NCBI GenBank assembly: GCA_016874755.1
Contig: VGTH01000004.1
Span: 1 to 64,000, forward strand
Source: Deltaproteobacteria bacterium
GTDB lineage: Bacteria > Desulfobacterota > Binatia > UBA9968
Reading direction: 5' to 3'
DNA: 64,000 nt
Shown here: positions 1 through 64,000 of the stretch, piece by piece
Position numbering within the stretch: the first letter of the stretch is position 1
Layout of the letters: each line of letters begins with the position of its first letter
Notes under the pieces: generated by a model
What the model saw: only the letters and a program-made list of their open reading frames with translations
Told to the model about the DNA's origin: nothing
The model's database searches: none
Translations under genes and position numbers: made by a program

Positions 1-22
1 TCTCCACAGCCATGACGATCAC

Positions 23-586
23 CTAACGCGGTTCGATACCGAGCTTCTTCCGGCCCTCTCGCAGTACCTGGGTGAAGTGGGCTTCCAGTTTGCCATTGAC
101 CTTTGGGCAGTTCGACACGACCGACTCGGCCCAGTCGAGGTATTCCCGGCGCCGCTCCATGCTCCAATCCGCGGGCGGCGCGTGGGTCACGTCGAGCACG
201 TTGGAAATCTTGTCGCCTAGCTTAATCAGCGCCGCTCCGTCAGAAAGGCTTTTTGCGTGTTCGATTTGGAGCTGCTTACGCTCGCCTTTGGGCAAGCTCT
301 TGTTGTCGCTCACCTCTTCGACAAGGCTACGGATTGTCGCACCGAACACTGCCTGCAACTCTTCCGGTGTGGTGCGGGTGTCCTCGATCGTATCGTGCAG
401 GATCGCGCCGGCCAGCACTTCGGGGTCGGTGACGCCCCCAACGTCCGCCAGCAACAAGGAAACCGCGATGGGATGGTTGATGTAAGGAGAAGCTTCCTCG
501 TCTTTGCGCCGCTGGTTGCGGTGGCGCTCCGCCGCGAAATGGACCGCGCGCAGAATCAGAAGTTCATGCGAGCTATTTTGCTTCAT
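23..586 (-). CDS. HD-domain (p)ppGpp hydrolase, MESH1-like
   Basis: A 187-residue single-domain HD protein resembling small alarmone hydrolases (MESH1 type), which remove the 3'-pyrophosphate of (p)ppGpp. Visible metal-site residues are His38 (motif YINHPIAV), the His64-Asp65 pair (LHDTIEDT) and Asp125 (IKLGDKISNV). Glu68-Asp69 stand where the family has its catalytic acidic pair. There is no synthetase or TGS domain, so this is not a full RelA/SpoT, and the length fits the small hydrolases. Its ATG overlaps the stop of the upstream small gene by four bases, so the two are probably co-translated. Inside a defence-type island it could remove an alarmone made by another system, but no synthetase is visible here. 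Substrate is inferred from the family. Confidence 0.85.
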   Translation of the reverse strand: MKQNSSHELLILRAVHFAAERHRNQRRKDEEASPYINHPIAVSLLLADVGGVTDPEVLAGAILHDTIEDTRTTPEELQAVFGATIRSLVEEVSDNKSLPKGERKQLQIEHAKSLSDGAALIKLGDKISNVLDVTHAPPADWSMERRREYLDWAESVVSNCPKVNGKLEAHFTQVLREGRKKLGIEPR

Positions 587-945
587 CGCTTAGTGTCCTT
601 CTGAGGCTGAGGTTCGATGCGCTCCATGTCGAGGGCGCCAATAGCTGGCGCTCCACATAGTTCCTGACACCGGCTCTTGGCGTACTGCCAGGCTGAGAAT
701 CTGGGTTGTATGTCCGGTGCTGGAGCCACCGGCTTAAGCCATGGATCGTCTCCAAAGGCGGTATACTGTTCATACAATTGATCGCATGTCATGCCGCGCT
801 TGTGCTGCGATCGGAGAGAGCGGTCGACGATATTTTTTGCCTTCTCAACGGCCTCCTCGTACGTCGCGAACTCGCCAAACTCATAGCGGTCCTCAGCGCT
901 GAAGAGTGAATTGAAGTTGTCGTCAACGAAAACTTTGTACGGCAT
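583..945 (-). CDS. Hypothetical protein, partner of the HD hydrolase
   Basis: A 120-residue soluble protein from the ATG that gives MPYKVFVDDNF. An in-frame start six codons upstream is possible, but the chosen one gives a beginning I associate with a family of small uncharacterised proteobacterial proteins. No catalytic motif or membrane segment is seen. The N-terminal half is acidic and the C-terminal third has two cysteines. Its stop shares four bases with the start of the HD hydrolase, so it is the first gene of a two-gene unit. Function unknown. Confidence 0.6.
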   Translation of the reverse strand: MPYKVFVDDNFNSLFSAEDRYEFGEFATYEEAVEKAKNIVDRSLRSQHKRGMTCDQLYEQYTAFGDDPWLKPVAPAPDIQPRFSAWQYAKSRCQELCGAPAIGALDMERIEPQPQKDTKR

Positions 946-1089
946 AAAGGGTCTCCGGACCACAGCCTGATACTATCACAATTGCCGGCTGACGTGTCAT
1001 TGACGTGCCAGCCAACGGCTGTTCGCGTGACTCGCTGCTTGCCAGCCGCAACCCGTTGCGCGGGCGGCTTGGTTTTAAGGCAACTCCGA

Positions 1090-1878
1090 CTAGATTTTAA
1101 TATTCTTCCGAATGGTTCCCACGTCACGCCCCCGTGCGATGGGCAGCTTGGCGATTTGCTGTGCGTACCAAAAAGCCGACATGTGAGGCCGCCGCTTTTT
1201 CTGCGCCCGGTATGCCTTCCGCCATGCCGCGTACATCGCCCGAGTTTCCTGCTTGCGCTCCTCACGCCGGTCGACGCTCGGCGTGTAGGCTGGATCAACT
1301 GTCGTGGCGCTATCGACTATGCGGCGGATCGCCTCGGCGTCGACCCCGAATCGCCCGTTCTCGAACGCGACCAGATCCGCGAGCGGTTCCGACTTGTCCC
1401 CGGCGACCAGGGCGACTCGCTCGTCCACACGCAGGCATAGCACTTGGCGCTGCTTCTTTCCTTTGAACGTGCCGATGGGGAGCAATGAGTCACCGGCCGG
1501 CTTCTGCTCGCTCGGCCGGATTTGCAGGCTCGCAGCGATGAATTCGCCGACCGTGAGCGTATCGCAACGCCATTGTTTCAAAAGATCGTCAGGGATCGCC
1601 ACCCGGTTAATATCGTCCCGCTTGTCGCACACTACGAACGAGGCCGCCTTCCCGTCGGCGCGGCTGACCGTATGCACCGCCATCGCGCAGGCCCGCTCGC
1701 AGCCGGGGCAGACCACCGACTTTGCCGGGCGGGCGCGTGCCAGTAGCTTTTGCTGTTTTAGGGCGGCGACCGGCTGGCTCGGCCAGTCACGCAGCTCTAC
1801 CTCGCCGACGTACACCTGACCGTCAGGGGCGGCGCCGAGGCGCTCAAGCAACTCGATCACGGCGTCCAGCGGCTTCAT
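1090..1878 (-). CDS. Unknown protein with zinc-ribbon-like cysteines
   Basis: A 262-residue protein of unknown function. A four-cysteine cluster (Cys57, Cys60, Cys64, Cys84; it starts CPGC) looks like a zinc ribbon. The last 60 residues are strongly basic and end in a segment (AFWYAQQIAKL, then TIRKNIK) that could form a helix-turn-helix. DNA or RNA binding is therefore plausible but not shown. Its ATG overlaps the stop of the preceding 403-residue gene by four bases, which suggests translational coupling and a joint role. The pair is transcribed away from the methyltransferase-helicase block. Confidence 0.6.
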   Translation of the reverse strand: MKPLDAVIELLERLGAAPDGQVYVGEVELRDWPSQPVAALKQQKLLARARPAKSVVCPGCERACAMAVHTVSRADGKAASFVVCDKRDDINRVAIPDDLLKQWRCDTLTVGEFIAASLQIRPSEQKPAGDSLLPIGTFKGKKQRQVLCLRVDERVALVAGDKSEPLADLVAFENGRFGVDAEAIRRIVDSATTVDPAYTPSVDRREERKQETRAMYAAWRKAYRAQKKRRPHMSAFWYAQQIAKLPIARGRDVGTIRKNIKI

Positions 1879-3086
1879 CCTTCGGCGGCTTTCCGTTCCT
1901 CAACCGCTTCCCGTGGCTCGATTCCAGACGCGGTCAGCATATCCCGCAGCTTGAGATCGATCTCGTCGTACTTGAGCGAACAGGAGTTGGGGTGGGTGAT
2001 ACGGATCGTGACCGACTTGGGCCGGTCGTGGCCGTTGACCGTAACCAGCGCGCCAAGCTCGACCCGGGTGACGTTGTACTGGTGCAAGGGGACCGACTTG
2101 GCCAGGTTATCGAGCATACCATGGATCGCCCCCGGATCGTTGACGCCGTCGGCCTCCACTGTGATGCGTTCGCCCCGCGTCACCCTGGAGGACAGGCGCA
2201 GCTTTTTGATCGCCACTTCCTGGATGCCGCTGCTTGAATCATAGACGAAGTCGAAGCGCTTGTTTCTCAACGGATTGAGGTCGTAAACCCGGCCGTCCTT
2301 GGGATCGCCCGGCAGCTCGGGCAGCTTCAAGATCGCCGTGGCAAACATGCCCTGGAGCGGCTCGACGGCCTTGTTGGCGCCGCGGTAGTTGAGATCGAGG
2401 GTGCCGTCTTTTCGCGAGTAAACGAAGATCACTTCAAACGCCGGATTATGCGGCCGGCGGTCGAACTGGCCATCGACCCACTCGACGCCGTTTTGCGAAT
2501 AGTCTTCCGGGTAGGCAAAAAAATAGTCGAGCTCGCCGCGCCGGTAGGGCTCGACCACGCAGTTGTTGCCGCGCCCGTCGGTGTGGTGGAAATAGGTGCG
2601 AATGAGCCCGGCCAGCTCTTTCAGGCTCGCGTCATCCACCGCCGCTGGGACCTTGGGCAAGTTCTTCCGCTTGCGCCAATGGGTCAGCGTGTCAGCGTGA
2701 TAAAATAGCGCCGCGCCTTTCCAGTAAGCGCGATGTTTCAGGAAAGCGACCATCGCCCGCTCATAGTGGTTGGATAGTCCGGAGAGCTGAGCCACGAGTT
2801 CCTCGCGCGCCGCGCGATCGTCGCCAAGATGCCATTCGGCCTCGTCGATGATGGCCCGGAATCCTTTTTCACAGCTCAGCTCAAAAATGTCCCGCAGCTC
2901 GGCGTCCATGTCGTTGCGCTGGCTCGCGGGGAGCGCCAGCCAGGCGGTGAATAGCGCGTCCGGCTGGGTCTCTTTCATGGCCGCGAAATCCAGGTCGGTG
3001 AAGATTTCGTGGCTGTGAAAGTAGCGGGCCAGGAGCGCATTGGGCATCTGGCGGAAGAAGTCTCTAGTCGAGTAGTGGCGAACCAT
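1875..3086 (-). CDS. Unknown island protein, 403 residues
   Basis: Conserved-looking soluble protein without a motif I recognise. The frame stays open upstream to 3218, but the ATG at 3086 has a GGGAGGG ribosome-binding site immediately upstream and gives MVRHYSTRDFFRQ, so I take it as the start. The N-terminal 150 residues are helical and charged. The C-terminal half (from about residue 200) is rich in beta-type sequence and aromatic residues. It is the first gene of a coupled pair with the zinc-ribbon-like protein, and lies divergent from the methyltransferase gene across a 316-base intergenic region. Function unknown; accessory role in the island's defence locus is only a guess from position. 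Confidence 0.6.
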   Translation of the reverse strand: MVRHYSTRDFFRQMPNALLARYFHSHEIFTDLDFAAMKETQPDALFTAWLALPASQRNDMDAELRDIFELSCEKGFRAIIDEAEWHLGDDRAAREELVAQLSGLSNHYERAMVAFLKHRAYWKGAALFYHADTLTHWRKRKNLPKVPAAVDDASLKELAGLIRTYFHHTDGRGNNCVVEPYRRGELDYFFAYPEDYSQNGVEWVDGQFDRRPHNPAFEVIFVYSRKDGTLDLNYRGANKAVEPLQGMFATAILKLPELPGDPKDGRVYDLNPLRNKRFDFVYDSSSGIQEVAIKKLRLSSRVTRGERITVEADGVNDPGAIHGMLDNLAKSVPLHQYNVTRVELGALVTVNGHDRPKSVTIRITHPNSCSLKYDEIDLKLRDMLTASGIEPREAVEERKAAEG

Positions 3087-3402
3087 TGGCCCTCCCAAGA
3101 CAACACTAGACTTCCCTGGAATATAGGAAAGAACCGGAAGTTTTAGTAGGGGTTGTGGAAAATGTTGGTAAACGCTCTGAGGGCGGCTTGCGGGAGACTC
3201 GGCCGCCATGGCGTTCACTCGCTTAAGGGCACGCCAGCACGGCGGTAATTTGCGCTACCCGCTAGGTCTCCTTCAGGCCGCGGTCCCCTACGTCACCGAT
3301 TGGAGGTGCTTGGATTATATCGAACATCGGTAGTAAAAGGGGCTGTGCAAACCGTAAAAACGGCACTAGTTCCGAGTACTGCCTCAGAGGGGGCCAATTG
3401 CG
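3087..3402. other. Divergent intergenic region
   Basis: 316 bases between two divergent operons, so it should hold both promoters. I see ribosome-binding sites at each end (GGGAGGG for the left gene, GAGGGGG for the right gene) but no convincing -35/-10 pair and no clear palindromic operator. The left gene's frame remains open through the first 130 bases, which may be chance. Confidence 0.4.
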
Positions 3403-6177
3403 TTGAACGCCGTTGAGATCGAGCAGGCCATCACGGACCTCGCAGAGCAGCCCTTTGACGCCGCGATCTTTCCCTATGCTTTCCTTGAGGCGTTTGGCAA
3501 CAAGGAGACGACGATCAAGAGGCTTCGCGCTGGGGCGTCGAACAAGTCGGACCTCGGCGGTGTCCTCCAAACCAACAACGTCCACATCCTGACCTGCGAC
3601 GCGGGCAAAGTGCCGGATTCACTCAAGGCGCTCAAGGATAGCCCCGCGACGGCCAGGGGCAAGGCGAAGTTCATTCTCGCTACCGACGGCACGGATTTCG
3701 AGGCCGAAGACCTGAACAGCGGTGAGACGGTTGCCTGCGCCTTCAAGGATTTCCCTGACCACTTCGGCTTCTTCCTGCCGCTGGCGGGGATCAGCACCGT
3801 TCGGCAGATCAGCGACAATGCCTTCGACATCCGGGCGACCAGCCGCCTCAACAAACTCTACGTCGAACTTTTGCGGGACAATCCGGAGTGGGGCAAGGCC
3901 GCTCGTCGCCACGACATGAACCACTTCATGGCGCGGCTGATCTTCTGCTTTTTCGCCGAGGATACAGACATCTTCGTCGGCAAGGGCAAGTTCACCGAAA
4001 TGATCGCGCAGATGAGCGCGACCGACTCGTCCAACACGCACGAGGTCGTCAGCACGTTGTTCCTAGCCATGAACACCAAACGGGAGGACCGGTCAGCCGC
4101 CAAGATTCCCCGCTGGGCCGACGACTTCCCCTACGTCAACGGCGGGTTGTTCTCTGGCAGCATGGACGTACCGAAGTTCAGCCGGATCGCCCGCTCCTAC
4201 CTCCTGCACGTCGGCCGCCTCGACTGGACCAAGATCAATCCCGATATCTTCGGGTCGATGATCCAGGCAGTTGCCGAGGACGAGGAGCGCGGCGAGCTAG
4301 GGATGCACTACACGAGCGTCCCAAACATCCTCAAGGTGCTGAACCCGCTTTTCCTTGACGACCTGCGGGCGCGGCTTCAGGAAGCGGGCGACAACCCCCG
4401 CACCTTACTCAACCTGCGCAAGCGCATGGCGAAGATCAGGGTCTTCGACCCGGCCTGCGGCTCCGGCAATTTCCTGGTCATCGCCTACAAGGAGATGCGC
4501 GAGATCGAGGCGGACATCAACAAGCGGCGCGGCGAGCCGGATCGCGCCTCCGAGATCCCGCTCACAAACTTCCGCGGGATTGAGCTGCGCGACTTCCCGG
4601 CGGAGATCGCGCGCCTAGCGCTGGTCATCGCCGAGTACCAGTGCGACGTGCTCTATCGCGGGCAGAGGCTGGCTCTGGCCGAGTTCCTGCCCTTGCGCAA
4701 CGAGAACTGGATCACCTGCGGTAACGCGCTTCGGCTCGACTGGCTGACCATCTGCCCGCCCACCGGCAAGGGCGTGAAGGTGCAGGCGGATGATCTGTTT
4801 GGTACACCGCTAGACCAAGCCGAGATCGACTTCGAGAACGAAGGCGGCGAGACCTACATCTGCGGCAATCCGCCGTACCTCGGCAGTCGATGGAGAGAGA
4901 AGGATCAGCAGGAAGACTTGGCGGCTCTCTTCTCTGGCCGCGCACCTAGCTTCAAGGACTTGGACTACGTTGCCGCGTGGTACTTGAAGGCTGCGGATTA
5001 CCTTCACGCTGTGCCCAGTTGTTCCAGTGCGTTTGTCGCCACCAAGTCGATCTGTCAGGGCGAACAAGTCGCTATGCTGTGGCCTCTGGTCTTCGGTCAA
5101 GGTCTGGAAATATCCTTCGCTCACCGCCCGTTTCACTGGAGCAACCTGGCAACCGCAAACGCGGGTGTGACCGTGGTCATTGTCGGCATCGCATCCGGGC
5201 GTTCGAGCAAGAAGTTTCTCTTTGATGGTGACGAGAAGCGCATCGTTGAGAACATCGGGCCGTACCTGATTCCCGTTGGGAACATCATCGTTCAGAAGGC
5301 CCCTCGACCCTTGAATGGCCTGCCTCGGATGGACTATGGAAACAAGCCTACAGATGGCGGCAATCTGATCTTGGATAGAGCCGCGAAGGATGCCCTTGTC
5401 GTGGCGCGCCCCGAAGCCACCCGGTTCATCAAGGCTTATGTTGGTTCCACTGAGTTCATCAATGGGGTGCCACGCTTCTGCCTGTGGGTTGAAGATGAGG
5501 ACGTTGACGAGGCACGTTTGATACCCGACCTTCGTGAACGGTTTGAGAACGTCAGAACGCTCAGAGCTGAAAGCAAGGGGCAGCAGGCGAACGCGAACGC
5601 AGACACACCCCATCGGTTTGTCTTCGCACCTCACCGATCCGGGAGTGCGCTGATCGTTCCTCGCGTTTCCTCCGAACGCCGCCCGTACTTGCCCGTAGGA
5701 CTTGTCGATGATGCGACAGTGATCTCTGATCGGGCTGCGGTGATCTACAGGCCCGAAACATGGTTCCTCTCGATCGTGGCGAGCCGGATGCACTTGGTAT
5801 GGATCGCCACAGTATGCGTCCGCATGAGAATGGACTTTTCCTACTCGAACACTCTCGGCTGGCATACGTTCCCCGTGCCGACGCTGACGGACAAGAACAA
5901 GGCCGACCTCACGCGCTGCGCCGAGGACATCCTCTTGGCGCGCGAGCGTCACTTCCCAGCGACCATCGCCGACCTCTACGATCCCGACGCCATGCCCGCC
6001 GACCTGCGCGCGGCGCATGAGCGCAACGACGAAGTGCTGGAGCGCATTTACATCGGTCGCCGCTTCAAGAACGACACCGAGCGGTTGGAAAAACTGTTCG
6101 AGCTTTATACAAAAATGACGGCGGAAAGGGCCAAGTCTGCGCCAGCAAAAAGGGACGCGAAAAGGAAGACGGCATGA
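3403..6177 (+). CDS. MmeI-family DNA adenine methyltransferase
   Basis: A 924-residue class I SAM-dependent N6-adenine methyltransferase of the MmeI-like architecture: N-terminal domain (about 1-200), helical spacer (about 200-340), methyltransferase core, target-recognition region, C-terminal helical tail. SAM motif I is DPACGSGNF (Asp349-Phe357) and the catalytic motif IV is NPPY (489-492). Classical MmeI enzymes carry a D-(E/D)XK nuclease in the N-terminal domain; I do not see that motif here, so this may be a modification-only protein. Translation seems to start at TTG 3403 behind GAGGGGG; I see no better ATG. It overlaps the next gene by four bases (ATGA). Likely the DNA-marking and recognition part of a multi-gene defence locus. 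Confidence 0.85.
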   Translation: MNAVEIEQAITDLAEQPFDAAIFPYAFLEAFGNKETTIKRLRAGASNKSDLGGVLQTNNVHILTCDAGKVPDSLKALKDSPATARGKAKFILATDGTDFEAEDLNSGETVACAFKDFPDHFGFFLPLAGISTVRQISDNAFDIRATSRLNKLYVELLRDNPEWGKAARRHDMNHFMARLIFCFFAEDTDIFVGKGKFTEMIAQMSATDSSNTHEVVSTLFLAMNTKREDRSAAKIPRWADDFPYVNGGLFSGSMDVPKFSRIARSYLLHVGRLDWTKINPDIFGSMIQAVAEDEERGELGMHYTSVPNILKVLNPLFLDDLRARLQEAGDNPRTLLNLRKRMAKIRVFDPACGSGNFLVIAYKEMREIEADINKRRGEPDRASEIPLTNFRGIELRDFPAEIARLALVIAEYQCDVLYRGQRLALAEFLPLRNENWITCGNALRLDWLTICPPTGKGVKVQADDLFGTPLDQAEIDFENEGGETYICGNPPYLGSRWREKDQQEDLAALFSGRAPSFKDLDYVAAWYLKAADYLHAVPSCSSAFVATKSICQGEQVAMLWPLVFGQGLEISFAHRPFHWSNLATANAGVTVVIVGIASGRSSKKFLFDGDEKRIVENIGPYLIPVGNIIVQKAPRPLNGLPRMDYGNKPTDGGNLILDRAAKDALVVARPEATRFIKAYVGSTEFINGVPRFCLWVEDEDVDEARLIPDLRERFENVRTLRAESKGQQANANADTPHRFVFAPHRSGSALIVPRVSSERRPYLPVGLVDDATVISDRAAVIYRPETWFLSIVASRMHLVWIATVCVRMRMDFSYSNTLGWHTFPVPTLTDKNKADLTRCAEDILLARERHFPATIADLYDPDAMPADLRAAHERNDEVLERIYIGRRFKNDTERLEKLFELYTKMTAERAKSAPAKRDAKRKTA

Positions 6178-7244
6178 GCACCGAAAACTCGAAGCCTGTG
6201 CGCCTGACCGCGCCGCCCGCAGGCTACGCCGACTGGCTGGCCGAACTGAAAACCCGCATCCACGGCGCCCAGCAGCGCGCCGCGCTGGCGGTCAACCGCG
6301 AACTGGTGCTGCTCTACTGGCAAATCGGCCGCGACATTCTAGCGCGGCAGGCTGAGCAGGGCTGGGGCGCGAAAGTCATCGAGCGGCTGTCGCAGGACCT
6401 GCGCTCGGCGTTCCCGGAAATGCACGGTTTTTCGCCTCGCAACCTCAAATACATGCGTGCTTTTGCCGAGGCATGGCCGCATCAGCAGTTTGTGCAAGAG
6501 GTGCTTGCACAATTGCCCTGGTATCACCAGTTGGCACTGCTGGACAAACTACCCGGCCCGGAAACCCGCCGCTGGTACGCGGCCAAGGCCATCGAGCACA
6601 ACTGGTCGCGTAATGTGCTGGTGATGCAGATTGAAACCCGCCTGCTGGAACGCAGCGGCAAGGCTATAACCAATTTCCCGGCGACGCTGCCCAAGCCGCA
6701 GTCCGATCTGGCGCGCGAATCGCTGAAAGACCCCTACCGTTTCGACTTTCTCGGCCTGACCGACGAAGCACAGGAGCGCGCGGTTGAAGGCGCGCTGGTC
6801 AAGCATGTCACAGAATTCCTGCTGGAACTGGGCGCGGGCTTTGCCTTCGTCGGGCGGCAAGTGCTGCTGGATGTGGGAGGCGACGAGTTCTTCATCGACC
6901 TGTTGTTCTATCACCTCAAACTGCGCTGCTATGTCGTGGTGGAACTCAAAGGCGGCAAATTCAAGCCCGAACACTTGGGGCAACTGGGTTTTTACCTGAC
7001 CACCGTGGACAGGCAGGTCAAAAACGCGCATGACAACCCGACCATCGGCCTGCTGCTATGCAAGAGCAAAAACAAGATCGTGGCCGAATACGCCTTGAGC
7101 GACAAAACACAACCGATGGGAGTGGCCGAATACAAGTTGCTCGAATCGCTGCCGCCGGAACTGCAAACCAGCCTGCCGAGCATCGAACAGATTGAGCGGG
7201 AGTTGGCCGCCGGGGATCCGCTTGGCGATGGGAATGAGGAATGA
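6174..7244 (+). CDS. YhcG/DUF1016 PD-(D/E)XK nuclease-fold protein
   Basis: A 356-residue member of the YhcG family: an N-terminal DUF1016 helical domain (about 20-170), often part of restriction or mobile loci, and a C-terminal PD-(D/E)XK domain. Catalytic-type residues are visible as Asp242 (FFIDLLFYH) and Glu257-x-Lys259 (VVVELKGGK), so the nuclease site looks intact. It starts in a four-base overlap with the methyltransferase stop, implying coupled expression. Since the methyltransferase lacks an obvious nuclease, this protein is one candidate for the cleavage subunit; the GIY-YIG protein is the other. The family function is not firmly settled. Confidence 0.85.
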   Translation: MSTENSKPVRLTAPPAGYADWLAELKTRIHGAQQRAALAVNRELVLLYWQIGRDILARQAEQGWGAKVIERLSQDLRSAFPEMHGFSPRNLKYMRAFAEAWPHQQFVQEVLAQLPWYHQLALLDKLPGPETRRWYAAKAIEHNWSRNVLVMQIETRLLERSGKAITNFPATLPKPQSDLARESLKDPYRFDFLGLTDEAQERAVEGALVKHVTEFLLELGAGFAFVGRQVLLDVGGDEFFIDLLFYHLKLRCYVVVELKGGKFKPEHLGQLGFYLTTVDRQVKNAHDNPTIGLLLCKSKNKIVAEYALSDKTQPMGVAEYKLLESLPPELQTSLPSIEQIERELAAGDPLGDGNEE

Positions 7245-7471
7245 GTGCATTCCTCGGCCTTCCGAAACGCGCGGTGGTTTGAGATTCTATGAGGCGCTAT
7301 GGGGTTCTATGAGATTTTATGAGTTGATGTGCGCCGGAAGGTTTTTGATTTCTGGCGGGGCGCGGAGCGCAGGGAAATGAAAATGCTTTATCCGACAACG
7401 AATTACAGAATGCATCCGGGCGGTGCGGGAATTGATCGGGTTTTGATCGCCCGTGCACCTGAGCATCCGCT
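7245..7471. repeat. Intergenic with 10-bp tandem repeat
   Basis: 227 bases separate the YhcG-like gene from the helicase gene. Positions 7281-7330 hold a direct repeat with an exact 10-base period: GAGATTCTAT, GAGGCGCTAT, GGGGTTCTAT, GAGATTTTAT, then a degraded fifth unit. A 10-base period places each copy on the same face of the helix. The repeat could be a regulator array for the helicase gene or simple slippage; I cannot tell which. No convincing promoter or terminator was recognised beside it. Confidence 0.6.
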
Positions 7472-9526
7472 ATGAACATCACCGTCCCTTCCGTCTCCGT
7501 CACCTACGCACGCAACGGGGCATCGACCAAGGCCAACGCCCTTGGGATGCGGCCCATGCAGGAACGCGCCTACGAGAAGCGCGGCGAGCAATACCTCCTT
7601 ATCAAGTCGCCGCCCGCGTCGGGCAAGAGCCGCGCGCTCATGTTCGTCGCGCTCGATAAGCTGGCGAACCAAGGCTTGAAGCAGGCCATCGTCGTCGTGC
7701 CGGAGAAGGCCATCGGTGCCAGCTTTAACGACGAGCCGTTGTCCGAGTTTGGCTTCTGGTCCGACTGGCATGTCGAGCCGAAATGGAACCTGTGCAACGC
7801 GCCCGGCAACGACAACGGCGGCAAGGTAAAGTCGCTCGGCGCGTTCCTTGAAGGAAACGACAAGGTGCTGGTCTGCACTCACGCGACGTTCCGCTTCGCC
7901 GTCGATGCCTACGGCGTAGAGAAGTTCGACGACCGGTTGATCACGGTTGATGAGTTCCACCATGTTTCGGCCAATCCCGACAACAAGCTCGGCTTACACT
8001 TGGGGCAGTTCATCGCGCGAGGCCGGACGCACATTGTCGCCATGACCGGCTCCTACTTCCGTGGCGACGCCGAAGCCGTGCTTGCCCCATCCGACGAAGC
8101 CAAGTTCGATACCGTCACATACACCTATTACGAGCAGCTCAACGGCTACGATTACTTGAAGCAGCTCGACATCGGCTACTTCTTTTACAGCGGGCCTTAC
8201 GTCGATGACATCCTCGAAGTCCTCGACCCCGCCGAGAAGACCATCATCCACATCCCCAATGTCAATTCACGGGAGAGCACGAAGGACAAGATGCGGGAGG
8301 TGGAGCACATCATCGAGGCGCTCGGCGAATGGCAAGGTGTTGATGCTGAGACGGGCTTCCAACTTGTCAAGCGGCCCGACGGCCGGGTGCTGCGCATTGC
8401 CGATCTTGTCGATGACGATGCCGCGAAACGCGACCGCGTGTCCGCCGCGCTCAAGGACCCGGCGCAGAAGAACAATCGGGATTACGTGGACATGATCATC
8501 GCGCTGGGCATGGCGAAGGAGGGCTTCGATTGGATTTGGTGCGATCACGCACTGACCGTCGGCTATCGCGCCAGCCTGACCGAGATTGTGCAGATCATCG
8601 GGCGCGCAACCCGCGACGCGCCGGGCAAGACTCGCGCGAGGTTTACCAACTTGATCGCCGAGCCGGATGCCTCCGAGGAGGCGGTGACCGAGGCCGTCAA
8701 CGACACCTTGAAAGCCATCGCCGCTAGCCTCCTGATGGAGCAGGTCCTCGCCCCGCGCTTCGACTTCAAGCCCAAGAACCCGGACAGCGGCCCGACGCCT
8801 GGGTTCGACTATGGAGAGAACGGCTACGACCCAAACAAGTCCAACATCGGCGTCAACCATCAGACTGGACAGGTGCAGATCGAGATTAAGGGCCTGGTCG
8901 AACCCAAGAGCAAGGAGGCGGCGCGTATCTGTCAGGAGGACCTGAACGAGGTGATCGCCAGCTTCATTCAGGACAAGACCGCTATCGAGCGCGGCTTATT
9001 CGATGAAGAACTGGTGCCGGAAGAACTGACGGTGGTCCGCATGGGCAAGATCATCAAGGACAAATACCCCGAGCTTGATGCGGAAGATCAAGAAGCCGTG
9101 CGCCAGCACGCCATCGCCGCCCTCACGCTGACCCAGCAGGCAAAGCAGCTCGCGACGGTCGGCGAAAGCGACGAGGCGACTCCCAACACCGCGCTGATCG
9201 ACGGTGTGCGCCGTTTTGCGATGGACGTGCGCGAACTGGGCATCGACCTGATCGACCGCATTAACCCCTTCGGCGAAGCCTACGCCATCCTCGCCAAGAC
9301 GATGAGCGAGGAAAGCTTGAAGCAGGTCGCGGCGGCTATCTCCGCCAAACGCGCGAACCTGACCCCGGACGAAGCTAAGGAGCTTGCGGGCCGCGCCGTC
9401 CAATTCAAGCGGGAGCGCGGGCGTGTGCCCGCGCTCGATTCGCAGGATGCGTGGGAGCGCCGCATGGCCGAAGGTGCCGCCGCCTTCATGCGCTACAGGA
9501 AGGAGGGTCGCTATGAGAGACCTTGA
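7472..9526 (+). CDS. DEAD/DEAH-box helicase (SF2)
   Basis: A 684-residue superfamily 2 helicase-like ATPase. Walker A reads SPPASGKS (46-53), the Walker B/DEAD-box equivalent is DEFH (160-163), motif III is MTGSY (191-195), and motif VI is QIIGRATRD (374-382), so both RecA-like domains are present. The C-terminal 250 residues carry no familiar domain. Such helicases translocate on DNA in restriction and anti-phage complexes. The stop overlaps the start of the GIY-YIG gene by 14 bases, so the two proteins are probably partners. The start follows a weak ribosome-binding site after a 227-base gap from the YhcG-like gene. Confidence 0.85.
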   Translation: MNITVPSVSVTYARNGASTKANALGMRPMQERAYEKRGEQYLLIKSPPASGKSRALMFVALDKLANQGLKQAIVVVPEKAIGASFNDEPLSEFGFWSDWHVEPKWNLCNAPGNDNGGKVKSLGAFLEGNDKVLVCTHATFRFAVDAYGVEKFDDRLITVDEFHHVSANPDNKLGLHLGQFIARGRTHIVAMTGSYFRGDAEAVLAPSDEAKFDTVTYTYYEQLNGYDYLKQLDIGYFFYSGPYVDDILEVLDPAEKTIIHIPNVNSRESTKDKMREVEHIIEALGEWQGVDAETGFQLVKRPDGRVLRIADLVDDDAAKRDRVSAALKDPAQKNNRDYVDMIIALGMAKEGFDWIWCDHALTVGYRASLTEIVQIIGRATRDAPGKTRARFTNLIAEPDASEEAVTEAVNDTLKAIAASLLMEQVLAPRFDFKPKNPDSGPTPGFDYGENGYDPNKSNIGVNHQTGQVQIEIKGLVEPKSKEAARICQEDLNEVIASFIQDKTAIERGLFDEELVPEELTVVRMGKIIKDKYPELDAEDQEAVRQHAIAALTLTQQAKQLATVGESDEATPNTALIDGVRRFAMDVRELGIDLIDRINPFGEAYAILAKTMSEESLKQVAAAISAKRANLTPDEAKELAGRAVQFKRERGRVPALDSQDAWERRMAEGAAAFMRYRKEGRYERP

Positions 9527-10715
9527 ACTCGACGAACTGGCGGCGGAACTTTCGGAATTCGCCGCGCCGGAAGTGAAGGGCGGACGCCCGCCGCGCGAGG
9601 AGCGCGTCATCGCCGGGTTCGAGGAAATCCAGCGGTTTGTCGAGAAGCATGGTCGCGTTCCGCGACATGGGGAAGATCGCGACATCTTCGAGCGGCTGTA
9701 CGCCGTGCGTCTCGACCGCCTGCGCATTTTACCGGACTGCCGCGCCCTGGTGGAGCCTCTGGACCATCAGGGATTGCTTGCTGATGAACCGAGAGTCGGC
9801 GAGCCACCGGCGGACTACGGCGTGGACCAACTGGCTGCCGAACTGGCGGGCGTGGGCGGCGCTGAGGACATCACCATACTGCGCCATGTCCGCACCAGCG
9901 CCGATAAGCGCGCCGCCGAGGAGATCGCCGACCGCAAGCGCTGCGAGGATTTCGAGACATTCAAGCCGCTGTTTGAGCGCGTGCAAGCCGACATCAAAAC
10001 GGGCCTGCGGCAAGCCCAGCCCATCGAGGCGGGCCGCCGCGCGATTGAAGCCGGCGACTTCTTTGTCCTCGACGGCATCACCCTCTACGTCGCCGAGGTG
10101 GGCGAACCGTTGAAGACGACAGCGGGGGAAGTTGATCGCCGCCTGCGGCTGATCTTCGCCAACGGCACCGAGAGCAATTTATTGCTGCGCTCGCTTCAAC
10201 GCGCGTTCTACAATGACCCCGCCGCGCGGCGGCTGGTCTCGCCGGAGAGCGGGCAACTTTCTTTCGGCGGCGATTGGGAGGCGGAAGATGTCGAGAGCGG
10301 CACGATCTACGTCCTGCGCTCGCTGTCCGATCATCCCTATATCACACAGCATCGCGACCTGATCCACAAAATCGGCGTGACCGGCAGCAAGGTCGAAACC
10401 CGACTTGCTGACACCGAACACGACGCCACATACCTTCTGGCGAAGGTCGAGGTGGTTGCTACCTACAAACTGGCAGGCATCAACCGCACGCGGATGGAAA
10501 ATCTGTTTCACAGGCTGTTTGCGTCGGCGCGGTTGAACATCACCATCAACGACCGCTTCGGTCAGCCCGTGCAGCCGCAGGAATGGTTCCTCGTGCCCTT
10601 ATTCATCATTGACGAAGCCGTCGAGCGCATCAAGGATGGGTCGATTACCAGCTACGTCTACGACCCCAAGGCGGCACGGCTGGTGAAGGCGGTTTCCGCA
10701 GCTCGCGCAACGTAG
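9513..10715 (+). CDS. GIY-YIG nuclease-domain protein
   Basis: A 400-residue protein whose C-terminal third is a GIY-YIG (T5orf172-like) nuclease domain: GTIYVL at 263-268, KIGVTG at 286-291 and an arginine at 297 in the position expected for catalysis. The N-terminal 250 residues are charged and probably mediate DNA or partner binding. I chose the ATG at 9513 because AGGAGG lies just upstream; the longer open frame to 9384 lies inside the helicase gene. Overlap with the helicase stop suggests a helicase-nuclease complex. This is the last gene of the methyltransferase-YhcG-helicase-nuclease block. Confidence 0.85.
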   Translation: MRDLELDELAAELSEFAAPEVKGGRPPREERVIAGFEEIQRFVEKHGRVPRHGEDRDIFERLYAVRLDRLRILPDCRALVEPLDHQGLLADEPRVGEPPADYGVDQLAAELAGVGGAEDITILRHVRTSADKRAAEEIADRKRCEDFETFKPLFERVQADIKTGLRQAQPIEAGRRAIEAGDFFVLDGITLYVAEVGEPLKTTAGEVDRRLRLIFANGTESNLLLRSLQRAFYNDPAARRLVSPESGQLSFGGDWEAEDVESGTIYVLRSLSDHPYITQHRDLIHKIGVTGSKVETRLADTEHDATYLLAKVEVVATYKLAGINRTRMENLFHRLFASARLNITINDRFGQPVQPQEWFLVPLFIIDEAVERIKDGSITSYVYDPKAARLVKAVSAARAT

Positions 10716-10777
10716 AAGCTGGCCGGCGAGTACTAAGGACAGTGAGGAATTCGATGCGCGCAGGTTAGCCTATGTCT

Positions 10778-10883
10778 TCTTGAACAGCGGTATCACCTCT
10801 GCCCCCGCTTACAGGTTATCCAAATAATCCGCCCAAGATGGTATCATCTTCCGCCACTCCCGCAGGTGCTCGGAAAAATTGGA
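10778..10883 (-). pseudogene. Integrase 3'-end remnant
   Basis: About 105 bases closely match the 3' end of the intact integrase gene (compare 11349-11454). Translated on the minus strand it reads NFSEHLREWRKMIPSWADYL, then DNL, a stop codon where the intact protein has Lys, and AGAEVIPLFKKT. The catalytic Tyr codon lies at or just beyond the breakpoint. It is a dead fragment of a second, related integrase, joined directly to the interior of a toxin gene, and marks a past insertion or recombination. Confidence 0.85.
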
Positions 10884-11015
10884 TTTCGGCTATATTTAGG
10901 CAGAGATGGCGCGGCTGTAATCCCGCTGCTAATCGGCGGCGACAAGTCAACGCAGGGCAAGGACATACGCACGGCGAAGCGATACTGGGACGACTTCAAA
11001 AAAGAAAAGAGATGA
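10881..11015 (+). pseudogene. HigB/RelE-like toxin, C-terminal fragment only
   Basis: Reading in frame to the TGA at 11013-11015 gives GFRLYLGRDGAAVIPLLIGG followed by DKSTQGKDIRTAKRYWDDF and a lysine-rich end. This matches the C-terminal half of HI1419/HigB-type toxins, which end GGDKSTQ-x-DI-x-x-A. The first 50-60 codons are missing and replaced by the integrase remnant, so no functional toxin can be made. The antitoxin ATG follows four bases after the stop, the normal toxin-first order of this family. Confidence 0.85.
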
Positions 11016-11018
11016 ACG

Positions 11019-11330
11019 ATGGCACGGCGTAGCAAAGACTGGAATGCTGGTTTGGCCGAAGATTTACGGGATATGAGATTTGCTCGCGAATTTCTCTTGG
11101 CCGCTGTCGATGACGGGGTGTCGATCCAGATCGCCATGGGCAAAGTCATCCGGGCTATCGGTATCAAGGAGTTTTCCGCGAAAATCGGTATGGCCGGCCC
11201 AAACATCCTGCGGGCGATAAATCCGCGCCACAATCCGACCCAGGACACCCTCAACCGAATGCTAAAGCCATTCAAGCTCAAACTGAGCCTCGTACCCATC
11301 GAAGAAACCAACCGCCGCCGTGCGGCTTAG
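11019..11330 (+). CDS. HI1420-type addiction-module antidote (orphan)
   Basis: A 103-residue helix-turn-helix antitoxin of the HI1420/HigA-like class, which binds its toxin and represses the operon. The core from residue 28 to 95 (FLLAAVDDG... GPNILRAINPRHNPTQDTLN) is the Xre-like fold with the family's NPT-x-x-T-x-x-x signature. The gene is complete and starts at ATG 11019. Its toxin partner is reduced to a C-terminal fragment upstream, so this is an orphan antitoxin. Possible remaining roles are autoregulation or protection against homologous toxins; neither is shown by the sequence. It ends 11 bases before the convergent integrase stop. Confidence 0.8.
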   Translation: MARRSKDWNAGLAEDLRDMRFAREFLLAAVDDGVSIQIAMGKVIRAIGIKEFSAKIGMAGPNILRAINPRHNPTQDTLNRMLKPFKLKLSLVPIEETNRRRAA

Positions 11331-11341
11331 GAAATTTCCAA

Positions 11342-12574
11342 CTACGCCTGCTTGAACAGCGGTATCACGTCCGCCCCAGCCTTCAGCCCGTCCAAATAAT
11401 CCGCCCAAGCCTGCATCATCTTGCGCCGCTCCGGAAGATGCTCGGCAAAGTTATAAGCCGCGCTGACGGCGTTGCGCTCGGCGTGGGCGAGCTGGCGCTC
11501 GATGGCTTGGTGGTTCCAGCCCTGTTCGTGTAGCAGCGTGGAGGCCATGCTGCGGAAGCCGTGACCGGTCATCTCTCCCTTGGTGTAGCCCATGCGCCGC
11601 AGGGCGGCGAGGACGGCGTTCTCGCTCATCGGCCGCTCATGGGTTCTCGCGCTGGGGAAAACATATCGCGGCGCATCGGGGCGCGACGGAAAAACCCGGT
11701 TGGTCAACGGCTCCAGCTCCCGGAGAATCTCCACCGCCTGGCGGGATAGCGGCACGATATGCTGCTCGCGCATCTTCATGCGCGCGGCGGGCAGGCGCCA
11801 TTCGCCTTTTACAAGATCCATCTCCGACCACCGGGCATGACGTAACTCTCCCGGCCGGACAAACACCAGCGGCGCCAAGCGTAGGGCGCATTTGGTGGCA
11901 AAATAACCCTGGTAACCGTCGATCACGCGCAGCAACTCGGCGATCAGCTTTGGCTCCACGATCGAGGCGTGGTGTTTGACTTTCAAGCGGGGCAAAGAGC
12001 CGCGTAAGTCGCCGGTCGGATCGCGTTCCGCCCTACCGGTGGCAACGGCATAGCGAAATACCTGTCCACAGGTCTGCATTGCTCGGTGGGTGGATTCGAT
12101 AGCGCCGCGACTCTCGATGCGCCGAAGGGCAGCCAGCAGCTCCGGTGCTTTGATGTCGGCAATCGGGCGTTTGCCAAGCCAGGGGAACAAATCTTTTACC
12201 AGTCGCCGCAGGATGCGGTCGCTCGTGCTAGACTCCCATCCGGGTGAAAATTTCGCGTGCCACTCGCGCGCGATCGCCTCAAAACTCTCGGCCCCAGCTT
12301 GTGCCGCCCTCTCTGCTTTGCGCGCTTCGCCGGGATCGATGCCATCGGCGACTTGCTTGCGGGCAGCGTCACGCCTTTCTCGGGCGGCCTTCAAAGATAC
12401 ATCGGGATAGACCCCAAACGAGAGCCGCTTCTCCTTGCCCGCAAAGCGGTATTTCCAACGCCACCACTTGCCGCCAGCGGGAGCGACCTCAAGGTACAAT
12501 CCACCGGCGTCAAACAGCTTGAACGTCTTGTCTTTGCCCTTGGCCGAACGAATCGCAGTGTCGGTTAGCGCCAT
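11342..12574 (-). CDS. P4-type tyrosine integrase
   Basis: A 410-residue site-specific recombinase of the P4/DUF4102 class: N-terminal arm-binding domain (about 1-90), core-binding domain (about 95-190) and catalytic domain. The catalytic set is complete: Arg240 (RPGELR), Lys267, His338 and Arg341 (GHGFR), His364 (AHAER) and the nucleophile Tyr374. It should catalyse integration and excision of the island at the neighbouring tRNA-Thr 3' end. The start codon lies 167 bases from the tRNA, the usual arrangement. A partial second copy of its 3' end lies at 10778-10883. Confidence 0.95.
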   Translation of the reverse strand: MALTDTAIRSAKGKDKTFKLFDAGGLYLEVAPAGGKWWRWKYRFAGKEKRLSFGVYPDVSLKAARERRDAARKQVADGIDPGEARKAERAAQAGAESFEAIAREWHAKFSPGWESSTSDRILRRLVKDLFPWLGKRPIADIKAPELLAALRRIESRGAIESTHRAMQTCGQVFRYAVATGRAERDPTGDLRGSLPRLKVKHHASIVEPKLIAELLRVIDGYQGYFATKCALRLAPLVFVRPGELRHARWSEMDLVKGEWRLPAARMKMREQHIVPLSRQAVEILRELEPLTNRVFPSRPDAPRYVFPSARTHERPMSENAVLAALRRMGYTKGEMTGHGFRSMASTLLHEQGWNHQAIERQLAHAERNAVSAAYNFAEHLPERRKMMQAWADYLDGLKAGADVIPLFKQA

Positions 12575-12577
12575 TTT

Positions 12578-12626
12578 GGGGGCAACTCACTTTCTGTGAT
12601 ACCCAGTTGCCCCCAGAGTTGCCCCC
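12578..12626. promoter_or_regulatory. Three copies of AGTTGCCCCC upstream of integrase
   Basis: The 10-base word AGTTGCCCCC occurs at 12605-12614 and 12617-12626, with its inverse GGGGGCAACT at 12578-12587, all between the integrase start and the tRNA. They are followed by the perfect palindrome CCCACA-A-TGTGGG (12624-12636). Position and multiplicity suggest arm-type integrase sites or an autoregulatory operator. Function is inferred. Confidence 0.5.
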
Positions 12627-12741
12627 ACAATGTGGGCAGCTTGTCCCGGATGGCATCGGATCATCCCGGACACTATATAGCAAAAACTCTTTTAATTACA
12701 AATCTTTAATGGATTTCTTTGGACTGCTGCGGAAGAGAGGA

Positions 12742-12817
<76 letters not shown>

Positions 12818-12860
12818 TTACTCTTGATGGGCGCTTAGCCGTTGTGGCTTTGGCGCCTGG

Positions 12861-12874
12861 TTGATCTTAATCAA
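12861..12874. promoter_or_regulatory. FNR/CRP-type box TTGATCTTAATCAA
   Basis: A perfect match to the FNR/DNR half-site pattern TTGAT-N4-ATCAA, extended to GTTGAT-N4-ATCAAC. It lies 43 bases upstream of the tRNA-Thr 5' end and about 220 bases upstream of the amt sigma-54 promoter. An FNR-like regulator could bind here, but the regulated gene is unclear and a chance match is possible. Confidence 0.4.
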
Positions 12875-13094
12875 CGTGGCTGTGAAAGTTCAAGCGCACT
12901 TAGCCTAGCATGATTGCCCGAGGTTTTAAATGATGGCGCGTCGGGCTCATGCGCGATGCTCGTTTCGGCGTCTTCGTTCGCTGCTGCCTAATTTTTGCGC
13001 AACCGCCTTTTTTCTAGGCATCCCCAAAATCTTCATTTGCGCCGCGAGACCTGGAAGTAGTTGATTTCTCGCCTTTCCCTTCCCACTACCAAGC

Positions 13095-13110
13095 TGGTAT
13101 GCGGGTTGCT
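13095..13110 (+). promoter_or_regulatory. Sigma-54 promoter of amt-glnA-glnB
   Basis: TGGTATGCGGGTTGCT fits the RpoN -24/-12 consensus TGGYAYR-N4-TTGCW at every defined position, with the required 10 bases between the GG (13096-13097) and the GC (13108-13109). It ends 74 bases before the amt start. NtrC-controlled sigma-54 transcription is the classical mode for amt/glnA/glnB genes, so the context supports it. I did not find a clear NtrC binding palindrome. Confidence 0.8.
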
Positions 13111-13184
13111 CTATTGCTACCGAGCTAACTTGCTGACGTTTTTTTCAGCACCGACCATTGTTGCGATAGAGGGGGGATCCGCCT

Positions 13185-14645
13185 GTGAAGTTGCGAAAGA
13201 TAATCTGGGCGATGTTTTTTTTATGGATCGTGGGTATCTCACTTCCTGCTTCAACTACAGCTCAGGCGCCTGAAGCGCCGAAGGCGGCTGCCCCGGAGGC
13301 GCCAAAGGATGCCACCGCACCGGCGGCACCGCAGCCGTTTACAGTGAGCCCAGCTCCAGGGGCTGCGCCGGCGACAGCTGTGGCGCAGGCCGGCGCACCG
13401 GCCGCTCCCGCGACGGCGGCACCGCAGATCGACAAAGGCGATACCGCGTGGATTCTCACCTCTGCCGCGCTCGTTTTGATGATGACGATCCCCGGTTTGT
13501 TTCTTTTCTACGGCGGTATGGTGCGCTCGAAAAATATTCTCGGCACAATCATGCAGAGCTTTGTCGTGACCGCGTTGATTAGCATTCAGTGGGTGTTGTT
13601 CGGCTACAGCCTCGCGTTCGGACCCGATATCGGCAAATTTATTGGCAGCTTGGCTTGGGTGGGACTCAGCGGTGTCGGCACCGCGCCCAACCCGAATTAT
13701 GCCGCGACCATTCCGCATCAAGCTTTCATGATCTACCAAATGATGTTTGCGATCATCACGCCGGCGCTGATCACCGGCGCCATCGCCGAGCGCGCCAAGT
13801 TCAGCACGTTCATTGTTTTCGTCCTGCTCTGGGCGACGCTTGTTTATGATCCGCTGGCGCATTGGGTCTGGGGCAAAGGCTGGATCGGGGACATGGGCGC
13901 CCTCGATTTCGCCGGCGGAACGGTGGTGCATATCAGCTCAGGCATTTCCGCCCTCGCGGCGATTATGATTTACGGCAAACGCGTCGGCTACGGCCATGAA
14001 AACATGACGCCGCATAACTTGCCGTTCACAGTTATCGGTGCGTCGCTACTCTGGGTCGGTTGGTTTGGTTTCAACGCCGGCAGCGCGCTAGCGGCGGACG
14101 GTTTGGCAACCACGGCATTTCTCACCACTAATACGGCGGCGGCGGCCGCGGCGCTGTCGTGGATGTTTGCCGAATGGGCGAGCCACGGTAAGCCGACGGC
14201 TCTAGGTACTGCCAGCGGCGCCGTAGCCGGCTTGGTGTGCATCACCCCCGGTGCAGGCTTCGTCGGGCCGATCTCCGCGATCATCATCGGCGTGGTGGGC
14301 GGCTACATTTGCTACTCCGCGTGTAATCTCAAAGCGAAATTTGGTTACGACGACTCCCTCGACGTGGTCGGCGTGCACGGGGTCGGTGGCACGTGGGGCG
14401 CGCTGGCGACCGGCTTATTTGCCTCGAAGGCGATCAACCCCGCCGGCAATGACGGTCTATTTTTCGGCAACCCAAGCCAGCTTTGGGTGCAATTCGTTAG
14501 CGTCGCGGCAACGATGGTTTTTGCTTTTGTTGTCACCGCCATTATTCTGAAGATTCTGAAGGCCACCATGGGATTGCGCGTCAGTGAAGAAGAAGAACGC
14601 ATGGGCCTCGACCTTACCCAACATAACGAGCGCGGCTACGCGTAA
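13185..14645 (+). CDS. amt: Ammonium transporter
   Basis: A 486-residue Amt/MEP/Rh channel that moves ammonium across the inner membrane. It opens with a signal peptide (about residues 1-27), then an unusual Ala/Pro-rich stretch of about 55 residues, then 11 predicted membrane segments. Both pore histidine motifs are visible (GGTVVHISSG and GVHGVGGTWG), as is FNAGSAL. Start is GTG 13185 behind a GAGGGGGG ribosome site. Upstream lies a consensus sigma-54 promoter, and glnA and glnB follow on the same strand, so it is likely induced by nitrogen limitation. The PII protein encoded downstream probably gates it. The low-complexity N-terminal extension is the odd feature. Confidence 0.95.
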   Translation: MKLRKIIWAMFFLWIVGISLPASTTAQAPEAPKAAAPEAPKDATAPAAPQPFTVSPAPGAAPATAVAQAGAPAAPATAAPQIDKGDTAWILTSAALVLMMTIPGLFLFYGGMVRSKNILGTIMQSFVVTALISIQWVLFGYSLAFGPDIGKFIGSLAWVGLSGVGTAPNPNYAATIPHQAFMIYQMMFAIITPALITGAIAERAKFSTFIVFVLLWATLVYDPLAHWVWGKGWIGDMGALDFAGGTVVHISSGISALAAIMIYGKRVGYGHENMTPHNLPFTVIGASLLWVGWFGFNAGSALAADGLATTAFLTTNTAAAAAALSWMFAEWASHGKPTALGTASGAVAGLVCITPGAGFVGPISAIIIGVVGGYICYSACNLKAKFGYDDSLDVVGVHGVGGTWGALATGLFASKAINPAGNDGLFFGNPSQLWVQFVSVAATMVFAFVVTAIILKILKATMGLRVSEEEERMGLDLTQHNERGYA

Positions 14646-14735
14646 CGGGTGTTGGCTCTGCAACGGAGAATGTGATAACAGGAGTGACTTTCCAAGAGGT
14701 TTGCAGCATTTCAAACAGATAAAGGAGAAAAGCAG

Positions 14736-16148
14736 ATGTCCGTAAAAGACGCCTTAGAGATGGCGAAGAAAAACAAAGCCGAGATTGTCGATTTTAAGTT
14801 CATCGACGTTCCCGGCAAGCAGCAGCACTTTTCAATCCCAGCCGCGGAGCTCGATGCCGACAAGTTCGAGCAAGGGCTGGGCTTCGATGGTTCGAGCATT
14901 CGCGGTTTCCAGAGCATCAACGAATCTGACATGATCCTGATGCCCGATCCCGACACAGCGATGATGGACCCGTTCACTGAGCACTCGACCATCACCTTTG
15001 TCTGCAACGTCCTCGACGCCATCACCCGCGAGCCCTACTCCCGCGACCCGCGCTACATCACGCAAAAAGCGGAGAAATACCTCAAATCTTCCGGCGTCGC
15101 AGACATCAGCTACTGGGGTCCGGAAATCGAGTTTTTTATCTTCGACAGCATTCGCTTCGACCAGAACCATCATGAAGGGTACTATCACATCGATTCCAGC
15201 GAAGGCTTCTGGAACGCAGGTAAACCCGGTCCCAACCTGGGCAACACGATCCGATACAAAGAGGGTTATTTCCCGCTGCCGCCGATGGACCAATATCAGG
15301 ACCTGCGCTCCGAGATGGTTTTGAACTTGGAGAAATGCGGCATCAAGGTGGAAGTGCACCACCACGAAGTGGCCACCGGCGGTCAGACCGAAATCGACAT
15401 GCGCTTCGACACCATGACCAAAATGGCCGACAAGGTGTTGCTCTATAAGTACGTGGTCAAGAACACGGCGGCCAAGCGGGGCAAAGTGGTCACAGTCATG
15501 CCCAAGCCGTTGTTCCAAGACAACGGTTCCGGCATGCATTGCCATCAGAGCTTGTGGAAAGCCGGCAAGAATCTGTTCTATGACAAGAAGGGGTATGGGT
15601 TGATCAGCGACACGGCACGCTGGTACATCGGCGGGCTGCTCAAACACGCCCATGCGCTGTGCGGGTTCATTGCGCCGACGACCAATTCCTATCGCCGGCT
15701 GGTGCCGGGTTACGAAGCGCCGATCAACTTGGTGTACTCGGCGCGAAACAGAAGCGCTTGCGTGCGCATCCCGATGTATTCGACCAGCGAGAAGGCCAAG
15801 CGGTTAGAGTTCCGTACTCCCGATCCGAGCTGCAACCCGTACTTTGCGTTCCCAGCGATGTTGATGGCCGGGGTGGACGGTATTCGCAACAAGATCGAGC
15901 CGCCGAAACCGATCGACAAGAACTTGTACGAATTGGAGCCGGAAGAAGCTGCCAAAGTGAAGTCGATGCCAGGGTCATTGGACCAGGCGTTGGATGCGTT
16001 GGAGAAGGACCACGAGTTCCTGCTCCGAGGCGATGTGTTTACCAAGGACGTGATCGAGACCTGGTTGGAGTACAAGAGGAAGAACGAGGTCGATGCGATT
16101 CGGCTGAGGCCCCATCCTTGGGAATTCGCCCTCTATTTCGACATTTAA
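14736..16148 (+). CDS. glnA: Glutamine synthetase type I
   Basis: Full-length (470 residues) GSI: ATP-dependent synthesis of glutamine from glutamate and ammonia, acting as a cytoplasmic dodecamer. The N-terminal beta-grasp domain contains GLGFDGSSIRGF; the catalytic domain has metal- and ATP-binding elements including NGSGMHCHQS and NRSACVRIP. Tyr398 in DKNLYEL is the adenylylation site, so regulation by GlnE-type adenylyltransferase is expected. Start ATG 14736 has AAAGGAG upstream. It sits 90 bases after amt and 72 before glnB, a nitrogen-assimilation unit probably read from the sigma-54 promoter before amt. Confidence 0.97.
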   Translation: MSVKDALEMAKKNKAEIVDFKFIDVPGKQQHFSIPAAELDADKFEQGLGFDGSSIRGFQSINESDMILMPDPDTAMMDPFTEHSTITFVCNVLDAITREPYSRDPRYITQKAEKYLKSSGVADISYWGPEIEFFIFDSIRFDQNHHEGYYHIDSSEGFWNAGKPGPNLGNTIRYKEGYFPLPPMDQYQDLRSEMVLNLEKCGIKVEVHHHEVATGGQTEIDMRFDTMTKMADKVLLYKYVVKNTAAKRGKVVTVMPKPLFQDNGSGMHCHQSLWKAGKNLFYDKKGYGLISDTARWYIGGLLKHAHALCGFIAPTTNSYRRLVPGYEAPINLVYSARNRSACVRIPMYSTSEKAKRLEFRTPDPSCNPYFAFPAMLMAGVDGIRNKIEPPKPIDKNLYELEPEEAAKVKSMPGSLDQALDALEKDHEFLLRGDVFTKDVIETWLEYKRKNEVDAIRLRPHPWEFALYFDI

Positions 16149-16562
<414 letters not shown>

Positions 16563-16591
16563 TCGGCGTACGATTCTTTCGGTCATAGCTA

Positions 16592-16628
16592 AACCCGGTG
16601 TGGGCGAACGTGCCACACCGGGTTTTTT
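16592..16628 (+). terminator. Rho-independent terminator after glnB
   Basis: A perfect 12-base-pair stem, AACCCGGTGTGG (16592-16603) with CCACACCGGGTT (16613-16624), a nine-base loop and a run of six T (16623-16628). It ends the amt-glnA-glnB unit and lies 30 bases after the glnB stop. Confidence 0.95.
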
Positions 16629-16686
16629 GTTTCAGTGGTCCAAAATCAGTTCCGGCGGAAGACCGGGAGCTTTGCTTTTACTCAGC

Positions 16687-17094
16687 TCAATAGCAGCGAA
16701 TTTCTATCTCATTGCCGTCCGGGTCGGCAAAATAGACCGAGGTCGCTTGACCCTGCGCTCCCCAGCGTGACACCGGGCCTTCGCGGATGGCGATTTGACG
16801 TTGCGTCAGAAAATCGACGATGCCGGCAAAATCGGCTTTGCCGACGACCATACAGAAGTGATTGAGGTTGTGCCTATTTGATGGCTCGGTCGCGCCGGTC
16901 TCTTTCAGCGGAAAGAGATCGATGATCGTGTGTTGGTTGATGCGCACCGATGGGAAGCCAACTTTGCCGGCGCGGAAGGCGGCGAGTCGTTCTGCTGTCA
17001 ATCCCAACACGTCCATATAAAAACGCAACGCTCGGTCGACGTCGGCGACATTGAGGACGATGTGGTCGAGCTCGGTGATCTGTATTCGTTCCAT
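16687..17094 (-). CDS. VOC-family (glyoxalase-like) protein
   Basis: A 135-residue single vicinal-oxygen-chelate domain with paired beta-alpha-beta-beta-beta modules: ITELDHIVLNVADVDRALRF at the start and VYFADPDGNEIEIRCY at the end. Metal-ligand positions appear as His10 and a C-terminal Glu. Members include glyoxalases, dioxygenases and resistance proteins, so the substrate cannot be told. I use the ATG at 17094 because GGGAGGG lies upstream and it gives the usual family start; the frame extends 15 codons further. It is 28 bases downstream of hisC, so probably cotranscribed. Confidence 0.85.
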   Translation of the reverse strand: MERIQITELDHIVLNVADVDRALRFYMDVLGLTAERLAAFRAGKVGFPSVRINQHTIIDLFPLKETGATEPSNRHNLNHFCMVVGKADFAGIVDFLTQRQIAIREGPVSRWGAQGQATSVYFADPDGNEIEIRCY

Positions 17095-17122
17095 GGCGCA
17101 CGCACCCTCCCGGTAAGGAAGC

Positions 17123-18184
17123 TTACATCGCCGCGACAATCTCTTTCAACTCTTTTAACAGCGAGCGAATTTCTTTGGCCGTGCCAACCGTGATGCGCAG
17201 GCAATCTTGCAAGCCTGGCACGTCAAAGTAGCGCACGAGAATATTTTGCTGCTTCAAGCCTTCGTAGACGATTCTTTGGTTGCGCCCGACCTTGCGCGCG
17301 AGCACAAAGTTGGTGTGCGACGGGTAGACTTCATAGCCTAGCTTCAGCAGCGCGTTGGTGAGTTGCTGGCGGCTGCGCTTGATGCGCTCGGCGTTGCGTT
17401 GCATCCACGCCAAATCCTGCAACGCGCTGCAGGCTGCGACCATGCTCAAACGGTTGAGGTTGTAGGAGTCTTTGACTTTCATCATGCCGGCGATCAGTTC
17501 TTCGGCGGCGAAGGCGAGGCCGATGCGCATGCCGGCCAGCGAAAACGACTTGGAAAACGTGCGCAGGACAATCAGGTTCGGCAGTTGGCGAATCAACGGA
17601 ATCGACGACGCGCCCTCGGTCGAGGCAAAATCGACGTAGGCTTCGTCGACCACCAAAATGCCTTTGACCGTGCGGGCCAAATTGACGATTTCAGTCAGCG
17701 GCACCAAGGTTCCGGACGGCGCGTTGGGATTGCAAAGAAACGTCAGCGCGGCATCTTGTGCAGCTAGTCCCTCGGGAACCGAAAAATCAGCCGGAAAAGC
17801 TACCGGCGCGCAGCGGCCGTCCTGGATTTCTACCAGGGTTTCGTAGAGCGAGTAGGTTGGCACGGGAAAAGCTACACGATCTTTGGGACCGACAAAGGAG
17901 CGCAGCAAGATCGACAAGATTTCATCGGAGCCATTGCCGGCGATGATATTTTCCGGTTGCACTCCGTAGACCTGCGCCGCCACGGCGCGCAGCGTTTGGC
18001 TCAGCGGTTCTGGGTAGAGCCTGAGCGACGCGTCGGCAGCGCGCCGCAGCGCCGCGCGCACTTTGGGCGACGGCGGATAGGGATTCTCATTGGTGTTGAG
18101 CTTGATAACCGCCGGGTCGCGCGGCTGTTCGCCCGGTGTGTAACCATCCAGGGCTGCGATATTGCTTCGGAAATATGCCGCCAT
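17123..18184 (-). CDS. hisC: Histidinol-phosphate aminotransferase
   Basis: A 353-residue fold-type I PLP aminotransferase converting imidazole-acetol phosphate and glutamate to histidinol phosphate in histidine synthesis. Visible: substrate motif KLNTNENPYPPSP, NGSDEIL, CNPNAPSGT, Asp180 (VVDEAY) for the PLP nitrogen and Lys212 in TFSKSFSLAGMR for the Schiff base. The ATG at 18184 is preferred because it gives a normal-length N-terminus (MAAYFRSNIAAL), though its ribosome site is weak. No other his genes are in the window. Related aromatic aminotransferases are an alternative, but hisC fits best. Confidence 0.9.
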   Translation of the reverse strand: MAAYFRSNIAALDGYTPGEQPRDPAVIKLNTNENPYPPSPKVRAALRRAADASLRLYPEPLSQTLRAVAAQVYGVQPENIIAGNGSDEILSILLRSFVGPKDRVAFPVPTYSLYETLVEIQDGRCAPVAFPADFSVPEGLAAQDAALTFLCNPNAPSGTLVPLTEIVNLARTVKGILVVDEAYVDFASTEGASSIPLIRQLPNLIVLRTFSKSFSLAGMRIGLAFAAEELIAGMMKVKDSYNLNRLSMVAACSALQDLAWMQRNAERIKRSRQQLTNALLKLGYEVYPSHTNFVLARKVGRNQRIVYEGLKQQNILVRYFDVPGLQDCLRITVGTAKEIRSLLKELKEIVAAM

Positions 18185-18422
18185 GAGGACGATTCTAACG
18201 ACCCCATCGGGGCATTTCAATTAAACGCACCATGGCGCACGAGGGTGCTTTTCGGAGTGATAGAGCGGCGTCAAGAAGCGGACGAGGGGGCTCACGGGAT
18301 TGTTTCGCGAGCCGACTTGTTGCGCGTGAAATTTCACTGTCTAGCTCCGCACCACTTCCGGAAGTGTGTTCAAGTGCCGAAAAAATCCCGCCGATTTCTT
18401 CCACGGCAAGAAACGGAATCCG

Positions 18423-18438
18423 TGGCACGCTTTTAGCA
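18423..18438 (+). promoter_or_regulatory. Sigma-54-like promoter of the coiled-coil/KaiC operon
   Basis: TGGCACGCTTTTAGCA fits TGGYAYR-N4-TTGCW with one mismatch (TAGC for TTGC). The GG (18424-18425) and GC (18436-18437) are 10 bases apart as required. The expected transcription start lies about 25 bases before the ATG at 18473. If real, the operon depends on RpoN and an enhancer-binding activator. The single mismatch and short sequence leave room for chance. Confidence 0.55.
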
Positions 18439-18472
18439 CAAGAAGCACACATCTATTTGTGTAGAGACACCC

Positions 18473-21400
18473 ATGAACGCAGAATCGAACACGCCGTCCA
18501 GCCCTTCGCCAAACAATCACCCCGCGCTCGCCTTGGTTAGCCGGATCGATATCCTCGACACCAAGCTGCACTTGCTCGAGCTGTATGTCACCGAGGCTCA
18601 AGCTGCTGCCGCAGCCGAAAGCAAAAAGCTGCGCGAACAGTTTCAAGCCGAGCTCAACGCCCTGCAAGCCGAGGTCAAACAAAAAGAATCGACCCTGGAA
18701 ACCCACCAGGCGCTCGCCCAGCAGGCTGACCGCAATCAGCGCAAGCATATTCAAGAGCTGCGCGCCGAACTGCTCGAAGCAAACCGCCTGGCGGAATCGC
18801 GGCAGAGCGAGTTGACCGCTAACAAGCTCGCCGCTACGGCGCTGCGCGATCGTATCAATTTTTTGGAAACCGACGCGGAGAAAAACCGCGCCGAAAGCAC
18901 GCGCCAAATGGCGTCGTTGCTCGAGCACATCAAGCAGCTCGAAAGCGCCAATCAACAAGTCGAAAACCGCATTGCAACGGAACTACAAGCCAAGTTTGAA
19001 CAGGAATTGACCGCTCTGCGTCAGACGCTAGAGGAAAGAGACGCCGAGCTGCAACTACGTGAGACCAGCGATCGCGACGCCGCGGCGCGCCACGCCAGTG
19101 AAATCCAAGCGCTGCAGAACGATATTGCCGCAACGCAACAGCTACTGAAAGAAAATGACCGCGCGCTCGGCGCGGCGACGGCAGAAAATCGCCGCCTGCA
19201 GGATCGGATCGCCGCTGTCAACGCGGTGCACGAGCAGGCGATGGCCGATGCGCAGCGCTCCTTCGAGGCACGCAGCCAAGAATATCGCCAGCAGATCACA
19301 GTCCTAGAGCGGCGCAATGAGAGCAATACGCGGCGCTTGCGAGAGCACGGCGACGAACTCACTCGGCTGCAAACTCAGCACATGATGCTGCAGCGGGCAG
19401 CTGATGAACAGCAGCACCAGACGGCGGCGGCACAAGCGGAAATAGTCAAGCTGGAGAGTCAACAGCAGGGCTTGAAAACCGAGTTGGCGGAAGCGCGCCA
19501 GCGCCAACAAGAGCAGGAAGATCTTAGCCACGAGCTGCGCAGGTTGGGCGAGCAGCTAGCAGAAAAACAGGGCATCATTGACAGCGGCGTCCGTGAATTC
19601 GCAGCACTGGAAAACCAGGCGAACCAATTGCGCGCGCAGGTCGCGCAATTAGAAGAAGCCAAATGGCTTGCCGGCGAAGAACACGGCGCGACGCTGGGCC
19701 GGCTCAACGAGCAGCTGGATCATCTGCAAACCCAGCTTGCAGCCAAAGAGCAAAATATCGCTGGGCGTGAGCAGGAGTGCGCCGCACTGCAGCAGCAGTT
19801 GCGACAACTGCGCGAGCATTTGGCCCATCAGGAGCATCGGCAAAATCAGCGAGAAGAAGAACATGGCGCCGCGGTTGCGGCCCTGCAACAGGAGCTGCGC
19901 CAGGTTGGCGAGCAGCTCATTGCCACACGGCAGAGCGCCGAGGCGCGGGGCGACGAAGTAAACGAGCTGCACGGACGAGTCCGTCAACTCAATGACCAGA
20001 TTGCGGCGCTTGAACATGACCGACACCAGGTCGCCGATGGCCATCGCTCCCATATACACAGCCTGGAAGACCAGCTGTGGGAGGTTGGCAAGCAACTTGG
20101 CGAAAAGCAGCAACAGCTCGAGGGGCGCGAAGGGGAGATATACAGCTTACAAGATGAGGTTCGCGCACTGCTGCAACAAATTAGCCAGCTGCAGCAAGCA
20201 CGTGAGCAAGCCGTCAACGAGCATCAAGCGGCGCTCGGCCTTGTACGCGATCAACTCGAAGCGCAGCTCGGCGAAAAACGGCACCAAATCGAAGCCCGCG
20301 AGCGTGAAGTCAACGAGCTGCAGAACACTGTACGCGAACTGCACCAGCAGGTTGCGGATCTTCACCAGGTTCGCGAGCAGGTGGCGAGCGAATACGACGC
20401 GGCCGTCGACGCGTGGCGTGATCGACAGCATAACTTGGAAGCGCAGCTCGGCGACAAGCAGCAAGTGCTCGAGCTCCGCGAGCGAGAGGTCGCGAACCTC
20501 GAAGCGACGGCGCGTCAATTGTCCGAGCGACTCCTAGAGCAGGAAAAGGCACAGCAACAGGCTGCGGCTGAACAGGGCGACAGAATTCACCAGCTCGAAG
20601 CCAGTATCGCTGCGCGCGCTCAGGAGTTCGCTGCCGCCTTGGCCGAGCATAGCACAATTGCGGCCGAGAGCAGCGCTGAACTGGAAACTTTGCGGGCGCA
20701 AACTCATGGCTTGAACGAGCGGACAAGCCAGCTGCAGAGCTTGTTGCAGCAGTCCGACAGCGAGAAGCATGAGCTCGACGAGCGGCGCGCCGCGCTGCAG
20801 CAGCAATTGCACGATCTGCAGCATGCTTTCGAAGAAGCGCAAGCGGCGTTGCAGGGCCAGCAAGCGGAATTTAGCGCCTTGCGCGATCGGCTCGAAGTGG
20901 AGCGGCACGCTGTTGCCCAGCGCGCGACCGATTGGGAGCAACGGTTCGGGGCCCAAGAGGCCGACCTGCGGCGCGCCGATGAAGAGAACGCTGCGCTGCA
21001 CGGAGAACTCCAAACCCGTGAAGCGCTCCATCAGGAGCGGCTACTCGACTTAACGCAAAATTTGGAAAGCACGCGCCGGCAATTTGACGCCGAGCTTGCG
21101 GCGCTGCGCGACGAATTACAGCTAAAAGAGGCCGCGCTGCAAGACCGCCGCGCCGAGCTGGCCGCCAGCGAGACGCGTCTAAACGGCAAAGTGCAAGAGC
21201 TGACAGCCGAGCTTACACATGAACAACACAGGTGCCGGGACAGCGAACAAGAGTTGGCACAGGCGAGCGCCGAGGTCGAGATTTTGCGCACGCGGGTGGC
21301 CGAGCTCGAGACCCTTTCAACGGAAACTGAACACGGTTTAGCCGCCAAGATGGAGCAATTGACCCGTGCACATGGCGCCGAGCTGGCCGATGTGCGGGCG

Positions 21401-23530
21401 CAGTTGCAGGAGCGCGAGCAAGCTCAAATCGCTAGAGAGCTACACTGGCATGCCAACCAAGAGCGAGCGCGTGCCGAGTTCGCGGCGCTGCGCCAGGAGC
21501 ACAGCGAACAACAAGGATTGATCGCGCAGCGCGAACAGACCATTGCTGAACTACAGCGCGAAGCGGACAAGCTGACGGACCAGCTCTACGAAGCTGAGGC
21601 CAGCTACCACCAAAAGTTAAACGCAAGTCTCACCGAAACCGAACAGCGGTTTACCACCGAGCTCGCCCTGCGCCAAGTGGCCATTCTCCAGCTGCAGAAC
21701 GAACTGGCGGACAACCAGCGCCATGCCATTGAATTAGAGGAGTCTTTAACCAGCCAGGTCCACGCTTTGCAACAAAGGTTGGCTGACAATGAAACAGTCC
21801 TTGGCCAACGCGGCGCCGCTCTCGCTGACGTCAATAGCGAAATCAGCCGGCTGCGCGATCGGCTTGGCGCGCTTCAAGGGACTAACGAAGAACTGGTCAA
21901 TGAGGGGCGGGAGTCCGATGAAAGATTTCGTCTTCGCTTGGCCGACCTGGAAAACGCCCTAGCCGAAGGAACGGCGCTTGCCGAGCAACGCAGCGCCGAG
22001 TTGGAACAAGCCCAGGCCGAAATCTCTGCTCTCAGACAGCATATTCTTATCGCCGAAGAACTTTATCGGCAATCACAAATCGAAGACCGCTCGGTGCGCG
22101 CGGCTATGCAAGAGGACCTAAGCCGGGCGCGCCAGGCGTTGGACCAAAAAGCGCAGGACTTCGTCGCCGAGTCGACCTTACTATACGCCGCGCGTGAGCA
22201 AGTCGCCGAGGAACTGCGCGCTGTGCAAACTCGTTTGGCGGAACGTGAGGCGTTGCTCGACGCACGCGAGCACGACTGCGCTGCGCTGCGCGCCGAAATT
22301 CGGACGTTGACAGCGCAACTCTTCGAAACGGAAACTGCGCAGCAGTCGGCCGAAGCTACGAACGCGGCAATGGCACAGGCGCAGCGCCAGGCAGCTACGC
22401 TGCTGGCGGAAAAGGAAGCGTTGCTCAGCGAAAGCCTGGCGGTGCAGCAAGCGCAGGAGATCGAGCTGGGCGGTTTGCGCGAGCAAGCGGTTCGATTGGA
22501 AGGACTACAATTCGCAAAACTACACGCCGAAGAAAACTTTAAGCGCGCCGAGCGAGTGTCGTCGGAGCTCGCAGCGCTGAGGGTCGACCTGGCTGAAAAA
22601 GAGCGCGGGTTGGCTTTGCACGAAGAGGGCCGTCAAGAGCGGGAACGCTCGCACCAAGAGAGCCTGAATCAACTCCAGATACAGTTGACGCAGCAGCAGT
22701 TGCTAGCCGAAAGCCGCGCCCGACAAACCGAAGATCTGCGTTCCCATATCGAAGTATTGCAAGAGCAGCTCAGCGTCCTGGAAAGCAATAGCATCGAGTT
22801 TGCGCGCAGACAACAAGAAGAGTTTAGCAAAGCCGAAACCGTGCTGCGCAGCGATATCGACGGGCTCCTCAAAGAGATTGCTGAACAGCGCGACGTCATC
22901 GAAGCGCGCACTGGCGAGATCGACTTACTACAGAGCGGAAAGGCGGCGCTGCAAAATGAGATCGAAAGGCTGGCTGCGGCGGGCATGCGGCTGAGCAGCG
23001 TTAACGCTGATGGCAACCCCGCAACCTACGGCGATCAATTGATTGAAATAGCTAATCTGCGTGCCGAGATCATCGAAAAACAGCAGCTTTTGGAGGACCG
23101 CAATGAGAGGCTTCTCCATGCCAAGGGCGAGCTGGCGGATCTGCAAAAAAGCATGGAGAACATTACCGCACCACGCGACGAGGCCCATCCTGTCATTGCC
23201 GCCACCGACAATGAGCTGTTGTGGGAACAACTAGGCCGAAACGACCGCGTTGCGGAGGACTCCGAAGCGGCGGTGGTAAACGAGCGCGAGACCGGCTTTC
23301 GGGTCACATTCGACCGCCGACAAAATGACACCCTCGCCATACAGCCCGGCGCGCCCACGAGAGCGGAGCGGCAGGGTGATGCCAGCGCAAGCGCGGCGGT
23401 CGGCGATGAGCATGAAGGACTTGAATTTCTCGTACGCCACGGCAAAGGCGACGGTCGCCCTTTACCCAAAAATGGTCATGATCGTCGTTGGCGTTTCAGT
23501 TTACGCAGAAAACGCCGATGGAAATCTTGA
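18473..23530 (+). CDS. Giant coiled-coil protein, 1,685 residues
   Basis: A very long, almost entirely alpha-helical protein. From about residue 25 to 1560 it is nearly continuous heptad-type coiled coil, rich in Gln, Glu, Ala, Leu and Arg, with no membrane segment or signal peptide and only a short N-terminal Ser/Pro/Asn tail. Residues 344-700 (bases 19502-20572) hold six head-to-tail units, five of exactly 60 residues and one of 57, with recurrent elements such as QLGEK and RE-x-E. The last 80 residues are non-helical and end strongly basic (RRWRFSLRRKRRWKS), a possible anchor for nucleic acid or membrane phosphates. There is no SMC hinge or Walker motif. A structural or scaffold role is likely. 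The two KaiC-like ATPases follow on the same strand. Function unknown. Confidence 0.85.
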   Translation: MNAESNTPSSPSPNNHPALALVSRIDILDTKLHLLELYVTEAQAAAAAESKKLREQFQAELNALQAEVKQKESTLETHQALAQQADRNQRKHIQELRAELLEANRLAESRQSELTANKLAATALRDRINFLETDAEKNRAESTRQMASLLEHIKQLESANQQVENRIATELQAKFEQELTALRQTLEERDAELQLRETSDRDAAARHASEIQALQNDIAATQQLLKENDRALGAATAENRRLQDRIAAVNAVHEQAMADAQRSFEARSQEYRQQITVLERRNESNTRRLREHGDELTRLQTQHMMLQRAADEQQHQTAAAQAEIVKLESQQQGLKTELAEARQRQQEQEDLSHELRRLGEQLAEKQGIIDSGVREFAALENQANQLRAQVAQLEEAKWLAGEEHGATLGRLNEQLDHLQTQLAAKEQNIAGREQECAALQQQLRQLREHLAHQEHRQNQREEEHGAAVAALQQELRQVGEQLIATRQSAEARGDEVNELHGRVRQLNDQIAALEHDRHQVADGHRSHIHSLEDQLWEVGKQLGEKQQQLEGREGEIYSLQDEVRALLQQISQLQQAREQAVNEHQAALGLVRDQLEAQLGEKRHQIEAREREVNELQNTVRELHQQVADLHQVREQVASEYDAAVDAWRDRQHNLEAQLGDKQQVLELREREVANLEATARQLSERLLEQEKAQQQAAAEQGDRIHQLEASIAARAQEFAAALAEHSTIAAESSAELETLRAQTHGLNERTSQLQSLLQQSDSEKHELDERRAALQQQLHDLQHAFEEAQAALQGQQAEFSALRDRLEVERHAVAQRATDWEQRFGAQEADLRRADEENAALHGELQTREALHQERLLDLTQNLESTRRQFDAELAALRDELQLKEAALQDRRAELAASETRLNGKVQELTAELTHEQHRCRDSEQELAQASAEVEILRTRVAELETLSTETEHGLAAKMEQLTRAHGAELADVRAQLQEREQAQIARELHWHANQERARAEFAALRQEHSEQQGLIAQREQTIAELQREADKLTDQLYEAEASYHQKLNASLTETEQRFTTELALRQVAILQLQNELADNQRHAIELEESLTSQVHALQQRLADNETVLGQRGAALADVNSEISRLRDRLGALQGTNEELVNEGRESDERFRLRLADLENALAEGTALAEQRSAELEQAQAEISALRQHILIAEELYRQSQIEDRSVRAAMQEDLSRARQALDQKAQDFVAESTLLYAAREQVAEELRAVQTRLAEREALLDAREHDCAALRAEIRTLTAQLFETETAQQSAEATNAAMAQAQRQAATLLAEKEALLSESLAVQQAQEIELGGLREQAVRLEGLQFAKLHAEENFKRAERVSSELAALRVDLAEKERGLALHEEGRQERERSHQESLNQLQIQLTQQQLLAESRARQTEDLRSHIEVLQEQLSVLESNSIEFARRQQEEFSKAETVLRSDIDGLLKEIAEQRDVIEARTGEIDLLQSGKAALQNEIERLAAAGMRLSSVNADGNPATYGDQLIEIANLRAEIIEKQQLLEDRNERLLHAKGELADLQKSMENITAPRDEAHPVIAATDNELLWEQLGRNDRVAEDSEAAVVNERETGFRVTFDRRQNDTLAIQPGAPTRAERQGDASASAAVGDEHEGLEFLVRHGKGDGRPLPKNGHDRRWRFSLRRKRRWKS
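19502..20572 (+). repeat. Six tandem 60-residue coding repeats
   Basis: Within the coiled-coil gene, units begin at codons 344, 404, 464, 524, 584 and 641. All are 60 codons except the fifth, which is 57. Each begins near HGA/HQA, has a QL-x(4-6)-QLGEKQ element and an RE-x-E-x-x-x-L element, and ends in an R/Q-rich stretch. DNA identity between units looks low, so these are old duplications kept in register by protein structure. Confidence 0.75.
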
Positions 23531-23645
23531 TAGGCCAGAAGCCCACGGCCGCAGGCTGTTGGAAAGCGCCATGCCTTAGCCGGTTTTCGGTTCTCGGATT
23601 TGCGCACCAACGGCGGGCCTCACGGGACCGCAATAGGACAGCTCT

Positions 23646-24422
23646 ATGACGCAGACAGAACGCGTACCTACAGGAATTACCGGGCTCGATGCCTTGCTCG
23701 AGGGCGGTTTCCCCAAGGGCAGATCGATTCTCGTTACCGGCGAGCCCGGCACCGGCAAGACAATCTTGGCGCTACAGTTTCTGGCCGAAGGTTTGGCGCG
23801 CGGCGAGAAGGCAATTTACGTTGCCGCCGACGAAGGCCCGGTCGATATTCTCGAACAAGCCACATCCATCGGTTGGGATCTGGAAAAACATGTTGAACGC
23901 AAGGAGATGGCGATCTTGAACGCCGGCACCTATTTGAGCTCGTTGCCCGGTGTTAGCAAAGACCGTCAGATCGATATCCATAAGGCGATCGGCGATCTCG
24001 CCAATTTCGTCAATCGTCTCGGCGCGCAGCGGTTGGTGCTCGACCCCGCCGGTCCGTTTGTGTTGATCCGCGATGCCGCCACGCGCATTCAGGATCAGAC
24101 GCGCCTGCTCATCAAACTGCTGCGGACGTCGATGCAGACCACCAACATTCTCACGTCCTACGCGGTGCCTCGCACCGGCGAGCGCAGCATGCACGGCATC
24201 GAAGAGTATCTTGTCGCCGGCTCACTCGTGCTCGAGATGGTGTTAACCGACGATCACCTGGCGCGCACCATGATGATCGAGAAAATGCGCTGCACCAACG
24301 TGAAACCCGCCCAGTACGAATTCGACATCGTCAAGGGCCAGGGCGTGGTACTGCAGCCGGCCGAAGAGGCGCAAGCCAAGATCGCACAAGATCCCACAAC
24401 CTCAGCAGCGGTGAGCGCGTAG
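23646..24422 (+). CDS. KaiC/RAD55-like ATPase, first copy
   Basis: A 258-residue single-domain KaiC-like RecA-fold ATPase, start ATG 23646 with AGGA upstream. It opens with the family signature RVPTGITGLDALLEGGFPKG, then Walker A GEPGTGKT (32-39), an acidic pair Asp62-Glu63 in place of KaiC's two catalytic glutamates, and Walker B RLVLDP (Asp133). Cyanobacterial KaiC has two such domains and sets the clock; single-domain relatives act as signalling or assembly ATPases, for example ArlH in archaeal motility. It follows the coiled-coil gene by 115 bases and precedes a paralogue by 34, so a joint complex is likely. Autophosphorylation residues cannot be judged from sequence. Confidence 0.88.
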   Translation: MTQTERVPTGITGLDALLEGGFPKGRSILVTGEPGTGKTILALQFLAEGLARGEKAIYVAADEGPVDILEQATSIGWDLEKHVERKEMAILNAGTYLSSLPGVSKDRQIDIHKAIGDLANFVNRLGAQRLVLDPAGPFVLIRDAATRIQDQTRLLIKLLRTSMQTTNILTSYAVPRTGERSMHGIEEYLVAGSLVLEMVLTDDHLARTMMIEKMRCTNVKPAQYEFDIVKGQGVVLQPAEEAQAKIAQDPTTSAAVSA

Positions 24423-24456
24423 AAAAGATTTACTTCACACGAGAAACTAAGGATCT

Positions 24457-25302
24457 ATGAGCAGCAAAACAAACGGGGCGTCTAACGGCGTGCAACGGGT
24501 CTCAACGGGGATTACCGGACTCGATACGGTGTTACAGGGTGGCTTTCTGCCGAGCCGGACCTACCTAGTGACCGGCGATGCCGGCACCGGCAAAACTACG
24601 GCCTGCATGCAATTTCTTATGGCTGGCTTGCTGGCCAATGAGAAATCGGTCTACGTGACAGTCGACGAACGCCCAACGGAAATTTTGCAATCGGCTTCCT
24701 CCCTGGAATGGGACCTCCAGAGCCACGTGCAAGACAAGAACTTGGTGATCCTCGATGCTTCGCCCTACTTCAGTGGCCGCGGCGTTACCTCGGAAAAAGG
24801 CATCGATGTCACTAAGTTCGTCACCGATCTTGCCGGTTATGCGAGTAAGCTCGGTGCCGTGCGCCTGGCCATCGATCCGGTGACGCCACTGATCTTGTCG
24901 GCCGATTCCGCCTCGCGGGTGCACGAGAACGCGCGCACGTTGATCCATCTACTGCAGACCAATCTGACCACGACCAATTTGCTGACTTCCCACCTGCCGG
25001 ACCGAGTCGACCACACGCCGACGCAAGGCATCGAAGAATTTCTCGCCGCTGGCGTTCTTGTGCTGAGGGTCAATCAGGGCGGCGACAAACCGCCGCGCAC
25101 TTTGAGCGTAAAGAAAATGCGCGGCACAGCCGTGGAACCCGGCGAGTACGCTTTTAGCATCGCTAAAGGCAAAGGCATCGTGCTCGGCCAGCAACCGATG
25201 ACAAGCGCCGCGACGGCACCCGCAGCCGAAGGCAAAAAAGCGATCGTCGTCGAGGACGTCAGTTTCCAAGGGCTGGAATTTTTCGAGCTGCCCAAAGACT
25301 AG
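24457..25302 (+). CDS. KaiC/RAD55-like ATPase, second copy
   Basis: A 281-residue paralogue of the preceding gene with VSTGITGLDTVLQGGF, Walker A GDAGTGKT (40-47), acidic pair Asp70-Glu71 and Walker B LAIDP (Asp140). The RecA core is complete. The C-terminal 45 residues differ from the first copy and end in an acidic, aromatic tail (GLEFFELPKD), which could be a docking peptide. The tandem arrangement suggests a heteromeric ring, or a split equivalent of KaiC's CI and CII domains. It ends 144 bases before clpB. Function unknown. Confidence 0.88.
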   Translation: MSSKTNGASNGVQRVSTGITGLDTVLQGGFLPSRTYLVTGDAGTGKTTACMQFLMAGLLANEKSVYVTVDERPTEILQSASSLEWDLQSHVQDKNLVILDASPYFSGRGVTSEKGIDVTKFVTDLAGYASKLGAVRLAIDPVTPLILSADSASRVHENARTLIHLLQTNLTTTNLLTSHLPDRVDHTPTQGIEEFLAAGVLVLRVNQGGDKPPRTLSVKKMRGTAVEPGEYAFSIAKGKGIVLGQQPMTSAATAPAAEGKKAIVVEDVSFQGLEFFELPKD

Positions 25303-25397
25303 TCCGTGGTTTTCCGGTAATAGATGGGGCAAGCTGATCCGAGTTGTCTCGGTTAGCGTCGAGCAAAGTGCCGATTTCCCGGCGCATTTTTATTTTC

Positions 25398-25426
25398 TTG
25401 ACAGTTTTCTGAACGATGCTTAACTT
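25398..25426 (+). promoter_or_regulatory. Candidate sigma-70 promoter of clpB
   Basis: A perfect -35 TTGACA (25398-25403), a 17-base spacer and a weak -10 TAACTT (25421-25426) sit 20 bases before the clpB ATG. I see no HrcA/CIRCE palindrome. Weak -10 makes this tentative. Confidence 0.4.
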
Positions 25427-25446
25427 CCTGGGCGCAGGAGTTAAGT

Positions 25447-28074
<2,628 letters not shown>

Positions 28075-28240
28075 ACGCCCGCGTGAAGAAAGTGCCGGTC
28101 GGCTTGGCGCGGGTGCGCCGCCGAGCAAGGCATTCAAAGACAAGCATAAGGAGAGCCGCAAACACGCCGAGGAAAGCCTGCGCGCCGAGCTAAAACAATC
28201 ACCGAAATCGTAGCAAGCAGCTCCGCTTTCAGCTATCTTA

Positions 28241-28286
28241 GCAGAGGGGGCAGTCGGGCCAACCGACATGCCCCCTCTGCTTTTTT
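28241..28286 (+). terminator. Rho-independent terminator after clpB
   Basis: A perfect 12-base-pair stem, GCAGAGGGGGCA (28241-28252) with TGCCCCCTCTGC (28269-28280), followed by TTTTTT. Ends the clpB transcript before the MFS gene. Confidence 0.95.
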
Positions 28287-28307
28287 GCATGGCCGATGCC
28301 GTTTTAG

Positions 28308-29741
28308 ATGAATGTGAGAACCGATCCTTCGGACAAGCGGCGCTCGCGCTTGATCTTGCTCAGCGTCTGCACCGGTCAAGCGCTGGTCGGCCTCGACCAG
28401 CGCTCGATTGCGATTGCGCTGCCCACCCTGGCCAACACTTTCCAGAGTGCTTTTACCACCATCCAATGGACCGTGCTCGTCTACGATCTCGTGCTCATTG
28501 GCCTGATCATTACGATGGGCCGCCTGGGCGATCTTTTTGGCCGGCGCCGGTTTTACACCTCGGGTTTCGTTATCTTCGTTGTTGCCGCGGCGATCTGCGG
28601 TCAAGCGCAAACCACCGGACAGTTGATTTTCTTTCGCGCCCTGCAAGCGATCGGCGGCGCGATGATTGCGGCCAACGGCCGCGCCATCGTCTCGGTCAAT
28701 CTGCCGCTGGCGGAACGGGGGCACGCCTTGGGTCTAACTTCCACGGCGTTTCACATTGGCTTTCTAACCGGCCCTTCGCTCGGTGGATTTCTCATCGACA
28801 CGATCGGTTGGCGCTGGATATTTTACATTAACCTACCATTCAGTTTGTTTGGCGCTTATCTCGCATGGAAAGTGGTGCCGGAGACGCGAGCGGAAGCGAA
28901 ACCGACCGTCGACGTCGCTGGCGCGCTGCTGCTGCTGTTGACCAACAGTCTGTTCATTTATGCCATCGATCAACTGCCGCGCGTGGGCTGGCGCCATCCG
29001 CTGTTCTTGAGCTGCCTAGCATGCGCGTTGGTTTCATTGTTGATTCTCCTGCGCGTGGAAGCCAAAGCGGTATCGCCCATCTTGCACCTGTCGATGTTTC
29101 GCGCCCGCAGTTTCTCGGCGGGAATTTTAAGCCTGTTTGTGTTGGCCGCAACGCTTTCGGCGATCAATTTTCTCTTGCCGTTCTACTTGCAAAATTTGCT
29201 CGGCTATTCGGCTTCCCAGGCCGGCTGGATCGTGGTGGCGGATTCGGTGATCATCATGATCATGGCGCCCATCGCAGGCGCGCTTTCGGACCGCTTGGGC
29301 TCGCGCCTGCTCTGTACCGTGGGCTGTGCGCTGATCGCGGCTGCGCAACTTTTTCTTGCGACCTTGAGCCTGAGCGCGCCGGTATTCGTCATTATTTTGC
29401 CGTTGATTCTGTGGGGCATCGGCTGGTCGCTGTTTAACGCGCCCAATCAAAGCTCGATTTTGGGATCCACCGCGCCTGACAAGATGGGCGCCGCGGCCGG
29501 CATGATTTCCACCACGGCGCGCACTGGCGGCGCCATCGGCGTGGCGCTTTCCTCGACCTTGTTCGGCTACCTGGTTTCAGCGGCCAGTCTAACCAGCAGC
29601 CAATTCAATTCGCCGGAGAGCTGGCGCGCCGCACCGGCGGTTTTCGGCCACGCATTTTCGGTTACCATCGGGGTGCTTGGTTGTTTTACCCTCATTGCGG
29701 TTTTGGCTTCGGCCGTGCGACCGGCGCGGCGACACGCATAA
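28308..29741 (+). CDS. MFS drug-efflux-type transporter (DHA2)
   Basis: A 477-residue major facilitator protein of the 14-helix DHA2 (EmrB/QacA) type, an inner-membrane proton antiporter usually exporting drugs or other hydrophobic compounds. The family motif A is present as GRLGDLFGRRR between helices 2 and 3, and antiporter motif C-like glycines as GPSLGGFL. No outer-membrane or periplasmic adaptor gene accompanies it, so it likely acts alone. Start ATG 28308 has only a weak ribosome site and lies just after the clpB terminator. Substrate unknown. Confidence 0.9.
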   Translation: MNVRTDPSDKRRSRLILLSVCTGQALVGLDQRSIAIALPTLANTFQSAFTTIQWTVLVYDLVLIGLIITMGRLGDLFGRRRFYTSGFVIFVVAAAICGQAQTTGQLIFFRALQAIGGAMIAANGRAIVSVNLPLAERGHALGLTSTAFHIGFLTGPSLGGFLIDTIGWRWIFYINLPFSLFGAYLAWKVVPETRAEAKPTVDVAGALLLLLTNSLFIYAIDQLPRVGWRHPLFLSCLACALVSLLILLRVEAKAVSPILHLSMFRARSFSAGILSLFVLAATLSAINFLLPFYLQNLLGYSASQAGWIVVADSVIIMIMAPIAGALSDRLGSRLLCTVGCALIAAAQLFLATLSLSAPVFVIILPLILWGIGWSLFNAPNQSSILGSTAPDKMGAAAGMISTTARTGGAIGVALSSTLFGYLVSAASLTSSQFNSPESWRAAPAVFGHAFSVTIGVLGCFTLIAVLASAVRPARRHA

Positions 29742-29810
29742 CAACATTGGCTTGACAGTGGTTGGCGGACTTTCTTACTCTTCGGGCAGCTACTGTCGAC
29801 GGGAGGCACA

Positions 29811-30260
29811 ATGAGCCTGACACACACTCTATTCGGCTTAATTGCGATGTGGATGATTTTTGCAGAGGGCACGCTGCACTCGGGGCCGATGCACGCGGCC
29901 GAAGCGCCGAGCGCGCGCATCGTCTACAACGCGCTCGGCGGTTCGATGGCGCCGCTCTGGCTCGGCCAGGAACTCGGTCCGTTCTCCAAACATGGTCTGC
30001 AGCATAGCCTGAACTACCTCTTTCAAAGCGATGGGTAAATTCTGGAAGACTGATAACCGGCAAACCTTGGAAAGCATTTACGACGACGACGGCAGCGCCC
30101 TCAGAAAGTACCGTTGATGACCAAGCAGGAGGTTCAAGCGGTGCTGGAAGTCGTGAAGAGTCCGAAAGGGGTGCGCGCCAAGCCGGAGGTGTTTTACGAC
30201 CATTCGTTTGTGCAGAAGATCGAAGCGTCGGGATTTATCGATGGGCTTTACAAAAAATAG
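29811..30260 (+). pseudogene. Decayed NMT1/TAUT-type substrate-binding protein
   Basis: The first 75 codons carry a signal peptide and the start of an ABC-transporter substrate-binding protein (ARIVYNALGGSMAPLWLGQE). The frame then stops at 30038. A second frame from about 30031 encodes a C-terminal piece, GKFWKTDNRQTLESIYDDD, and a third from 30117 gives TKQEVQAVLEVVKSPKG and FVQKIEASGFIDGLYKK. Family proteins have about 320-340 residues, so roughly half the gene is missing internally and there are at least two frameshifts. A good -35 TTGACA (29752) and GGGAGG ribosome site remain upstream. A related gene begins intact at 63659. Confidence 0.85.
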
Positions 30261-30266
30261 CCTTCG

Positions 30267-30368
30267 TGACCCGTGCTCGTGACTCGTGCTCGTATTCGGA
30301 GCGCAGGCGAGCACGATTAACGAATCACGATCCGGAAACCACGAGCACGAGCCACGAACTCGAGCACC
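30267..30368. repeat. Imperfect inverted repeat before dinB
   Basis: CGTGACCCGTGCTCGTGACT and following bases on the left (30265-30292) are mirrored by CCACGAGCACGAGCCACGAA and following bases on the right (30340-30367), with about 47 bases between. The word CGTGCTCGT and its complement recur at least five times. It may form a long hairpin just upstream of dinB, or be a dispersed intergenic repeat. No regulator site is recognised. Confidence 0.6.
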
Positions 30369-30374
30369 GTCCCC

Positions 30375-31493
30375 ATGCCCTGGTACCTCCACATCGACAT
30401 GGACGCTTTCTATGCGTCCGTCGAGCAAGTGCTCGATCCGAGCTTGAAAGGCAAGCCGGTGATTGTCGGCGGCCGCAATGGCCGCGGTGTGGTGACCTCG
30501 GCGTCCTACGAAGCGCGCAAATTTGGCGTGCACTCCGCGATGCCCGGTTTCCGTGCCAAGGAACTGTGCCCGCAGGGGATATTTTTACCCAATCGCAGAA
30601 AGACCTACTCTGAATTTTCGCAGCGGGTTTTTGCCATCCTCGAACAATATTCGCCGAAGGTGCAGGCGATTTCGATCGACGAAGGCATCGTCGATCTTAC
30701 CGGCACCGAAAAACTCTTCGGCCCGCCGCTGAAGACCGCGGACACGATCATCAAGCGCGTCGAAAAGGAGCTCGGGTTGCCCTCTTCCGGCGGCGTATCG
30801 ACCCATCGCACGATTGCCAAGATCGCCGCGACGCTGGCAAAACCGCATGGCTTGATCTTCGTGCCCGCTGGAACCGAGAAGGATTTTCTGACACCACTGG
30901 AAGTCAAAATGATTCCTGGCATTGGACCGAAGACGCAGGCGAGCCTGCTGCAGCGCGGCATCAAGACGATTGGCGACCTATTTCTGAAACCTGATTTGGC
31001 ACAGCGATTCTTGAATCTCGATCACGCCGAGGAGCGGCATCGTCATCATGACCATTCGGTCGGCAATGAAACCACATTGGAGAAGCCGCTCAACCAAATT
31101 GCCCAGATGGAAGAGGTGCTCTGGGAACTGGTCGAGGAGGTCGGCGGCCGGCTGCGCAAAGACGATTTGTATGCGCGCTGCTTGACGGTAAAGATTCGCT
31201 ACAGCAATTTTCAAACGATCACCCGCTCGCGCACGCTGGCGGCACCCACCTGCTTCGATCGCGAGATTTTCGCCGTTGTCAGTGAACTGCTGCGCAATAA
31301 TGTTGCCAAAGGCCGGCCGGTGCGTTTGCTGGGTGTCAGCGCCAGCTCGCTGCAAAGCTCCGGCTGGCAAGAGCCGCTGCTCAATCGCGACAAACGGCAA
31401 TCGTTGGAGAAGCTGTACCACGGCATCGATGCGCTGCGGCAAAAGTATGGCGAAGATTCGGTGGGCGCGGCGACACCGCGCAAACGTGGTTGA
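30375..31493 (+). CDS. dinB: DNA polymerase IV (Y family)
   Basis: A 372-residue Y-family translesion polymerase. Catalytic acids are Asp8 (HIDMDAFYASVE) and Asp102-Glu103 (AISIDEGIVD); the latter reads SIDEG rather than the common SIDEA. The palm, fingers, thumb with two helix-hairpin-helix elements (MIPGIGPKTQASLLQRGIK) and little-finger domain (SVGNETTLEKPL onward) are all present. It probably replicates past minor-groove and alkyl lesions and raises mutation when induced. No LexA box was recognised; an inverted repeat occupies the upstream region. The gene stands alone. Confidence 0.93.
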   Translation: MPWYLHIDMDAFYASVEQVLDPSLKGKPVIVGGRNGRGVVTSASYEARKFGVHSAMPGFRAKELCPQGIFLPNRRKTYSEFSQRVFAILEQYSPKVQAISIDEGIVDLTGTEKLFGPPLKTADTIIKRVEKELGLPSSGGVSTHRTIAKIAATLAKPHGLIFVPAGTEKDFLTPLEVKMIPGIGPKTQASLLQRGIKTIGDLFLKPDLAQRFLNLDHAEERHRHHDHSVGNETTLEKPLNQIAQMEEVLWELVEEVGGRLRKDDLYARCLTVKIRYSNFQTITRSRTLAAPTCFDREIFAVVSELLRNNVAKGRPVRLLGVSASSLQSSGWQEPLLNRDKRQSLEKLYHGIDALRQKYGEDSVGAATPRKRG

Positions 31494-31532
31494 TTTTGCG
31501 AGCGAAGCTCCGTAGTCTTTCGTTACTCTCCT

Positions 31533-32576
31533 ATGGCAAACCTGGCACCGTCCTCGCATCCGTTCTTAGCTGCCTGTCGCCGTGAACCTACTGCTTACAC
31601 GCCCGTATGGCTGATGCGCCAAGCAGGGCGCTACATGGAAGAATATCGCAAGCTGCGCGCGCAGTACGGTTTTTTAGAGCTCTGCAAAAAGCCCGAGCTT
31701 GCCACTGAGATTACCGTTACGCCGGTGGAACGGCTCAAGGTCGACGCGGCGATTCTCTTTGCCGATATCTTGCTGATTCTTGAACCGATGGGCGTCGGTT
31801 TGGAGTATTCTAAGGGCGACGGACCGGTGATTCACCATCCGGTGCGCAGCGGCAAAGACGTCGACGCGCTGAAGGAGTTCAACGTCGAAAAGGAGCTGGC
31901 GTACGTCTACGAAGCCGTCAAGCAGATCTGCAAAGAACTCAAGGGTAAAGTGCCGTTGATCGGTTTTGCCGGCGCACCGTTTACGTTGGCGTCGTACTTG
32001 ATCGAAGGCAGCGGCTCGCGCAATTACATTCATACCAAAAAGCTCTTCTACACGGCGCCTGAAGCCTGGAAGCGTTTGATGGAGCGGCTGGCGCAGGTCA
32101 TTGGCGATTATTTGAATTGTCAAATCGCCGCCGGTGCGCAGGTCGTTCAACTCTTCGATAGTTGGGCCGGCTGCTTGGCGCCGAGTGACTACGAGCAGTT
32201 CGTTATGCCGTATACGAAGATGGTGATCGGCGCAGTGACGCCGGGAATCCCGGTGGTCAACTTTAGCACCGGCACTACCGGTGCGTTGAAACATTTGCGC
32301 GCCGCGGGCGGCGATGTCATCGGCCTCGACTGGCGCGTCCACCTCGACGAAGGCTGGGCGATGGTCGGCCATGATGTCGCCGTGCAAGGCAACCTCGATC
32401 CCGTGGCACTGTTTGCGCCGCCCAAGGAAATCCGCAGCCGCGTTGGCGAAGTCTTGAAGCGCGCCGGTGGCCGGCCCGGACATATCTTCAATCTCGGTCA
32501 CGGGGTTTTGCCGGAGACGCCGGTGGAGCATGTGGTCACGATGGTCGAAGCCGTGCATGAGTTGAGCGCAAAGTGA
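31533..32576 (+). CDS. hemE: Uroporphyrinogen decarboxylase
   Basis: A 347-residue TIM-barrel enzyme that removes four carboxyl groups from uroporphyrinogen III to give coproporphyrinogen III in haem synthesis. The family opening PVWLMRQAGRYMEEYR with its substrate-binding arginines and the second signature (GFAGAPFTLASYLIEG) are intact, and length is normal. It is followed four bases later by the ferrochelatase reading frame and then by the protoporphyrinogen oxidase gene, a compact haem operon. Confidence 0.97.
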   Translation: MANLAPSSHPFLAACRREPTAYTPVWLMRQAGRYMEEYRKLRAQYGFLELCKKPELATEITVTPVERLKVDAAILFADILLILEPMGVGLEYSKGDGPVIHHPVRSGKDVDALKEFNVEKELAYVYEAVKQICKELKGKVPLIGFAGAPFTLASYLIEGSGSRNYIHTKKLFYTAPEAWKRLMERLAQVIGDYLNCQIAAGAQVVQLFDSWAGCLAPSDYEQFVMPYTKMVIGAVTPGIPVVNFSTGTTGALKHLRAAGGDVIGLDWRVHLDEGWAMVGHDVAVQGNLDPVALFAPPKEIRSRVGEVLKRAGGRPGHIFNLGHGVLPETPVEHVVTMVEAVHELSAK

Positions 32577-32600
32577 GGATTGGAGCGTTGGAGTAGTGGA

Positions 32601-33524
32601 GTGATTTTCTCTTACGACGCCATCCTGCTGATCGCCTTTGGCGGCCCCACTTGCCCTGAAGAAATTCGTCCTTTTCTTGCTCGCGTGACTGCCGGGATAG
32701 CGATTCCTCCGGCGCGCTTGGAAGAAGTCGCGCACCACTATGAAGCGGTTGGCGGTAAGTCGCCGCTCAATGAAATCACTCTGCGCCAAGCTGCGGCGCT
32801 GCAAAAAGAGTTTAGTCAAGAAAAACTCGCGGTCTATGTCGGCATGCGCAACGCGGCGCCATTTTTTGTCGACATATTAAAAGAGATGAAAAATAACGGT
32901 GTGCAGCGCGCCCTCGGCTTGATACTCTCTTCCCATCGCAGCGAAGCGAGCTGGGAGCGCTATCAGAAGAATATCGCCGATGCGCAGGCGGAGCTCGACG
33001 GCGCGCCGGCAATTGACTACTGCGACGGTTGGCACGATCATCCCTTGTTTATTGATTGTTGGGCGGAATTGATCGGCGCGGCCATGACAGGTGTCGCGCA
33101 GCGCGGTGAACCCGCGCTAATTTTCACGGCGCACAGTTTGCCGACGTCCATGGCGGCGCGCTCGCCCTACGTCGAGCAGTTGCAAACCACCGCGCGCTTA
33201 GTCGTGGCTAGGCTCGGGATCGCAAACTGGAATCTTGCCTACCAAAGCCGCAGCGGCCGTCCGTCGGACCCCTGGTTGGAGCCGGATGTTGGCGATGTCA
33301 TTCGGCGACACGCAGCGCAGGGTATCAAACAAGTATTCGTCGCTCCGATCGGCTTTGTATGCGACCATGTCGAAGTGCTTTATGATCTCGATATCGAAGC
33401 GAAAAAAATCGCGAATGATTTAGCCATTGAAATGATCCGCGTCAGTTGCCCGAACGATCACCCAACATTCGTCCGAATGATGGCCAGTGTAGTCCGAAGC
33501 AATTCCGAGCAGAAAAATAACTGA
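32601..33524 (+). CDS. hemH: Ferrochelatase
   Basis: A 307-residue chelatase inserting ferrous iron into the porphyrin macrocycle. The N-terminal AILLIAFGGPTCPEEIRPFL, the SSHRSEASWERY region and the C-terminal PIGFVCDHVEVLYDLDIEA with the conserved Glu-rich helix are clear. I choose GTG 32601 because GGAG is seven bases upstream and it gives the usual short start MIFSYDAILL; the frame is open 21 bases further to a TTG. Sequence alone does not tell whether protoporphyrin IX or coproporphyrin III is its substrate. Middle gene of hemE-hemH-hemY. Confidence 0.92.
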   Translation: MIFSYDAILLIAFGGPTCPEEIRPFLARVTAGIAIPPARLEEVAHHYEAVGGKSPLNEITLRQAAALQKEFSQEKLAVYVGMRNAAPFFVDILKEMKNNGVQRALGLILSSHRSEASWERYQKNIADAQAELDGAPAIDYCDGWHDHPLFIDCWAELIGAAMTGVAQRGEPALIFTAHSLPTSMAARSPYVEQLQTTARLVVARLGIANWNLAYQSRSGRPSDPWLEPDVGDVIRRHAAQGIKQVFVAPIGFVCDHVEVLYDLDIEAKKIANDLAIEMIRVSCPNDHPTFVRMMASVVRSNSEQKNN

Positions 33525-33559
33525 CTATTTTCCATGCGCAAACGGTGGCACGCACATCT

Positions 33560-34984
33560 ATGAAACACATCGTCGTTATCGGCGGGGGCATCGCCGGGCT
33601 CGCCGCTGCGCACCACGTAGTCGAACTGCGCAAAGAGCTGTCACTGGATAGTGAGGTGACTTTGCTGGAGGCTTCCGACAGGTTAGGCGGCACGATTGCC
33701 ACCGAGCGGGTCGGCGAATTCCTCCTCGAAGCGGGTCCGGATTCCTTCATCACGGAGAAGCCGCAGGCGCTCATGCTTTGCCAAAGGCTGGGGCTTACGC
33801 CACGTTTGGTTTCGACGATCAGCGACAACCAGAAAATCTACATTGTACGCGGCGGTAAGTTGAAACCTTTGCCGGAGGGCTTTTTCCTGCTGGCGCCGAC
33901 GCGCTTTCTGCCGTTTCTCAAAACGCCGCTGTTTTCTTGGGGCGGAAAGCTGCGGATGGCGGCAGAACTGTTCTTGCCGCGGCGGCGCGCCGACGGCGAC
34001 GAGAGTTTAGGTTCGTTCGTGCGCCGGCGTTTCGGCGATGAAGCTTTGGAGCGCGTCGCGCAGCCATTGGTTGGTGGTATTTATGCTTCGGATCCCGACC
34101 GTCTTAGCCTGAGCGCCACCATGCCACGGTTCAAAGAAATGGAGCGCGAGCATCGCAGCGTGATCTACGCGATGTGGGCGGCGCAGCGCGCCCGCGCCGG
34201 TGCGCGCCAGGCCGGCAGCGGCGCGCGCTGGAGCTTGTTTGTCACGCTCGCCAACGGCCTTGAGGAGCTGGTTGGTGCTTTGGCGCAGCGGCTGCCGGAG
34301 AGCGCCGTTCGGTTGCGCAGCGGCGCGAAGAGTCTGACGCGGAACTTTGCCAACACAAACTGGGAGATTACCTTAGAGAACGATGAAGTTCTGAGCGCCG
34401 ACGCAGTCATTCTCGCTACGCCAGCTTATCGCGCCGGGGAAATCCTGCGGCTCACCTCCAACGATGCGAGCAGAGAGCTAGCGCAGTTGTCCTACGCTTC
34501 GACCGCGATCATCAGTCTGGCCTATCGGAGCGCTGACTTTCCCCAGGTTCCCAAGAGCTTCGGTTTCGTGGTGCCCGTCGCGGAGAAACGCAAGATCATG
34601 GCTTGCACGTTCAGCAGCCTGAAGTACCCTGGGCGAGCGCCCGCCGATCACATTTTATTGCGCGCGTTTGTCGGCGGCACTTTGCAAGCGGAACTTTACC
34701 GGCAGAACGACAGCGCCATCGAAATTGACGTGCGCGATGAAATCGCCAGTCTGCTGCGCGTGACCGCGGTGCCGGTGCTTTCGCGAGTATGGCGCCATCC
34801 CAATTCGATGCCGCAGTACAATATCGGCCACGACGAACGGGTAAAAAAAATCGAGGGTGCGCTCGCCAATTTTCCAACGCTGGCCTTAGCGGGAAGCGCT
34901 TACCATGGCGTGGGCATCTCCGATTGCGTGCGCACCGGCGAAGAGGCGGCGCAAAAAGTCGTCGAGCAGCTTTCGAAGTCCTGA
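33560..34984 (+). CDS. hemY: Protoporphyrinogen/coproporphyrinogen oxidase, HemY type
   Basis: A 474-residue FAD-dependent, oxygen-using oxidase of the HemG/HemY flavoprotein class that oxidises protoporphyrinogen IX or coproporphyrinogen III. The dinucleotide-binding motif is IVVIGGGIAGLAAA followed by LLEASDRLGGTIAT; LEAGPDSFI and the C-terminal ALAGSAYHGVGISDCVRTGE are family hallmarks. The ATG at 33560 gives a normal Rossmann start; a GTG five codons earlier is possible. It closes the haem operon and implies aerobic haem synthesis. Confidence 0.92.
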   Translation: MKHIVVIGGGIAGLAAAHHVVELRKELSLDSEVTLLEASDRLGGTIATERVGEFLLEAGPDSFITEKPQALMLCQRLGLTPRLVSTISDNQKIYIVRGGKLKPLPEGFFLLAPTRFLPFLKTPLFSWGGKLRMAAELFLPRRRADGDESLGSFVRRRFGDEALERVAQPLVGGIYASDPDRLSLSATMPRFKEMEREHRSVIYAMWAAQRARAGARQAGSGARWSLFVTLANGLEELVGALAQRLPESAVRLRSGAKSLTRNFANTNWEITLENDEVLSADAVILATPAYRAGEILRLTSNDASRELAQLSYASTAIISLAYRSADFPQVPKSFGFVVPVAEKRKIMACTFSSLKYPGRAPADHILLRAFVGGTLQAELYRQNDSAIEIDVRDEIASLLRVTAVPVLSRVWRHPNSMPQYNIGHDERVKKIEGALANFPTLALAGSAYHGVGISDCVRTGEEAAQKVVEQLSKS

Positions 34985-35087
34985 GTAATCTTGCGCCGCA
35001 GCAGTCTTGCTCTTCTTGACGCCGACAGCGCAACCGGATTATCACTGCACTGAATGATCGAGCTTGTGGCGCGTCAAGGAGAAGTTT

Positions 35088-35921
35088 ATGGTCATCATTG
35101 ATTCCCAAGTGCATATTTGGGCGCCGGAAACGCCGGAAAAGCCTTACGCCAAAGAAAACGCTTCAGCGCCACATCGGGCGATCCCTCTGGGGCACGACGA
35201 ACTTTTGCGCGAGATGGACGGTGCCGGGGTGTCGCGCTGTATTCTCGTGCCGCCGACCTGGGAAGCTGACCGCAACGACACGTCGCTGGAAGCGGCGCGG
35301 CTCCATCCCGATCGTTTCCGCGTCATGGGCAAACTCGCCTTGAACAATCCTAAAGGCCGCGAGCTGATGGCGACCTGGAAACAGCAGCCTTATATGCTCG
35401 GCATTCGCATGGTTTTTAACCGCGGCGAGTCGGCCAAGTGGCTGACCGACGGCACCGCGGACTGGTTCTGGCGGGAAGCTGAGCGCTATGACATCCCCGT
35501 GATGACTTTGGCGCAAGGACAGGTGCCGAAGCTGGGCGAGATTGCCGAGCGCCATCCCGGCCTGCGCCTCATCGTCGATCACATGGGGTTGAATTCGGTT
35601 CTGCGCGGCAAACCGCTCGGCCCATCGGTCGACGACGTCGTCAAACTCGCGCGCCACAAGAACGTTGCTGTAAAAGTTTCGGCGCTGCCCTGCTACGTCG
35701 ACGAACCCTATCCTTTTCCAACGCTGCATCCGCTGGTCCGCCGCGTCGTCGATGGCTTCGGCCCGCAGCGCTGTTTTTGGGGCACTGACCTGTCGCATCT
35801 GCCGTGTCCTTACAAGCAGGTGGTGACTTTGTTTACCGAAGAGATGAAGTCGCTTTCCGTCAGCGAACTGGAATGGATTATGGGCCGGGGTATCGCCGAA
35901 TGGCTCGGTTGGCCGCTGTAA
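35088..35921 (+). CDS. Amidohydrolase-family (PF04909) metal hydrolase
   Basis: A 277-residue TIM-barrel amidohydrolase of the PF04909 group, which includes lactonases and decarboxylases acting on aromatic-ring products. Barrel elements include IIDSQVHIW at the N-terminus, IVDHMGLN in the middle and GTDLSH near the end. The usual HxH metal motif reads Gln-Val-His here, so the first His ligand is replaced; I have seen this in part of the family, and activity may use a different metal site. Start ATG 35088 has AAGGAG upstream. Its stop overlaps the next gene start by 22 bases. Confidence 0.85.
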   Translation: MVIIDSQVHIWAPETPEKPYAKENASAPHRAIPLGHDELLREMDGAGVSRCILVPPTWEADRNDTSLEAARLHPDRFRVMGKLALNNPKGRELMATWKQQPYMLGIRMVFNRGESAKWLTDGTADWFWREAERYDIPVMTLAQGQVPKLGEIAERHPGLRLIVDHMGLNSVLRGKPLGPSVDDVVKLARHKNVAVKVSALPCYVDEPYPFPTLHPLVRRVVDGFGPQRCFWGTDLSHLPCPYKQVVTLFTEEMKSLSVSELEWIMGRGIAEWLGWPL

Positions 35922-36739
35922 AATTGAAACTCTCGGCTCCATACGGCCTCTGGGTAACTACCCTTGCAGCGATCGTGCTAGCGCGCGCCCCGCAGGGCAT
36001 CGCCGCAATCGACGTCGTCGCGAAAGCAGCCATCGTCATGGACGCCGGTAGCGGCAAAGTTCTCTGGCAAAAGAATCACCAACTACCACTGGCTCCGGCG
36101 AGCACTGCGAAGGTGTTAACGGCACTAGTTGTCTTAGAGCGAAACCGTCTCGCGGATATCGTCGAGACGCCCAAAGTCGCGACAAAAACCAGCGGCGCTA
36201 GAATTCCCCTGGAAGCAGGCGAACGGCTGAGCGTTGAACAATTGTTGTTTGGCATGTTGCTCGGCTCCGGCAACGACGCGGCAATCGCTTTGGCGCAGCA
36301 CAGCGGCGGCTCGGTCAACAAGTTTGTTGGGTTGATGAACGGTAAGGCAAAAGCGCTCGGTGCGAAGCGGTCCAAGTTTTTCAACCCGACGGGGCTGCCG
36401 GAGAAAGGCCAGCTCAGTACGGCGTTCGATCTTGCGCTTATCACCAAGGCGGCGCTGATGAACGGCGATTTCCGCCGCATTGTCGCGACCAAGTCGTTTG
36501 CTTGGAAAAGCGCGGACCACCACGGCGAGTTGAAGAACCGTAACCGTTTGCTCGACGATTTTCCCGGCGCCATTGGCGTCAAGACCGGCAGCACGGCGGA
36601 GGCCGGCTTCTGTTTGGTGGCCGCCGCTGAGCGAAAGGAACAAAGAATCATTGCCGTGATACTAAAAAGCGGTGAGCACGCGGTATGGCAAGACGCCAAG
36701 TTACTACTCGGTCATGGATTTATGCTGACGACACGCTAG
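35900..36739 (+). CDS. D-alanyl-D-alanine carboxypeptidase (PBP5-like)
   Basis: A 279-residue serine DD-peptidase of the S11 family, exported by an N-terminal hydrophobic signal (residues about 12-36, cleavage near GIAA). The three penicillin-binding motifs are complete: Ser68-Thr-Ala-Lys71, Ser123-Gly-Asn125 and Lys228-Thr-Gly230. It trims the terminal D-Ala from peptidoglycan stem peptides in the periplasm. It is shorter than DacA and lacks the C-terminal beta domain and membrane anchor, so it resembles the DacF-like single-domain type. I use ATG 35900; the longer frame lies inside the amidohydrolase gene. Confidence 0.9.
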   Translation: MARLAAVKLKLSAPYGLWVTTLAAIVLARAPQGIAAIDVVAKAAIVMDAGSGKVLWQKNHQLPLAPASTAKVLTALVVLERNRLADIVETPKVATKTSGARIPLEAGERLSVEQLLFGMLLGSGNDAAIALAQHSGGSVNKFVGLMNGKAKALGAKRSKFFNPTGLPEKGQLSTAFDLALITKAALMNGDFRRIVATKSFAWKSADHHGELKNRNRLLDDFPGAIGVKTGSTAEAGFCLVAAAERKEQRIIAVILKSGEHAVWQDAKLLLGHGFMLTTR

Positions 36740-36818
36740 CCCGGATTATTCATCGCTGCGACGCGATCGAAGTGAAACTCTTCCGGAGCGAAGGCAACAG
36801 ATATCCGCTTCGATGCCG

Positions 36819-36871
36819 CCCTGTAGGGGCGACCGGCGGTCGCCCTTCGACCGAGCTCAGGGCGAACGGAC
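36819..36871. repeat. Palindromic intergenic repeat
   Basis: Within the 270-base gap (36740-37009) lies a GC-rich double palindrome: GGGCGACCGGCGGTCGCCC (36828-36846) followed by CGCCCT...AGGGCG (36841-36863) in the context CCTTCGACCGAGCTCAGGGC. I recognise similar words as recurrent intergenic repeats in many environmental bacteria, though copy number here cannot be measured. It may act as a transcript-stabilising or terminating hairpin. The rest of the gap shows nothing else. Confidence 0.55.
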
Positions 36872-37009
36872 CGGAGGTTGACATCGCTGGGGCAAATCCG
36901 TTCATGCTGCCTGGCGAAGCGTGCTTACGAATCTTGCAGAAGTCTGCTCGATCGTTTGTGCAAGAGTTTGGCAAAGTGATAATCAGAAGACGCGAAAAGG
37001 AGCGTTACG

Positions 37010-37720
37010 ATGAAGATTGTCAATCGCGATCTCACAACTGAAAAAGATGGCGTGCCAGGTTATCTGGCTCACCCCGACCGCAAAGAGCCGGGGCCCGGCG
37101 TGTTGATCGTGCATCACCATTATGGCTGCACGGGTAACATGAAAGTGAACGTTTGTAACTTTGCTAAGCTTGGCTACAGCACCTATGTTCCTGACCTCTA
37201 CAAAATGTTGAATATCGCCGACGGTGTGCACGAGGCACAGAAGAAAACCACTGATGGGCAGTTTATTGAGATTCTTGGCAAGGCCTGGCGTTATCTGACG
37301 ACACGTCCCGAGGTCGATGCAAAACGTTGTGCGGTGGTCGGCTATTGCATGGGCGGGCGCATCGGCATTCATTTCGCTGCGGCAACGCCAAGCGTGCGCG
37401 GCTTTGTCGGATTCTATCCTTCAGTGCGCGACGAAGGGCCGAGCCAGCTACGGCCGCGCCATCCCAACGACGCCGTCAAAGATTTCAAATGCGCTTCGCA
37501 AATTTTTCTTGGCGGCAACGATCACGTCGCGACGATTCCGGTGCAGCAAAAACTGATGGCCGCGTTCCAAGCCAACGGCCAGCCGCTCGACTGGCACTAT
37601 TTCCACCGCGCCGGTCACGGCTTCGCGATGGCGGATGGCGACTGCTATGACCCGCCCTTGGCGGAGCAGTCGTGGTCGCTGATGGCGAATTTTCTAGCGC
37701 GGGAGCTGGGCAGCGAATGA
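37010..37720 (+). CDS. Dienelactone hydrolase family protein (first)
   Basis: A 236-residue alpha/beta hydrolase of the dienelactone hydrolase family, with catalytic triad Cys113 (GYCMGGRIGI), Asp168 (GGNDHVA) and His200 (RAGHGFAM). Family members open dienelactone in chlorocatechol breakdown or act as general carboxylesterases. No other chlorocatechol gene is adjacent, so the substrate is open. Start ATG 37010 has AAAAGGAG upstream. A second family member lies at 47913. Confidence 0.9.
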   Translation: MKIVNRDLTTEKDGVPGYLAHPDRKEPGPGVLIVHHHYGCTGNMKVNVCNFAKLGYSTYVPDLYKMLNIADGVHEAQKKTTDGQFIEILGKAWRYLTTRPEVDAKRCAVVGYCMGGRIGIHFAAATPSVRGFVGFYPSVRDEGPSQLRPRHPNDAVKDFKCASQIFLGGNDHVATIPVQQKLMAAFQANGQPLDWHYFHRAGHGFAMADGDCYDPPLAEQSWSLMANFLARELGSE

Positions 37721-37813
37721 GTGATCGATGCCTATGCCTATGAGGAGACGAAAAAGGAGTACCAGAAACTATTGCTCTGTCAGTTCGATGTTGAAGATCA
37801 TCCAGGCCGAAAA

Positions 37814-38425
37814 ATGACTAAGTCGACACCAACAACCATCGCCGATCCCTGGGATCATCATGATTGGAGCTCCCAGGCCTACGCCAAAGAGTGGGCGGCG
37901 CGTCAGGATGCGAGCCAACCGCACCGCGACGCGGCGTTTGACGTGCTGGCCAAGACTCTACCGTTTGCCAAGAGCGCCAGGATCAAGATCCTCGATATCG
38001 GCACGGGTTACGGCGCGCTGGCGGGCTATCTGCTGCGTCACTTCAAGAACGGCCAGGCGGTCTGCCAAGATGGTTCAGCCGAAATGCTGGCGCTCGCCCG
38101 CGAGCATCTGGTCCCCTTCGAGGCGCGTGTCAAGTTCGTGCGCAGCGATTTGAGCGGGCCCGGTTGGAGCAAAAAGCTCAAAGCACCTTTCGATGCGGTG
38201 GTTTCGTCGATTGCGATCCACAACGTGCGCGCGCACGGCACCATCCAAAGAATCTACGCGGACAGCTTCGCGCTGCTCAAACCGGGCGGCTGCTTTCTCA
38301 ACCTCGACCGCATGCGGCCGTCGGTGGAAGAGCAGCTCCAATGGCTGCGCGCCGCCGGCTTCGTCGACGTCAAGCGATTCTGGGACGGCGGCAAAAGGGC
38401 GCTCGTCGGTGGGTTCAAGCGTTAA
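37814..38425 (+). CDS. Class I SAM-dependent methyltransferase
   Basis: A 203-residue Rossmann-fold methyltransferase with motif I ILDIGTGYGALAGYLL and post-I acidic residue in QDGSAEMLALA, and the motif IV-like FDAVVSSIAIHNV. This resembles small-molecule methyltransferases (UbiE/ArsM-like superfamily); the acceptor is unknown. The frame is open back to 37721, directly after the dienelactone hydrolase, but I prefer the ATG at 37814 as the N-terminus then fits the family. Probably cotranscribed with the hydrolase. Confidence 0.8.
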   Translation: MTKSTPTTIADPWDHHDWSSQAYAKEWAARQDASQPHRDAAFDVLAKTLPFAKSARIKILDIGTGYGALAGYLLRHFKNGQAVCQDGSAEMLALAREHLVPFEARVKFVRSDLSGPGWSKKLKAPFDAVVSSIAIHNVRAHGTIQRIYADSFALLKPGGCFLNLDRMRPSVEEQLQWLRAAGFVDVKRFWDGGKRALVGGFKR

Positions 38426-38571
38426 CGGCCGGCGGCAATTGCAGCTCAGCCCCTCCTTTTGATTGCGCATGTGCTTACGAGCTAAAAGCGTACTTCACTC
38501 CTTCCCAATTCCGCCGCCACTCGGCTGAGTAACGACGAACGGCAAAACTAAAGAAGAAAAAGCAGCCCGAT
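38426..38571. other. Intergenic, nothing recognised
   Basis: 146 bases between the methyltransferase and the broken VapC-like gene. No terminator, promoter or ORF with support is seen. Confidence 0.5.
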
Positions 38572-39004
38572 TCAATATAAGACGACTAACGAAAAATATC
38601 GTTTGCTTTGGAGCAGCCGTAAATCGTCTCGATTTCTGGTGTATAAGGATCGCTCCCAACGAACGCGCAGTCAACGCCAACAGACAATCGTTAGCCAGCG
38701 CGGGTAGTTTACTTTTAAGAGCGGGTCGCTCGCGCAGAAGCTGCGCCAATATCAGCCCGGCGTATTTCCAGTGGCTGTGATGCGGGGTGACGATTCGACT
38801 GACTTTCTCGAACGGCCGGTACAGGAGTTCAACGCGCGCTTTGCCAGCGGCTGACGGTGCCCCAGCCAGCAGCTCTTGAATTACCACGGAGCTAAAATAA
38901 ATGCCCGGCGCCGCTTTGGTGTAAAGATCCCGAATGACCGGAAGTGTGGCGCCGCTTTGAATGAGATCGATCTACAAATCTGTATCGATCAGATGTTTCG
39001 CCAT
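38572..39004 (-). pseudogene. VapC-like PIN toxin, stop codon plus frameshift
   Basis: Read from the ATG at 39004 the sequence begins MAKHLIDTDL, meets TAG at codon 11 (38974-38972), then continues in frame with PIN-domain sequence: IYFSSVVIQELLAGAP, later LANDCLLALTARSLGAILI. Near 38645 a one-base insertion shifts the frame; the next frame restores the family ending TRNRDDLRLLQSKRYFSLVV and stops at 38572. The PIN acidic residues (Asp7, the Glu of VIQE, Asp of LANDCL, Asp of NRDD) are all recognisable, so this was a functional ribonuclease toxin. Two independent lesions make it a pseudogene. Its ATG overlaps the antitoxin stop (TAATG). Confidence 0.88.
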
Positions 39005-39195
39005 TAGAAAAGCTTTTCCACTCCGCCTTTACCCGCGACTTTCCCGAGAAACTTGAGAATATCCTCCCTGAAGACGACAAGGTCCAGAGCCGAATCGATG
39101 GCCTCGGTTTCGGTCTTGGCCCGTAATATCGAGCGCACCCGGCGAATTTTTTTTTCGTCCAAATAACAATTCTTGCGCTCCAAATGGGTTTTCAT
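39004..39195 (-). CDS. VapB-like antitoxin, intact
   Basis: A 63-residue small protein from ATG 39195 (GGGAG upstream) with the ribbon-helix-helix-type pattern NCYLDEKKIRRVRSILRAK then TETEAIDSALDLVV, typical of antitoxins paired with PIN toxins. The open frame goes seven codons further up. The stop shares a base with the start of the broken VapC-like gene, the standard antitoxin-toxin coupling. The antitoxin frame itself is undamaged. It probably still represses its own promoter. Confidence 0.75.
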   Translation of the reverse strand: MKTHLERKNCYLDEKKIRRVRSILRAKTETEAIDSALDLVVFREDILKFLGKVAGKGGVEKLF

Positions 39196-39337
39196 TGCTA
39201 CTCCCGTACAGATCAAAGCTAATTACCTATGTGGGGTTCAACCGAAGACCAAATCACGCTCGATGGACGAAGTGCGACTTATTCTTAACGATCTTGCTCC
39301 GCCCGCTGTTTTGCCGTGGCTCGTCAGAGTGGACAGA

Positions 39338-39710
39338 TTAAGACCAAAAACGACGCAGGTCGAAAGACAATTGCTTGTGGTGTTTGATCGCGACCAGATA
39401 GATTCTTTTCTTTCTTACCAAATAGAGCAATACGTAATCGTCAAACCCAAACTCGCGCAGATCGTCGCCCGTCGCAAAGTTTTCTCTTGAGTCGGCGAAT
39501 CAGAACTTGGCTATCCCGCGATCCTTCATGGTGCGCGAAAAACGACATCCCGGACAACGGGAATTGAGACAAGATCGGGCAAATGTCATCGAAGAGCCGT
39601 TCGAGAAAACGCTCAAATGCTTGTCGTCGGACCTCCGTCAGGAATGTTTTGATTTCGTCGAGGTTCGCGGTGAAATTTCGCGTCGCGAATATCGAAAAGC
39701 TATCGGCCAT
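39338..39710 (-). pseudogene. RelE/ParE-family toxin, frameshifted
   Basis: The frame from 39710 encodes FATRNFTANLDEIKTFL and continues to QVLIRRLKRKL, the first two thirds of a RelE/ParE-type toxin. It then runs into nonsense at a GGG run (about 39469). Removing one G restores GDDLREFGFDDYVLLYLVRK and IYLVAIKHHKQLSFDL, the typical toxin ending, to a TAA at 39338. One inserted base therefore inactivates an otherwise complete gene. Its start overlaps the antitoxin end by 11 bases. Confidence 0.88.
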
Positions 39711-39981
39711 AGCGGGCTTTGAGCTTCGCCAGACTCAAAACTTTTCCAGCATTCACGTCGTCGATGCCTTTGGCGGCCTCGTTGAGCAAGCTAAGGTGCA
39801 CGTGTTCGCGCTCCAGCCGATGGTAGTAATCTAGCCGTTCCGCGTCGATGAGCGCCGCGCAACTTTCCCCATTTTTTGTAAGAATTTTCTCCCCATGCTC
39901 GCGCTGAACCTGCGCGCACAACTCGGTGAGCTTCGCCCGCGCCTTGGTTAATGAGATGATATCGTTTGAGGAAATCGCCAT
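39700..39981 (-). CDS. Phd/YefM-family antitoxin, intact
   Basis: A 93-residue antitoxin; start ATG 39981 after GGGGGT. The N-terminal Phd/YefM DNA-binding region reads ISLTKARAKLTELCAQVQRE with KILTKNGESCAALIDAE, and the C-terminal half is the toxin-binding tail. The frame upstream to 40107 lacks family similarity and is not used. Its toxin partner is frameshifted. Autoregulation of the operon is typical for the family. Confidence 0.85.
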   Translation of the reverse strand: MAISSNDIISLTKARAKLTELCAQVQREHGEKILTKNGESCAALIDAERLDYYHRLEREHVHLSLLNEAAKGIDDVNAGKVLSLAKLKARYGR

Positions 39982-40156
39982 AAGTACCCCCGATTCGGCA
40001 GTCTGGATAATGTACAGAATTCTGTCAATGCAAACGTTTAAAAGGCATCTCTCTGCCACTCGGCCCGGCATCTGGCTTGAGTCAAGTCGTTGGGATGTGA
40101 ATACCACAGAGGTACTTTGGTTGACGAGCAGGGCCGATCGGCGTTATGGGTCGCGC

Positions 40157-40519
40157 ATGCCGAAGCTGCGCCGACTGACCATCGTTTCGCTGCAGCCAGA
40201 ACGCCTGGCGCAGTTTTATCAGGAAGTCTTCGAGATGCGGCGAGTGGCAAATCCCAGGGGCGAGGCGATTTATCTGAGTGACGGTTATTTCAACCTGACA
40301 ATCATTCCCAACCGTGCCGAAGGGAAAGCGAGCGGGTTGAATCACATCGGCTTCGATGTCAGCCCGGCCGAAGCGGCAAGCGTCCTGGGCCGGTTCGAGC
40401 ATTGGGGCCTTGCGACTCCCGGCTCCCGTGAAGGCGGGCGCTCCTTTGCCGATCTTCGCGGCACCGATCCCGATGGCAACAACATGGATATCTCCACACA
40501 CGGGTTTCCAACCGGGTAA
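40157..40519 (+). CDS. VOC-family protein
   Basis: A 120-residue vicinal-oxygen-chelate domain protein: RRLTIVSLQPERLAQFYQEV at the start, LNHIGFDV in the middle and DLRGTDPDGNNMDISTHGF at the end. His and Asp/Glu positions of the metal site are partly conserved; the last ligand appears to be Asp rather than Glu. Substrate unknown. The longer frame (to 39926) overlaps the antitoxin region on the other strand and is unlikely to be coding, so I use ATG 40157, although no good ribosome site is visible. It sits among decayed TA genes. Confidence 0.7.
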   Translation: MPKLRRLTIVSLQPERLAQFYQEVFEMRRVANPRGEAIYLSDGYFNLTIIPNRAEGKASGLNHIGFDVSPAEAASVLGRFEHWGLATPGSREGGRSFADLRGTDPDGNNMDISTHGFPTG

Positions 40520-40721
40520 GCTGATTGGTTCGGCTTTGAGAGCTTTGGAGTTTGTCAACTTAGTCAAGGATGTCCTGGCTGCATGATCCGCGTGTGGATC
40601 GCGGCGGGAACCGGCACTTGACCGCAAACGCCGTAGAGTGATTACCGGCGGGAAAGCATTGGCGGACACATGGATCGCATGGTAAATTACATCTGGAAAA
40701 AATTGAAACGGAGAGTCGCGC

Positions 40722-40988
40722 ATGCAACTAAATATTCCCCCTGACCTTGAAAAGCTCATCAATAAGAGGCTTTCCAGTGGTGCCTATAGCAATGCCGAAG
40801 ACGTGCTGCGCCGGGCACTTGAAGCTCAAAATTCTGAGGAAAGTTGGACTGAAGAGGAACGCCGCATCCTATCGGCCCACATTGAGGAAGGTTATATTGA
40901 GGCTGCACATGGTGATCTCATCGAAGGCGATCAGGTCCGGCGCGACATCCGCGAAATGAAAGAGAATTGGCGTTCGACTAAGCGATGA
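40722..40988 (+). CDS. ParD-like antitoxin, intact
   Basis: An 88-residue antitoxin of the ParD/CC2985 type with the ribbon-helix-helix opening MQLNIPPDLEKLINKRLSSG, then YSNAEDVLRRALEA, and a charged C-terminal helix that would wrap the toxin. Start ATG 40722 has GGAGAG upstream. Its stop overlaps the toxin start (ATGA). The partner toxin is broken. Confidence 0.85.
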   Translation: MQLNIPPDLEKLINKRLSSGAYSNAEDVLRRALEAQNSEESWTEEERRILSAHIEEGYIEAAHGDLIEGDQVRRDIREMKENWRSTKR

Positions 40989-41235
40989 GCGATTATGTTC
41001 TGACGCCCCTTGCCAAGGCAGACATCTTCGAAATTTGGTCGTACATCGCTCGTGACAACGAAGAAGCCGCTGACCGAGTAGAAAGTGCAATCTACGACGC
41101 TTGCGCAGAGGCTGCGCAAGCTCCATTGCGCGGCCATACTCGGCCCGACCTTACGCCCCGCCCGTTCGTTTCTGGACACTCGACCGTTATCCAAACTATG
41201 CCGTCGTCTACCGGCCGGGTTATTGGCGTTGGTAG
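40985..41235 (+). pseudogene. ParE-like toxin, frameshifted and truncated
   Basis: From ATG 40985: MSDYVLTPLAKADIFEIWSY, later GHTRPDLTPRP, the N-terminal two thirds of a ParE toxin. A one-base deletion near 41164 shifts the frame. The neighbouring frame continues with VRFWTLDRYPNYAVVYRPG, exactly the expected next block, but ends at TAG 41233 about 15 residues before the family's usual C-terminus. The long frame to 41470 is therefore out-of-frame nonsense after residue 59. Confidence 0.88.
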
Positions 41236-41418
41236 TAGACGACCAGTAGAAATTCGCAGCTGTTGCCCTCTCCGCTTGTTCCCGGGGCCGGCACAGTGGC
41301 CGGCGCAACGGACCCGGATGCCTGGCTCCGCCGTAGCAGAAAAAGACACCCTTGAGCCTTGGCCCCACTACAGAGCCTTAGCGTTCGCCTGTTTTCAGGC
41401 GGGAGAGGGACCCGGTGA
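41236..41418. other. Non-coding debris between ParE and HD remnants
   Basis: 183 bases with no frame I can relate to a protein. It is GC-rich and probably remnant sequence joining two truncated genes. Confidence 0.4.
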
Positions 41419-41637
41419 TCATGGCGCGCTCGGCGCAGCTAGCCCTGAAGGCATCGCCCGGCGATTCTGACCATGGTCAAGGTAGGCGAAACATTCTTCG
41501 AGATGCTGCACGGTGTGGTAGAACCGCCCGGCTTCGCTGTAGCTCGCGAGCAAGCGCTCAACCATTTCAGTCTTTGGTGCTAAGCCGAGCTCTTGCCAGT
41601 TTTGATTCCACGGCTCACGTAAGTTCATATCGATCAA
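41419..41637 (-). pseudogene. Truncated HD-superfamily phosphohydrolase (COG4339-like)
   Basis: Seventy-two codons from an intact ATG: MIDMNLREPWNQNWQELGL, then RLLASYSEAGRFYHTVQHLE. This is the N-terminal part of a predicted metal-dependent HD phosphohydrolase of about 200 residues, in which the YHTxQHL segment precedes the HD motif. After about residue 54 similarity ends, so the HD core is missing. It is a deletion remnant, four bases downstream of the flavoprotein gene on the same strand. Confidence 0.75.
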
Positions 41638-41641
41638 GATT

Positions 41642-42820
41642 TCACACCGCTTGCCCGGCGGCCCAGCCGGACGACCACGCCCATTGGAAGTTAAAACCGC
41701 CGAGTTGGCCCGTCACATCGACGACCTCACCGACGAAGTATAATCCCGGGACGAGCTTCGATTCCATGGTTGTCGACGACAGATCGTCGGTGTCGACGCC
41801 GCCCAAGGTTACTTCGGCGGTGCGGTAGCCCTCGGCTTCGAGCGGCGTGAATTTCCAGTGCTGTATTTGCTCACAGATGCCGCGCAACTCACTCTGCTGA
41901 TATTGGCGCAGCGGTCGGCTGCCCAATTCGATTTCGCACAGCCGCTGTGCCAGCCGTTTGGTGAGGAATTCGCCGAGGACGGTTTTCAACTCGGCATCCG
42001 GCCTTACTGCTTGGCGCTTTTTCAGCCAATCGTTCGCGTCCGTTAACGGCAAAAAATTCACAATCAACGCATCGCCCGTCTGCCAGTAAGATGATATTTG
42101 CAAGATTGCCGGGCCGCTGAGGCCGCGATGGGTGAACAACATTGCGTTGGAAAAACTCCGCCTGCGGCATTCCACTTGAACCGGTACGGAAACCCCAGAG
42201 AGGTCGCGGTAACGCACCATATCGTCCGGCCCGAAAACAAGCGGCACAAGCCCGGCGCGGGGCGGCACGATGCGGTGCCCGAATTTTTTCGCCAGCTCGT
42301 AACCGTAAGCCGTCGCGCCCATCTTTGGCACTGACAAACCGCCCGTCGCGATGACTAGCGACCCTGTCTGAACCGATCCGCGGGAGGTTTTCAAAGCAAA
42401 TCCGCCGCCGGCAGGCTCGACATTTGTCACTTTACAATCGGTCATGATCCGCGCGCCGGCTTGGCGGCATTCATCGGTTAACATTTTCACAATGGACTTC
42501 GCCGATTGGTCGCAGAACAACTGGCCCAACTCTTTTTCATGGTAGGCGATACCGTGGCGTTCGACCAAGTTAATGAAATCAGCTTGGGTGTAGCGCGCCA
42601 GCGCCGACTTGCAGAAATGCGGATTTTTGGAAATGAAGTTTTCTGGCGCGGTGTGCAGATTGGTAAAATTACAACGGCCACCGCCGGATATGAGAATTTT
42701 TTTGCCGACTCGATCGCAGTGTTCAATGACCAGCACGCGCCGGGCCCGTTTGCCGGCTTCGAGGGCGCACATCAAGCCGGCGGCGCCGCCGCCGATCACG
42801 ACCACATTGAATTGACTCAT
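41642..42820 (-). CDS. BaiN/HI0933-family flavoprotein
   Basis: A 392-residue NAD(P)/FAD-dependent oxidoreductase of the HI0933/YhiN/BaiN group. The FAD-binding motif is VVVIGGGAAGLMCALEAG, with SGGGRCNFTN and the C-terminal signature MESKLVPGLYFVGEVVDVTG followed by GGFNFQWAWSSG. Members catalyse flavin-dependent reductions (BaiN in bile-acid metabolism) or have unknown roles; the substrate here is unknown. It is 14 bases downstream of an NTF2-like gene and likely in one unit with it. Confidence 0.92.
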   Translation of the reverse strand: MSQFNVVVIGGGAAGLMCALEAGKRARRVLVIEHCDRVGKKILISGGGRCNFTNLHTAPENFISKNPHFCKSALARYTQADFINLVERHGIAYHEKELGQLFCDQSAKSIVKMLTDECRQAGARIMTDCKVTNVEPAGGGFALKTSRGSVQTGSLVIATGGLSVPKMGATAYGYELAKKFGHRIVPPRAGLVPLVFGPDDMVRYRDLSGVSVPVQVECRRRSFSNAMLFTHRGLSGPAILQISSYWQTGDALIVNFLPLTDANDWLKKRQAVRPDAELKTVLGEFLTKRLAQRLCEIELGSRPLRQYQQSELRGICEQIQHWKFTPLEAEGYRTAEVTLGGVDTDDLSSTTMESKLVPGLYFVGEVVDVTGQLGGFNFQWAWSSGWAAGQAV

Positions 42821-42834
42821 CGAGCCAGAAGCAG

Positions 42835-43209
42835 CTACTCCGCGCCAAACGGATTATCGATGATAAAGCGCCAGGTGCCGTCGCTTTGCCGGCGGATGAC
42901 TTCGATGCTGTTGCCGCGCAATTCGACCGGTTTGCCGTCAGCGCCGGTGCCGTTAACCTGCCATTTGCCGCGAATCAGCGCTGTGTCACCCGACTCCATG
43001 ATAAAGACTGGATCGAGGCGGATAGTCCCTTTGAGCGCGAGAAACTGTTGCAAAGCCGCGCCGACGGCTGCAATGCCGCTAACCGTCACGCCCGGCTGCG
43101 GAGCAAAAGTTGCGCTTGGCTCGAACAGAGCAAGAAGCGCTTCGGCATCGCCCGCGTTGAACGCTTCGATGAACCGAGGATACATCTCCGCAGGCCGTGT
43201 CACCGTCAT
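42835..43209 (-). CDS. SnoaL/NTF2-like protein
   Basis: A 124-residue cone-shaped NTF2-like domain protein (SnoaL/DUF4440 type): YPRFIEAFNAGDAEALLALF, then SGIAAVGAALQQFL, and WRFIIDNPFGAE at the end. These proteins bind or isomerise small hydrophobic ligands; the true function is unknown. It lies 16 bases after the CoA-transferase gene on the same strand, so probably cotranscribed. Confidence 0.8.
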   Translation of the reverse strand: MTVTRPAEMYPRFIEAFNAGDAEALLALFEPSATFAPQPGVTVSGIAAVGAALQQFLALKGTIRLDPVFIMESGDTALIRGKWQVNGTGADGKPVELRGNSIEVIRRQSDGTWRFIIDNPFGAE

Positions 43210-43225
43210 AGGCTTCTCTCCGGCA

Positions 43226-44401
43226 CTAAATGATACCTTTCTCCTTCAGCTCGGCGATTTGCAGATCGCTATAACCCAGTGACTTCAGATATTCGGCGTT
43301 GTGCTCGCCCAGCTCGGGCGGCGGCAGCGGGTGCGGATTTTTTGTTTCACTATAGATATTCGGAAACGCCACGGTGCGAATGTTCGGCTTGTCTTGGCGC
43401 TCCAGCGTGATTTCCAAGCCCATGTGCTTGATCTGCGGATCCTGAAAAACTTCCTGCATGTTGTAGACCGGCGTGTGCGGCACGTCCTCGGCTTCGAGCC
43501 GCGCCATCCAGTGGGCGCGCGTGTTTTGTTTGAAGAATTCGCCGAAGGTCTTCGCCAGCTCATCGTAGTTCTTGCGCCGGTTGGGGCGCGTTGAGAAACG
43601 CGCATCGTCTATCAGCTCCGGATGGCCCGCAGCATTGCACAACCCTTTCCAGAACTTCTGCGGCGATGATAAGTGAATCGCAAACATGGCGCCGTCCGAA
43701 GCGGTAAATGCATAGGTCTGCGACTGCATCGGCCGGGTGTACGGCCCGGGAATTTTGCCGGTGGCGAGAGAGTCAGTAGCCGGCGCAATCAAGAATGCCA
43801 AAATCGAACCGGCCATGGTCGTATCGACCTGCTGGCCTCTGCCTGTTTTGGCGCGCGCGGCGATGGCGCCGAGCACGCCGATCGTTGCAAACATGCCGCT
43901 CAAGCTATCTGCATAGTTCGGGCCGATGGGCTTGGGATTCTGCGCATCCATCAAAAGACTCAGCATTCCGCCTAAACCTTGGCCGACGGTGTCGTATGCC
44001 GGCCGTTTGACGTAAGGGCCGCTCGGCCCGGTGCCGGTGATGGATAGATAGATCACTCCAGGATTGGTTTTGCTCACCGTGTCGCAGTCGATGCCGAGCC
44101 GTTTCATGACACCGGGGCGATAGTTGTCGAGCACGACATCCGCCTTGTTGGCGAGCTTCAAAAAGATTTCCTTTCCTTCGGGAGTCTGAAGATTAAGCGT
44201 GATGCTGCGCTTGCCGCGGTTGTAGGCCCAAAAATTCGGCTGATCGCCGCCCAAATCCCAACCGCGAAACGGGTCGCCGCCCTTGGGATTCTCGACCTTG
44301 ATCACCTCCGCACCCATATCGGCGAGCAACATCGCACCGTAAGGCCCGGAAATAAAATTGCCCAACTCCAAAACTTTGATGCCGTCTAAACAACCGTTCA
44401 T
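43226..44401 (-). CDS. CaiB/BaiF CoA-transferase (copy 1)
   Basis: A 391-residue class III CoA-transferase, moving CoA between an acyl-CoA donor and a carboxylic acid. Family hallmarks: VLELGNFISGPYGAMLLADMGAEVIKVE at the N-terminus (shown here only in part), FWAYNRGKRSITLNL, and the catalytic Asp in the YDTVGQGLGG-preceding loop region (VVLDNYRPGVMKRLG). It is strongly similar to the adjacent upstream copy at 44709-45884, a tandem duplication. The acid substrate cannot be told; downstream neighbours (NTF2-like protein, flavoprotein) suggest a degradative pathway. Confidence 0.9.
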   Translation of the reverse strand: MNGCLDGIKVLELGNFISGPYGAMLLADMGAEVIKVENPKGGDPFRGWDLGGDQPNFWAYNRGKRSITLNLQTPEGKEIFLKLANKADVVLDNYRPGVMKRLGIDCDTVSKTNPGVIYLSITGTGPSGPYVKRPAYDTVGQGLGGMLSLLMDAQNPKPIGPNYADSLSGMFATIGVLGAIAARAKTGRGQQVDTTMAGSILAFLIAPATDSLATGKIPGPYTRPMQSQTYAFTASDGAMFAIHLSSPQKFWKGLCNAAGHPELIDDARFSTRPNRRKNYDELAKTFGEFFKQNTRAHWMARLEAEDVPHTPVYNMQEVFQDPQIKHMGLEITLERQDKPNIRTVAFPNIYSETKNPHPLPPPELGEHNAEYLKSLGYSDLQIAELKEKGII

Positions 44402-44440
44402 CGTCGTCTCCCGATAGGTAATTAATGCATTGCGAAAAAG

Positions 44441-44539
44441 TTATGCTGCACCCCGTTTAGTCTCAACCCGCACCATGATACCGGCCTGAGCCAGCATATT
44501 GATCAACTTGTCGACGCTAAACAGGCTAATCTCGCCTTT
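44441..44539 (-). pseudogene. C-terminal relic of an Xre/HigA-like antitoxin
   Basis: The last 32 codons of a frame ending at 44441 read LLKGEISLFSVDKLINMLAQ then AGIMVRVETKRGAA. This resembles the end of Xre-type HigA antitoxins (RGKI-x-x-FS-x-D-x-L-x-x-M-L-x-x-AG). The preceding helix-turn-helix part is absent; upstream sequence runs instead into a palindromic repeat. Similarity is judged by eye on a short stretch. Confidence 0.5.
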
Positions 44540-44580
44540 GAGCAAGTACCCTCTCCCCCTTCGGAGGCAGGTGCCGCAAT

Positions 44581-44663
44581 TGTCATTCTGAGCCGAAGGC
44601 GAAGAATCTCTCCTTCTTAGGTAGCTGAGAAGGCGAGATTCCTCGGCGGACCTCGGAATGACA
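44581..44663. repeat. 83-bp imperfect palindromic element
   Basis: TGTCATTCTGAG (44581-44592) pairs with CTCGGAATGACA (44652-44663), and further in CGAAGAATCTC pairs with GAGATTCCTCGG, leaving a central region with its own small hairpin (CTTCTTAGGTAGCTGAGAAG). The whole element would fold into one long hairpin. I recognise TGTCATTCTGAGC...GAATCTC as a recurrent intergenic motif in environmental genomes, possibly a non-autonomous element; copy number cannot be checked here. Confidence 0.7.
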
Positions 44664-44708
44664 ACTCCGGTTTTTCCGCATTGCGACACAGTCTCTGTTG
44701 GAGAAGGG

Positions 44709-45884
44709 TTAGATAACGCCCTTCTCTTTGAACTCCGCGATCTTCGCGCCGTCGTACCCGAGCGACTTCAAAAACTCTTCATTGTTCTCGCCCAACTCAG
44801 GCGGCGGCAGCGGAAATGCCGAAGGTGTGTCGCTGTAGGTCAGGGGAAACTTCACCGTGCGGATAGTTGGTTTCTCTTTGCGCTCGATCGAGATCTGCAT
44901 GCCCATGTGCTGCACCTGTGGGTCGTCGAAGACTTCTTTCAAATTATAAACCGGTGTGTGCGGCACGTCGTTGGCCTCGAGCTGCTCAACCCAATGGGCG
45001 CGCGGCTTTTCTTTGAAGAACTCGGCAAAGACTCTGTTCAATTCATCGTAATTGGCGCGGCGGTCCGGCCGGGTCTTGAAACGCGGGTCTTCGATCATCT
45101 CCGGTCGGCCCACCGACTTGCACAGCCCCTCCCAAAACTTTTGTGGCGAGGATAGATGGATTGCCAACATCGCACCGTCCGAGCAGGCAAACGCATAAGT
45201 CTGTGACTGACGCGGCCTGGTGTACGGGCCGGGAATACGCCCGTGCGCCATCGTTTCAGTCGCAGGCGCCGCCAAAAATGCGAGGATCGAACCAACCATC
45301 GTTGCGTCAACCTGTTGGCCCTTGCCTGTACGGTTGCGCGCCATCAGCGCGCCGAGAATGCCCAGCGCGGAGAACATGCCGCTCAAGCAATCGGCGTACG
45401 CTGGCCCAACCGGTTTGGGATTTTTCGGGTCCATTAACACGCTCATCATGCCGCCCATGCCCTGGCCGACGGTATCATAAGCCGGTCGCTTCACATAGGG
45501 ACCGGTTGGTCCGGTGCCAGTAATGGAGCAGCAAACAATTTTGGGATTGATCTTACTGAGCGAGTCAAAGTCGATGCCGAGCTTCTTGGTCACTCCGGGG
45601 CGGTAGTTGTCCATAACGACATCAGACTTTTTCACCAGCCCGTAAAAAACTTCCTTGCCTTCCGGCGTCTGCAAGTTCAATGTGATGCTCTTTTTGCCTT
45701 TGTTATAGGCCCAGAAGTTCGGCTGATCGCCGCCGAAGTCCCAGCCGCGAAATGGATCGCCGCCCTTAGGATTTTCGACTTTGATGACTTCCGCGCCGAG
45801 ATCGGCCAGCAGCATCGCGCCGTAGGGCCCGGAGATGAAATTGCCCAATTCCAAAACTCGAATGCCTTCTAAACAACCAGCCAT
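44709..45884 (-). CDS. CaiB/BaiF CoA-transferase (copy 2)
   Basis: A 391-residue class III CoA-transferase, close paralogue of copy 1: same opening (RVLELGNFISGPYGAMLL), FWAYNKGKKSITLNLQTP, YDTVGQGMGGMMS and C-terminal PLPPPELGENNEEFLKSLGY. The ATG at 45884 has AGGGGAG upstream and gives the usual MAGCLEGIRV start; the frame extends 25 codons further. It is divergent from the MmgE/PrpD gene. Tandem paralogues may use different acids or form a heterodimer; this class normally forms interlocked homodimers. Confidence 0.9.
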   Translation of the reverse strand: MAGCLEGIRVLELGNFISGPYGAMLLADLGAEVIKVENPKGGDPFRGWDFGGDQPNFWAYNKGKKSITLNLQTPEGKEVFYGLVKKSDVVMDNYRPGVTKKLGIDFDSLSKINPKIVCCSITGTGPTGPYVKRPAYDTVGQGMGGMMSVLMDPKNPKPVGPAYADCLSGMFSALGILGALMARNRTGKGQQVDATMVGSILAFLAAPATETMAHGRIPGPYTRPRQSQTYAFACSDGAMLAIHLSSPQKFWEGLCKSVGRPEMIEDPRFKTRPDRRANYDELNRVFAEFFKEKPRAHWVEQLEANDVPHTPVYNLKEVFDDPQVQHMGMQISIERKEKPTIRTVKFPLTYSDTPSAFPLPPPELGENNEEFLKSLGYDGAKIAEFKEKGVI

Positions 45885-46003
45885 TTTTGTTCTCCCCTTT
45901 TTGAAATGTGAAATCTGAAATGCCGAGCAACCGCGAGGCTTGCCTATTGCCTTCGTCATCGGATATTTGAACTTTCATATCTCTCAACGCAGAGGAGAAC
46001 AAG

Positions 46004-47371
46004 ATGTCGACACCGCCGCCGGTAACTGACAAGTTGGCCCGCTTCGTCGCTGCAACCGATTACGCATCGATTCCGGAAAAAACCCTGGCCAATGCCAAAA
46101 TGCACATTCTCGACACGCTCGGCGTTGCCCTGGCCGGAGTGTCAACACCCGTTGCCGAGATTGCAATCAACTATTGCAAAGGCCTGGGCGTGTCGCAGGA
46201 AGCGTCGGTCTGGGGCACTAAAGAGACAGCCTCGGTATCGACCGCGGCGTTCGCCAATGGTCTTCTGTCGCACGCGCTCGATTACGATGACTGGGACGCC
46301 TTCATTCACGTCGGCCACCCGAGCAGCATGATCGTCGGTGCGGCGCTGCCACTGGCGGAGCACCTCGGCGCATCGGGAAAAGAGTTTTTGAAAGCCTACG
46401 TGGTTGGCATGGAAGTCATTTGCAAAATCAGCGCGAACTCGCCCAATGTCCAAGAGCACGGCTTTCATAGCACGCCGATATTCGGCAGTTTGGGCGCGAC
46501 CGTCGCATGCGCTAGCTTGCTCAAACTCGACGTCGACAAAATCAAAGCCGCCCTCGGTGTCGCCGCGTCGGGCTGTGGCGGCATCCATCGCCAACAGGGC
46601 TCGATGGTCAAGCCTTTTCACGCCGGCAATTCGGCGCGCAACGGCGCCGAAGCGGCGCTGTTAGCGAACAAAGGTTTCACCGCCGACGCGGCGATCTTCG
46701 AAGCGCCGCGCGGCTTTTGCGACACGTTTTTCGGCCCCGACACTTGCGACTACAACAAGATGATCGAGAACATCGGCAAGCCCTACTTCTTGGAATCGCC
46801 CGGCATCGGTCTTAAATGGCACCCGTGCAGCGCGCCGCAGTTCCTCGCCGCCGACGCAGCGCTGCATTTGAAACACGAACACAAGATCAATTTCGCCGAC
46901 GTCGCGAAAATAGAAGTCAGCATCCCGCCCAAGCGCTACCAGCGCCACTACGCCGCCGAGGTGAAAACCGGGTTGCGCGGCAAGTTCGCTATCAACTATG
47001 TCGTGGCCCTGTGCTTTCTCGACGGCAAACTGGAAATAGCGACATTTACCGATGAGAAAGCCAACCGTCCCGAAGTGCAAGACGCCTTCAGCAGAGTAAA
47101 AGTGATCGTCGACGAGTCGATCCCCGAGCCTGGCCCGTACTGTCCAGTAAGCGTCGAATTGAAAAACGGCACGCGCCATAACTACACCGCCAAGATTGCC
47201 AAGGGGGACCCGCGCAATCCGATGAGCGAACTGGAAGTCACCAATAAATTTCTTAGTAATGCCAGCATGGCAATCGGCAAACCACGGGCTGAGAATGTAG
47301 CAAAAGCGGTGCGCGATTTAGAGAAGTGCGACGACAGCAAGAAACTCGTGAGCCTGCTCGCACCAGTATGA
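46004..47371 (+). CDS. MmgE/PrpD family protein
   Basis: A 455-residue MmgE/PrpD-fold protein; the family includes 2-methylcitrate dehydratase, cis-aconitate decarboxylase and other enzymes on small di- and tricarboxylates. Visible: ILDTLGVALAGVSTPVAEIA, the HALDYDDWDAFIHVGHPSS segment and IKAALGVAASGCGGIHRQQGS. There is no prpB/prpC neighbour, so methylcitrate specificity is not supported. Start ATG 46004 behind AGGAG. It lies divergent from the CoA-transferase gene, and joint metabolism of an organic acid is plausible. Confidence 0.9.
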   Translation: MSTPPPVTDKLARFVAATDYASIPEKTLANAKMHILDTLGVALAGVSTPVAEIAINYCKGLGVSQEASVWGTKETASVSTAAFANGLLSHALDYDDWDAFIHVGHPSSMIVGAALPLAEHLGASGKEFLKAYVVGMEVICKISANSPNVQEHGFHSTPIFGSLGATVACASLLKLDVDKIKAALGVAASGCGGIHRQQGSMVKPFHAGNSARNGAEAALLANKGFTADAAIFEAPRGFCDTFFGPDTCDYNKMIENIGKPYFLESPGIGLKWHPCSAPQFLAADAALHLKHEHKINFADVAKIEVSIPPKRYQRHYAAEVKTGLRGKFAINYVVALCFLDGKLEIATFTDEKANRPEVQDAFSRVKVIVDESIPEPGPYCPVSVELKNGTRHNYTAKIAKGDPRNPMSELEVTNKFLSNASMAIGKPRAENVAKAVRDLEKCDDSKKLVSLLAPV

Positions 47372-47393
47372 TCTCAAGAACGAGGTTTTGGAG

Positions 47394-47660
47394 ATGGCGT
47401 ATGATGATGACGATATCAAGCGAGAAATAAAGCGGCAGCGAATCAAGAAAGATCGCGCTCCGATGAAGGAAAGGAAAGAAGCGGAGGCGAAAAGACGGCT
47501 GGGATCGGATATTCTGCTGCTGATAACTAGGATCGACGACCGCGCATTCTTTCTAAGACAGCTGGAAACGCTTACCGCCCGCTACGGGCTACATATCGGA
47601 GAGACGGAGAAGCTGAATGCCCTCCGGATTTACGATCAGTACCGGAAACGGAAGAGGTAG
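47394..47660 (+). CDS. Small charged hypothetical protein
   Basis: An 88-residue, highly charged protein from ATG 47394 (a TTG six bases earlier is also open). The N-terminal 40 residues are an acidic-then-basic helix (AYDDDDIKREIKRQRIKK); the C-terminal part (ITRIDDRAFFLRQLETLTAR) looks helical. No known domain. It follows MmgE/PrpD by 22 bases. Its 3' end overlaps the opposite-strand small frame by 89 bases, so at most one may be a true gene. Confidence 0.4.
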   Translation: MAYDDDDIKREIKRQRIKKDRAPMKERKEAEAKRRLGSDILLLITRIDDRAFFLRQLETLTARYGLHIGETEKLNALRIYDQYRKRKR

Positions 47661-47823
47661 CCTTGGGTTTAGCAAGTTTCGCTGCAACCGACTTGTGAAC
47701 TCGGTTAAGTCTTTTTCGGCGTTCCTTTTTTGGCAGTTTTTCTAGAAAAGCCCAGAGCGTGTCGGTGATACGACCTGCAGCCTGCTTAGCTCTGTTTGCC
47801 GGTTTGGTTTTGATTTCCCTCAT
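47572..47823 (-). CDS. Small basic hypothetical protein (doubtful)
   Basis: An 83-residue lysine- and arginine-rich frame, MREIKTKPANRAKQAAGRI then TLWAFLEKLPKKERRKRLNR, ending in low-complexity Ser-rich sequence that overlaps the convergent small gene. The middle helix looks protein-like, the tail does not. No family recognised. The flanking 47824-47912 shows nothing else. Confidence 0.25.
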   Translation of the reverse strand: MREIKTKPANRAKQAAGRITDTLWAFLEKLPKKERRKRLNRVHKSVAAKLAKPKATSSVSGTDRKSGGHSASPSLRYVARSGR

Positions 47824-47912
47824 ACGATTAACTCAGATATCCTAAGTATAGCATTGAATTCAAACTCTACAATGTCGCAACGTTAAGCTAACGATAAACA
47901 CACGGTTTTCTT

Positions 47913-48575
47913 ATGATCCCAATCACTGCACGCGATGGCCACACGCTTGACGCTTATCTCGCCCATCCTCAGAGCGAGCCACGCGGCGGTATTGTCATTG
48001 GCCAGGAGATGTACGGCATTACCAGTTATCTGCGCGATGTGTGTGACTACTACGCCTCACAAGGCTATCTGACCATTGCGCCGGCGCTTTACGACCGGCG
48101 CGAGCGCAACCTGGTGCTCGATTACACGCCGGCAGATCACGACCCGGCGCAGAAGATTTACAAAAATTGGAACTGGGAGCACGCGCTCGACGATCTCGAT
48201 GCGGCGAAAAACATTGTCTCAGAGGCGGGGAAGGTGGCGCTCGTCGGTTTCTGCTGGGGCGGCACGTTAGCGTGGCTCGCCGCGTGCCGGCGCGATTACA
48301 CCTGTGCGGTCGCCTACTACGGCTCGATGATGCCGGATTTTAGATTGAAATCGGCGTGCTGCCCGGTGATAGCGCATATTGGCACCGACGATGGCACGTT
48401 CACACAAGAACGCGTCGACCTATTTCACCAAGCGCAGCCGAAGGTGCCGATCTACATATACGCCGGCGCGGGCCATGGCTTTGATAACCCCAGCCGCGGT
48501 AACCGCTACCACGCAGAAGCCTGTAAGCTCGCGCGCGAGCGCACGCTCGAATTTTTGTCCCGGCACCTTGGCTAA
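47913..48575 (+). CDS. Dienelactone hydrolase family protein (second)
   Basis: A 220-residue alpha/beta hydrolase close to carboxymethylenebutenolidase. Catalytic triad: Cys114 (VGFCWGGTLAW), Asp159 or Asp160 (HIGTDDGTF) and His188 (AGAGHGFDN). The opening Glu32 of GQEMYGIT matches the substrate-triggered Glu of dienelactone hydrolase, making this the more canonical of the two family members in the window. It converges on the bicupin gene with 35 bases between. Confidence 0.92.
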   Translation: MIPITARDGHTLDAYLAHPQSEPRGGIVIGQEMYGITSYLRDVCDYYASQGYLTIAPALYDRRERNLVLDYTPADHDPAQKIYKNWNWEHALDDLDAAKNIVSEAGKVALVGFCWGGTLAWLAACRRDYTCAVAYYGSMMPDFRLKSACCPVIAHIGTDDGTFTQERVDLFHQAQPKVPIYIYAGAGHGFDNPSRGNRYHAEACKLARERTLEFLSRHLG

Positions 48576-48610
48576 AACGACACTCGAACGAATTTCAACC
48601 CGGAACACCC

Positions 48611-49759
48611 TTACTGCCGATAGACTTCCTCCGGCATGTTGAACGCCGCGCCTTCTTTATCGAGCTGTGCTTTGAACATCTGGCGGATGTAAGGGTCTTC
48701 GTCGCGGTACTCGATGGTGTTGCCGCCTTCTTTGACGTCGAGGTTCAAGCCGCGCCATTCGACACCCGGTATGCCGGTGACGCGGCGAGGAAAACCGCCG
48801 AGAAAGGCGAGCACGCGCAGCGGATCCTTCGAGGCGCCGTAGTGGCCGTGGTACCAACCGGCGGCGCCGGGCGCGGCGCTGACGATGCCGCCGGCTTTGT
48901 AGTCTTGTCTGATTACCAAGTCGCCTTTGCCATCTTGCCACGGCGTTGTGCCGGCTTCACCCGGCCAGGTGATCGTGTAGCCTTTGCCGCCCAAACAAAC
49001 TAGCACCGGGCCGGCTTCATGGTTGTGGCAACGCGAGTAGCGCCCGGGTGCATACTGCGCGATAAAACCCTGGAACGTGTTGCCGGATAAGTTCCAAAAA
49101 AACGTGCGGTGGCCGACGCCGCGCTGACCGTCGAGCGGTAGCTCGACGCGATCCGCGTCGGGAATAATATTGCCGTAGTTGCGCGCTCGGCCGTGGCGCG
49201 GATCTTTGCCCAACTCCGTGTGGGCTTTGAAATAGTCGGCGCTGCCGTCGTAACGATCTTTGAATTGGTAGGGGTTGTTAAACAGCGAGTCCTGACTTCG
49301 ATACAGGTGAAAAATCGGCGGCGCGTTGGTTACCCCGAGCAGCAAGGCTGGGCTGGATGTCGCGTTGACAATGCGGTGCCAGGTATTTAACGGCGGCGAA
49401 AACAGACTGCCGGCCTGCCATTCGAAGGTTTGTTTCTTATTTGAATCGTCGCTCCAGATCTCCGTCGTGCCGCGCCCTTCGAGCACGTAGAAAATTTCCT
49501 CGTACATATGCTTCTCGGCAGTGATGGCGCCCGCGGCAGGTACTTCAATCACATAGATTCCCTGCAGGCCACCGCAGCCGTTGAGTTCAACAAACGCGCC
49601 GCGCGCATTCATGCGCGGCCAAGCTGCGAGTGCCAGCTCGCGAATGTCGTAAAAGCCGACCGCGCCGCGATGGATCGGCAGCTTCTGCTCGTCCATGTAA
49701 ACCTCGTAGGGGCTGGCCGGTCGTATCCAACGTTTGGTGCCGACGAAATCCTCCGCCAT
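48611..49759 (-). CDS. Bicupin, gentisate-dioxygenase-like
   Basis: A 382-residue protein with two cupin barrels. The first (about residues 75-150) has EKHMYEEIFYVLEGRG, the second (about 255-330) HNHEAGPVLVCLGGKGYTIT, with the more complete metal-ligand set. Such bicupins include gentisate 1,2-dioxygenase and oxalate decarboxylase relatives; the ligand pattern does not decide. AGGAGG precedes the ATG at 49759, so the 12 codons before it are not used. Ring-cleavage activity would fit the nearby dienelactone hydrolase and CoA-transferases, but that is inference. Confidence 0.8.
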   Translation of the reverse strand: MAEDFVGTKRWIRPASPYEVYMDEQKLPIHRGAVGFYDIRELALAAWPRMNARGAFVELNGCGGLQGIYVIEVPAAGAITAEKHMYEEIFYVLEGRGTTEIWSDDSNKKQTFEWQAGSLFSPPLNTWHRIVNATSSPALLLGVTNAPPIFHLYRSQDSLFNNPYQFKDRYDGSADYFKAHTELGKDPRHGRARNYGNIIPDADRVELPLDGQRGVGHRTFFWNLSGNTFQGFIAQYAPGRYSRCHNHEAGPVLVCLGGKGYTITWPGEAGTTPWQDGKGDLVIRQDYKAGGIVSAAPGAAGWYHGHYGASKDPLRVLAFLGGFPRRVTGIPGVEWRGLNLDVKEGGNTIEYRDEDPYIRQMFKAQLDKEGAAFNMPEEVYRQ

Positions 49760-49827
49760 GGCTGAAAACCTCCTGTGATCGCTAGATGCTATCACTCAGC
49801 GAGCGCTTGAAAGCAAACGATCGCAGC

Positions 49828-51081
49828 TTAAAGCAGAGCGGCGATACGCTCCGTCGGCGTGGGGTGCGAATAGTGGTAGGCGGAATACCAGGGATGGGGC
49901 GTCAAGTTGGAAAGATTTTTAATCGTCAGGTCGACCAGCGCTTCGATCATCGGTTGCGGCGTGTTTAAAGTTTTTTTGGCGAAGGCGTCGGCTTTGTATT
50001 CATGCTGGCGCGACAGCCGATTCATTAGCGGCGCCAAGTAGAAAATTAGCGGACCGGTGACGAGACTGAACAACACCAGCGCGGCGTGATTCGATGGCGT
50101 CAAACCGAACGCGGCGAAAAACGCCGGACTCTCGCGCAGCAAGCTCAAGACGTAAAGACCGACCAGCAAGAAAATCGTCTGGACGACGAGCATGCGCCGA
50201 ATATGTTTTAGCTTGTAGTGGCCCATCTCATGGGCGAGCACGGCGAGGCCTTGTTCGCTGGTCATTTGCTCTATCAGCGTATCGAAAAGCACGATGCGCT
50301 TAGCTTTGCCTAGGCCGGTGAAGTAGGCGTTGGAATGACCCGACCGTTTCGAGCCGTCCATCGTGAAGATGCCGGTGGTTTTGAAACCGATCTGCTCGGC
50401 CAAGCGTAGAATGCGGTCGCGAAATTCGCCTTCTTTGAGCGGCTCGAATTTATTGAACAGCGGTGCGATCAGCGTCGGATAGATCACGATCATGAGCAGC
50501 TGAAAGGCGCTGATAAAGGCAAATGCCCAAAGCCACCAATGACTCCCTGTCGCTTGCATGAGCCAGAGAATCACCAACAGAAACGGCACGCCGATGACGA
50601 GCCCGACCAGCAAGCCTTTGATTTTATCGGCGACGAATAGCTTGACGGTCATCTTGTTGAAGCCGAAGCGCGCTTCGAGCCGAAAGGTTGAATAGAGCTC
50701 GATCGGTAAACCGACGAGTGAAAAGATTGCACCCACGATCAGGCAGAAGGCAATGCCTTGGGCATAGTTAAACAGCGGCAAACGTTCGGTCAGCGCCGCT
50801 GCAATCTGGTCGGCCCACGGCAGGATGCCGCTGAAAAGCACGATCAAGGTAACAATGCGGCCGTAGATTTCCGACCAGCGCCCAAAGGCGCCCTTGGCGA
50901 GGGTGTACTCGACTGATTTCTGGTATTCGGCGGAGGCGATTTTATCGCGAAAGAAGGAGGGGATTTCTTTGGCCGCCCAGCGGGCGCGCACGTGCCGCAG
51001 GTTCAACTCATTGAGGCAAAACTCGACGAAAAACTCGAGCAGAAAAAAGCCGAGAAAGAGCGCGACGATCAGTTGTTCCAT
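49828..51081 (-). CDS. M48 metalloprotease, Ste24/CAAX-protease-like
   Basis: A 417-residue integral membrane zinc protease with about seven membrane helices. The zinc motif His284-Glu-Met-Gly-His288 (VLAHEMGHYKLKH) and third-ligand region RQHEYKADAFA are intact. Architecture matches Ste24-type CAAX proteases; bacterial members probably take part in membrane-protein quality control, since prenylated substrates are absent. It lies 45 bases downstream of clpA on the same strand, so a proteostasis unit clpS-clpA-ste24 is likely. Confidence 0.92.
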   Translation of the reverse strand: MEQLIVALFLGFFLLEFFVEFCLNELNLRHVRARWAAKEIPSFFRDKIASAEYQKSVEYTLAKGAFGRWSEIYGRIVTLIVLFSGILPWADQIAAALTERLPLFNYAQGIAFCLIVGAIFSLVGLPIELYSTFRLEARFGFNKMTVKLFVADKIKGLLVGLVIGVPFLLVILWLMQATGSHWWLWAFAFISAFQLLMIVIYPTLIAPLFNKFEPLKEGEFRDRILRLAEQIGFKTTGIFTMDGSKRSGHSNAYFTGLGKAKRIVLFDTLIEQMTSEQGLAVLAHEMGHYKLKHIRRMLVVQTIFLLVGLYVLSLLRESPAFFAAFGLTPSNHAALVLFSLVTGPLIFYLAPLMNRLSRQHEYKADAFAKKTLNTPQPMIEALVDLTIKNLSNLTPHPWYSAYHYSHPTPTERIAALL

Positions 51082-51126
51082 GCCAAGAACAACGATTGCG
51101 CGGCGCCACTAGGAAAGCAAGTCGCT

Positions 51127-53382
<2,256 letters not shown>

Positions 53383-53384
53383 TC

Positions 53385-53699
53385 TTAGGCCTCTTCCATG
53401 GTGCAGCGCAGAGGATGTTCATGACGCCGCGCAAGATCCTCTACCAATGTAACTTTGGTTTCGGCGACTTCGTATGTATAGACGCCGGCTACGCCAATTC
53501 CTTTTTTGTGCACGTGAAGCATGATTTGAACCGCCTCCGTATGTTCCTTGTGGAAAACATACTGGAGAACCTGCACGACGAACTCCTTGGTTGTATAATC
53601 GTCGTTGTGCAGCAAAACTTTGTAGAGAGGGGGCTTTTTAAGCTTCTTCTTGGTTTCTGTGACCACACCGTGGTCAAATTCGTTTTCCCGCCGGCTCAT
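53385..53699 (-). CDS. clpS: ClpS adaptor
   Basis: A 104-residue ClpA adaptor delivering N-end-rule substrates. The core reads [20 protein letters not shown], with the Asn-Asp-Asp residues that hold the N-degron amino group, and [18 protein letters not shown]. Start ATG 53699 follows GGGAGG. It precedes clpA by two bases and is cotranscribed with it. Confidence 0.95.
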
Positions 53700-53917
53700 G
53701 AAGGGTTGCCTCCCTGATAGCTGTTAGAAATCTAACATGGCCGTAAGCTCACCCGCAATCGTCAAAACCTTGTCGGTTCGAGCGCGCCACTTACCAATGA
53801 CCGCAGCGATAAACCATCCGTGCACGAAGGTAGCACAGCTATGATATAGTCCACGTGTCTTAGCACTGAACCCGTATCCGCGCATCGTTGCCGGCTTTTT
53901 TACTGGGAGGTAACGCC

Positions 53918-54778
53918 ATGCTCTCCAACAAAGTTCACGAAATCATGACGACCCAGCTGACCAGTGCGCCGGTCACCGCGCCGGTGCACGAAGTCTTGCG
54001 GCAGATGATCGCCGAAGACGTCGGCCGCATCGTCATCACCGATAACGAAGTGCCAGTCGGGGTCTTTACCGAAAAAGATGTACTCAAGCGCGTGGTTTAT
54101 CCAGGTCTGAATGGCAAGCAGACCGCGATCAAAAGCGTCATGAGCTCGCCGATCAGAGCCGTGCGGGAAGAGACCCATATCGTCGAGGCATTCAAACGCA
54201 TGTACCGCGGCAAATACCGCCACCTGCTGGTGCGCGGGCGGCGCGGGAGAATCGTCGGCATTGTTTCCATGCGGCGGATTTTGAAAATTGCCGTGGAGCT
54301 AGGGCAGGGCGCCAGTGAAACCCAGACTCTGACAAACATTGCGGCAACGGACGCGGTTTGTGTCGATCCAACGGAATCGGTGGCGGCAACTGTTCAACTT
54401 TTGGTGCGTAAAGAGCTGAGCTCGGTCGTGGTCGGCAGCCCGGACGAGCCGCTTGGTATTTTCACCGAGCGCGATGTGCTGAAGCGCGTGGCGCTGGCTG
54501 AGTTTGACCGGCGCGCGACAAAGGTCCAAGAGGTCATGACCGCACCGGTGGTGACCCTGCCGGAGACGACACTGATCGGTGATGCCCTCGCCGAAATGTA
54601 CCGCCGCGATATCCGCAACTTGCCAATGATGGATTCGAATGGACAACTAAGGAGAATCATCTCCATGCCCGATGTACTAAGATATGCCCGTGCTTTTGAT
54701 GTCGATGAGCAGGTTCGCCGCACCTGGAAAGAGGTTGCCGCCAGCCTCGCTGATGAGGATCAATACACGCCCGGTTAG
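53918..54778 (+). CDS. Four-CBS-domain protein
   Basis: A 286-residue protein made of two Bateman modules (four CBS motifs; about residues 1-60, 75-130, 145-200 and 210-270). Each pair shows the CBS phrase (GVFTEKDVLKRVV and GIFTERDVLKRVA; MTTQLTSAPVTAPV and MTAPVVTLPET). CBS pairs bind adenosyl ligands such as ATP, AMP or SAM and usually regulate a partner; there is no effector domain here. ATG 53918 is chosen because GGGAGG lies just upstream. It is divergent from clpS and upstream of korAB, so it may sense energy charge for the neighbouring oxidoreductase. Confidence 0.88.
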   Translation: MLSNKVHEIMTTQLTSAPVTAPVHEVLRQMIAEDVGRIVITDNEVPVGVFTEKDVLKRVVYPGLNGKQTAIKSVMSSPIRAVREETHIVEAFKRMYRGKYRHLLVRGRRGRIVGIVSMRRILKIAVELGQGASETQTLTNIAATDAVCVDPTESVAATVQLLVRKELSSVVVGSPDEPLGIFTERDVLKRVALAEFDRRATKVQEVMTAPVVTLPETTLIGDALAEMYRRDIRNLPMMDSNGQLRRIISMPDVLRYARAFDVDEQVRRTWKEVAASLADEDQYTPG

Positions 54779-54791
54779 AAGTGATAATTCT

Positions 54792-54819
54792 TTGACTTCT
54801 AAGGGAGTTATGTTAGCAT
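54792..54819 (+). promoter_or_regulatory. Candidate promoter of korAB
   Basis: TTGACT (54792-54797), a 16-base spacer and TAGCAT (54814-54819) form a fair sigma-70-type promoter 36 bases before the korA start. Not verified. Confidence 0.4.
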
Positions 54820-54855
54820 GGGAGAGTTGCCGAGAAGTCTGAAGGAGGCTGTATT

Positions 54856-56676
54856 TTGGATACCCCGCTGATAAACGATTTGAGCATCTGCGTTGCCACG
54901 GAAAACGGCTCAGGCAGCGCTTCTTCGAACAACATCTTATTCAAAGCGATCTTCAAGATGGGCATCCCTTGCTCGTCAAAAAACATGTTCCCATCAAACA
55001 TCCAGGGCCTGCCCACCTGGTACCAGATCCGCGCCAATGCCGACGGCTACTTGAGCCGCAAGGACGTGATCGATGTCATGGTCATGTTCAACGACGCCAC
55101 CGCGGCCAAGGACATCTACCGGGTGCGCGATGGTGGCATCATTCTTTATGACGATTCCACGCCACTTTCGCCGACGCTGAAGCGCGACGGCGTGCAGTAC
55201 ATCGGTTTTCCAGCCAACAAATTGGTTGCCAAGCTGGTTCCAGCCTCGCCATTGCGCGCCAAGCAACGCAACATGGTCTATGTCGGCGCCTTGGCTTACC
55301 TGTTCGGCATCGACATGTCGGTGATCAAAGCCGTCCTCGAAGACACTTTTGGCAAGAAGCCGGCGGTTATTGAATCGAACCTAGTTTGCATCGACGCCGG
55401 TTATCAATATTGCAAAGAACAAAATTTCAAACAGAACATAGCCCGCCTCGAACCGATCCCCAACGGCAACAAAGGCAAGATTATCACGGAGGGCAACACC
55501 GCGGCGGCCATTGGCGCGGTTTACGGCGGCGCTTCGGTGATCTGTTGGTATCCGATCACGCCGTCGAGTTCTCTAGCGGAGTCCATGGAGTACTACCTGC
55601 CGCGTTTGCGCAAGCAGGTCGACGGCAAAAAAGCCTATGCCATCGTCCAGGCAGAAGACGAAATCGCTTCGGCAAGCATGATCGTCGGCGCCGGATGGGC
55701 GGGCGCGCGCTCGATGACTTCGACTTCGGGCCCGGGCGTTTCGCTCATGAACGAGTCGATCGGTCTGGCCTACTATGCCGAGATTCCCTGTGTGTTTTTC
55801 ATCATTCAACGCGGCGGCCCGTCGACAGGTTTGCCAACTCGTACACAGCAGGCAGATATCTCGCTCATGTACGGTGCCTCCCACGGTGACACACGCCACA
55901 TCTTGCTGATTCCCCACGACATGAATTCTTGTTTCGATTTTGCCCGCCAGAGTTTCAACTACGCCGACCGTTTCCAGGCCCCGGTTTTCGTCGCCATGGA
56001 CCTCGACCTTGGCATGAATCTTTGGTCGTCCGAGCCGCTCAAGTTGAACGCTGAACAGTACGATTGGGGCAAGCGTTTAAGCGCGCAGGACTTGGACGAA
56101 TGGACCAAAGCCGGCAAGAAGTTCCGCCGCTACTTCGACCAGGACGGCGACGGCATTCCCTATCGCACGGTACCGGGCAACGAAAACCGCCTGGCTTCGT
56201 TTTTTACCCGCGGCTCTGGCCATGATGCCGACGCGAAATATTCCGAGGACGAACACGACTACAAGTACATCCTCGACCGATTGAAAAAGAAGCACGACAC
56301 CGCGCGCAAGTTTGTTCCGAAGCCGATCATCGAAAAAGAGCGGGGCGTCAAGACCGGCATCATTTGCTACGGCTCGAGTTACGAACCCGTCCGTGAGGCG
56401 CGCGACCGCTTGAAAGCGCGCGGTTTGAAGACCAACCATATGCTGATCCGCGCGCTGCCGCTGACCAGTGAAGTGCGCGACTTTATCGCCGAGCATGACA
56501 CGGTCTACCTGGTTGAGCAGAATCGCGATGCGCAAATGGCCGCCATCATCAAAGACGAGATGCCGGAATTGGGCGCCAAACTCACCAGCATTTTGGTTTA
56601 CAATGGCTTGCCGGTCACCGCAGGCGAAGTGGTGCAGCAGATCTTTGAGGCCGCAAAAACCGCAAAAACCGCTTAG
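54856..56676 (+). CDS. korA: 2-oxoacid:ferredoxin oxidoreductase, alpha subunit (gamma-alpha fusion)
   Basis: A 606-residue subunit of a KorAB-type 2-oxoacid:ferredoxin oxidoreductase (probably 2-oxoglutarate), which decarboxylates the acid with CoA and reduces ferredoxin. The N-terminal gamma domain is residues 1-200; the alpha domain starts at GNTAAAIGAVYGGASVICWY, followed by ITPSSSLAESMEYYLP. The protein starts at TTG 54856 with AAGGAGG seven bases upstream. The beta subunit follows 23 bases later. The pair suggests reductive or anaerobic-type 2-oxoacid metabolism in an organism that also makes SOD. Confidence 0.92.
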   Translation: MDTPLINDLSICVATENGSGSASSNNILFKAIFKMGIPCSSKNMFPSNIQGLPTWYQIRANADGYLSRKDVIDVMVMFNDATAAKDIYRVRDGGIILYDDSTPLSPTLKRDGVQYIGFPANKLVAKLVPASPLRAKQRNMVYVGALAYLFGIDMSVIKAVLEDTFGKKPAVIESNLVCIDAGYQYCKEQNFKQNIARLEPIPNGNKGKIITEGNTAAAIGAVYGGASVICWYPITPSSSLAESMEYYLPRLRKQVDGKKAYAIVQAEDEIASASMIVGAGWAGARSMTSTSGPGVSLMNESIGLAYYAEIPCVFFIIQRGGPSTGLPTRTQQADISLMYGASHGDTRHILLIPHDMNSCFDFARQSFNYADRFQAPVFVAMDLDLGMNLWSSEPLKLNAEQYDWGKRLSAQDLDEWTKAGKKFRRYFDQDGDGIPYRTVPGNENRLASFFTRGSGHDADAKYSEDEHDYKYILDRLKKKHDTARKFVPKPIIEKERGVKTGIICYGSSYEPVREARDRLKARGLKTNHMLIRALPLTSEVRDFIAEHDTVYLVEQNRDAQMAAIIKDEMPELGAKLTSILVYNGLPVTAGEVVQQIFEAAKTAKTA

Positions 56677-56699
56677 TCAGAATTCATAAGGACAAGACC

Positions 56700-57731
56700 A
56701 TGGCAGAAGCAGCAAAAATCAATCGTCTAAACATGACCGAAAAAGAGTACGACGGCGCGCCGTCGACCATGTGCAAAGGCTGCGGCCATGATGCCATCTC
56801 GGCGTCGGTGCAGCGCGCGTACTGGGAAAGCAGTATCGACCCGCGCAAGGTCGTCAAGCTGAGCGGCATCGGCTGCTCGTCGAAAACTCCGGCCTATTTC
56901 ATGAGCCAGTCGTTCGGCTTCAACGCGGTGCACGGCAGAATGTCAGCCGTGGCGACCGGTGCCAACTTGGCCAATCACACGCTGATGCCGATCGGCGTCT
57001 CCGGCGACGGCGATACGTCGGCCATCGGTCTCGGCAACTTCTGCCACATGATGCGGCGCAACGTGAACATCACCTACATCATCGAGAACAACGGCGTGTA
57101 CGGCCTCACGAAGGGGCAGTTCTCGGCCACGGCCGACGTCGGCTCGGTCATGAAAGGTGGCAAGGTCAATGATATTCCGGCCATCGACCTGGCGGAATTG
57201 GCGATCACCCTCGGCGCGACTTATATCGCCCGCAGCTTCTCCGGCGACCGCAAACAGCTTGCGCCACTGGTGCAGGGCGCCTTGGCGCATAAAGGCAGCG
57301 CGATTTTGGACGTGATCAGCCCCTGCGTGACATTCAACAACCACGAGGGCTCGACCAAGAGCTTGAAGTACGTAAAAGGTCATTTGGATCCGATTCACGA
57401 CCTCGATTTTGTGCCGCCCTACGAGAATATCGAAGCCGATTACGACGAAGGCACCGACCACGAAGTGAAGATGCACGACGGCTCACGCATCGTTTTGCAC
57501 AAGCTCGGCAAGGACTACGATCCGACCAACAAAGCCAACGCGATTCAGGCGATTCACGCGTCGATCGCGGAAGGTAAGTTTTTGACCGGCTTGATTTTTT
57601 ACAATCCTAACCGCAAATCGTTCACCGACGAGCTAGGCCTATGCGATATGCCTCTGGCGGATTTGGGGCAGGACATGTTGCAGCCGCCAGTGGAAGCGCT
57701 GGAGCGGATTAACTCGGACTTGATGAAGTAG
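56700..57731 (+). CDS. korB: 2-oxoacid:ferredoxin oxidoreductase, beta subunit
   Basis: A 343-residue TPP-binding subunit. Iron-sulfur and TPP elements are visible: MCKGCGHDAI, GIGCSSKTPAYF, and the TPP motif SGDGDTSAIGLGNFCHMMRR with ENNGVYGLTKGQ. Works with the upstream alpha subunit. A bidirectional terminator follows. Confidence 0.93.
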   Translation: MAEAAKINRLNMTEKEYDGAPSTMCKGCGHDAISASVQRAYWESSIDPRKVVKLSGIGCSSKTPAYFMSQSFGFNAVHGRMSAVATGANLANHTLMPIGVSGDGDTSAIGLGNFCHMMRRNVNITYIIENNGVYGLTKGQFSATADVGSVMKGGKVNDIPAIDLAELAITLGATYIARSFSGDRKQLAPLVQGALAHKGSAILDVISPCVTFNNHEGSTKSLKYVKGHLDPIHDLDFVPPYENIEADYDEGTDHEVKMHDGSRIVLHKLGKDYDPTNKANAIQAIHASIAEGKFLTGLIFYNPNRKSFTDELGLCDMPLADLGQDMLQPPVEALERINSDLMK

Positions 57732-57751
57732 ATTTGTTCTAACCAAAACAA

Positions 57752-57787
57752 AAAGGCCCGGCAGGAATCATCCTCCGGGCCTTTCTT
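57752..57787. terminator. Bidirectional terminator korB / cysteine hydrolase
   Basis: Stem AAAGGCCCGG (57752-57761) with CCGGGCCTTT (57775-57784), followed by T-rich sequence on the plus strand and preceded by an A-rich run on the other, between convergent genes. Confidence 0.9.
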
Positions 57788-57805
57788 GTTTATAGGCAAC
57801 CGAAT

Positions 57806-58453
57806 TCATAGGCCGGGTGCTTTGTCCGGCAAGCTTTTCCAAGTGTCGATGATTTCGTTCGCAGACGCGACCATGCCAAAGTGGCGCCGGATATTATCCA
57901 GCGTGCCCAGGTGCAGCTTGGCTTCGTAGGCGGCGGAGCAGTCGTCGATCATCGTTACATAATAGTCGAACATGTAGGCGTCGCGCGCCGTGGTCTCGAC
58001 GCAGACGTTGGTTGCCACGCCGCAGACCAGCACACTCTGAATGTTGCGGGCTTTTAGGACCGTGTTGAGATCGGTGTTGATAAAGGCGCTGTAGCGGTGT
58101 TTGACCACCACCCGCTCGGTGGGCAGCGGCGCGATGCCGTCGTAGAACTCGGCACCCCAGGTCCCCTCGCGGCAGGTGCTGAGCCCGCCTTTTTGTGAGC
58201 TGCGATAGATCCACGACGGCGTGTCGGTCCATTCGCTGTGCGTGGTGCGGATGTAGACGATGGTCAGGCCAATGCGCCGGGCTTCGTCGATCAAGCGCGT
58301 AAGCGGCGTCATGATCGCCATCGCCGCGCTGACGTCCTCGCCGCGCTTGCCGGCGCTGCCGTTGGGGCTGCAGAAATCGTTCTGCACATCGACGACGATT
58401 AGCGCCGCATTTTTCGGATCACAACGCTCTTTCAAAGTGCGTAAGACATCCAT
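57806..58453 (-). CDS. Cysteine hydrolase, isochorismatase family
   Basis: A 215-residue isochorismatase-fold cysteine hydrolase. Catalytic triad Asp22 (VVDVQNDFC), Lys118 (VVVKHRYSAF) and Cys151 (CGVATNVCVETTARDA) is complete, with the usual cis-peptide Val-Ala-Thr before the Cys. Members hydrolyse biuret, N-carbamoylsarcosine, nicotinamide, peroxyureidoacrylate and similar amides; the substrate is not evident. Converges with korB across the terminator. Confidence 0.92.
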   Translation of the reverse strand: MDVLRTLKERCDPKNAALIVVDVQNDFCSPNGSAGKRGEDVSAAMAIMTPLTRLIDEARRIGLTIVYIRTTHSEWTDTPSWIYRSSQKGGLSTCREGTWGAEFYDGIAPLPTERVVVKHRYSAFINTDLNTVLKARNIQSVLVCGVATNVCVETTARDAYMFDYYVTMIDDCSAAYEAKLHLGTLDNIRRHFGMVASANEIIDTWKSLPDKAPGL

Positions 58454-58519
58454 ACAACCTCGGCTTCAAAATCCGAATTTGACAATTGTCCATTTTCCAT
58501 TATCCATTTTCAATTGTTC

Positions 58520-59509
58520 TTAGTGGTCGTGTTTCCGCGCTAACCCGCCATGACCCATCTTCATAATCTCATTGCGGGTGATCTTTTCGCCGGCGATCAG
58601 GCGCGGCAGGAGCGCATCGAAGGCAGTAAACGGATCGTGGAGCACGCAGCCGGACAAGCCCATGACCGGCGTGTCGCCGAGATAAGCCATCAAAAACATC
58701 GAACCCGGCAACACCGGGAAACCATGGGTTTCCACCTTCGCGCCGCTGCGGCGAATGCCTTCCGGCGTTTTGTCGTCCGGATCGACGGACATACCGCCGC
58801 TCACGAGAATAACGTCCGCGCCCGCCTGCTTCGCATCCTTGATATGTCCGGCGATAACGTCCGGATCGTCAGGCGCGAGCTTTACGGATTCAACGCTCGA
58901 GCCAAAGTCCCCAACTTTTTTGCTCACCACCGGGCCGAAGCCGTCTTTAATCCTGCCGGTAAAAACCTCGCTGCCAGTAACCACCAGGTGAATTTTCTTC
59001 GCCGGCATCGGCATGATCGCAACAATCGGTCTGCCTTTGCAGAGCGCTTCGGCTTTCTGCACCAGCTCTTCTTTTACGACGACGGGAATGGTCCGCGTGC
59101 CAGCTACCACGGTTCCTTCACGCACTGGCCGGTCGCCCGGCAATGTTGCGAGCATGAGGTCGCCCAGCGAGTTGAATTGATAGAGCAGCTCGCCGTCCAC
59201 TTTAAGCAAACCACCCATGGTCGCGACGAGATTGATGCGCCCCTCGCTCGGGTCGGTCAGTTTCAAGTTGGCGCCAGCCGCAGCTTTTGCCAAACGCCGC
59301 GCCGCGTCTTCTTCATGCAGCTCATCTTTCTCCAACTCCATGATGTAAATGTTGGCTTTGCCGACGTCTAGCAGCTTCGAGACATCTTCTTGGCGAATGA
59401 TGTGGCCGCGACGAAACGCGGGGCCTTTGTGCTTGCCGGGGATGATCTCTGTGATGTCGTGGGCCAGCGGCATCCCGACCGCCTGTTCAACGGGAATGAC
59501 TTTGAGCAT
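58520..59509 (-). CDS. Molybdopterin-binding-domain protein (MoeA/CinA-like)
   Basis: A 329-residue protein whose C-terminal half is a MoCF/MogA-type molybdopterin-binding domain (KIHLVVTGSEVFTGRIKDGF, VILVSGGMSVDPDDKTPEGI, then VLPGSMFLMAYLGDTPVMGL). The N-terminal part (residues 1-165) resembles part of MoeA but is shorter than MoeA's two-domain N-terminus. It may assist molybdenum-cofactor handling or bind a similar ligand. The gene ends with a His-containing tail KHDH. It is divergent from chrB. Exact role unknown. Confidence 0.85.
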   Translation of the reverse strand: MLKVIPVEQAVGMPLAHDITEIIPGKHKGPAFRRGHIIRQEDVSKLLDVGKANIYIMELEKDELHEEDAARRLAKAAAGANLKLTDPSEGRINLVATMGGLLKVDGELLYQFNSLGDLMLATLPGDRPVREGTVVAGTRTIPVVVKEELVQKAEALCKGRPIVAIMPMPAKKIHLVVTGSEVFTGRIKDGFGPVVSKKVGDFGSSVESVKLAPDDPDVIAGHIKDAKQAGADVILVSGGMSVDPDDKTPEGIRRSGAKVETHGFPVLPGSMFLMAYLGDTPVMGLSGCVLHDPFTAFDALLPRLIAGEKITRNEIMKMGHGGLARKHDH

Positions 59510-59603
59510 TAATGATCTCCGTCGTGAGAATTTCTAAATCTGGTAATCTTGGATTCTATATCACGCCAAATGGTTTTCCAGCACTGCGCCAGCCAAAAAT
59601 CGG

Positions 59604-59640
59604 TTGACTCGCTGATACAGCTATTATAGATACTGATACA
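59604..59640 (+). promoter_or_regulatory. Candidate chrB promoter with direct repeat
   Basis: TTGACT (59604-59609) and TATAGA (59625-59630, 15-base spacer) or TAGATA (59627-59632, 17-base spacer) form a promoter-like pair. CTGATACA occurs at 59612-59619 and again at 59633-59640, exactly 21 bases apart (two helical turns), covering the spacer and the region just after the -10. This is a reasonable operator for a chromate-responsive repressor such as ChrB, but unproven. Confidence 0.5.
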
Positions 59641-59651
59641 CTTTTTATACC

Positions 59652-60629
59652 ATGAACGCGCCACTGGAAGCACGCTGGCTTTTACTGATTCATCAGCTGC
59701 CGCCTAAGCCGGCCTATTTGAGGGTTAAGATTTGGCGCCGTCTGCAGCGGCTCGGCGCTGTGCCGGTGAAAAACGCCGTCTACGCCTTACCCAAAAACGA
59801 ACAGACCCAAGAAGATTTCCAATGGGTGCTGCGCGAGATCGTTCAAGCCGGCGGCGATGCTTCGCTTTGCGATGCTCGATTTATTGAGGGAATTAGCGAC
59901 GATCAACTAGAACAGTTGTTCCGTTGCGCAAGGGAGGACGATTTTCAGCAGATTGGCAAGCAAGCCGCGCGCATCGCGGACCGGGTGTCGAAGAAGCGCA
60001 AATGGCCGGCTGATCAGAAGCGAGCCCTGGCCGTAGAATTGGAGCGGCTGCAAAAACGGCTGGCGGAAATTGTCGCCATCGATTTCTTTGGCGCTTCGGG
60101 ACGCGACGCTGCCGAGCGGCAGCTCTTTGCCTTGGGCGCGCGCTTGCATGAGCCTGGCGATGGCGCGACGGCGGCGAAAGCGAAGCGGCCTATCCAAGAC
60201 TTGAAGCGCCGCACCTGGGTGACGCGTAAAGGCATTCACGTGGACCGCATGGCTAGCGCATGGTTCATTCGGCGTTTTGTCGATACGGAGTCTCAGTTCA
60301 AGTTCGTTAACGCCAAAGGGTACCAACCCCAACCCGAAGAGCTGCGCTTCGACATGTATGAGGCGGAATTTACCCATGAGGGGGACCTGTGCACTCTTGA
60401 GGTCCTGTTCGATCGCGTCGACGTCAAAGACCCGGCCGTCCGAAAAATCGCCGAGATCGTCCACGACATCGATTTGAAGGATGGCAAGTTCGGCCACGAA
60501 GAAACCGCGGGCATCGACCGCCTGATTGCCGGCGTGGCCATGGCGCACAGTGACGACGAGGCGCGCCTGGCCCGCGCCATCGCGCTATTCGACGACTTGT
60601 ACGAGTATTTTAGACGCAAAAGCAGATGA
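59652..60629 (+). CDS. chrB: Chromate resistance regulator/protein ChrB
   Basis: A 325-residue ChrB: N-terminal domain about 1-145 (WLLLIHQLPPKPAYLRVKIW) and C-terminal chromate-resistance domain about 180-320 (RTWVTRKGIHVDRMASAWFI, then VHDIDLKDGKFG). ChrB acts as a chromate-sensing regulator of chr operons in known systems. It heads a same-strand unit with SOD and chrA. Note the histidine and acidic residues (VHDIDL) that may bind metal. The upstream region shows a repeated CTGATACA word. Confidence 0.92.
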   Translation: MNAPLEARWLLLIHQLPPKPAYLRVKIWRRLQRLGAVPVKNAVYALPKNEQTQEDFQWVLREIVQAGGDASLCDARFIEGISDDQLEQLFRCAREDDFQQIGKQAARIADRVSKKRKWPADQKRALAVELERLQKRLAEIVAIDFFGASGRDAAERQLFALGARLHEPGDGATAAKAKRPIQDLKRRTWVTRKGIHVDRMASAWFIRRFVDTESQFKFVNAKGYQPQPEELRFDMYEAEFTHEGDLCTLEVLFDRVDVKDPAVRKIAEIVHDIDLKDGKFGHEETAGIDRLIAGVAMAHSDDEARLARAIALFDDLYEYFRRKSR

Positions 60630-60641
60630 GAGGAGGAAATC

Positions 60642-61235
60642 ATGCCGTACGAAATCAAACCGCTTTCCTGCGACCCAAAGAATCTCCAGGGCCTGTCGGA
60701 AAAACTTGTCCTGAGCCACTACGAAAACAACTACAAAGGCGCGGTCAATCGGCTTAACGCGATCACGGCGCAGCTTGAAACGCTCGATTTCGCCACCGCC
60801 CCCGTGTTCGTCATCAACGGCTTAAAGCGCGAAGAGTTGATCGCCAGCAATTCGATGATCCTCCATGAGCTCTACTTCGACAGTCTCGGCGCCGGCGGCG
60901 CGCCGGCCAGCGCGTTAAGAAACGCTCTTGCGCAAGATTTCGGAAGCGTCGAGAAATGGACGGCGCAGTTTACCGCAATGGGCAAAGCCCTCGGCGGCGG
61001 TTCCGGATGGGTGCTGCTCACCTACTCTCATCGCGATAAGAAACTCCTTAACCAGTGGGCCGCCGATCATTCTTGCAGTTTAGCCGGCGCGACACCCATC
61101 CTTGCGCTCGACATGTATGAGCATTCGTATCACATCGATTTCGGCGCCCAGGCGGCTGCCTACGTCGACGCCTTTATGGCCGACATCAACTGGGATAACG
61201 TCGCTCGTCTGTACAGCGCGAAAACCAGTTCTTAG
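60642..61235 (+). CDS. Fe/Mn superoxide dismutase of the chr operon
   Basis: A 197-residue superoxide dismutase with all four metal ligands: His26, His75, Asp157 and His161 (ALDMYEHSYHIDF). It removes superoxide formed during chromate reduction. The position between chrB and chrA equals that of chrC in known chrBAC operons, so it is the probable chrC. ATG 60642 has GAGGAGG upstream. Iron or manganese cannot be told apart from sequence by eye. Confidence 0.93.
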   Translation: MPYEIKPLSCDPKNLQGLSEKLVLSHYENNYKGAVNRLNAITAQLETLDFATAPVFVINGLKREELIASNSMILHELYFDSLGAGGAPASALRNALAQDFGSVEKWTAQFTAMGKALGGGSGWVLLTYSHRDKKLLNQWAADHSCSLAGATPILALDMYEHSYHIDFGAQAAAYVDAFMADINWDNVARLYSAKTSS

Positions 61236-61252
61236 ATCGAAGGGGTTAAAAT

Positions 61253-62416
61253 ATGTCGCTGGCGGAATTGGTTCGTTATTTTCTCTATCTCGGAACCTTT
61301 GGCTTTGGCGGACCCGTCGCACTCGTCGGCTTCATGCACCGCGATCTAGTCGACAAACAAAAGCGGATCACCGAGGACACCTACAAATTGTCTTTGGCTT
61401 TAGCCCAAATCATGCCTGGTCCGCTCGCAGCGCAAACTGCGATCGCGATTGGTTACTTCGAAGCCGGCATCGTTGGCGCGACGTTGGCGGGAATCGCTTT
61501 TATCCTGCCGTCTTTCCTGATGGTCGTAGGTATCTCACTGGCTTATGTTGCCTATGGCGGACTGTGGTGGATGCAGGCGTTGTTCTATGCGATCGGCGCC
61601 ACCGTGATTGCCATCATTGCCATCTCGGCCTACAAGCTTGCTCGTAGCACCAACAAAAAGGACCCGCTGCTTTGGGGAATTTTTGTTATGTTAGCCGCCG
61701 TCACCGTGTGGGCCCAAGCCGAACTGGCCGAGTTTTTCATTCTTGCCGGCTTGGCGATTCTCTTGATACGCGCCTGGCCCGGGTGGAGAAACGCCATCAT
61801 CGTCACGCTGAGCTGCTTTGCATTGGGTTTGCTTATCTGGTTGATCGGCTCCTCGGTTGCGGCAAGCGGCGCCGCGGGTAAATCGGAAAACCTGCTCGGG
61901 CAAATTCTTTGGTTTTTCACCAAGGCCGGGGCGTTTGTCTTCGGCAGCGGCTTGGCGATCGTGCCGTTCTTGCAGCAAGGGGTGGTGCAGCAGTTCGGTT
62001 GGCTCAACAATCAGCAATTTCTTGACGCGGTCGCTGTGGCAATGATCACCCCGGGGCCGGTGGTCATTACCGTGGCATTCATCGGTTTTCTGGTGGCCGG
62101 CTTGGCGGGATCGATCATGGCCGCCATCGGCATCTTTCTGCCGGTCTACGTTTTTACGATTGTGCCGGCGCCGTGGTTCAAGCGCCACCGTGACAATGCG
62201 CAGCTCAAAGCGTTCGTCGACGGCGCCACCGCGGCGGCCACCGGCGCGATCACCGGCGCGGTCATTGTCCTAGCGACGCGCGCGATCATCGACATTCCGA
62301 CGGCCGTGATCGCGCTCGTCAGTTTAGTTATTTTGTGGAACTACAAGATTCCCGAGCCGGTGATCGTTTCCGTCGCCGCTCTGATCGGATTGGTGCTCTT
62401 CCCAATTTTTCATTGA
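61253..62416 (+). CDS. chrA: Chromate transporter ChrA
   Basis: A 387-residue long-chain CHR transporter that expels chromate across the inner membrane. Two homologous halves are visible: ELVRYFLYLGTFGFGGPVAL... with LAQIMPGPLAAQTAIAIGYF in the first, and ILWFFTKAGAFVFGSGLAIV with AMITPGPVVITVAFIGFLVA in the second. About 10-12 membrane helices are expected. Final gene of chrB-SOD-chrA; it ends six bases before the convergent Ldh-family gene. Confidence 0.95.
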   Translation: MSLAELVRYFLYLGTFGFGGPVALVGFMHRDLVDKQKRITEDTYKLSLALAQIMPGPLAAQTAIAIGYFEAGIVGATLAGIAFILPSFLMVVGISLAYVAYGGLWWMQALFYAIGATVIAIIAISAYKLARSTNKKDPLLWGIFVMLAAVTVWAQAELAEFFILAGLAILLIRAWPGWRNAIIVTLSCFALGLLIWLIGSSVAASGAAGKSENLLGQILWFFTKAGAFVFGSGLAIVPFLQQGVVQQFGWLNNQQFLDAVAVAMITPGPVVITVAFIGFLVAGLAGSIMAAIGIFLPVYVFTIVPAPWFKRHRDNAQLKAFVDGATAAATGAITGAVIVLATRAIIDIPTAVIALVSLVILWNYKIPEPVIVSVAALIGLVLFPIFH

Positions 62417-62422
62417 GTGCGT

Positions 62423-63496
62423 TCATTCCAAATCATACGCCACGCCCAATTCCGTCCCGACGTCGCGGAGTCCTTTGAGCACCGAGCTGTGCAGCGGCAC
62501 ACCGTGCTCGCCGCGCTCGTCGGCGGTTTCGAACTCGATCTCGCCGGCGACGTAGACCCGCTCCTGGCCGGCAATCGGAGTGGTGGATTTCAAATCGCGA
62601 ATCAATCGATCCATGTCGTTTTTGAATTCGGCCGCAGGGCGGAAAGTATCGACTTTAATGGCGCCGAAGAAGTGGCCGCGCGGGTCCTGGTCGGCGTTCA
62701 ACGCCGTGATTGTTCCGGACAAAACTCCACACAAGATTTCGACAAGAATGCCGAGACCATAGCCCTTGTGACTGGCGCCCTCGCGCGTGCTGCCGAGTGG
62801 CAAGAGCTTGCGGGCTTTCTGCGCGACGCGCGGGTCGTTGGTGTTTTCGGCTTTTTCATCGAGCGCCCAGCCATCGGGAATCGGGTTACCTAACCGAGCG
62901 GCCAATTCCAACTTCCCGGCGGCGGCGGTGTTAGTTGCCATGTCGAGCACGAAAGGCCTTTCTCTATTGGTTGGCACGGCGAAGGACATCGGATTAGTGC
63001 CAAACTTCGGATCGCGGCCAAAGGTCGGCACGACGAGCCGGCTCGCGTTGGTCATGGCAATGCCGATCATATCGTGCGGCAGTGCCATCATCGAATAGTA
63101 GGCTGACATACCGTAGTGGCGAGAATTGCGCACGCTGACCATGGCAACGCCGGACTTCTTGGCTTTGTCGATGGCGATCTCCATCGCCCGATGACCGACG
63201 ACCATGCCCATGCCTTTGTCGCCGTCGATCAGTGCCGACGACGGGCTTTCGTTAACGATGCGGATATTGGGCTTGGGCGTCATCGATCCTTCTTTGAGCC
63301 ATTGCACGTACCACGCACTAGGTTGAAAGCGGATGACGCCGTGGGTGTCGACGCCGCGCAGGTCGGAGGCGACCAATACCCTGGCGGCGATCTCTGCATC
63401 GGCGGCGGAGACGCCGAGCTTTTCAAAATTGCGGCTGACGAAGCGCGTAAGTTTTTTATGATCGACCCTGGTCATCCCTGTAGTATCGGTTGCCAT
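62423..63496 (-). CDS. Ldh family (malate/L-sulfolactate-type) oxidoreductase
   Basis: A 357-residue NAD(P)-dependent 2-hydroxyacid dehydrogenase of the MDH2/LDH2 family (not the Rossmann-type LDH). Markers: GVDTHGVIRF, DGDKGMGMVVGHRAMEIAID, SRHYGMSAYYSMMA and DMATNTAAAGKLELAAR. Known activities include malate, ureidoglycolate, sulfolactate and 2,3-diketogulonate oxidation or reduction; the substrate here is unknown. GGAGG lies just before the ATG at 63496, preferred over the longer frame. Confidence 0.88.
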   Translation of the reverse strand: MATDTTGMTRVDHKKLTRFVSRNFEKLGVSAADAEIAARVLVASDLRGVDTHGVIRFQPSAWYVQWLKEGSMTPKPNIRIVNESPSSALIDGDKGMGMVVGHRAMEIAIDKAKKSGVAMVSVRNSRHYGMSAYYSMMALPHDMIGIAMTNASRLVVPTFGRDPKFGTNPMSFAVPTNRERPFVLDMATNTAAAGKLELAARLGNPIPDGWALDEKAENTNDPRVAQKARKLLPLGSTREGASHKGYGLGILVEILCGVLSGTITALNADQDPRGHFFGAIKVDTFRPAAEFKNDMDRLIRDLKSTTPIAGQERVYVAGEIEFETADERGEHGVPLHSSVLKGLRDVGTELGVAYDLE

Positions 63497-63658
63497 GAAG
63501 TCCTCCGATTGAGTTATGGCTGCACAACTATCGTTGGACCGGTTTGCTGTCAAACTCCCTTGACGGTGTCTGGAGGTTTGCCTATCTTACGCTGGCCTTC
63601 GAGATTGACGGAGTGGTGGAGCAATGGAGTATTGGGCCGCACCGAAAGAGGAGTGCTA

Positions 63659-64000
63659 ATGAGAAAAATCTTCGCAATATTGGTCGCGCTGCTGCTGACG
63701 CCGGTTTTTGCGTTGGCTCAGCCGCTGGAAAAAATTCGCGTCGCCCGCTCGTCAGACTCGGCGACGGAAGCGGCGCTCTGGTTCGCCAAGGATGCGGGCT
63801 TGTACGAGAAACACGGTCTGTCGGTCGAGCTGCTGCGCCTGTCCGGCAGCTCGCTGGTGGTCAGCACGATGCTCTCCGGCGAAATGCCTTTTAGCCAAAT
63901 CGGCGCCGCTGCGGTGATCGACGCCAATCTCGCCGGCGGCGATTTGGTGATCATCACGACGCTAATCAAGAACTTCGTTTACTACATCTATAGCCGCCCC
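63659..64000 (+). CDS. NMT1-type ABC substrate-binding protein (partial)
   Basis: The first 114 codons of a periplasmic substrate-binding protein, running off the window. A signal peptide (MRKIFAILVALLLTPVFALA) precedes a mature start QPLEKIRVARSSDS. KDAGLYEKHGLSVELLRLSG and GEMPFSQIGAAAVIDANLAG are typical of the NMT1/TAUT family, which serves import of thiamine precursors, nitrate, sulfonates or aromatic acids. GAGGAG is upstream of the ATG. The decayed gene at 29811 is of the same family. Confidence 0.85.
   Translation, partial: MRKIFAILVALLLTPVFALAQPLEKIRVARSSDSATEAALWFAKDAGLYEKHGLSVELLRLSGSSLVVSTMLSGEMPFSQIGAAAVIDANLAGGDLVIITTLIKNFVYYIYSRP

Follow-up and report, generated by a model that had tools for sequence, protein, structure and literature searches.

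Within the window, i.e., the whole stretch of 64,000 nucleotides that was analysed, three genes follow one another on the forward strand, namely a gene for a long coiled-coil protein (the rod) and two genes for single-domain KaiC-type ATPases (KaiC1 and KaiC2), which are preceded by a putative sigma-54-type promoter element (Table 1). The gap between the coil gene and KaiC1 comprises 115 bp and that between KaiC1 and KaiC2 34 bp. Upon recheck, the coordinates, strand, protein lengths, and gaps given in an earlier note on this DNA turned out to be exact. The locus is flanked by a hisC-like gene and clpB, and the gene order hisC/coil-KaiC1-KaiC2-clpB was found again in relatives. The titles and abstract openings of open-licence papers yielded no description of a KaiC and coiled-coil operon like this one.

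Table 1. Features of the coil-KaiC locus, with positions in the window.
Feature	Position	Strand	Remarks
-24/-12 (sigma-54-type) element TGGCACGCTTTTAGCA	18423..18438	+	conserved at syntenic loci; two RpoN matches in genome
Coiled-coil rod protein, 1,685 aa	18473..23530	+	open reading frame; KaiC1-linked in relatives
Conserved N-terminal rod head, residues 17-48	18521..18616	+	aligned with G017, G001, G010, G014
Conserved Trp/Arg-rich C-terminal rod tail, RRW-x6-KRRWKS	23483..23527	+	9/12 KaiC1 loci
KaiC1, single-domain KaiC/RAD55-type ATPase, 258 aa	23646..24422	+	PF06745 5.2e-58; Walker A GEPGTGKT; ADE, LDP motifs
KaiC2, second single-domain KaiC-type ATPase, 281 aa	24457..25302	+	PF06745 2.8e-54; Walker A GDAGTGKT; VDERP
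KaiC2 C-terminal acidic/aromatic motif LEFFELPKD	25273..25299	+	LEFF(E/Q)LPK in 4/8 KaiC2 rows

The two ATPases and their linkage to the coil gene

The earlier note had described KaiC1 and KaiC2 as single-domain KaiC/RAD55-type ATPases with Walker motifs, and this assignment holds, with PF06745 scores of 196.6 and 184.4 bits, respectively, against a cut-off of 26.6. KaiC1 has 11 orthologues with 64-81% identity, in which GxPGTGK, ADE, and DP are invariant, and the Walker A lysine and the acidic residues are invariant across the orthologues of both proteins. The KaiC1 clade is supported by 100/100 and the KaiC2 clade by 100/99, whereby the sister group of the latter is not resolved in the tree. 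When the KaiC1 profile was compared to solved structures, KaiCs scored best (the chains at the very top carry the label KaiC and include designed ones), and the AF2 model of KaiC2 gave the KaiC CI domain as top fold match (Z 29.2, rmsd 2.3, 217 aligned), with RecA ranking lower among the solved relatives. Thus, KaiC1 resembles KaiCs by sequence profile and KaiC2 the CI domain of cyanobacterial KaiC by model fold, whereas both lack a second domain. The C-terminal KaiC2 motif occurs in looser forms in the other four of the eight rows with a complete C-terminus, and its LEFF(E/Q)LPK form is kept in G008, a locus without a coil. In line with the view that motifs do not support a gas-vesicle role, KaiC1 reached 22.1 of the 24 bits required for the GvpD regulator model PF07088, and KaiC2 gave no entry.

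The comparison comprised 12 KaiC1 loci, i.e., the window, G001, G004, G005, G008, G010, G014, G015, G017-C389, G017-C51, G020, and G023. The adjacency seen in the window is a real linkage in other genomes, since a complete or incomplete coil lies upstream of KaiC1 in 10 of these loci. KaiC2 is located beside KaiC1 in nine and is missing there in G014 and both G017 copies. A search for plasmid-borne copies gave two records, each about 30% identical, and this lead was dropped. In sister genera the same locus carries KaiC, REC-KaiC, and REC-histidine kinase genes in place of the coil set, for which reason the KaiC considered here is probably a signalling ATPase. Single-domain KaiC-like ATPases (PF06745) have been proposed as archaeal signal-transduction hubs (Makarova et al. 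2017, as cited in an excerpt of PMC5847659). The proteins described here share with them the KaiC family, the single domain, and the Walker motifs, as well as relatives paired with REC-KaiC fusions and histidine kinases, but they are bacterial, form a tandem pair in 9/12 loci, and have a long coil partner and a sigma-54-type promoter element. The same excerpt reports REC-KaiC fusions among archaea from Methanosarcinaceae alone; the fusions found here belong to a family of bacteria.

The rod and its sigma-54-type promoter element

The claim of a 1,685-residue coiled coil was borne out by the exact reading frame, by a coding-like G+C content of 0.75/0.38/0.66 at the three codon positions (the third being slightly below the 0.70-0.73 of the neighbouring genes), and by a hydrophobic period of 3.5-3.6 residues (about 3.55), whose local power of 0.62-0.68 compares to 0.17-0.18 +/- 0.02 in shuffled sequences. 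A 32-residue spacing is present in the window coil and in most coils tested. No Pfam family matched the coil above its cut-off. A search for recent tandem duplications at the DNA level, by which the coil might have grown, found none, and this candidate was dropped. A profile of the head, built from the window, G017, G001, G010, and G014, recovers these five as well as G004 and G003 (E <= 3.2e-23). The Trp/Arg tail is present in the window, G001, G004, G014, G015, both G017 copies, G020, and G023 (eight of these nine were taken into the tail alignment) and absent from G005, G008, and G010. Hence, a conserved head and a fixed basic Trp/Arg tail flank a hypervariable coil that differs in length. 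The rod resembles the coiled-coil-rich filament-forming proteins described in part of PMC7002697 in being long, rich in coiled coil, and without a catalytic domain, but it matches no family and differs by its conserved head, its Trp/Arg tail, and its KaiC partners, all of which are peculiar to this group.

An uninterrupted coil is found in only 3/12 KaiC1 loci; it is partial, split, or a stub in 7/12 and gone in 2/12. G005, G008, G015, and G017-C51 have lost the coil or retain a stub, and in G004 it is interrupted; KaiC1 is kept in all five and KaiC2 in all but G017-C51. Assembling such a long gene from short reads may in some cases produce apparent truncations, but the coil loss in G008 sits on a contig of 277 kb, so an assembly fault is hardly its cause. 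In G017-C389, a whole rod of 1015 aa is followed by KaiC1 and then directly by clpB, without KaiC2. The repeated shortening, interruption, or loss of the coil with KaiC1 kept, together with this locus, means that the rod and the second ATPase are each dispensable to the rest. The pN/pS values are 0.07-0.38 for KaiC1 (12 pairs), 0.18-0.56 for KaiC2 (nine pairs), and 0.27-0.74 for the coil (six pairs, in several of which synonymous sites are saturated). Judged by substitution patterns, the coils of G017-G010 (pN/pS 0.48 where alignable) and of G023-G020 (95% identity, pN 0.023, pS 0.085) are under purifying selection.

The -24/-12 element TGGCACGCTTTTAGCA has the spacing GG-N10-GC, so that the RpoN-type element described in the earlier note stands, although its distance to the ATG was measured as 34 bases from the last base of the 16-base pattern instead of 36, for which a different end point may account. 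Elements of this type were found at 12/12 type-1 hisC-linked loci, including the coil-less G005 and G008, with scores of 13.7-14.7 (maximum 15.7), compared to best sites of 8.0-10.7 at seven receiver/histidine kinase-type loci, where the stretches scanned were mostly shorter. As background, one of 426 strand-windows of 300 bp in the window scored at least 14.4, which is probably the element itself, and six scored at least 13.7. The pattern TGGCAYGNNNNTNGCA occurs seven times in the genome versus four times for the reversed control, so that one copy alone is little proof. The real support for the element is its conservation at syntenic loci, by which it is a well-supported predicted promoter that also agrees with the -24/-12 consensus and the RpoN matches in the genome.

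A second coil-KaiC family near chemosensory and pilus genes

A second family of coils (type-2) was found at five loci, and in 3/3 loci where the contig continues, the coil is followed by another KaiC. The grouping of these KaiCs in the tree is weak (81/63). No significant similarity was detected between type-1 and type-2 heads (hhalign probability 1.3), and the idea that they are homologous was dropped. All five loci have -24/-12 sites, whose scores (12.7-14.4) are individually weak, as 42/426 stretches of the window reach at least 12.7 and the G014 score is equalled by 27/300 shuffles. Among 20 other loci of distant KaiC relatives (19 archaeal, one Hydrogenophilus), only a 173-aa gene of Hydrogenophilus (L118) passed the composition-based coil threshold of 0.55.

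In both G001 and G003, the type-2 coil has a receiver gene, CheD, and CheA in divergent orientation beside it, this CheA being the single match in the genome; in G002, where the contig ends, a receiver gene alone lies divergent to it. The type-2 coil precedes pilM-pilN-pilP in G014 and adjoins neither chemosensory nor pil genes in G017. Genome searches found no flagellin in G000-G003 and G014; flagellin is present in G017 and in the type-1 carriers G004 and G010. PilM is present in G000. CheA gave no match in G000 or in the type-2 carriers G014 and G017. Since G000 has neither CheA nor a type-2 locus, the chemosensory/pilus link is an analogy, and the window locus, lying between the hisC-like gene and clpB, is not inside a pil or che operon. 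The view that motility is unsupported holds for the motifs of the window but is weakened by the second module of the relatives, with its chemosensory and type IV pilus neighbours. As a candidate sigma-54 site shared by pilM operons, a TGGCA-N8-TTGC-like site was observed 314-343 bp upstream of pilM in 7/11 genomes scanned; it is weak in G000 (12.0).

Possible roles of the locus

We tentatively read the locus as a sigma-54-controlled signalling or scaffold operon, in which a KaiC switch acts on a rod and the client is perhaps a pilus-based surface behaviour. Like other members of their family, the KaiCs would assemble into rings switched by ATP, either each by itself or jointly, and the rod would dimerise into a filament or strut of at most about 0.2 micrometres that carries or positions them. 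One rod end, either the head or the Trp/Arg tail, might dock on the ring and the opposite end on an envelope or polar site, and the ATP state, or a signal via the sigma-54 activator, would alter the assembly and its client. For this lineage, type IV pilus-based surface behaviour is the most likely client by analogy, because the type-2 module adjoins chemosensory or pilMNP genes. Synteny and linkage, the promoter element at 12/12 loci, the conserved head and tail, the 32-residue spacing, selection on the coil, the signalling genes at this locus in sister genera, and the surroundings of the type-2 coil, together with the missing flagellin of G000-G003 and G014 and the PilM of G000, are all in favour of such an operon. 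Against it speak the loss of the coil with KaiC1 kept, the KaiC2 absences, the missing CheA of G000, G014, and G017, the flagellin of G017, G004, and G010, the weak type-2 promoter scores and KaiC grouping, the dissimilar type-2 heads, and the KaiC2 motif retained without a coil. A scaffold operated by an ATPase pair, as put forward before, is a plausible proposal; the rod and KaiC2 are each missing at some loci.

It is also conceivable, though on the unlikely side, that the KaiCs are a working signalling hub that replaced the KaiC/REC-KaiC/REC-histidine kinase set, and that the coil, a rapidly evolving accessory in the course of being shortened and lost, plays no part in ATPase function. Such a hub would agree with both KaiCs and the promoter element surviving at the coil-less loci, with the pN/pS ranges of the KaiCs compared to that of the coil, and with the few coils that run uninterrupted from head to tail. 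The conservation of head and tail wherever present, the pairing of coils with two KaiC lineages, and the purifying selection on two coil pairs argue against this reading, and some truncations may be of assembly origin. An SMC- or RAD55-like nucleoid organiser, in which the basic tail binds DNA, appears improbable. The basic Trp/Arg tail, the RecA-fold ATPases, and the similarity of the coil to SMC-type models would fit; however, the best of these matches, to an archaea-specific SMC-related model (ASRP), has 88 of 300 bits, none of the domain models matched by the coil passes its cut-off, Pfam gave no P-loop domain for it, the solved structures place KaiCs before RecA, and the genes on either side of the locus are hisC-like and clpB. 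SMC/Rad50 itself was rejected (TIGR02168, 68.2 versus 567.35 bits, internal stretches only), so that the proposed chromosome-organiser role found nothing beyond generic coiled-coil similarity. A bacterial clock or an ArlH-like motor part, to which KaiC family membership might point, is hardly credible, as the single-domain proteins reach 104.0 and 128.4 of the 546.25 bits of clock KaiC (TIGR02655) and 46.2 and 45.7 of the 215 bits of archaellum ArlH (NF052589); the earlier view that motifs do not support a clock thus persists. CirA/ArlH KaiC-like proteins are KaiC homologues tied to archaeal motility and cell shape, for which an excerpt of PMC13286277 names no coiled-coil partner.

A further reading, which we regard as quite unlikely, is a new class of cell organiser in bacteria, in which RpoN-switched KaiC rings would act on a tape-measure-like rod, free to evolve in length between its fixed head and its fixed Trp/Arg tail, and would position surface-pilus or chemosensory machinery in two dissimilar coil families.

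To our knowledge, few partners of non-clock KaiC-like ATPases are known in bacteria. Here, at one locus of one family, related KaiCs occur with different partners, namely with receiver-KaiC and histidine kinase or with a coiled-coil rod and a second KaiC, whereby a conserved RpoN-type promoter element marks the rod version. Rods of differing length with constant ends constitute a natural series, and the locus supplies a partner, a condition, and a mechanism that can be tested for the single-domain KaiCs of bacteria.

Position, neighbours and range of the locus

In the earlier note, a coiled-coil gene followed by two KaiC-type genes had been described. Gene calls and translations of the window showed the claimed positions of all three genes to be correct, and the relatives' loci revealed that the coil-KaiC1-KaiC2 order is real and recurs within the family (genomes G000 to G025, G000 being that of the window; C numbers denote contigs and L numbers extracted loci). 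The contig carrying the window has 198,826 bases in a genome of 5.56 Mb with 99.55% completeness. The three genes are flanked upstream by a hisC-like gene and a glyoxalase-family gene. Further features of the window are a phage-type integrase gene and the tRNA-Thr(CGT) gene adjoining it, a pair that may mark the boundary of an integrated element; beyond them lie genes for an ammonium transporter, a predicted glutamine synthetase-like protein and P-II.

Coordinates of features in the window
Feature	Positions	Strand	Remarks
Phage-type integrase	11342-12574	-	adjoins tRNA-Thr(CGT)
tRNA-Thr(CGT)	12742-12817	-	
hisC-like aminotransferase	17123-18220	-	PF00155; divergent from coil; name hisC assigned here
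-24/-12 element	18423-18438	+	sigma-54-type (RpoN)
Coil (rod) gene	18473-23530	+	P0001, 1,685 aa
KaiC1	23646-24422	+	
KaiC2	24457-25302	+	
clpB	25447-28074	+	downstream flank of KaiC2

A KaiC1 search of the window genome at E<=1e-10 matched KaiC1 and KaiC2 only, and PF06745 gave three further, weaker or partial matches in frames of 368-469 aa. KaiC1 matches at E<=1e-30 were found in 23 of 35 genomes of the same order, and at E<=1e-32 in 3 of 297 genomes drawn from the phylum (at most 8 candidates scored per genome), namely the window's own genome, one family member and one 508-aa frame. As far as sampled, the near relatives of KaiC1 are limited to the window's order. The 14 close relatives in the named collection (L085-L098) are metagenome bins throughout; 12 carry the label Deltaproteobacteria, one Candidatus Binatia and one Syntrophobacter sp. 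SbD2.

The two ATPases and the -24/-12 element

The 11 orthologues of KaiC1 have 64-81% identity to the window's copy, with GxPGTGK, ADE, DP and EEY invariant. KaiC2 has 46-66% identity in nine other rows, with VDERP invariant; its C-terminus reads LEFF(E/Q)LPK in four of the eight rows with a complete end and a looser version in the other four (the G005 row shifts frame and the G023 row stops early). In the tree, KaiC1 (12 rows, support 100/100) and KaiC2 (10 rows, 100/99) form distinct clades. KaiC2 adjoins KaiC1 at 9 of 12 loci; it is missing in G014 and G017-C389, where clpB directly follows KaiC1, and beside KaiC1 in G017-C51. The structure predicted for KaiC2 from an alignment of 10 sequences (mean pLDDT 77.9) best matched KaiC CI domains (Z 29.2, rmsd 2.3, 217 aligned), and the nearest solved structures to KaiC1 by sequence comparison were also KaiCs.

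Promoter elements were scored with weights that we set from the -24/-12 consensus. The element aligned at all nine hisC-linked loci and was also present at the later-found ones of G003, G004 and G020 (12/12), scoring 13.7-14.7 of 15.7, whereby 0-1 of 300 composition shuffles (G015: 6/300) or 0-2 of 500 were as good. Among 426 strand-stretches of 300 bp in the window, 1 reached 14.4, 6 reached 13.7 and 42 reached 12.7. Five of five loci of a second coil family with its own KaiC (type-2) scored 12.7-14.4; these values were matched by 27, 7 and 3 shuffles out of 300 at three loci and by 6 and 3 out of 500 at the other two, which makes each site weak when taken singly. At seven receiver/histidine kinase-type loci of sister lineages the top sites reached 8.0-10.7, values lowered by the mostly short stretches (86-161 bp). 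Further scores were 11.4 (G004, tail side), 13.0 (G017-C51) and 12.4 (G012). Further upstream, six of nine hisC-linked loci scanned (G005, G015, G023, G008, G001, G010) carry TTGTCCA boxes in pairs, with a spacing of about 20 bp, which are absent from the window's own locus; the boxes may bind an activator or belong to the hisC promoter.

The rod protein and its condition in relatives

P0001 is composed mainly of A (15%), E (14%), L (13%), Q (12%) and R (10%), is proline-free from residue 17 to 1516, and its hydrophobic residues have a period of ~3.55. Compared with shuffles, its autocorrelation peaks at 7 (z 12.1) and 32 (z 9.4), further peaks being 60, 53, 64 and 92; in our own reading, a 32-residue unit of 7+7+7+11 would account for them. 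The 32-residue peak ranks within the twelve highest for the coils of G017, G001, G010, G023 and G004 and for two of three type-2 coils, and outside them for the G014 coil and the type-2 coil of G001. A search of the coil gene for DNA tandem repeats found none. With the textbook helix rise, some 1,500 residues in an unbroken dimer would span about 0.22 micrometres. Both ends are conserved, the head as L-x3-I-x-IL-x5-L-x-ELY-x3-AQA and the extreme C-terminus as RRW-x6-KRRW, with K/R exchanges, one G replacing the first R and the x6 spacing unchanged in 8/8 aligned tails.

Condition of the rod at the 12 KaiC1-clade loci of the tree
Locus	Coil	Head and tail
Window	whole rod, 1685 aa	head + tail, one frame
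G017-C389	whole rod, 1009-1015 aa	head + tail, one frame
G001	whole rod, 993 aa	head + tail, one frame
G004	head piece 932 aa, tail piece 255 aa	~12 kb between
G014	348-aa head piece	tail in different frame
G010	598-aa head piece	without tail
G023	~394 aa	tail present, without head
G020	divided between two contigs	tail present, head not found
G015	stub, ~100 aa	tail kept
G017-C51	two short pieces, stop between	last piece has tail
G005	few head-like residues only (judged by eye)	
G008	no coil remnant	

Locus by locus, a coil or coil pieces were found at 10 of the 12, and a clearly whole rod, with head and tail in a single frame, at 3; the contigs of several relatives' loci measure only 5-35 kb, so that assembly faults are possible (G008's has 277 kb). 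An additional hisC-linked coil with head is present in G003, where the contig ends before any KaiC. The ~12 kb insertion in the coil gene of G004, a same-genus relative (L185 6636-19001, G004:C6), includes a phage-integrase-family gene. Judged by pN and pS, the coil is under purifying selection where alignable: the G017-G010 pair (65% identity) gave pN/pS 0.48, compared with 0.38 for KaiC1 of these two genomes; for G023-G020 pN was 0.023 and pS 0.085; and the remaining pairs gave pN/pS values of 0.46-0.74 with synonymous sites close to saturation.

Related gene sets and possible roles

At the same site, a KaiC gene is followed by a gene of 396-431 aa in G009, G011, G016, G021, G022, G024 and G025. 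A domain scan of G009 and G011 assigned receiver and KaiC domains to it, followed by a receiver-histidine kinase and clpB; in the other five the assignment is by gene length and order, and the G022 contig lacks the locus flanks. A single KaiC precedes clpB in G006 and G012, a single KaiC2-type gene lies between hisC and clpB in G019-C27, and the KaiC pair of G008 has no clpB after it. From these arrangements we infer, including which came first, that KaiC may formerly have belonged to a phosphorelay-linked set, which coil and KaiC2 replaced in one clade. The receiver-KaiC fusions at L048, L049 and L051 (G011, G009 and G019, the last at another site) are bacterial, whereas the only archaea for which the available text of PMC5847659 records them are Methanosarcinaceae. 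In L065 (G009:C193), scpA-scpB are found ~2.5 kb from a KaiC of a third type, which has a long C-terminus; L062 (G016:C126) has genes similar in size and order.

The type-2 coil family, with a separate conserved head, occurs in 5 of 25 family genomes: directly before its KaiC in G001, G002 and G014, and on contigs that stop within the coil in G003 and G017. In G001 and G003 a receiver gene, CheD and CheA run divergently from it, followed in G003 by a gene whose start resembles CheW by eye. In G002 it is divergent from a receiver gene, beyond which the contig stops, and in G014 it lies upstream of pilM-pilN-pilP. No che or pil gene was recognised alongside the G017 copy by comparison with chosen references. 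Eleven other pilM loci examined lack the module (two contigs end 430-650 bp upstream of pilM), and in G023, of the genus of G014, ~125 bp around the promoter are kept at 73% identity before pilM without coil or KaiC (L157 3382-4107, G023:C44; counterpart with both, L052, G014:C160). The priA-pilM regions (L151-L162) contain, in most aligned genomes, a short gene before pilM of small helix-turn-helix look (by eye); several also show a TGGCA-N8-TTGC-like site upstream. Among the 25 genomes, PilM matches occur in all (full-length kind in 20), flagellin in G004, G008, G010, G012 and G017 (none in G000-G003 or G014), and the CheA dimer domain in G001, G003, G012, G013 and G019 (none in G000, G002, G014 or G017), those of G001 and G003 being the genes that adjoin the type-2 coil.

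With gene order and promoter conserved, rod ends conserved and ATPase motifs intact, we tentatively read the locus as a scaffold switch, in which the KaiCs would form rings, the rod would dimerise, both would touch each other and, going by the type-2 module, the client would be a surface or pilus function. That KaiC acts alone, with the coil as an accessory, seems only somewhat less likely; broken or lost coils beside KaiC1 and purifying selection on the alignable coils both bear on this choice. For the scaffold switch, a pilus or chemosensory role taken by analogy from the type-2 module would be reasonable, since the KaiC-like CirA and ArlH function in archaeal motility and cell shape (available text of PMC13286277). 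No description of the coil-KaiC gene order was found in titles and abstract openings of the open-licence papers searched, and the locus is best placed as a variant, previously undescribed as far as searched, of KaiC-like signalling ATPase systems.
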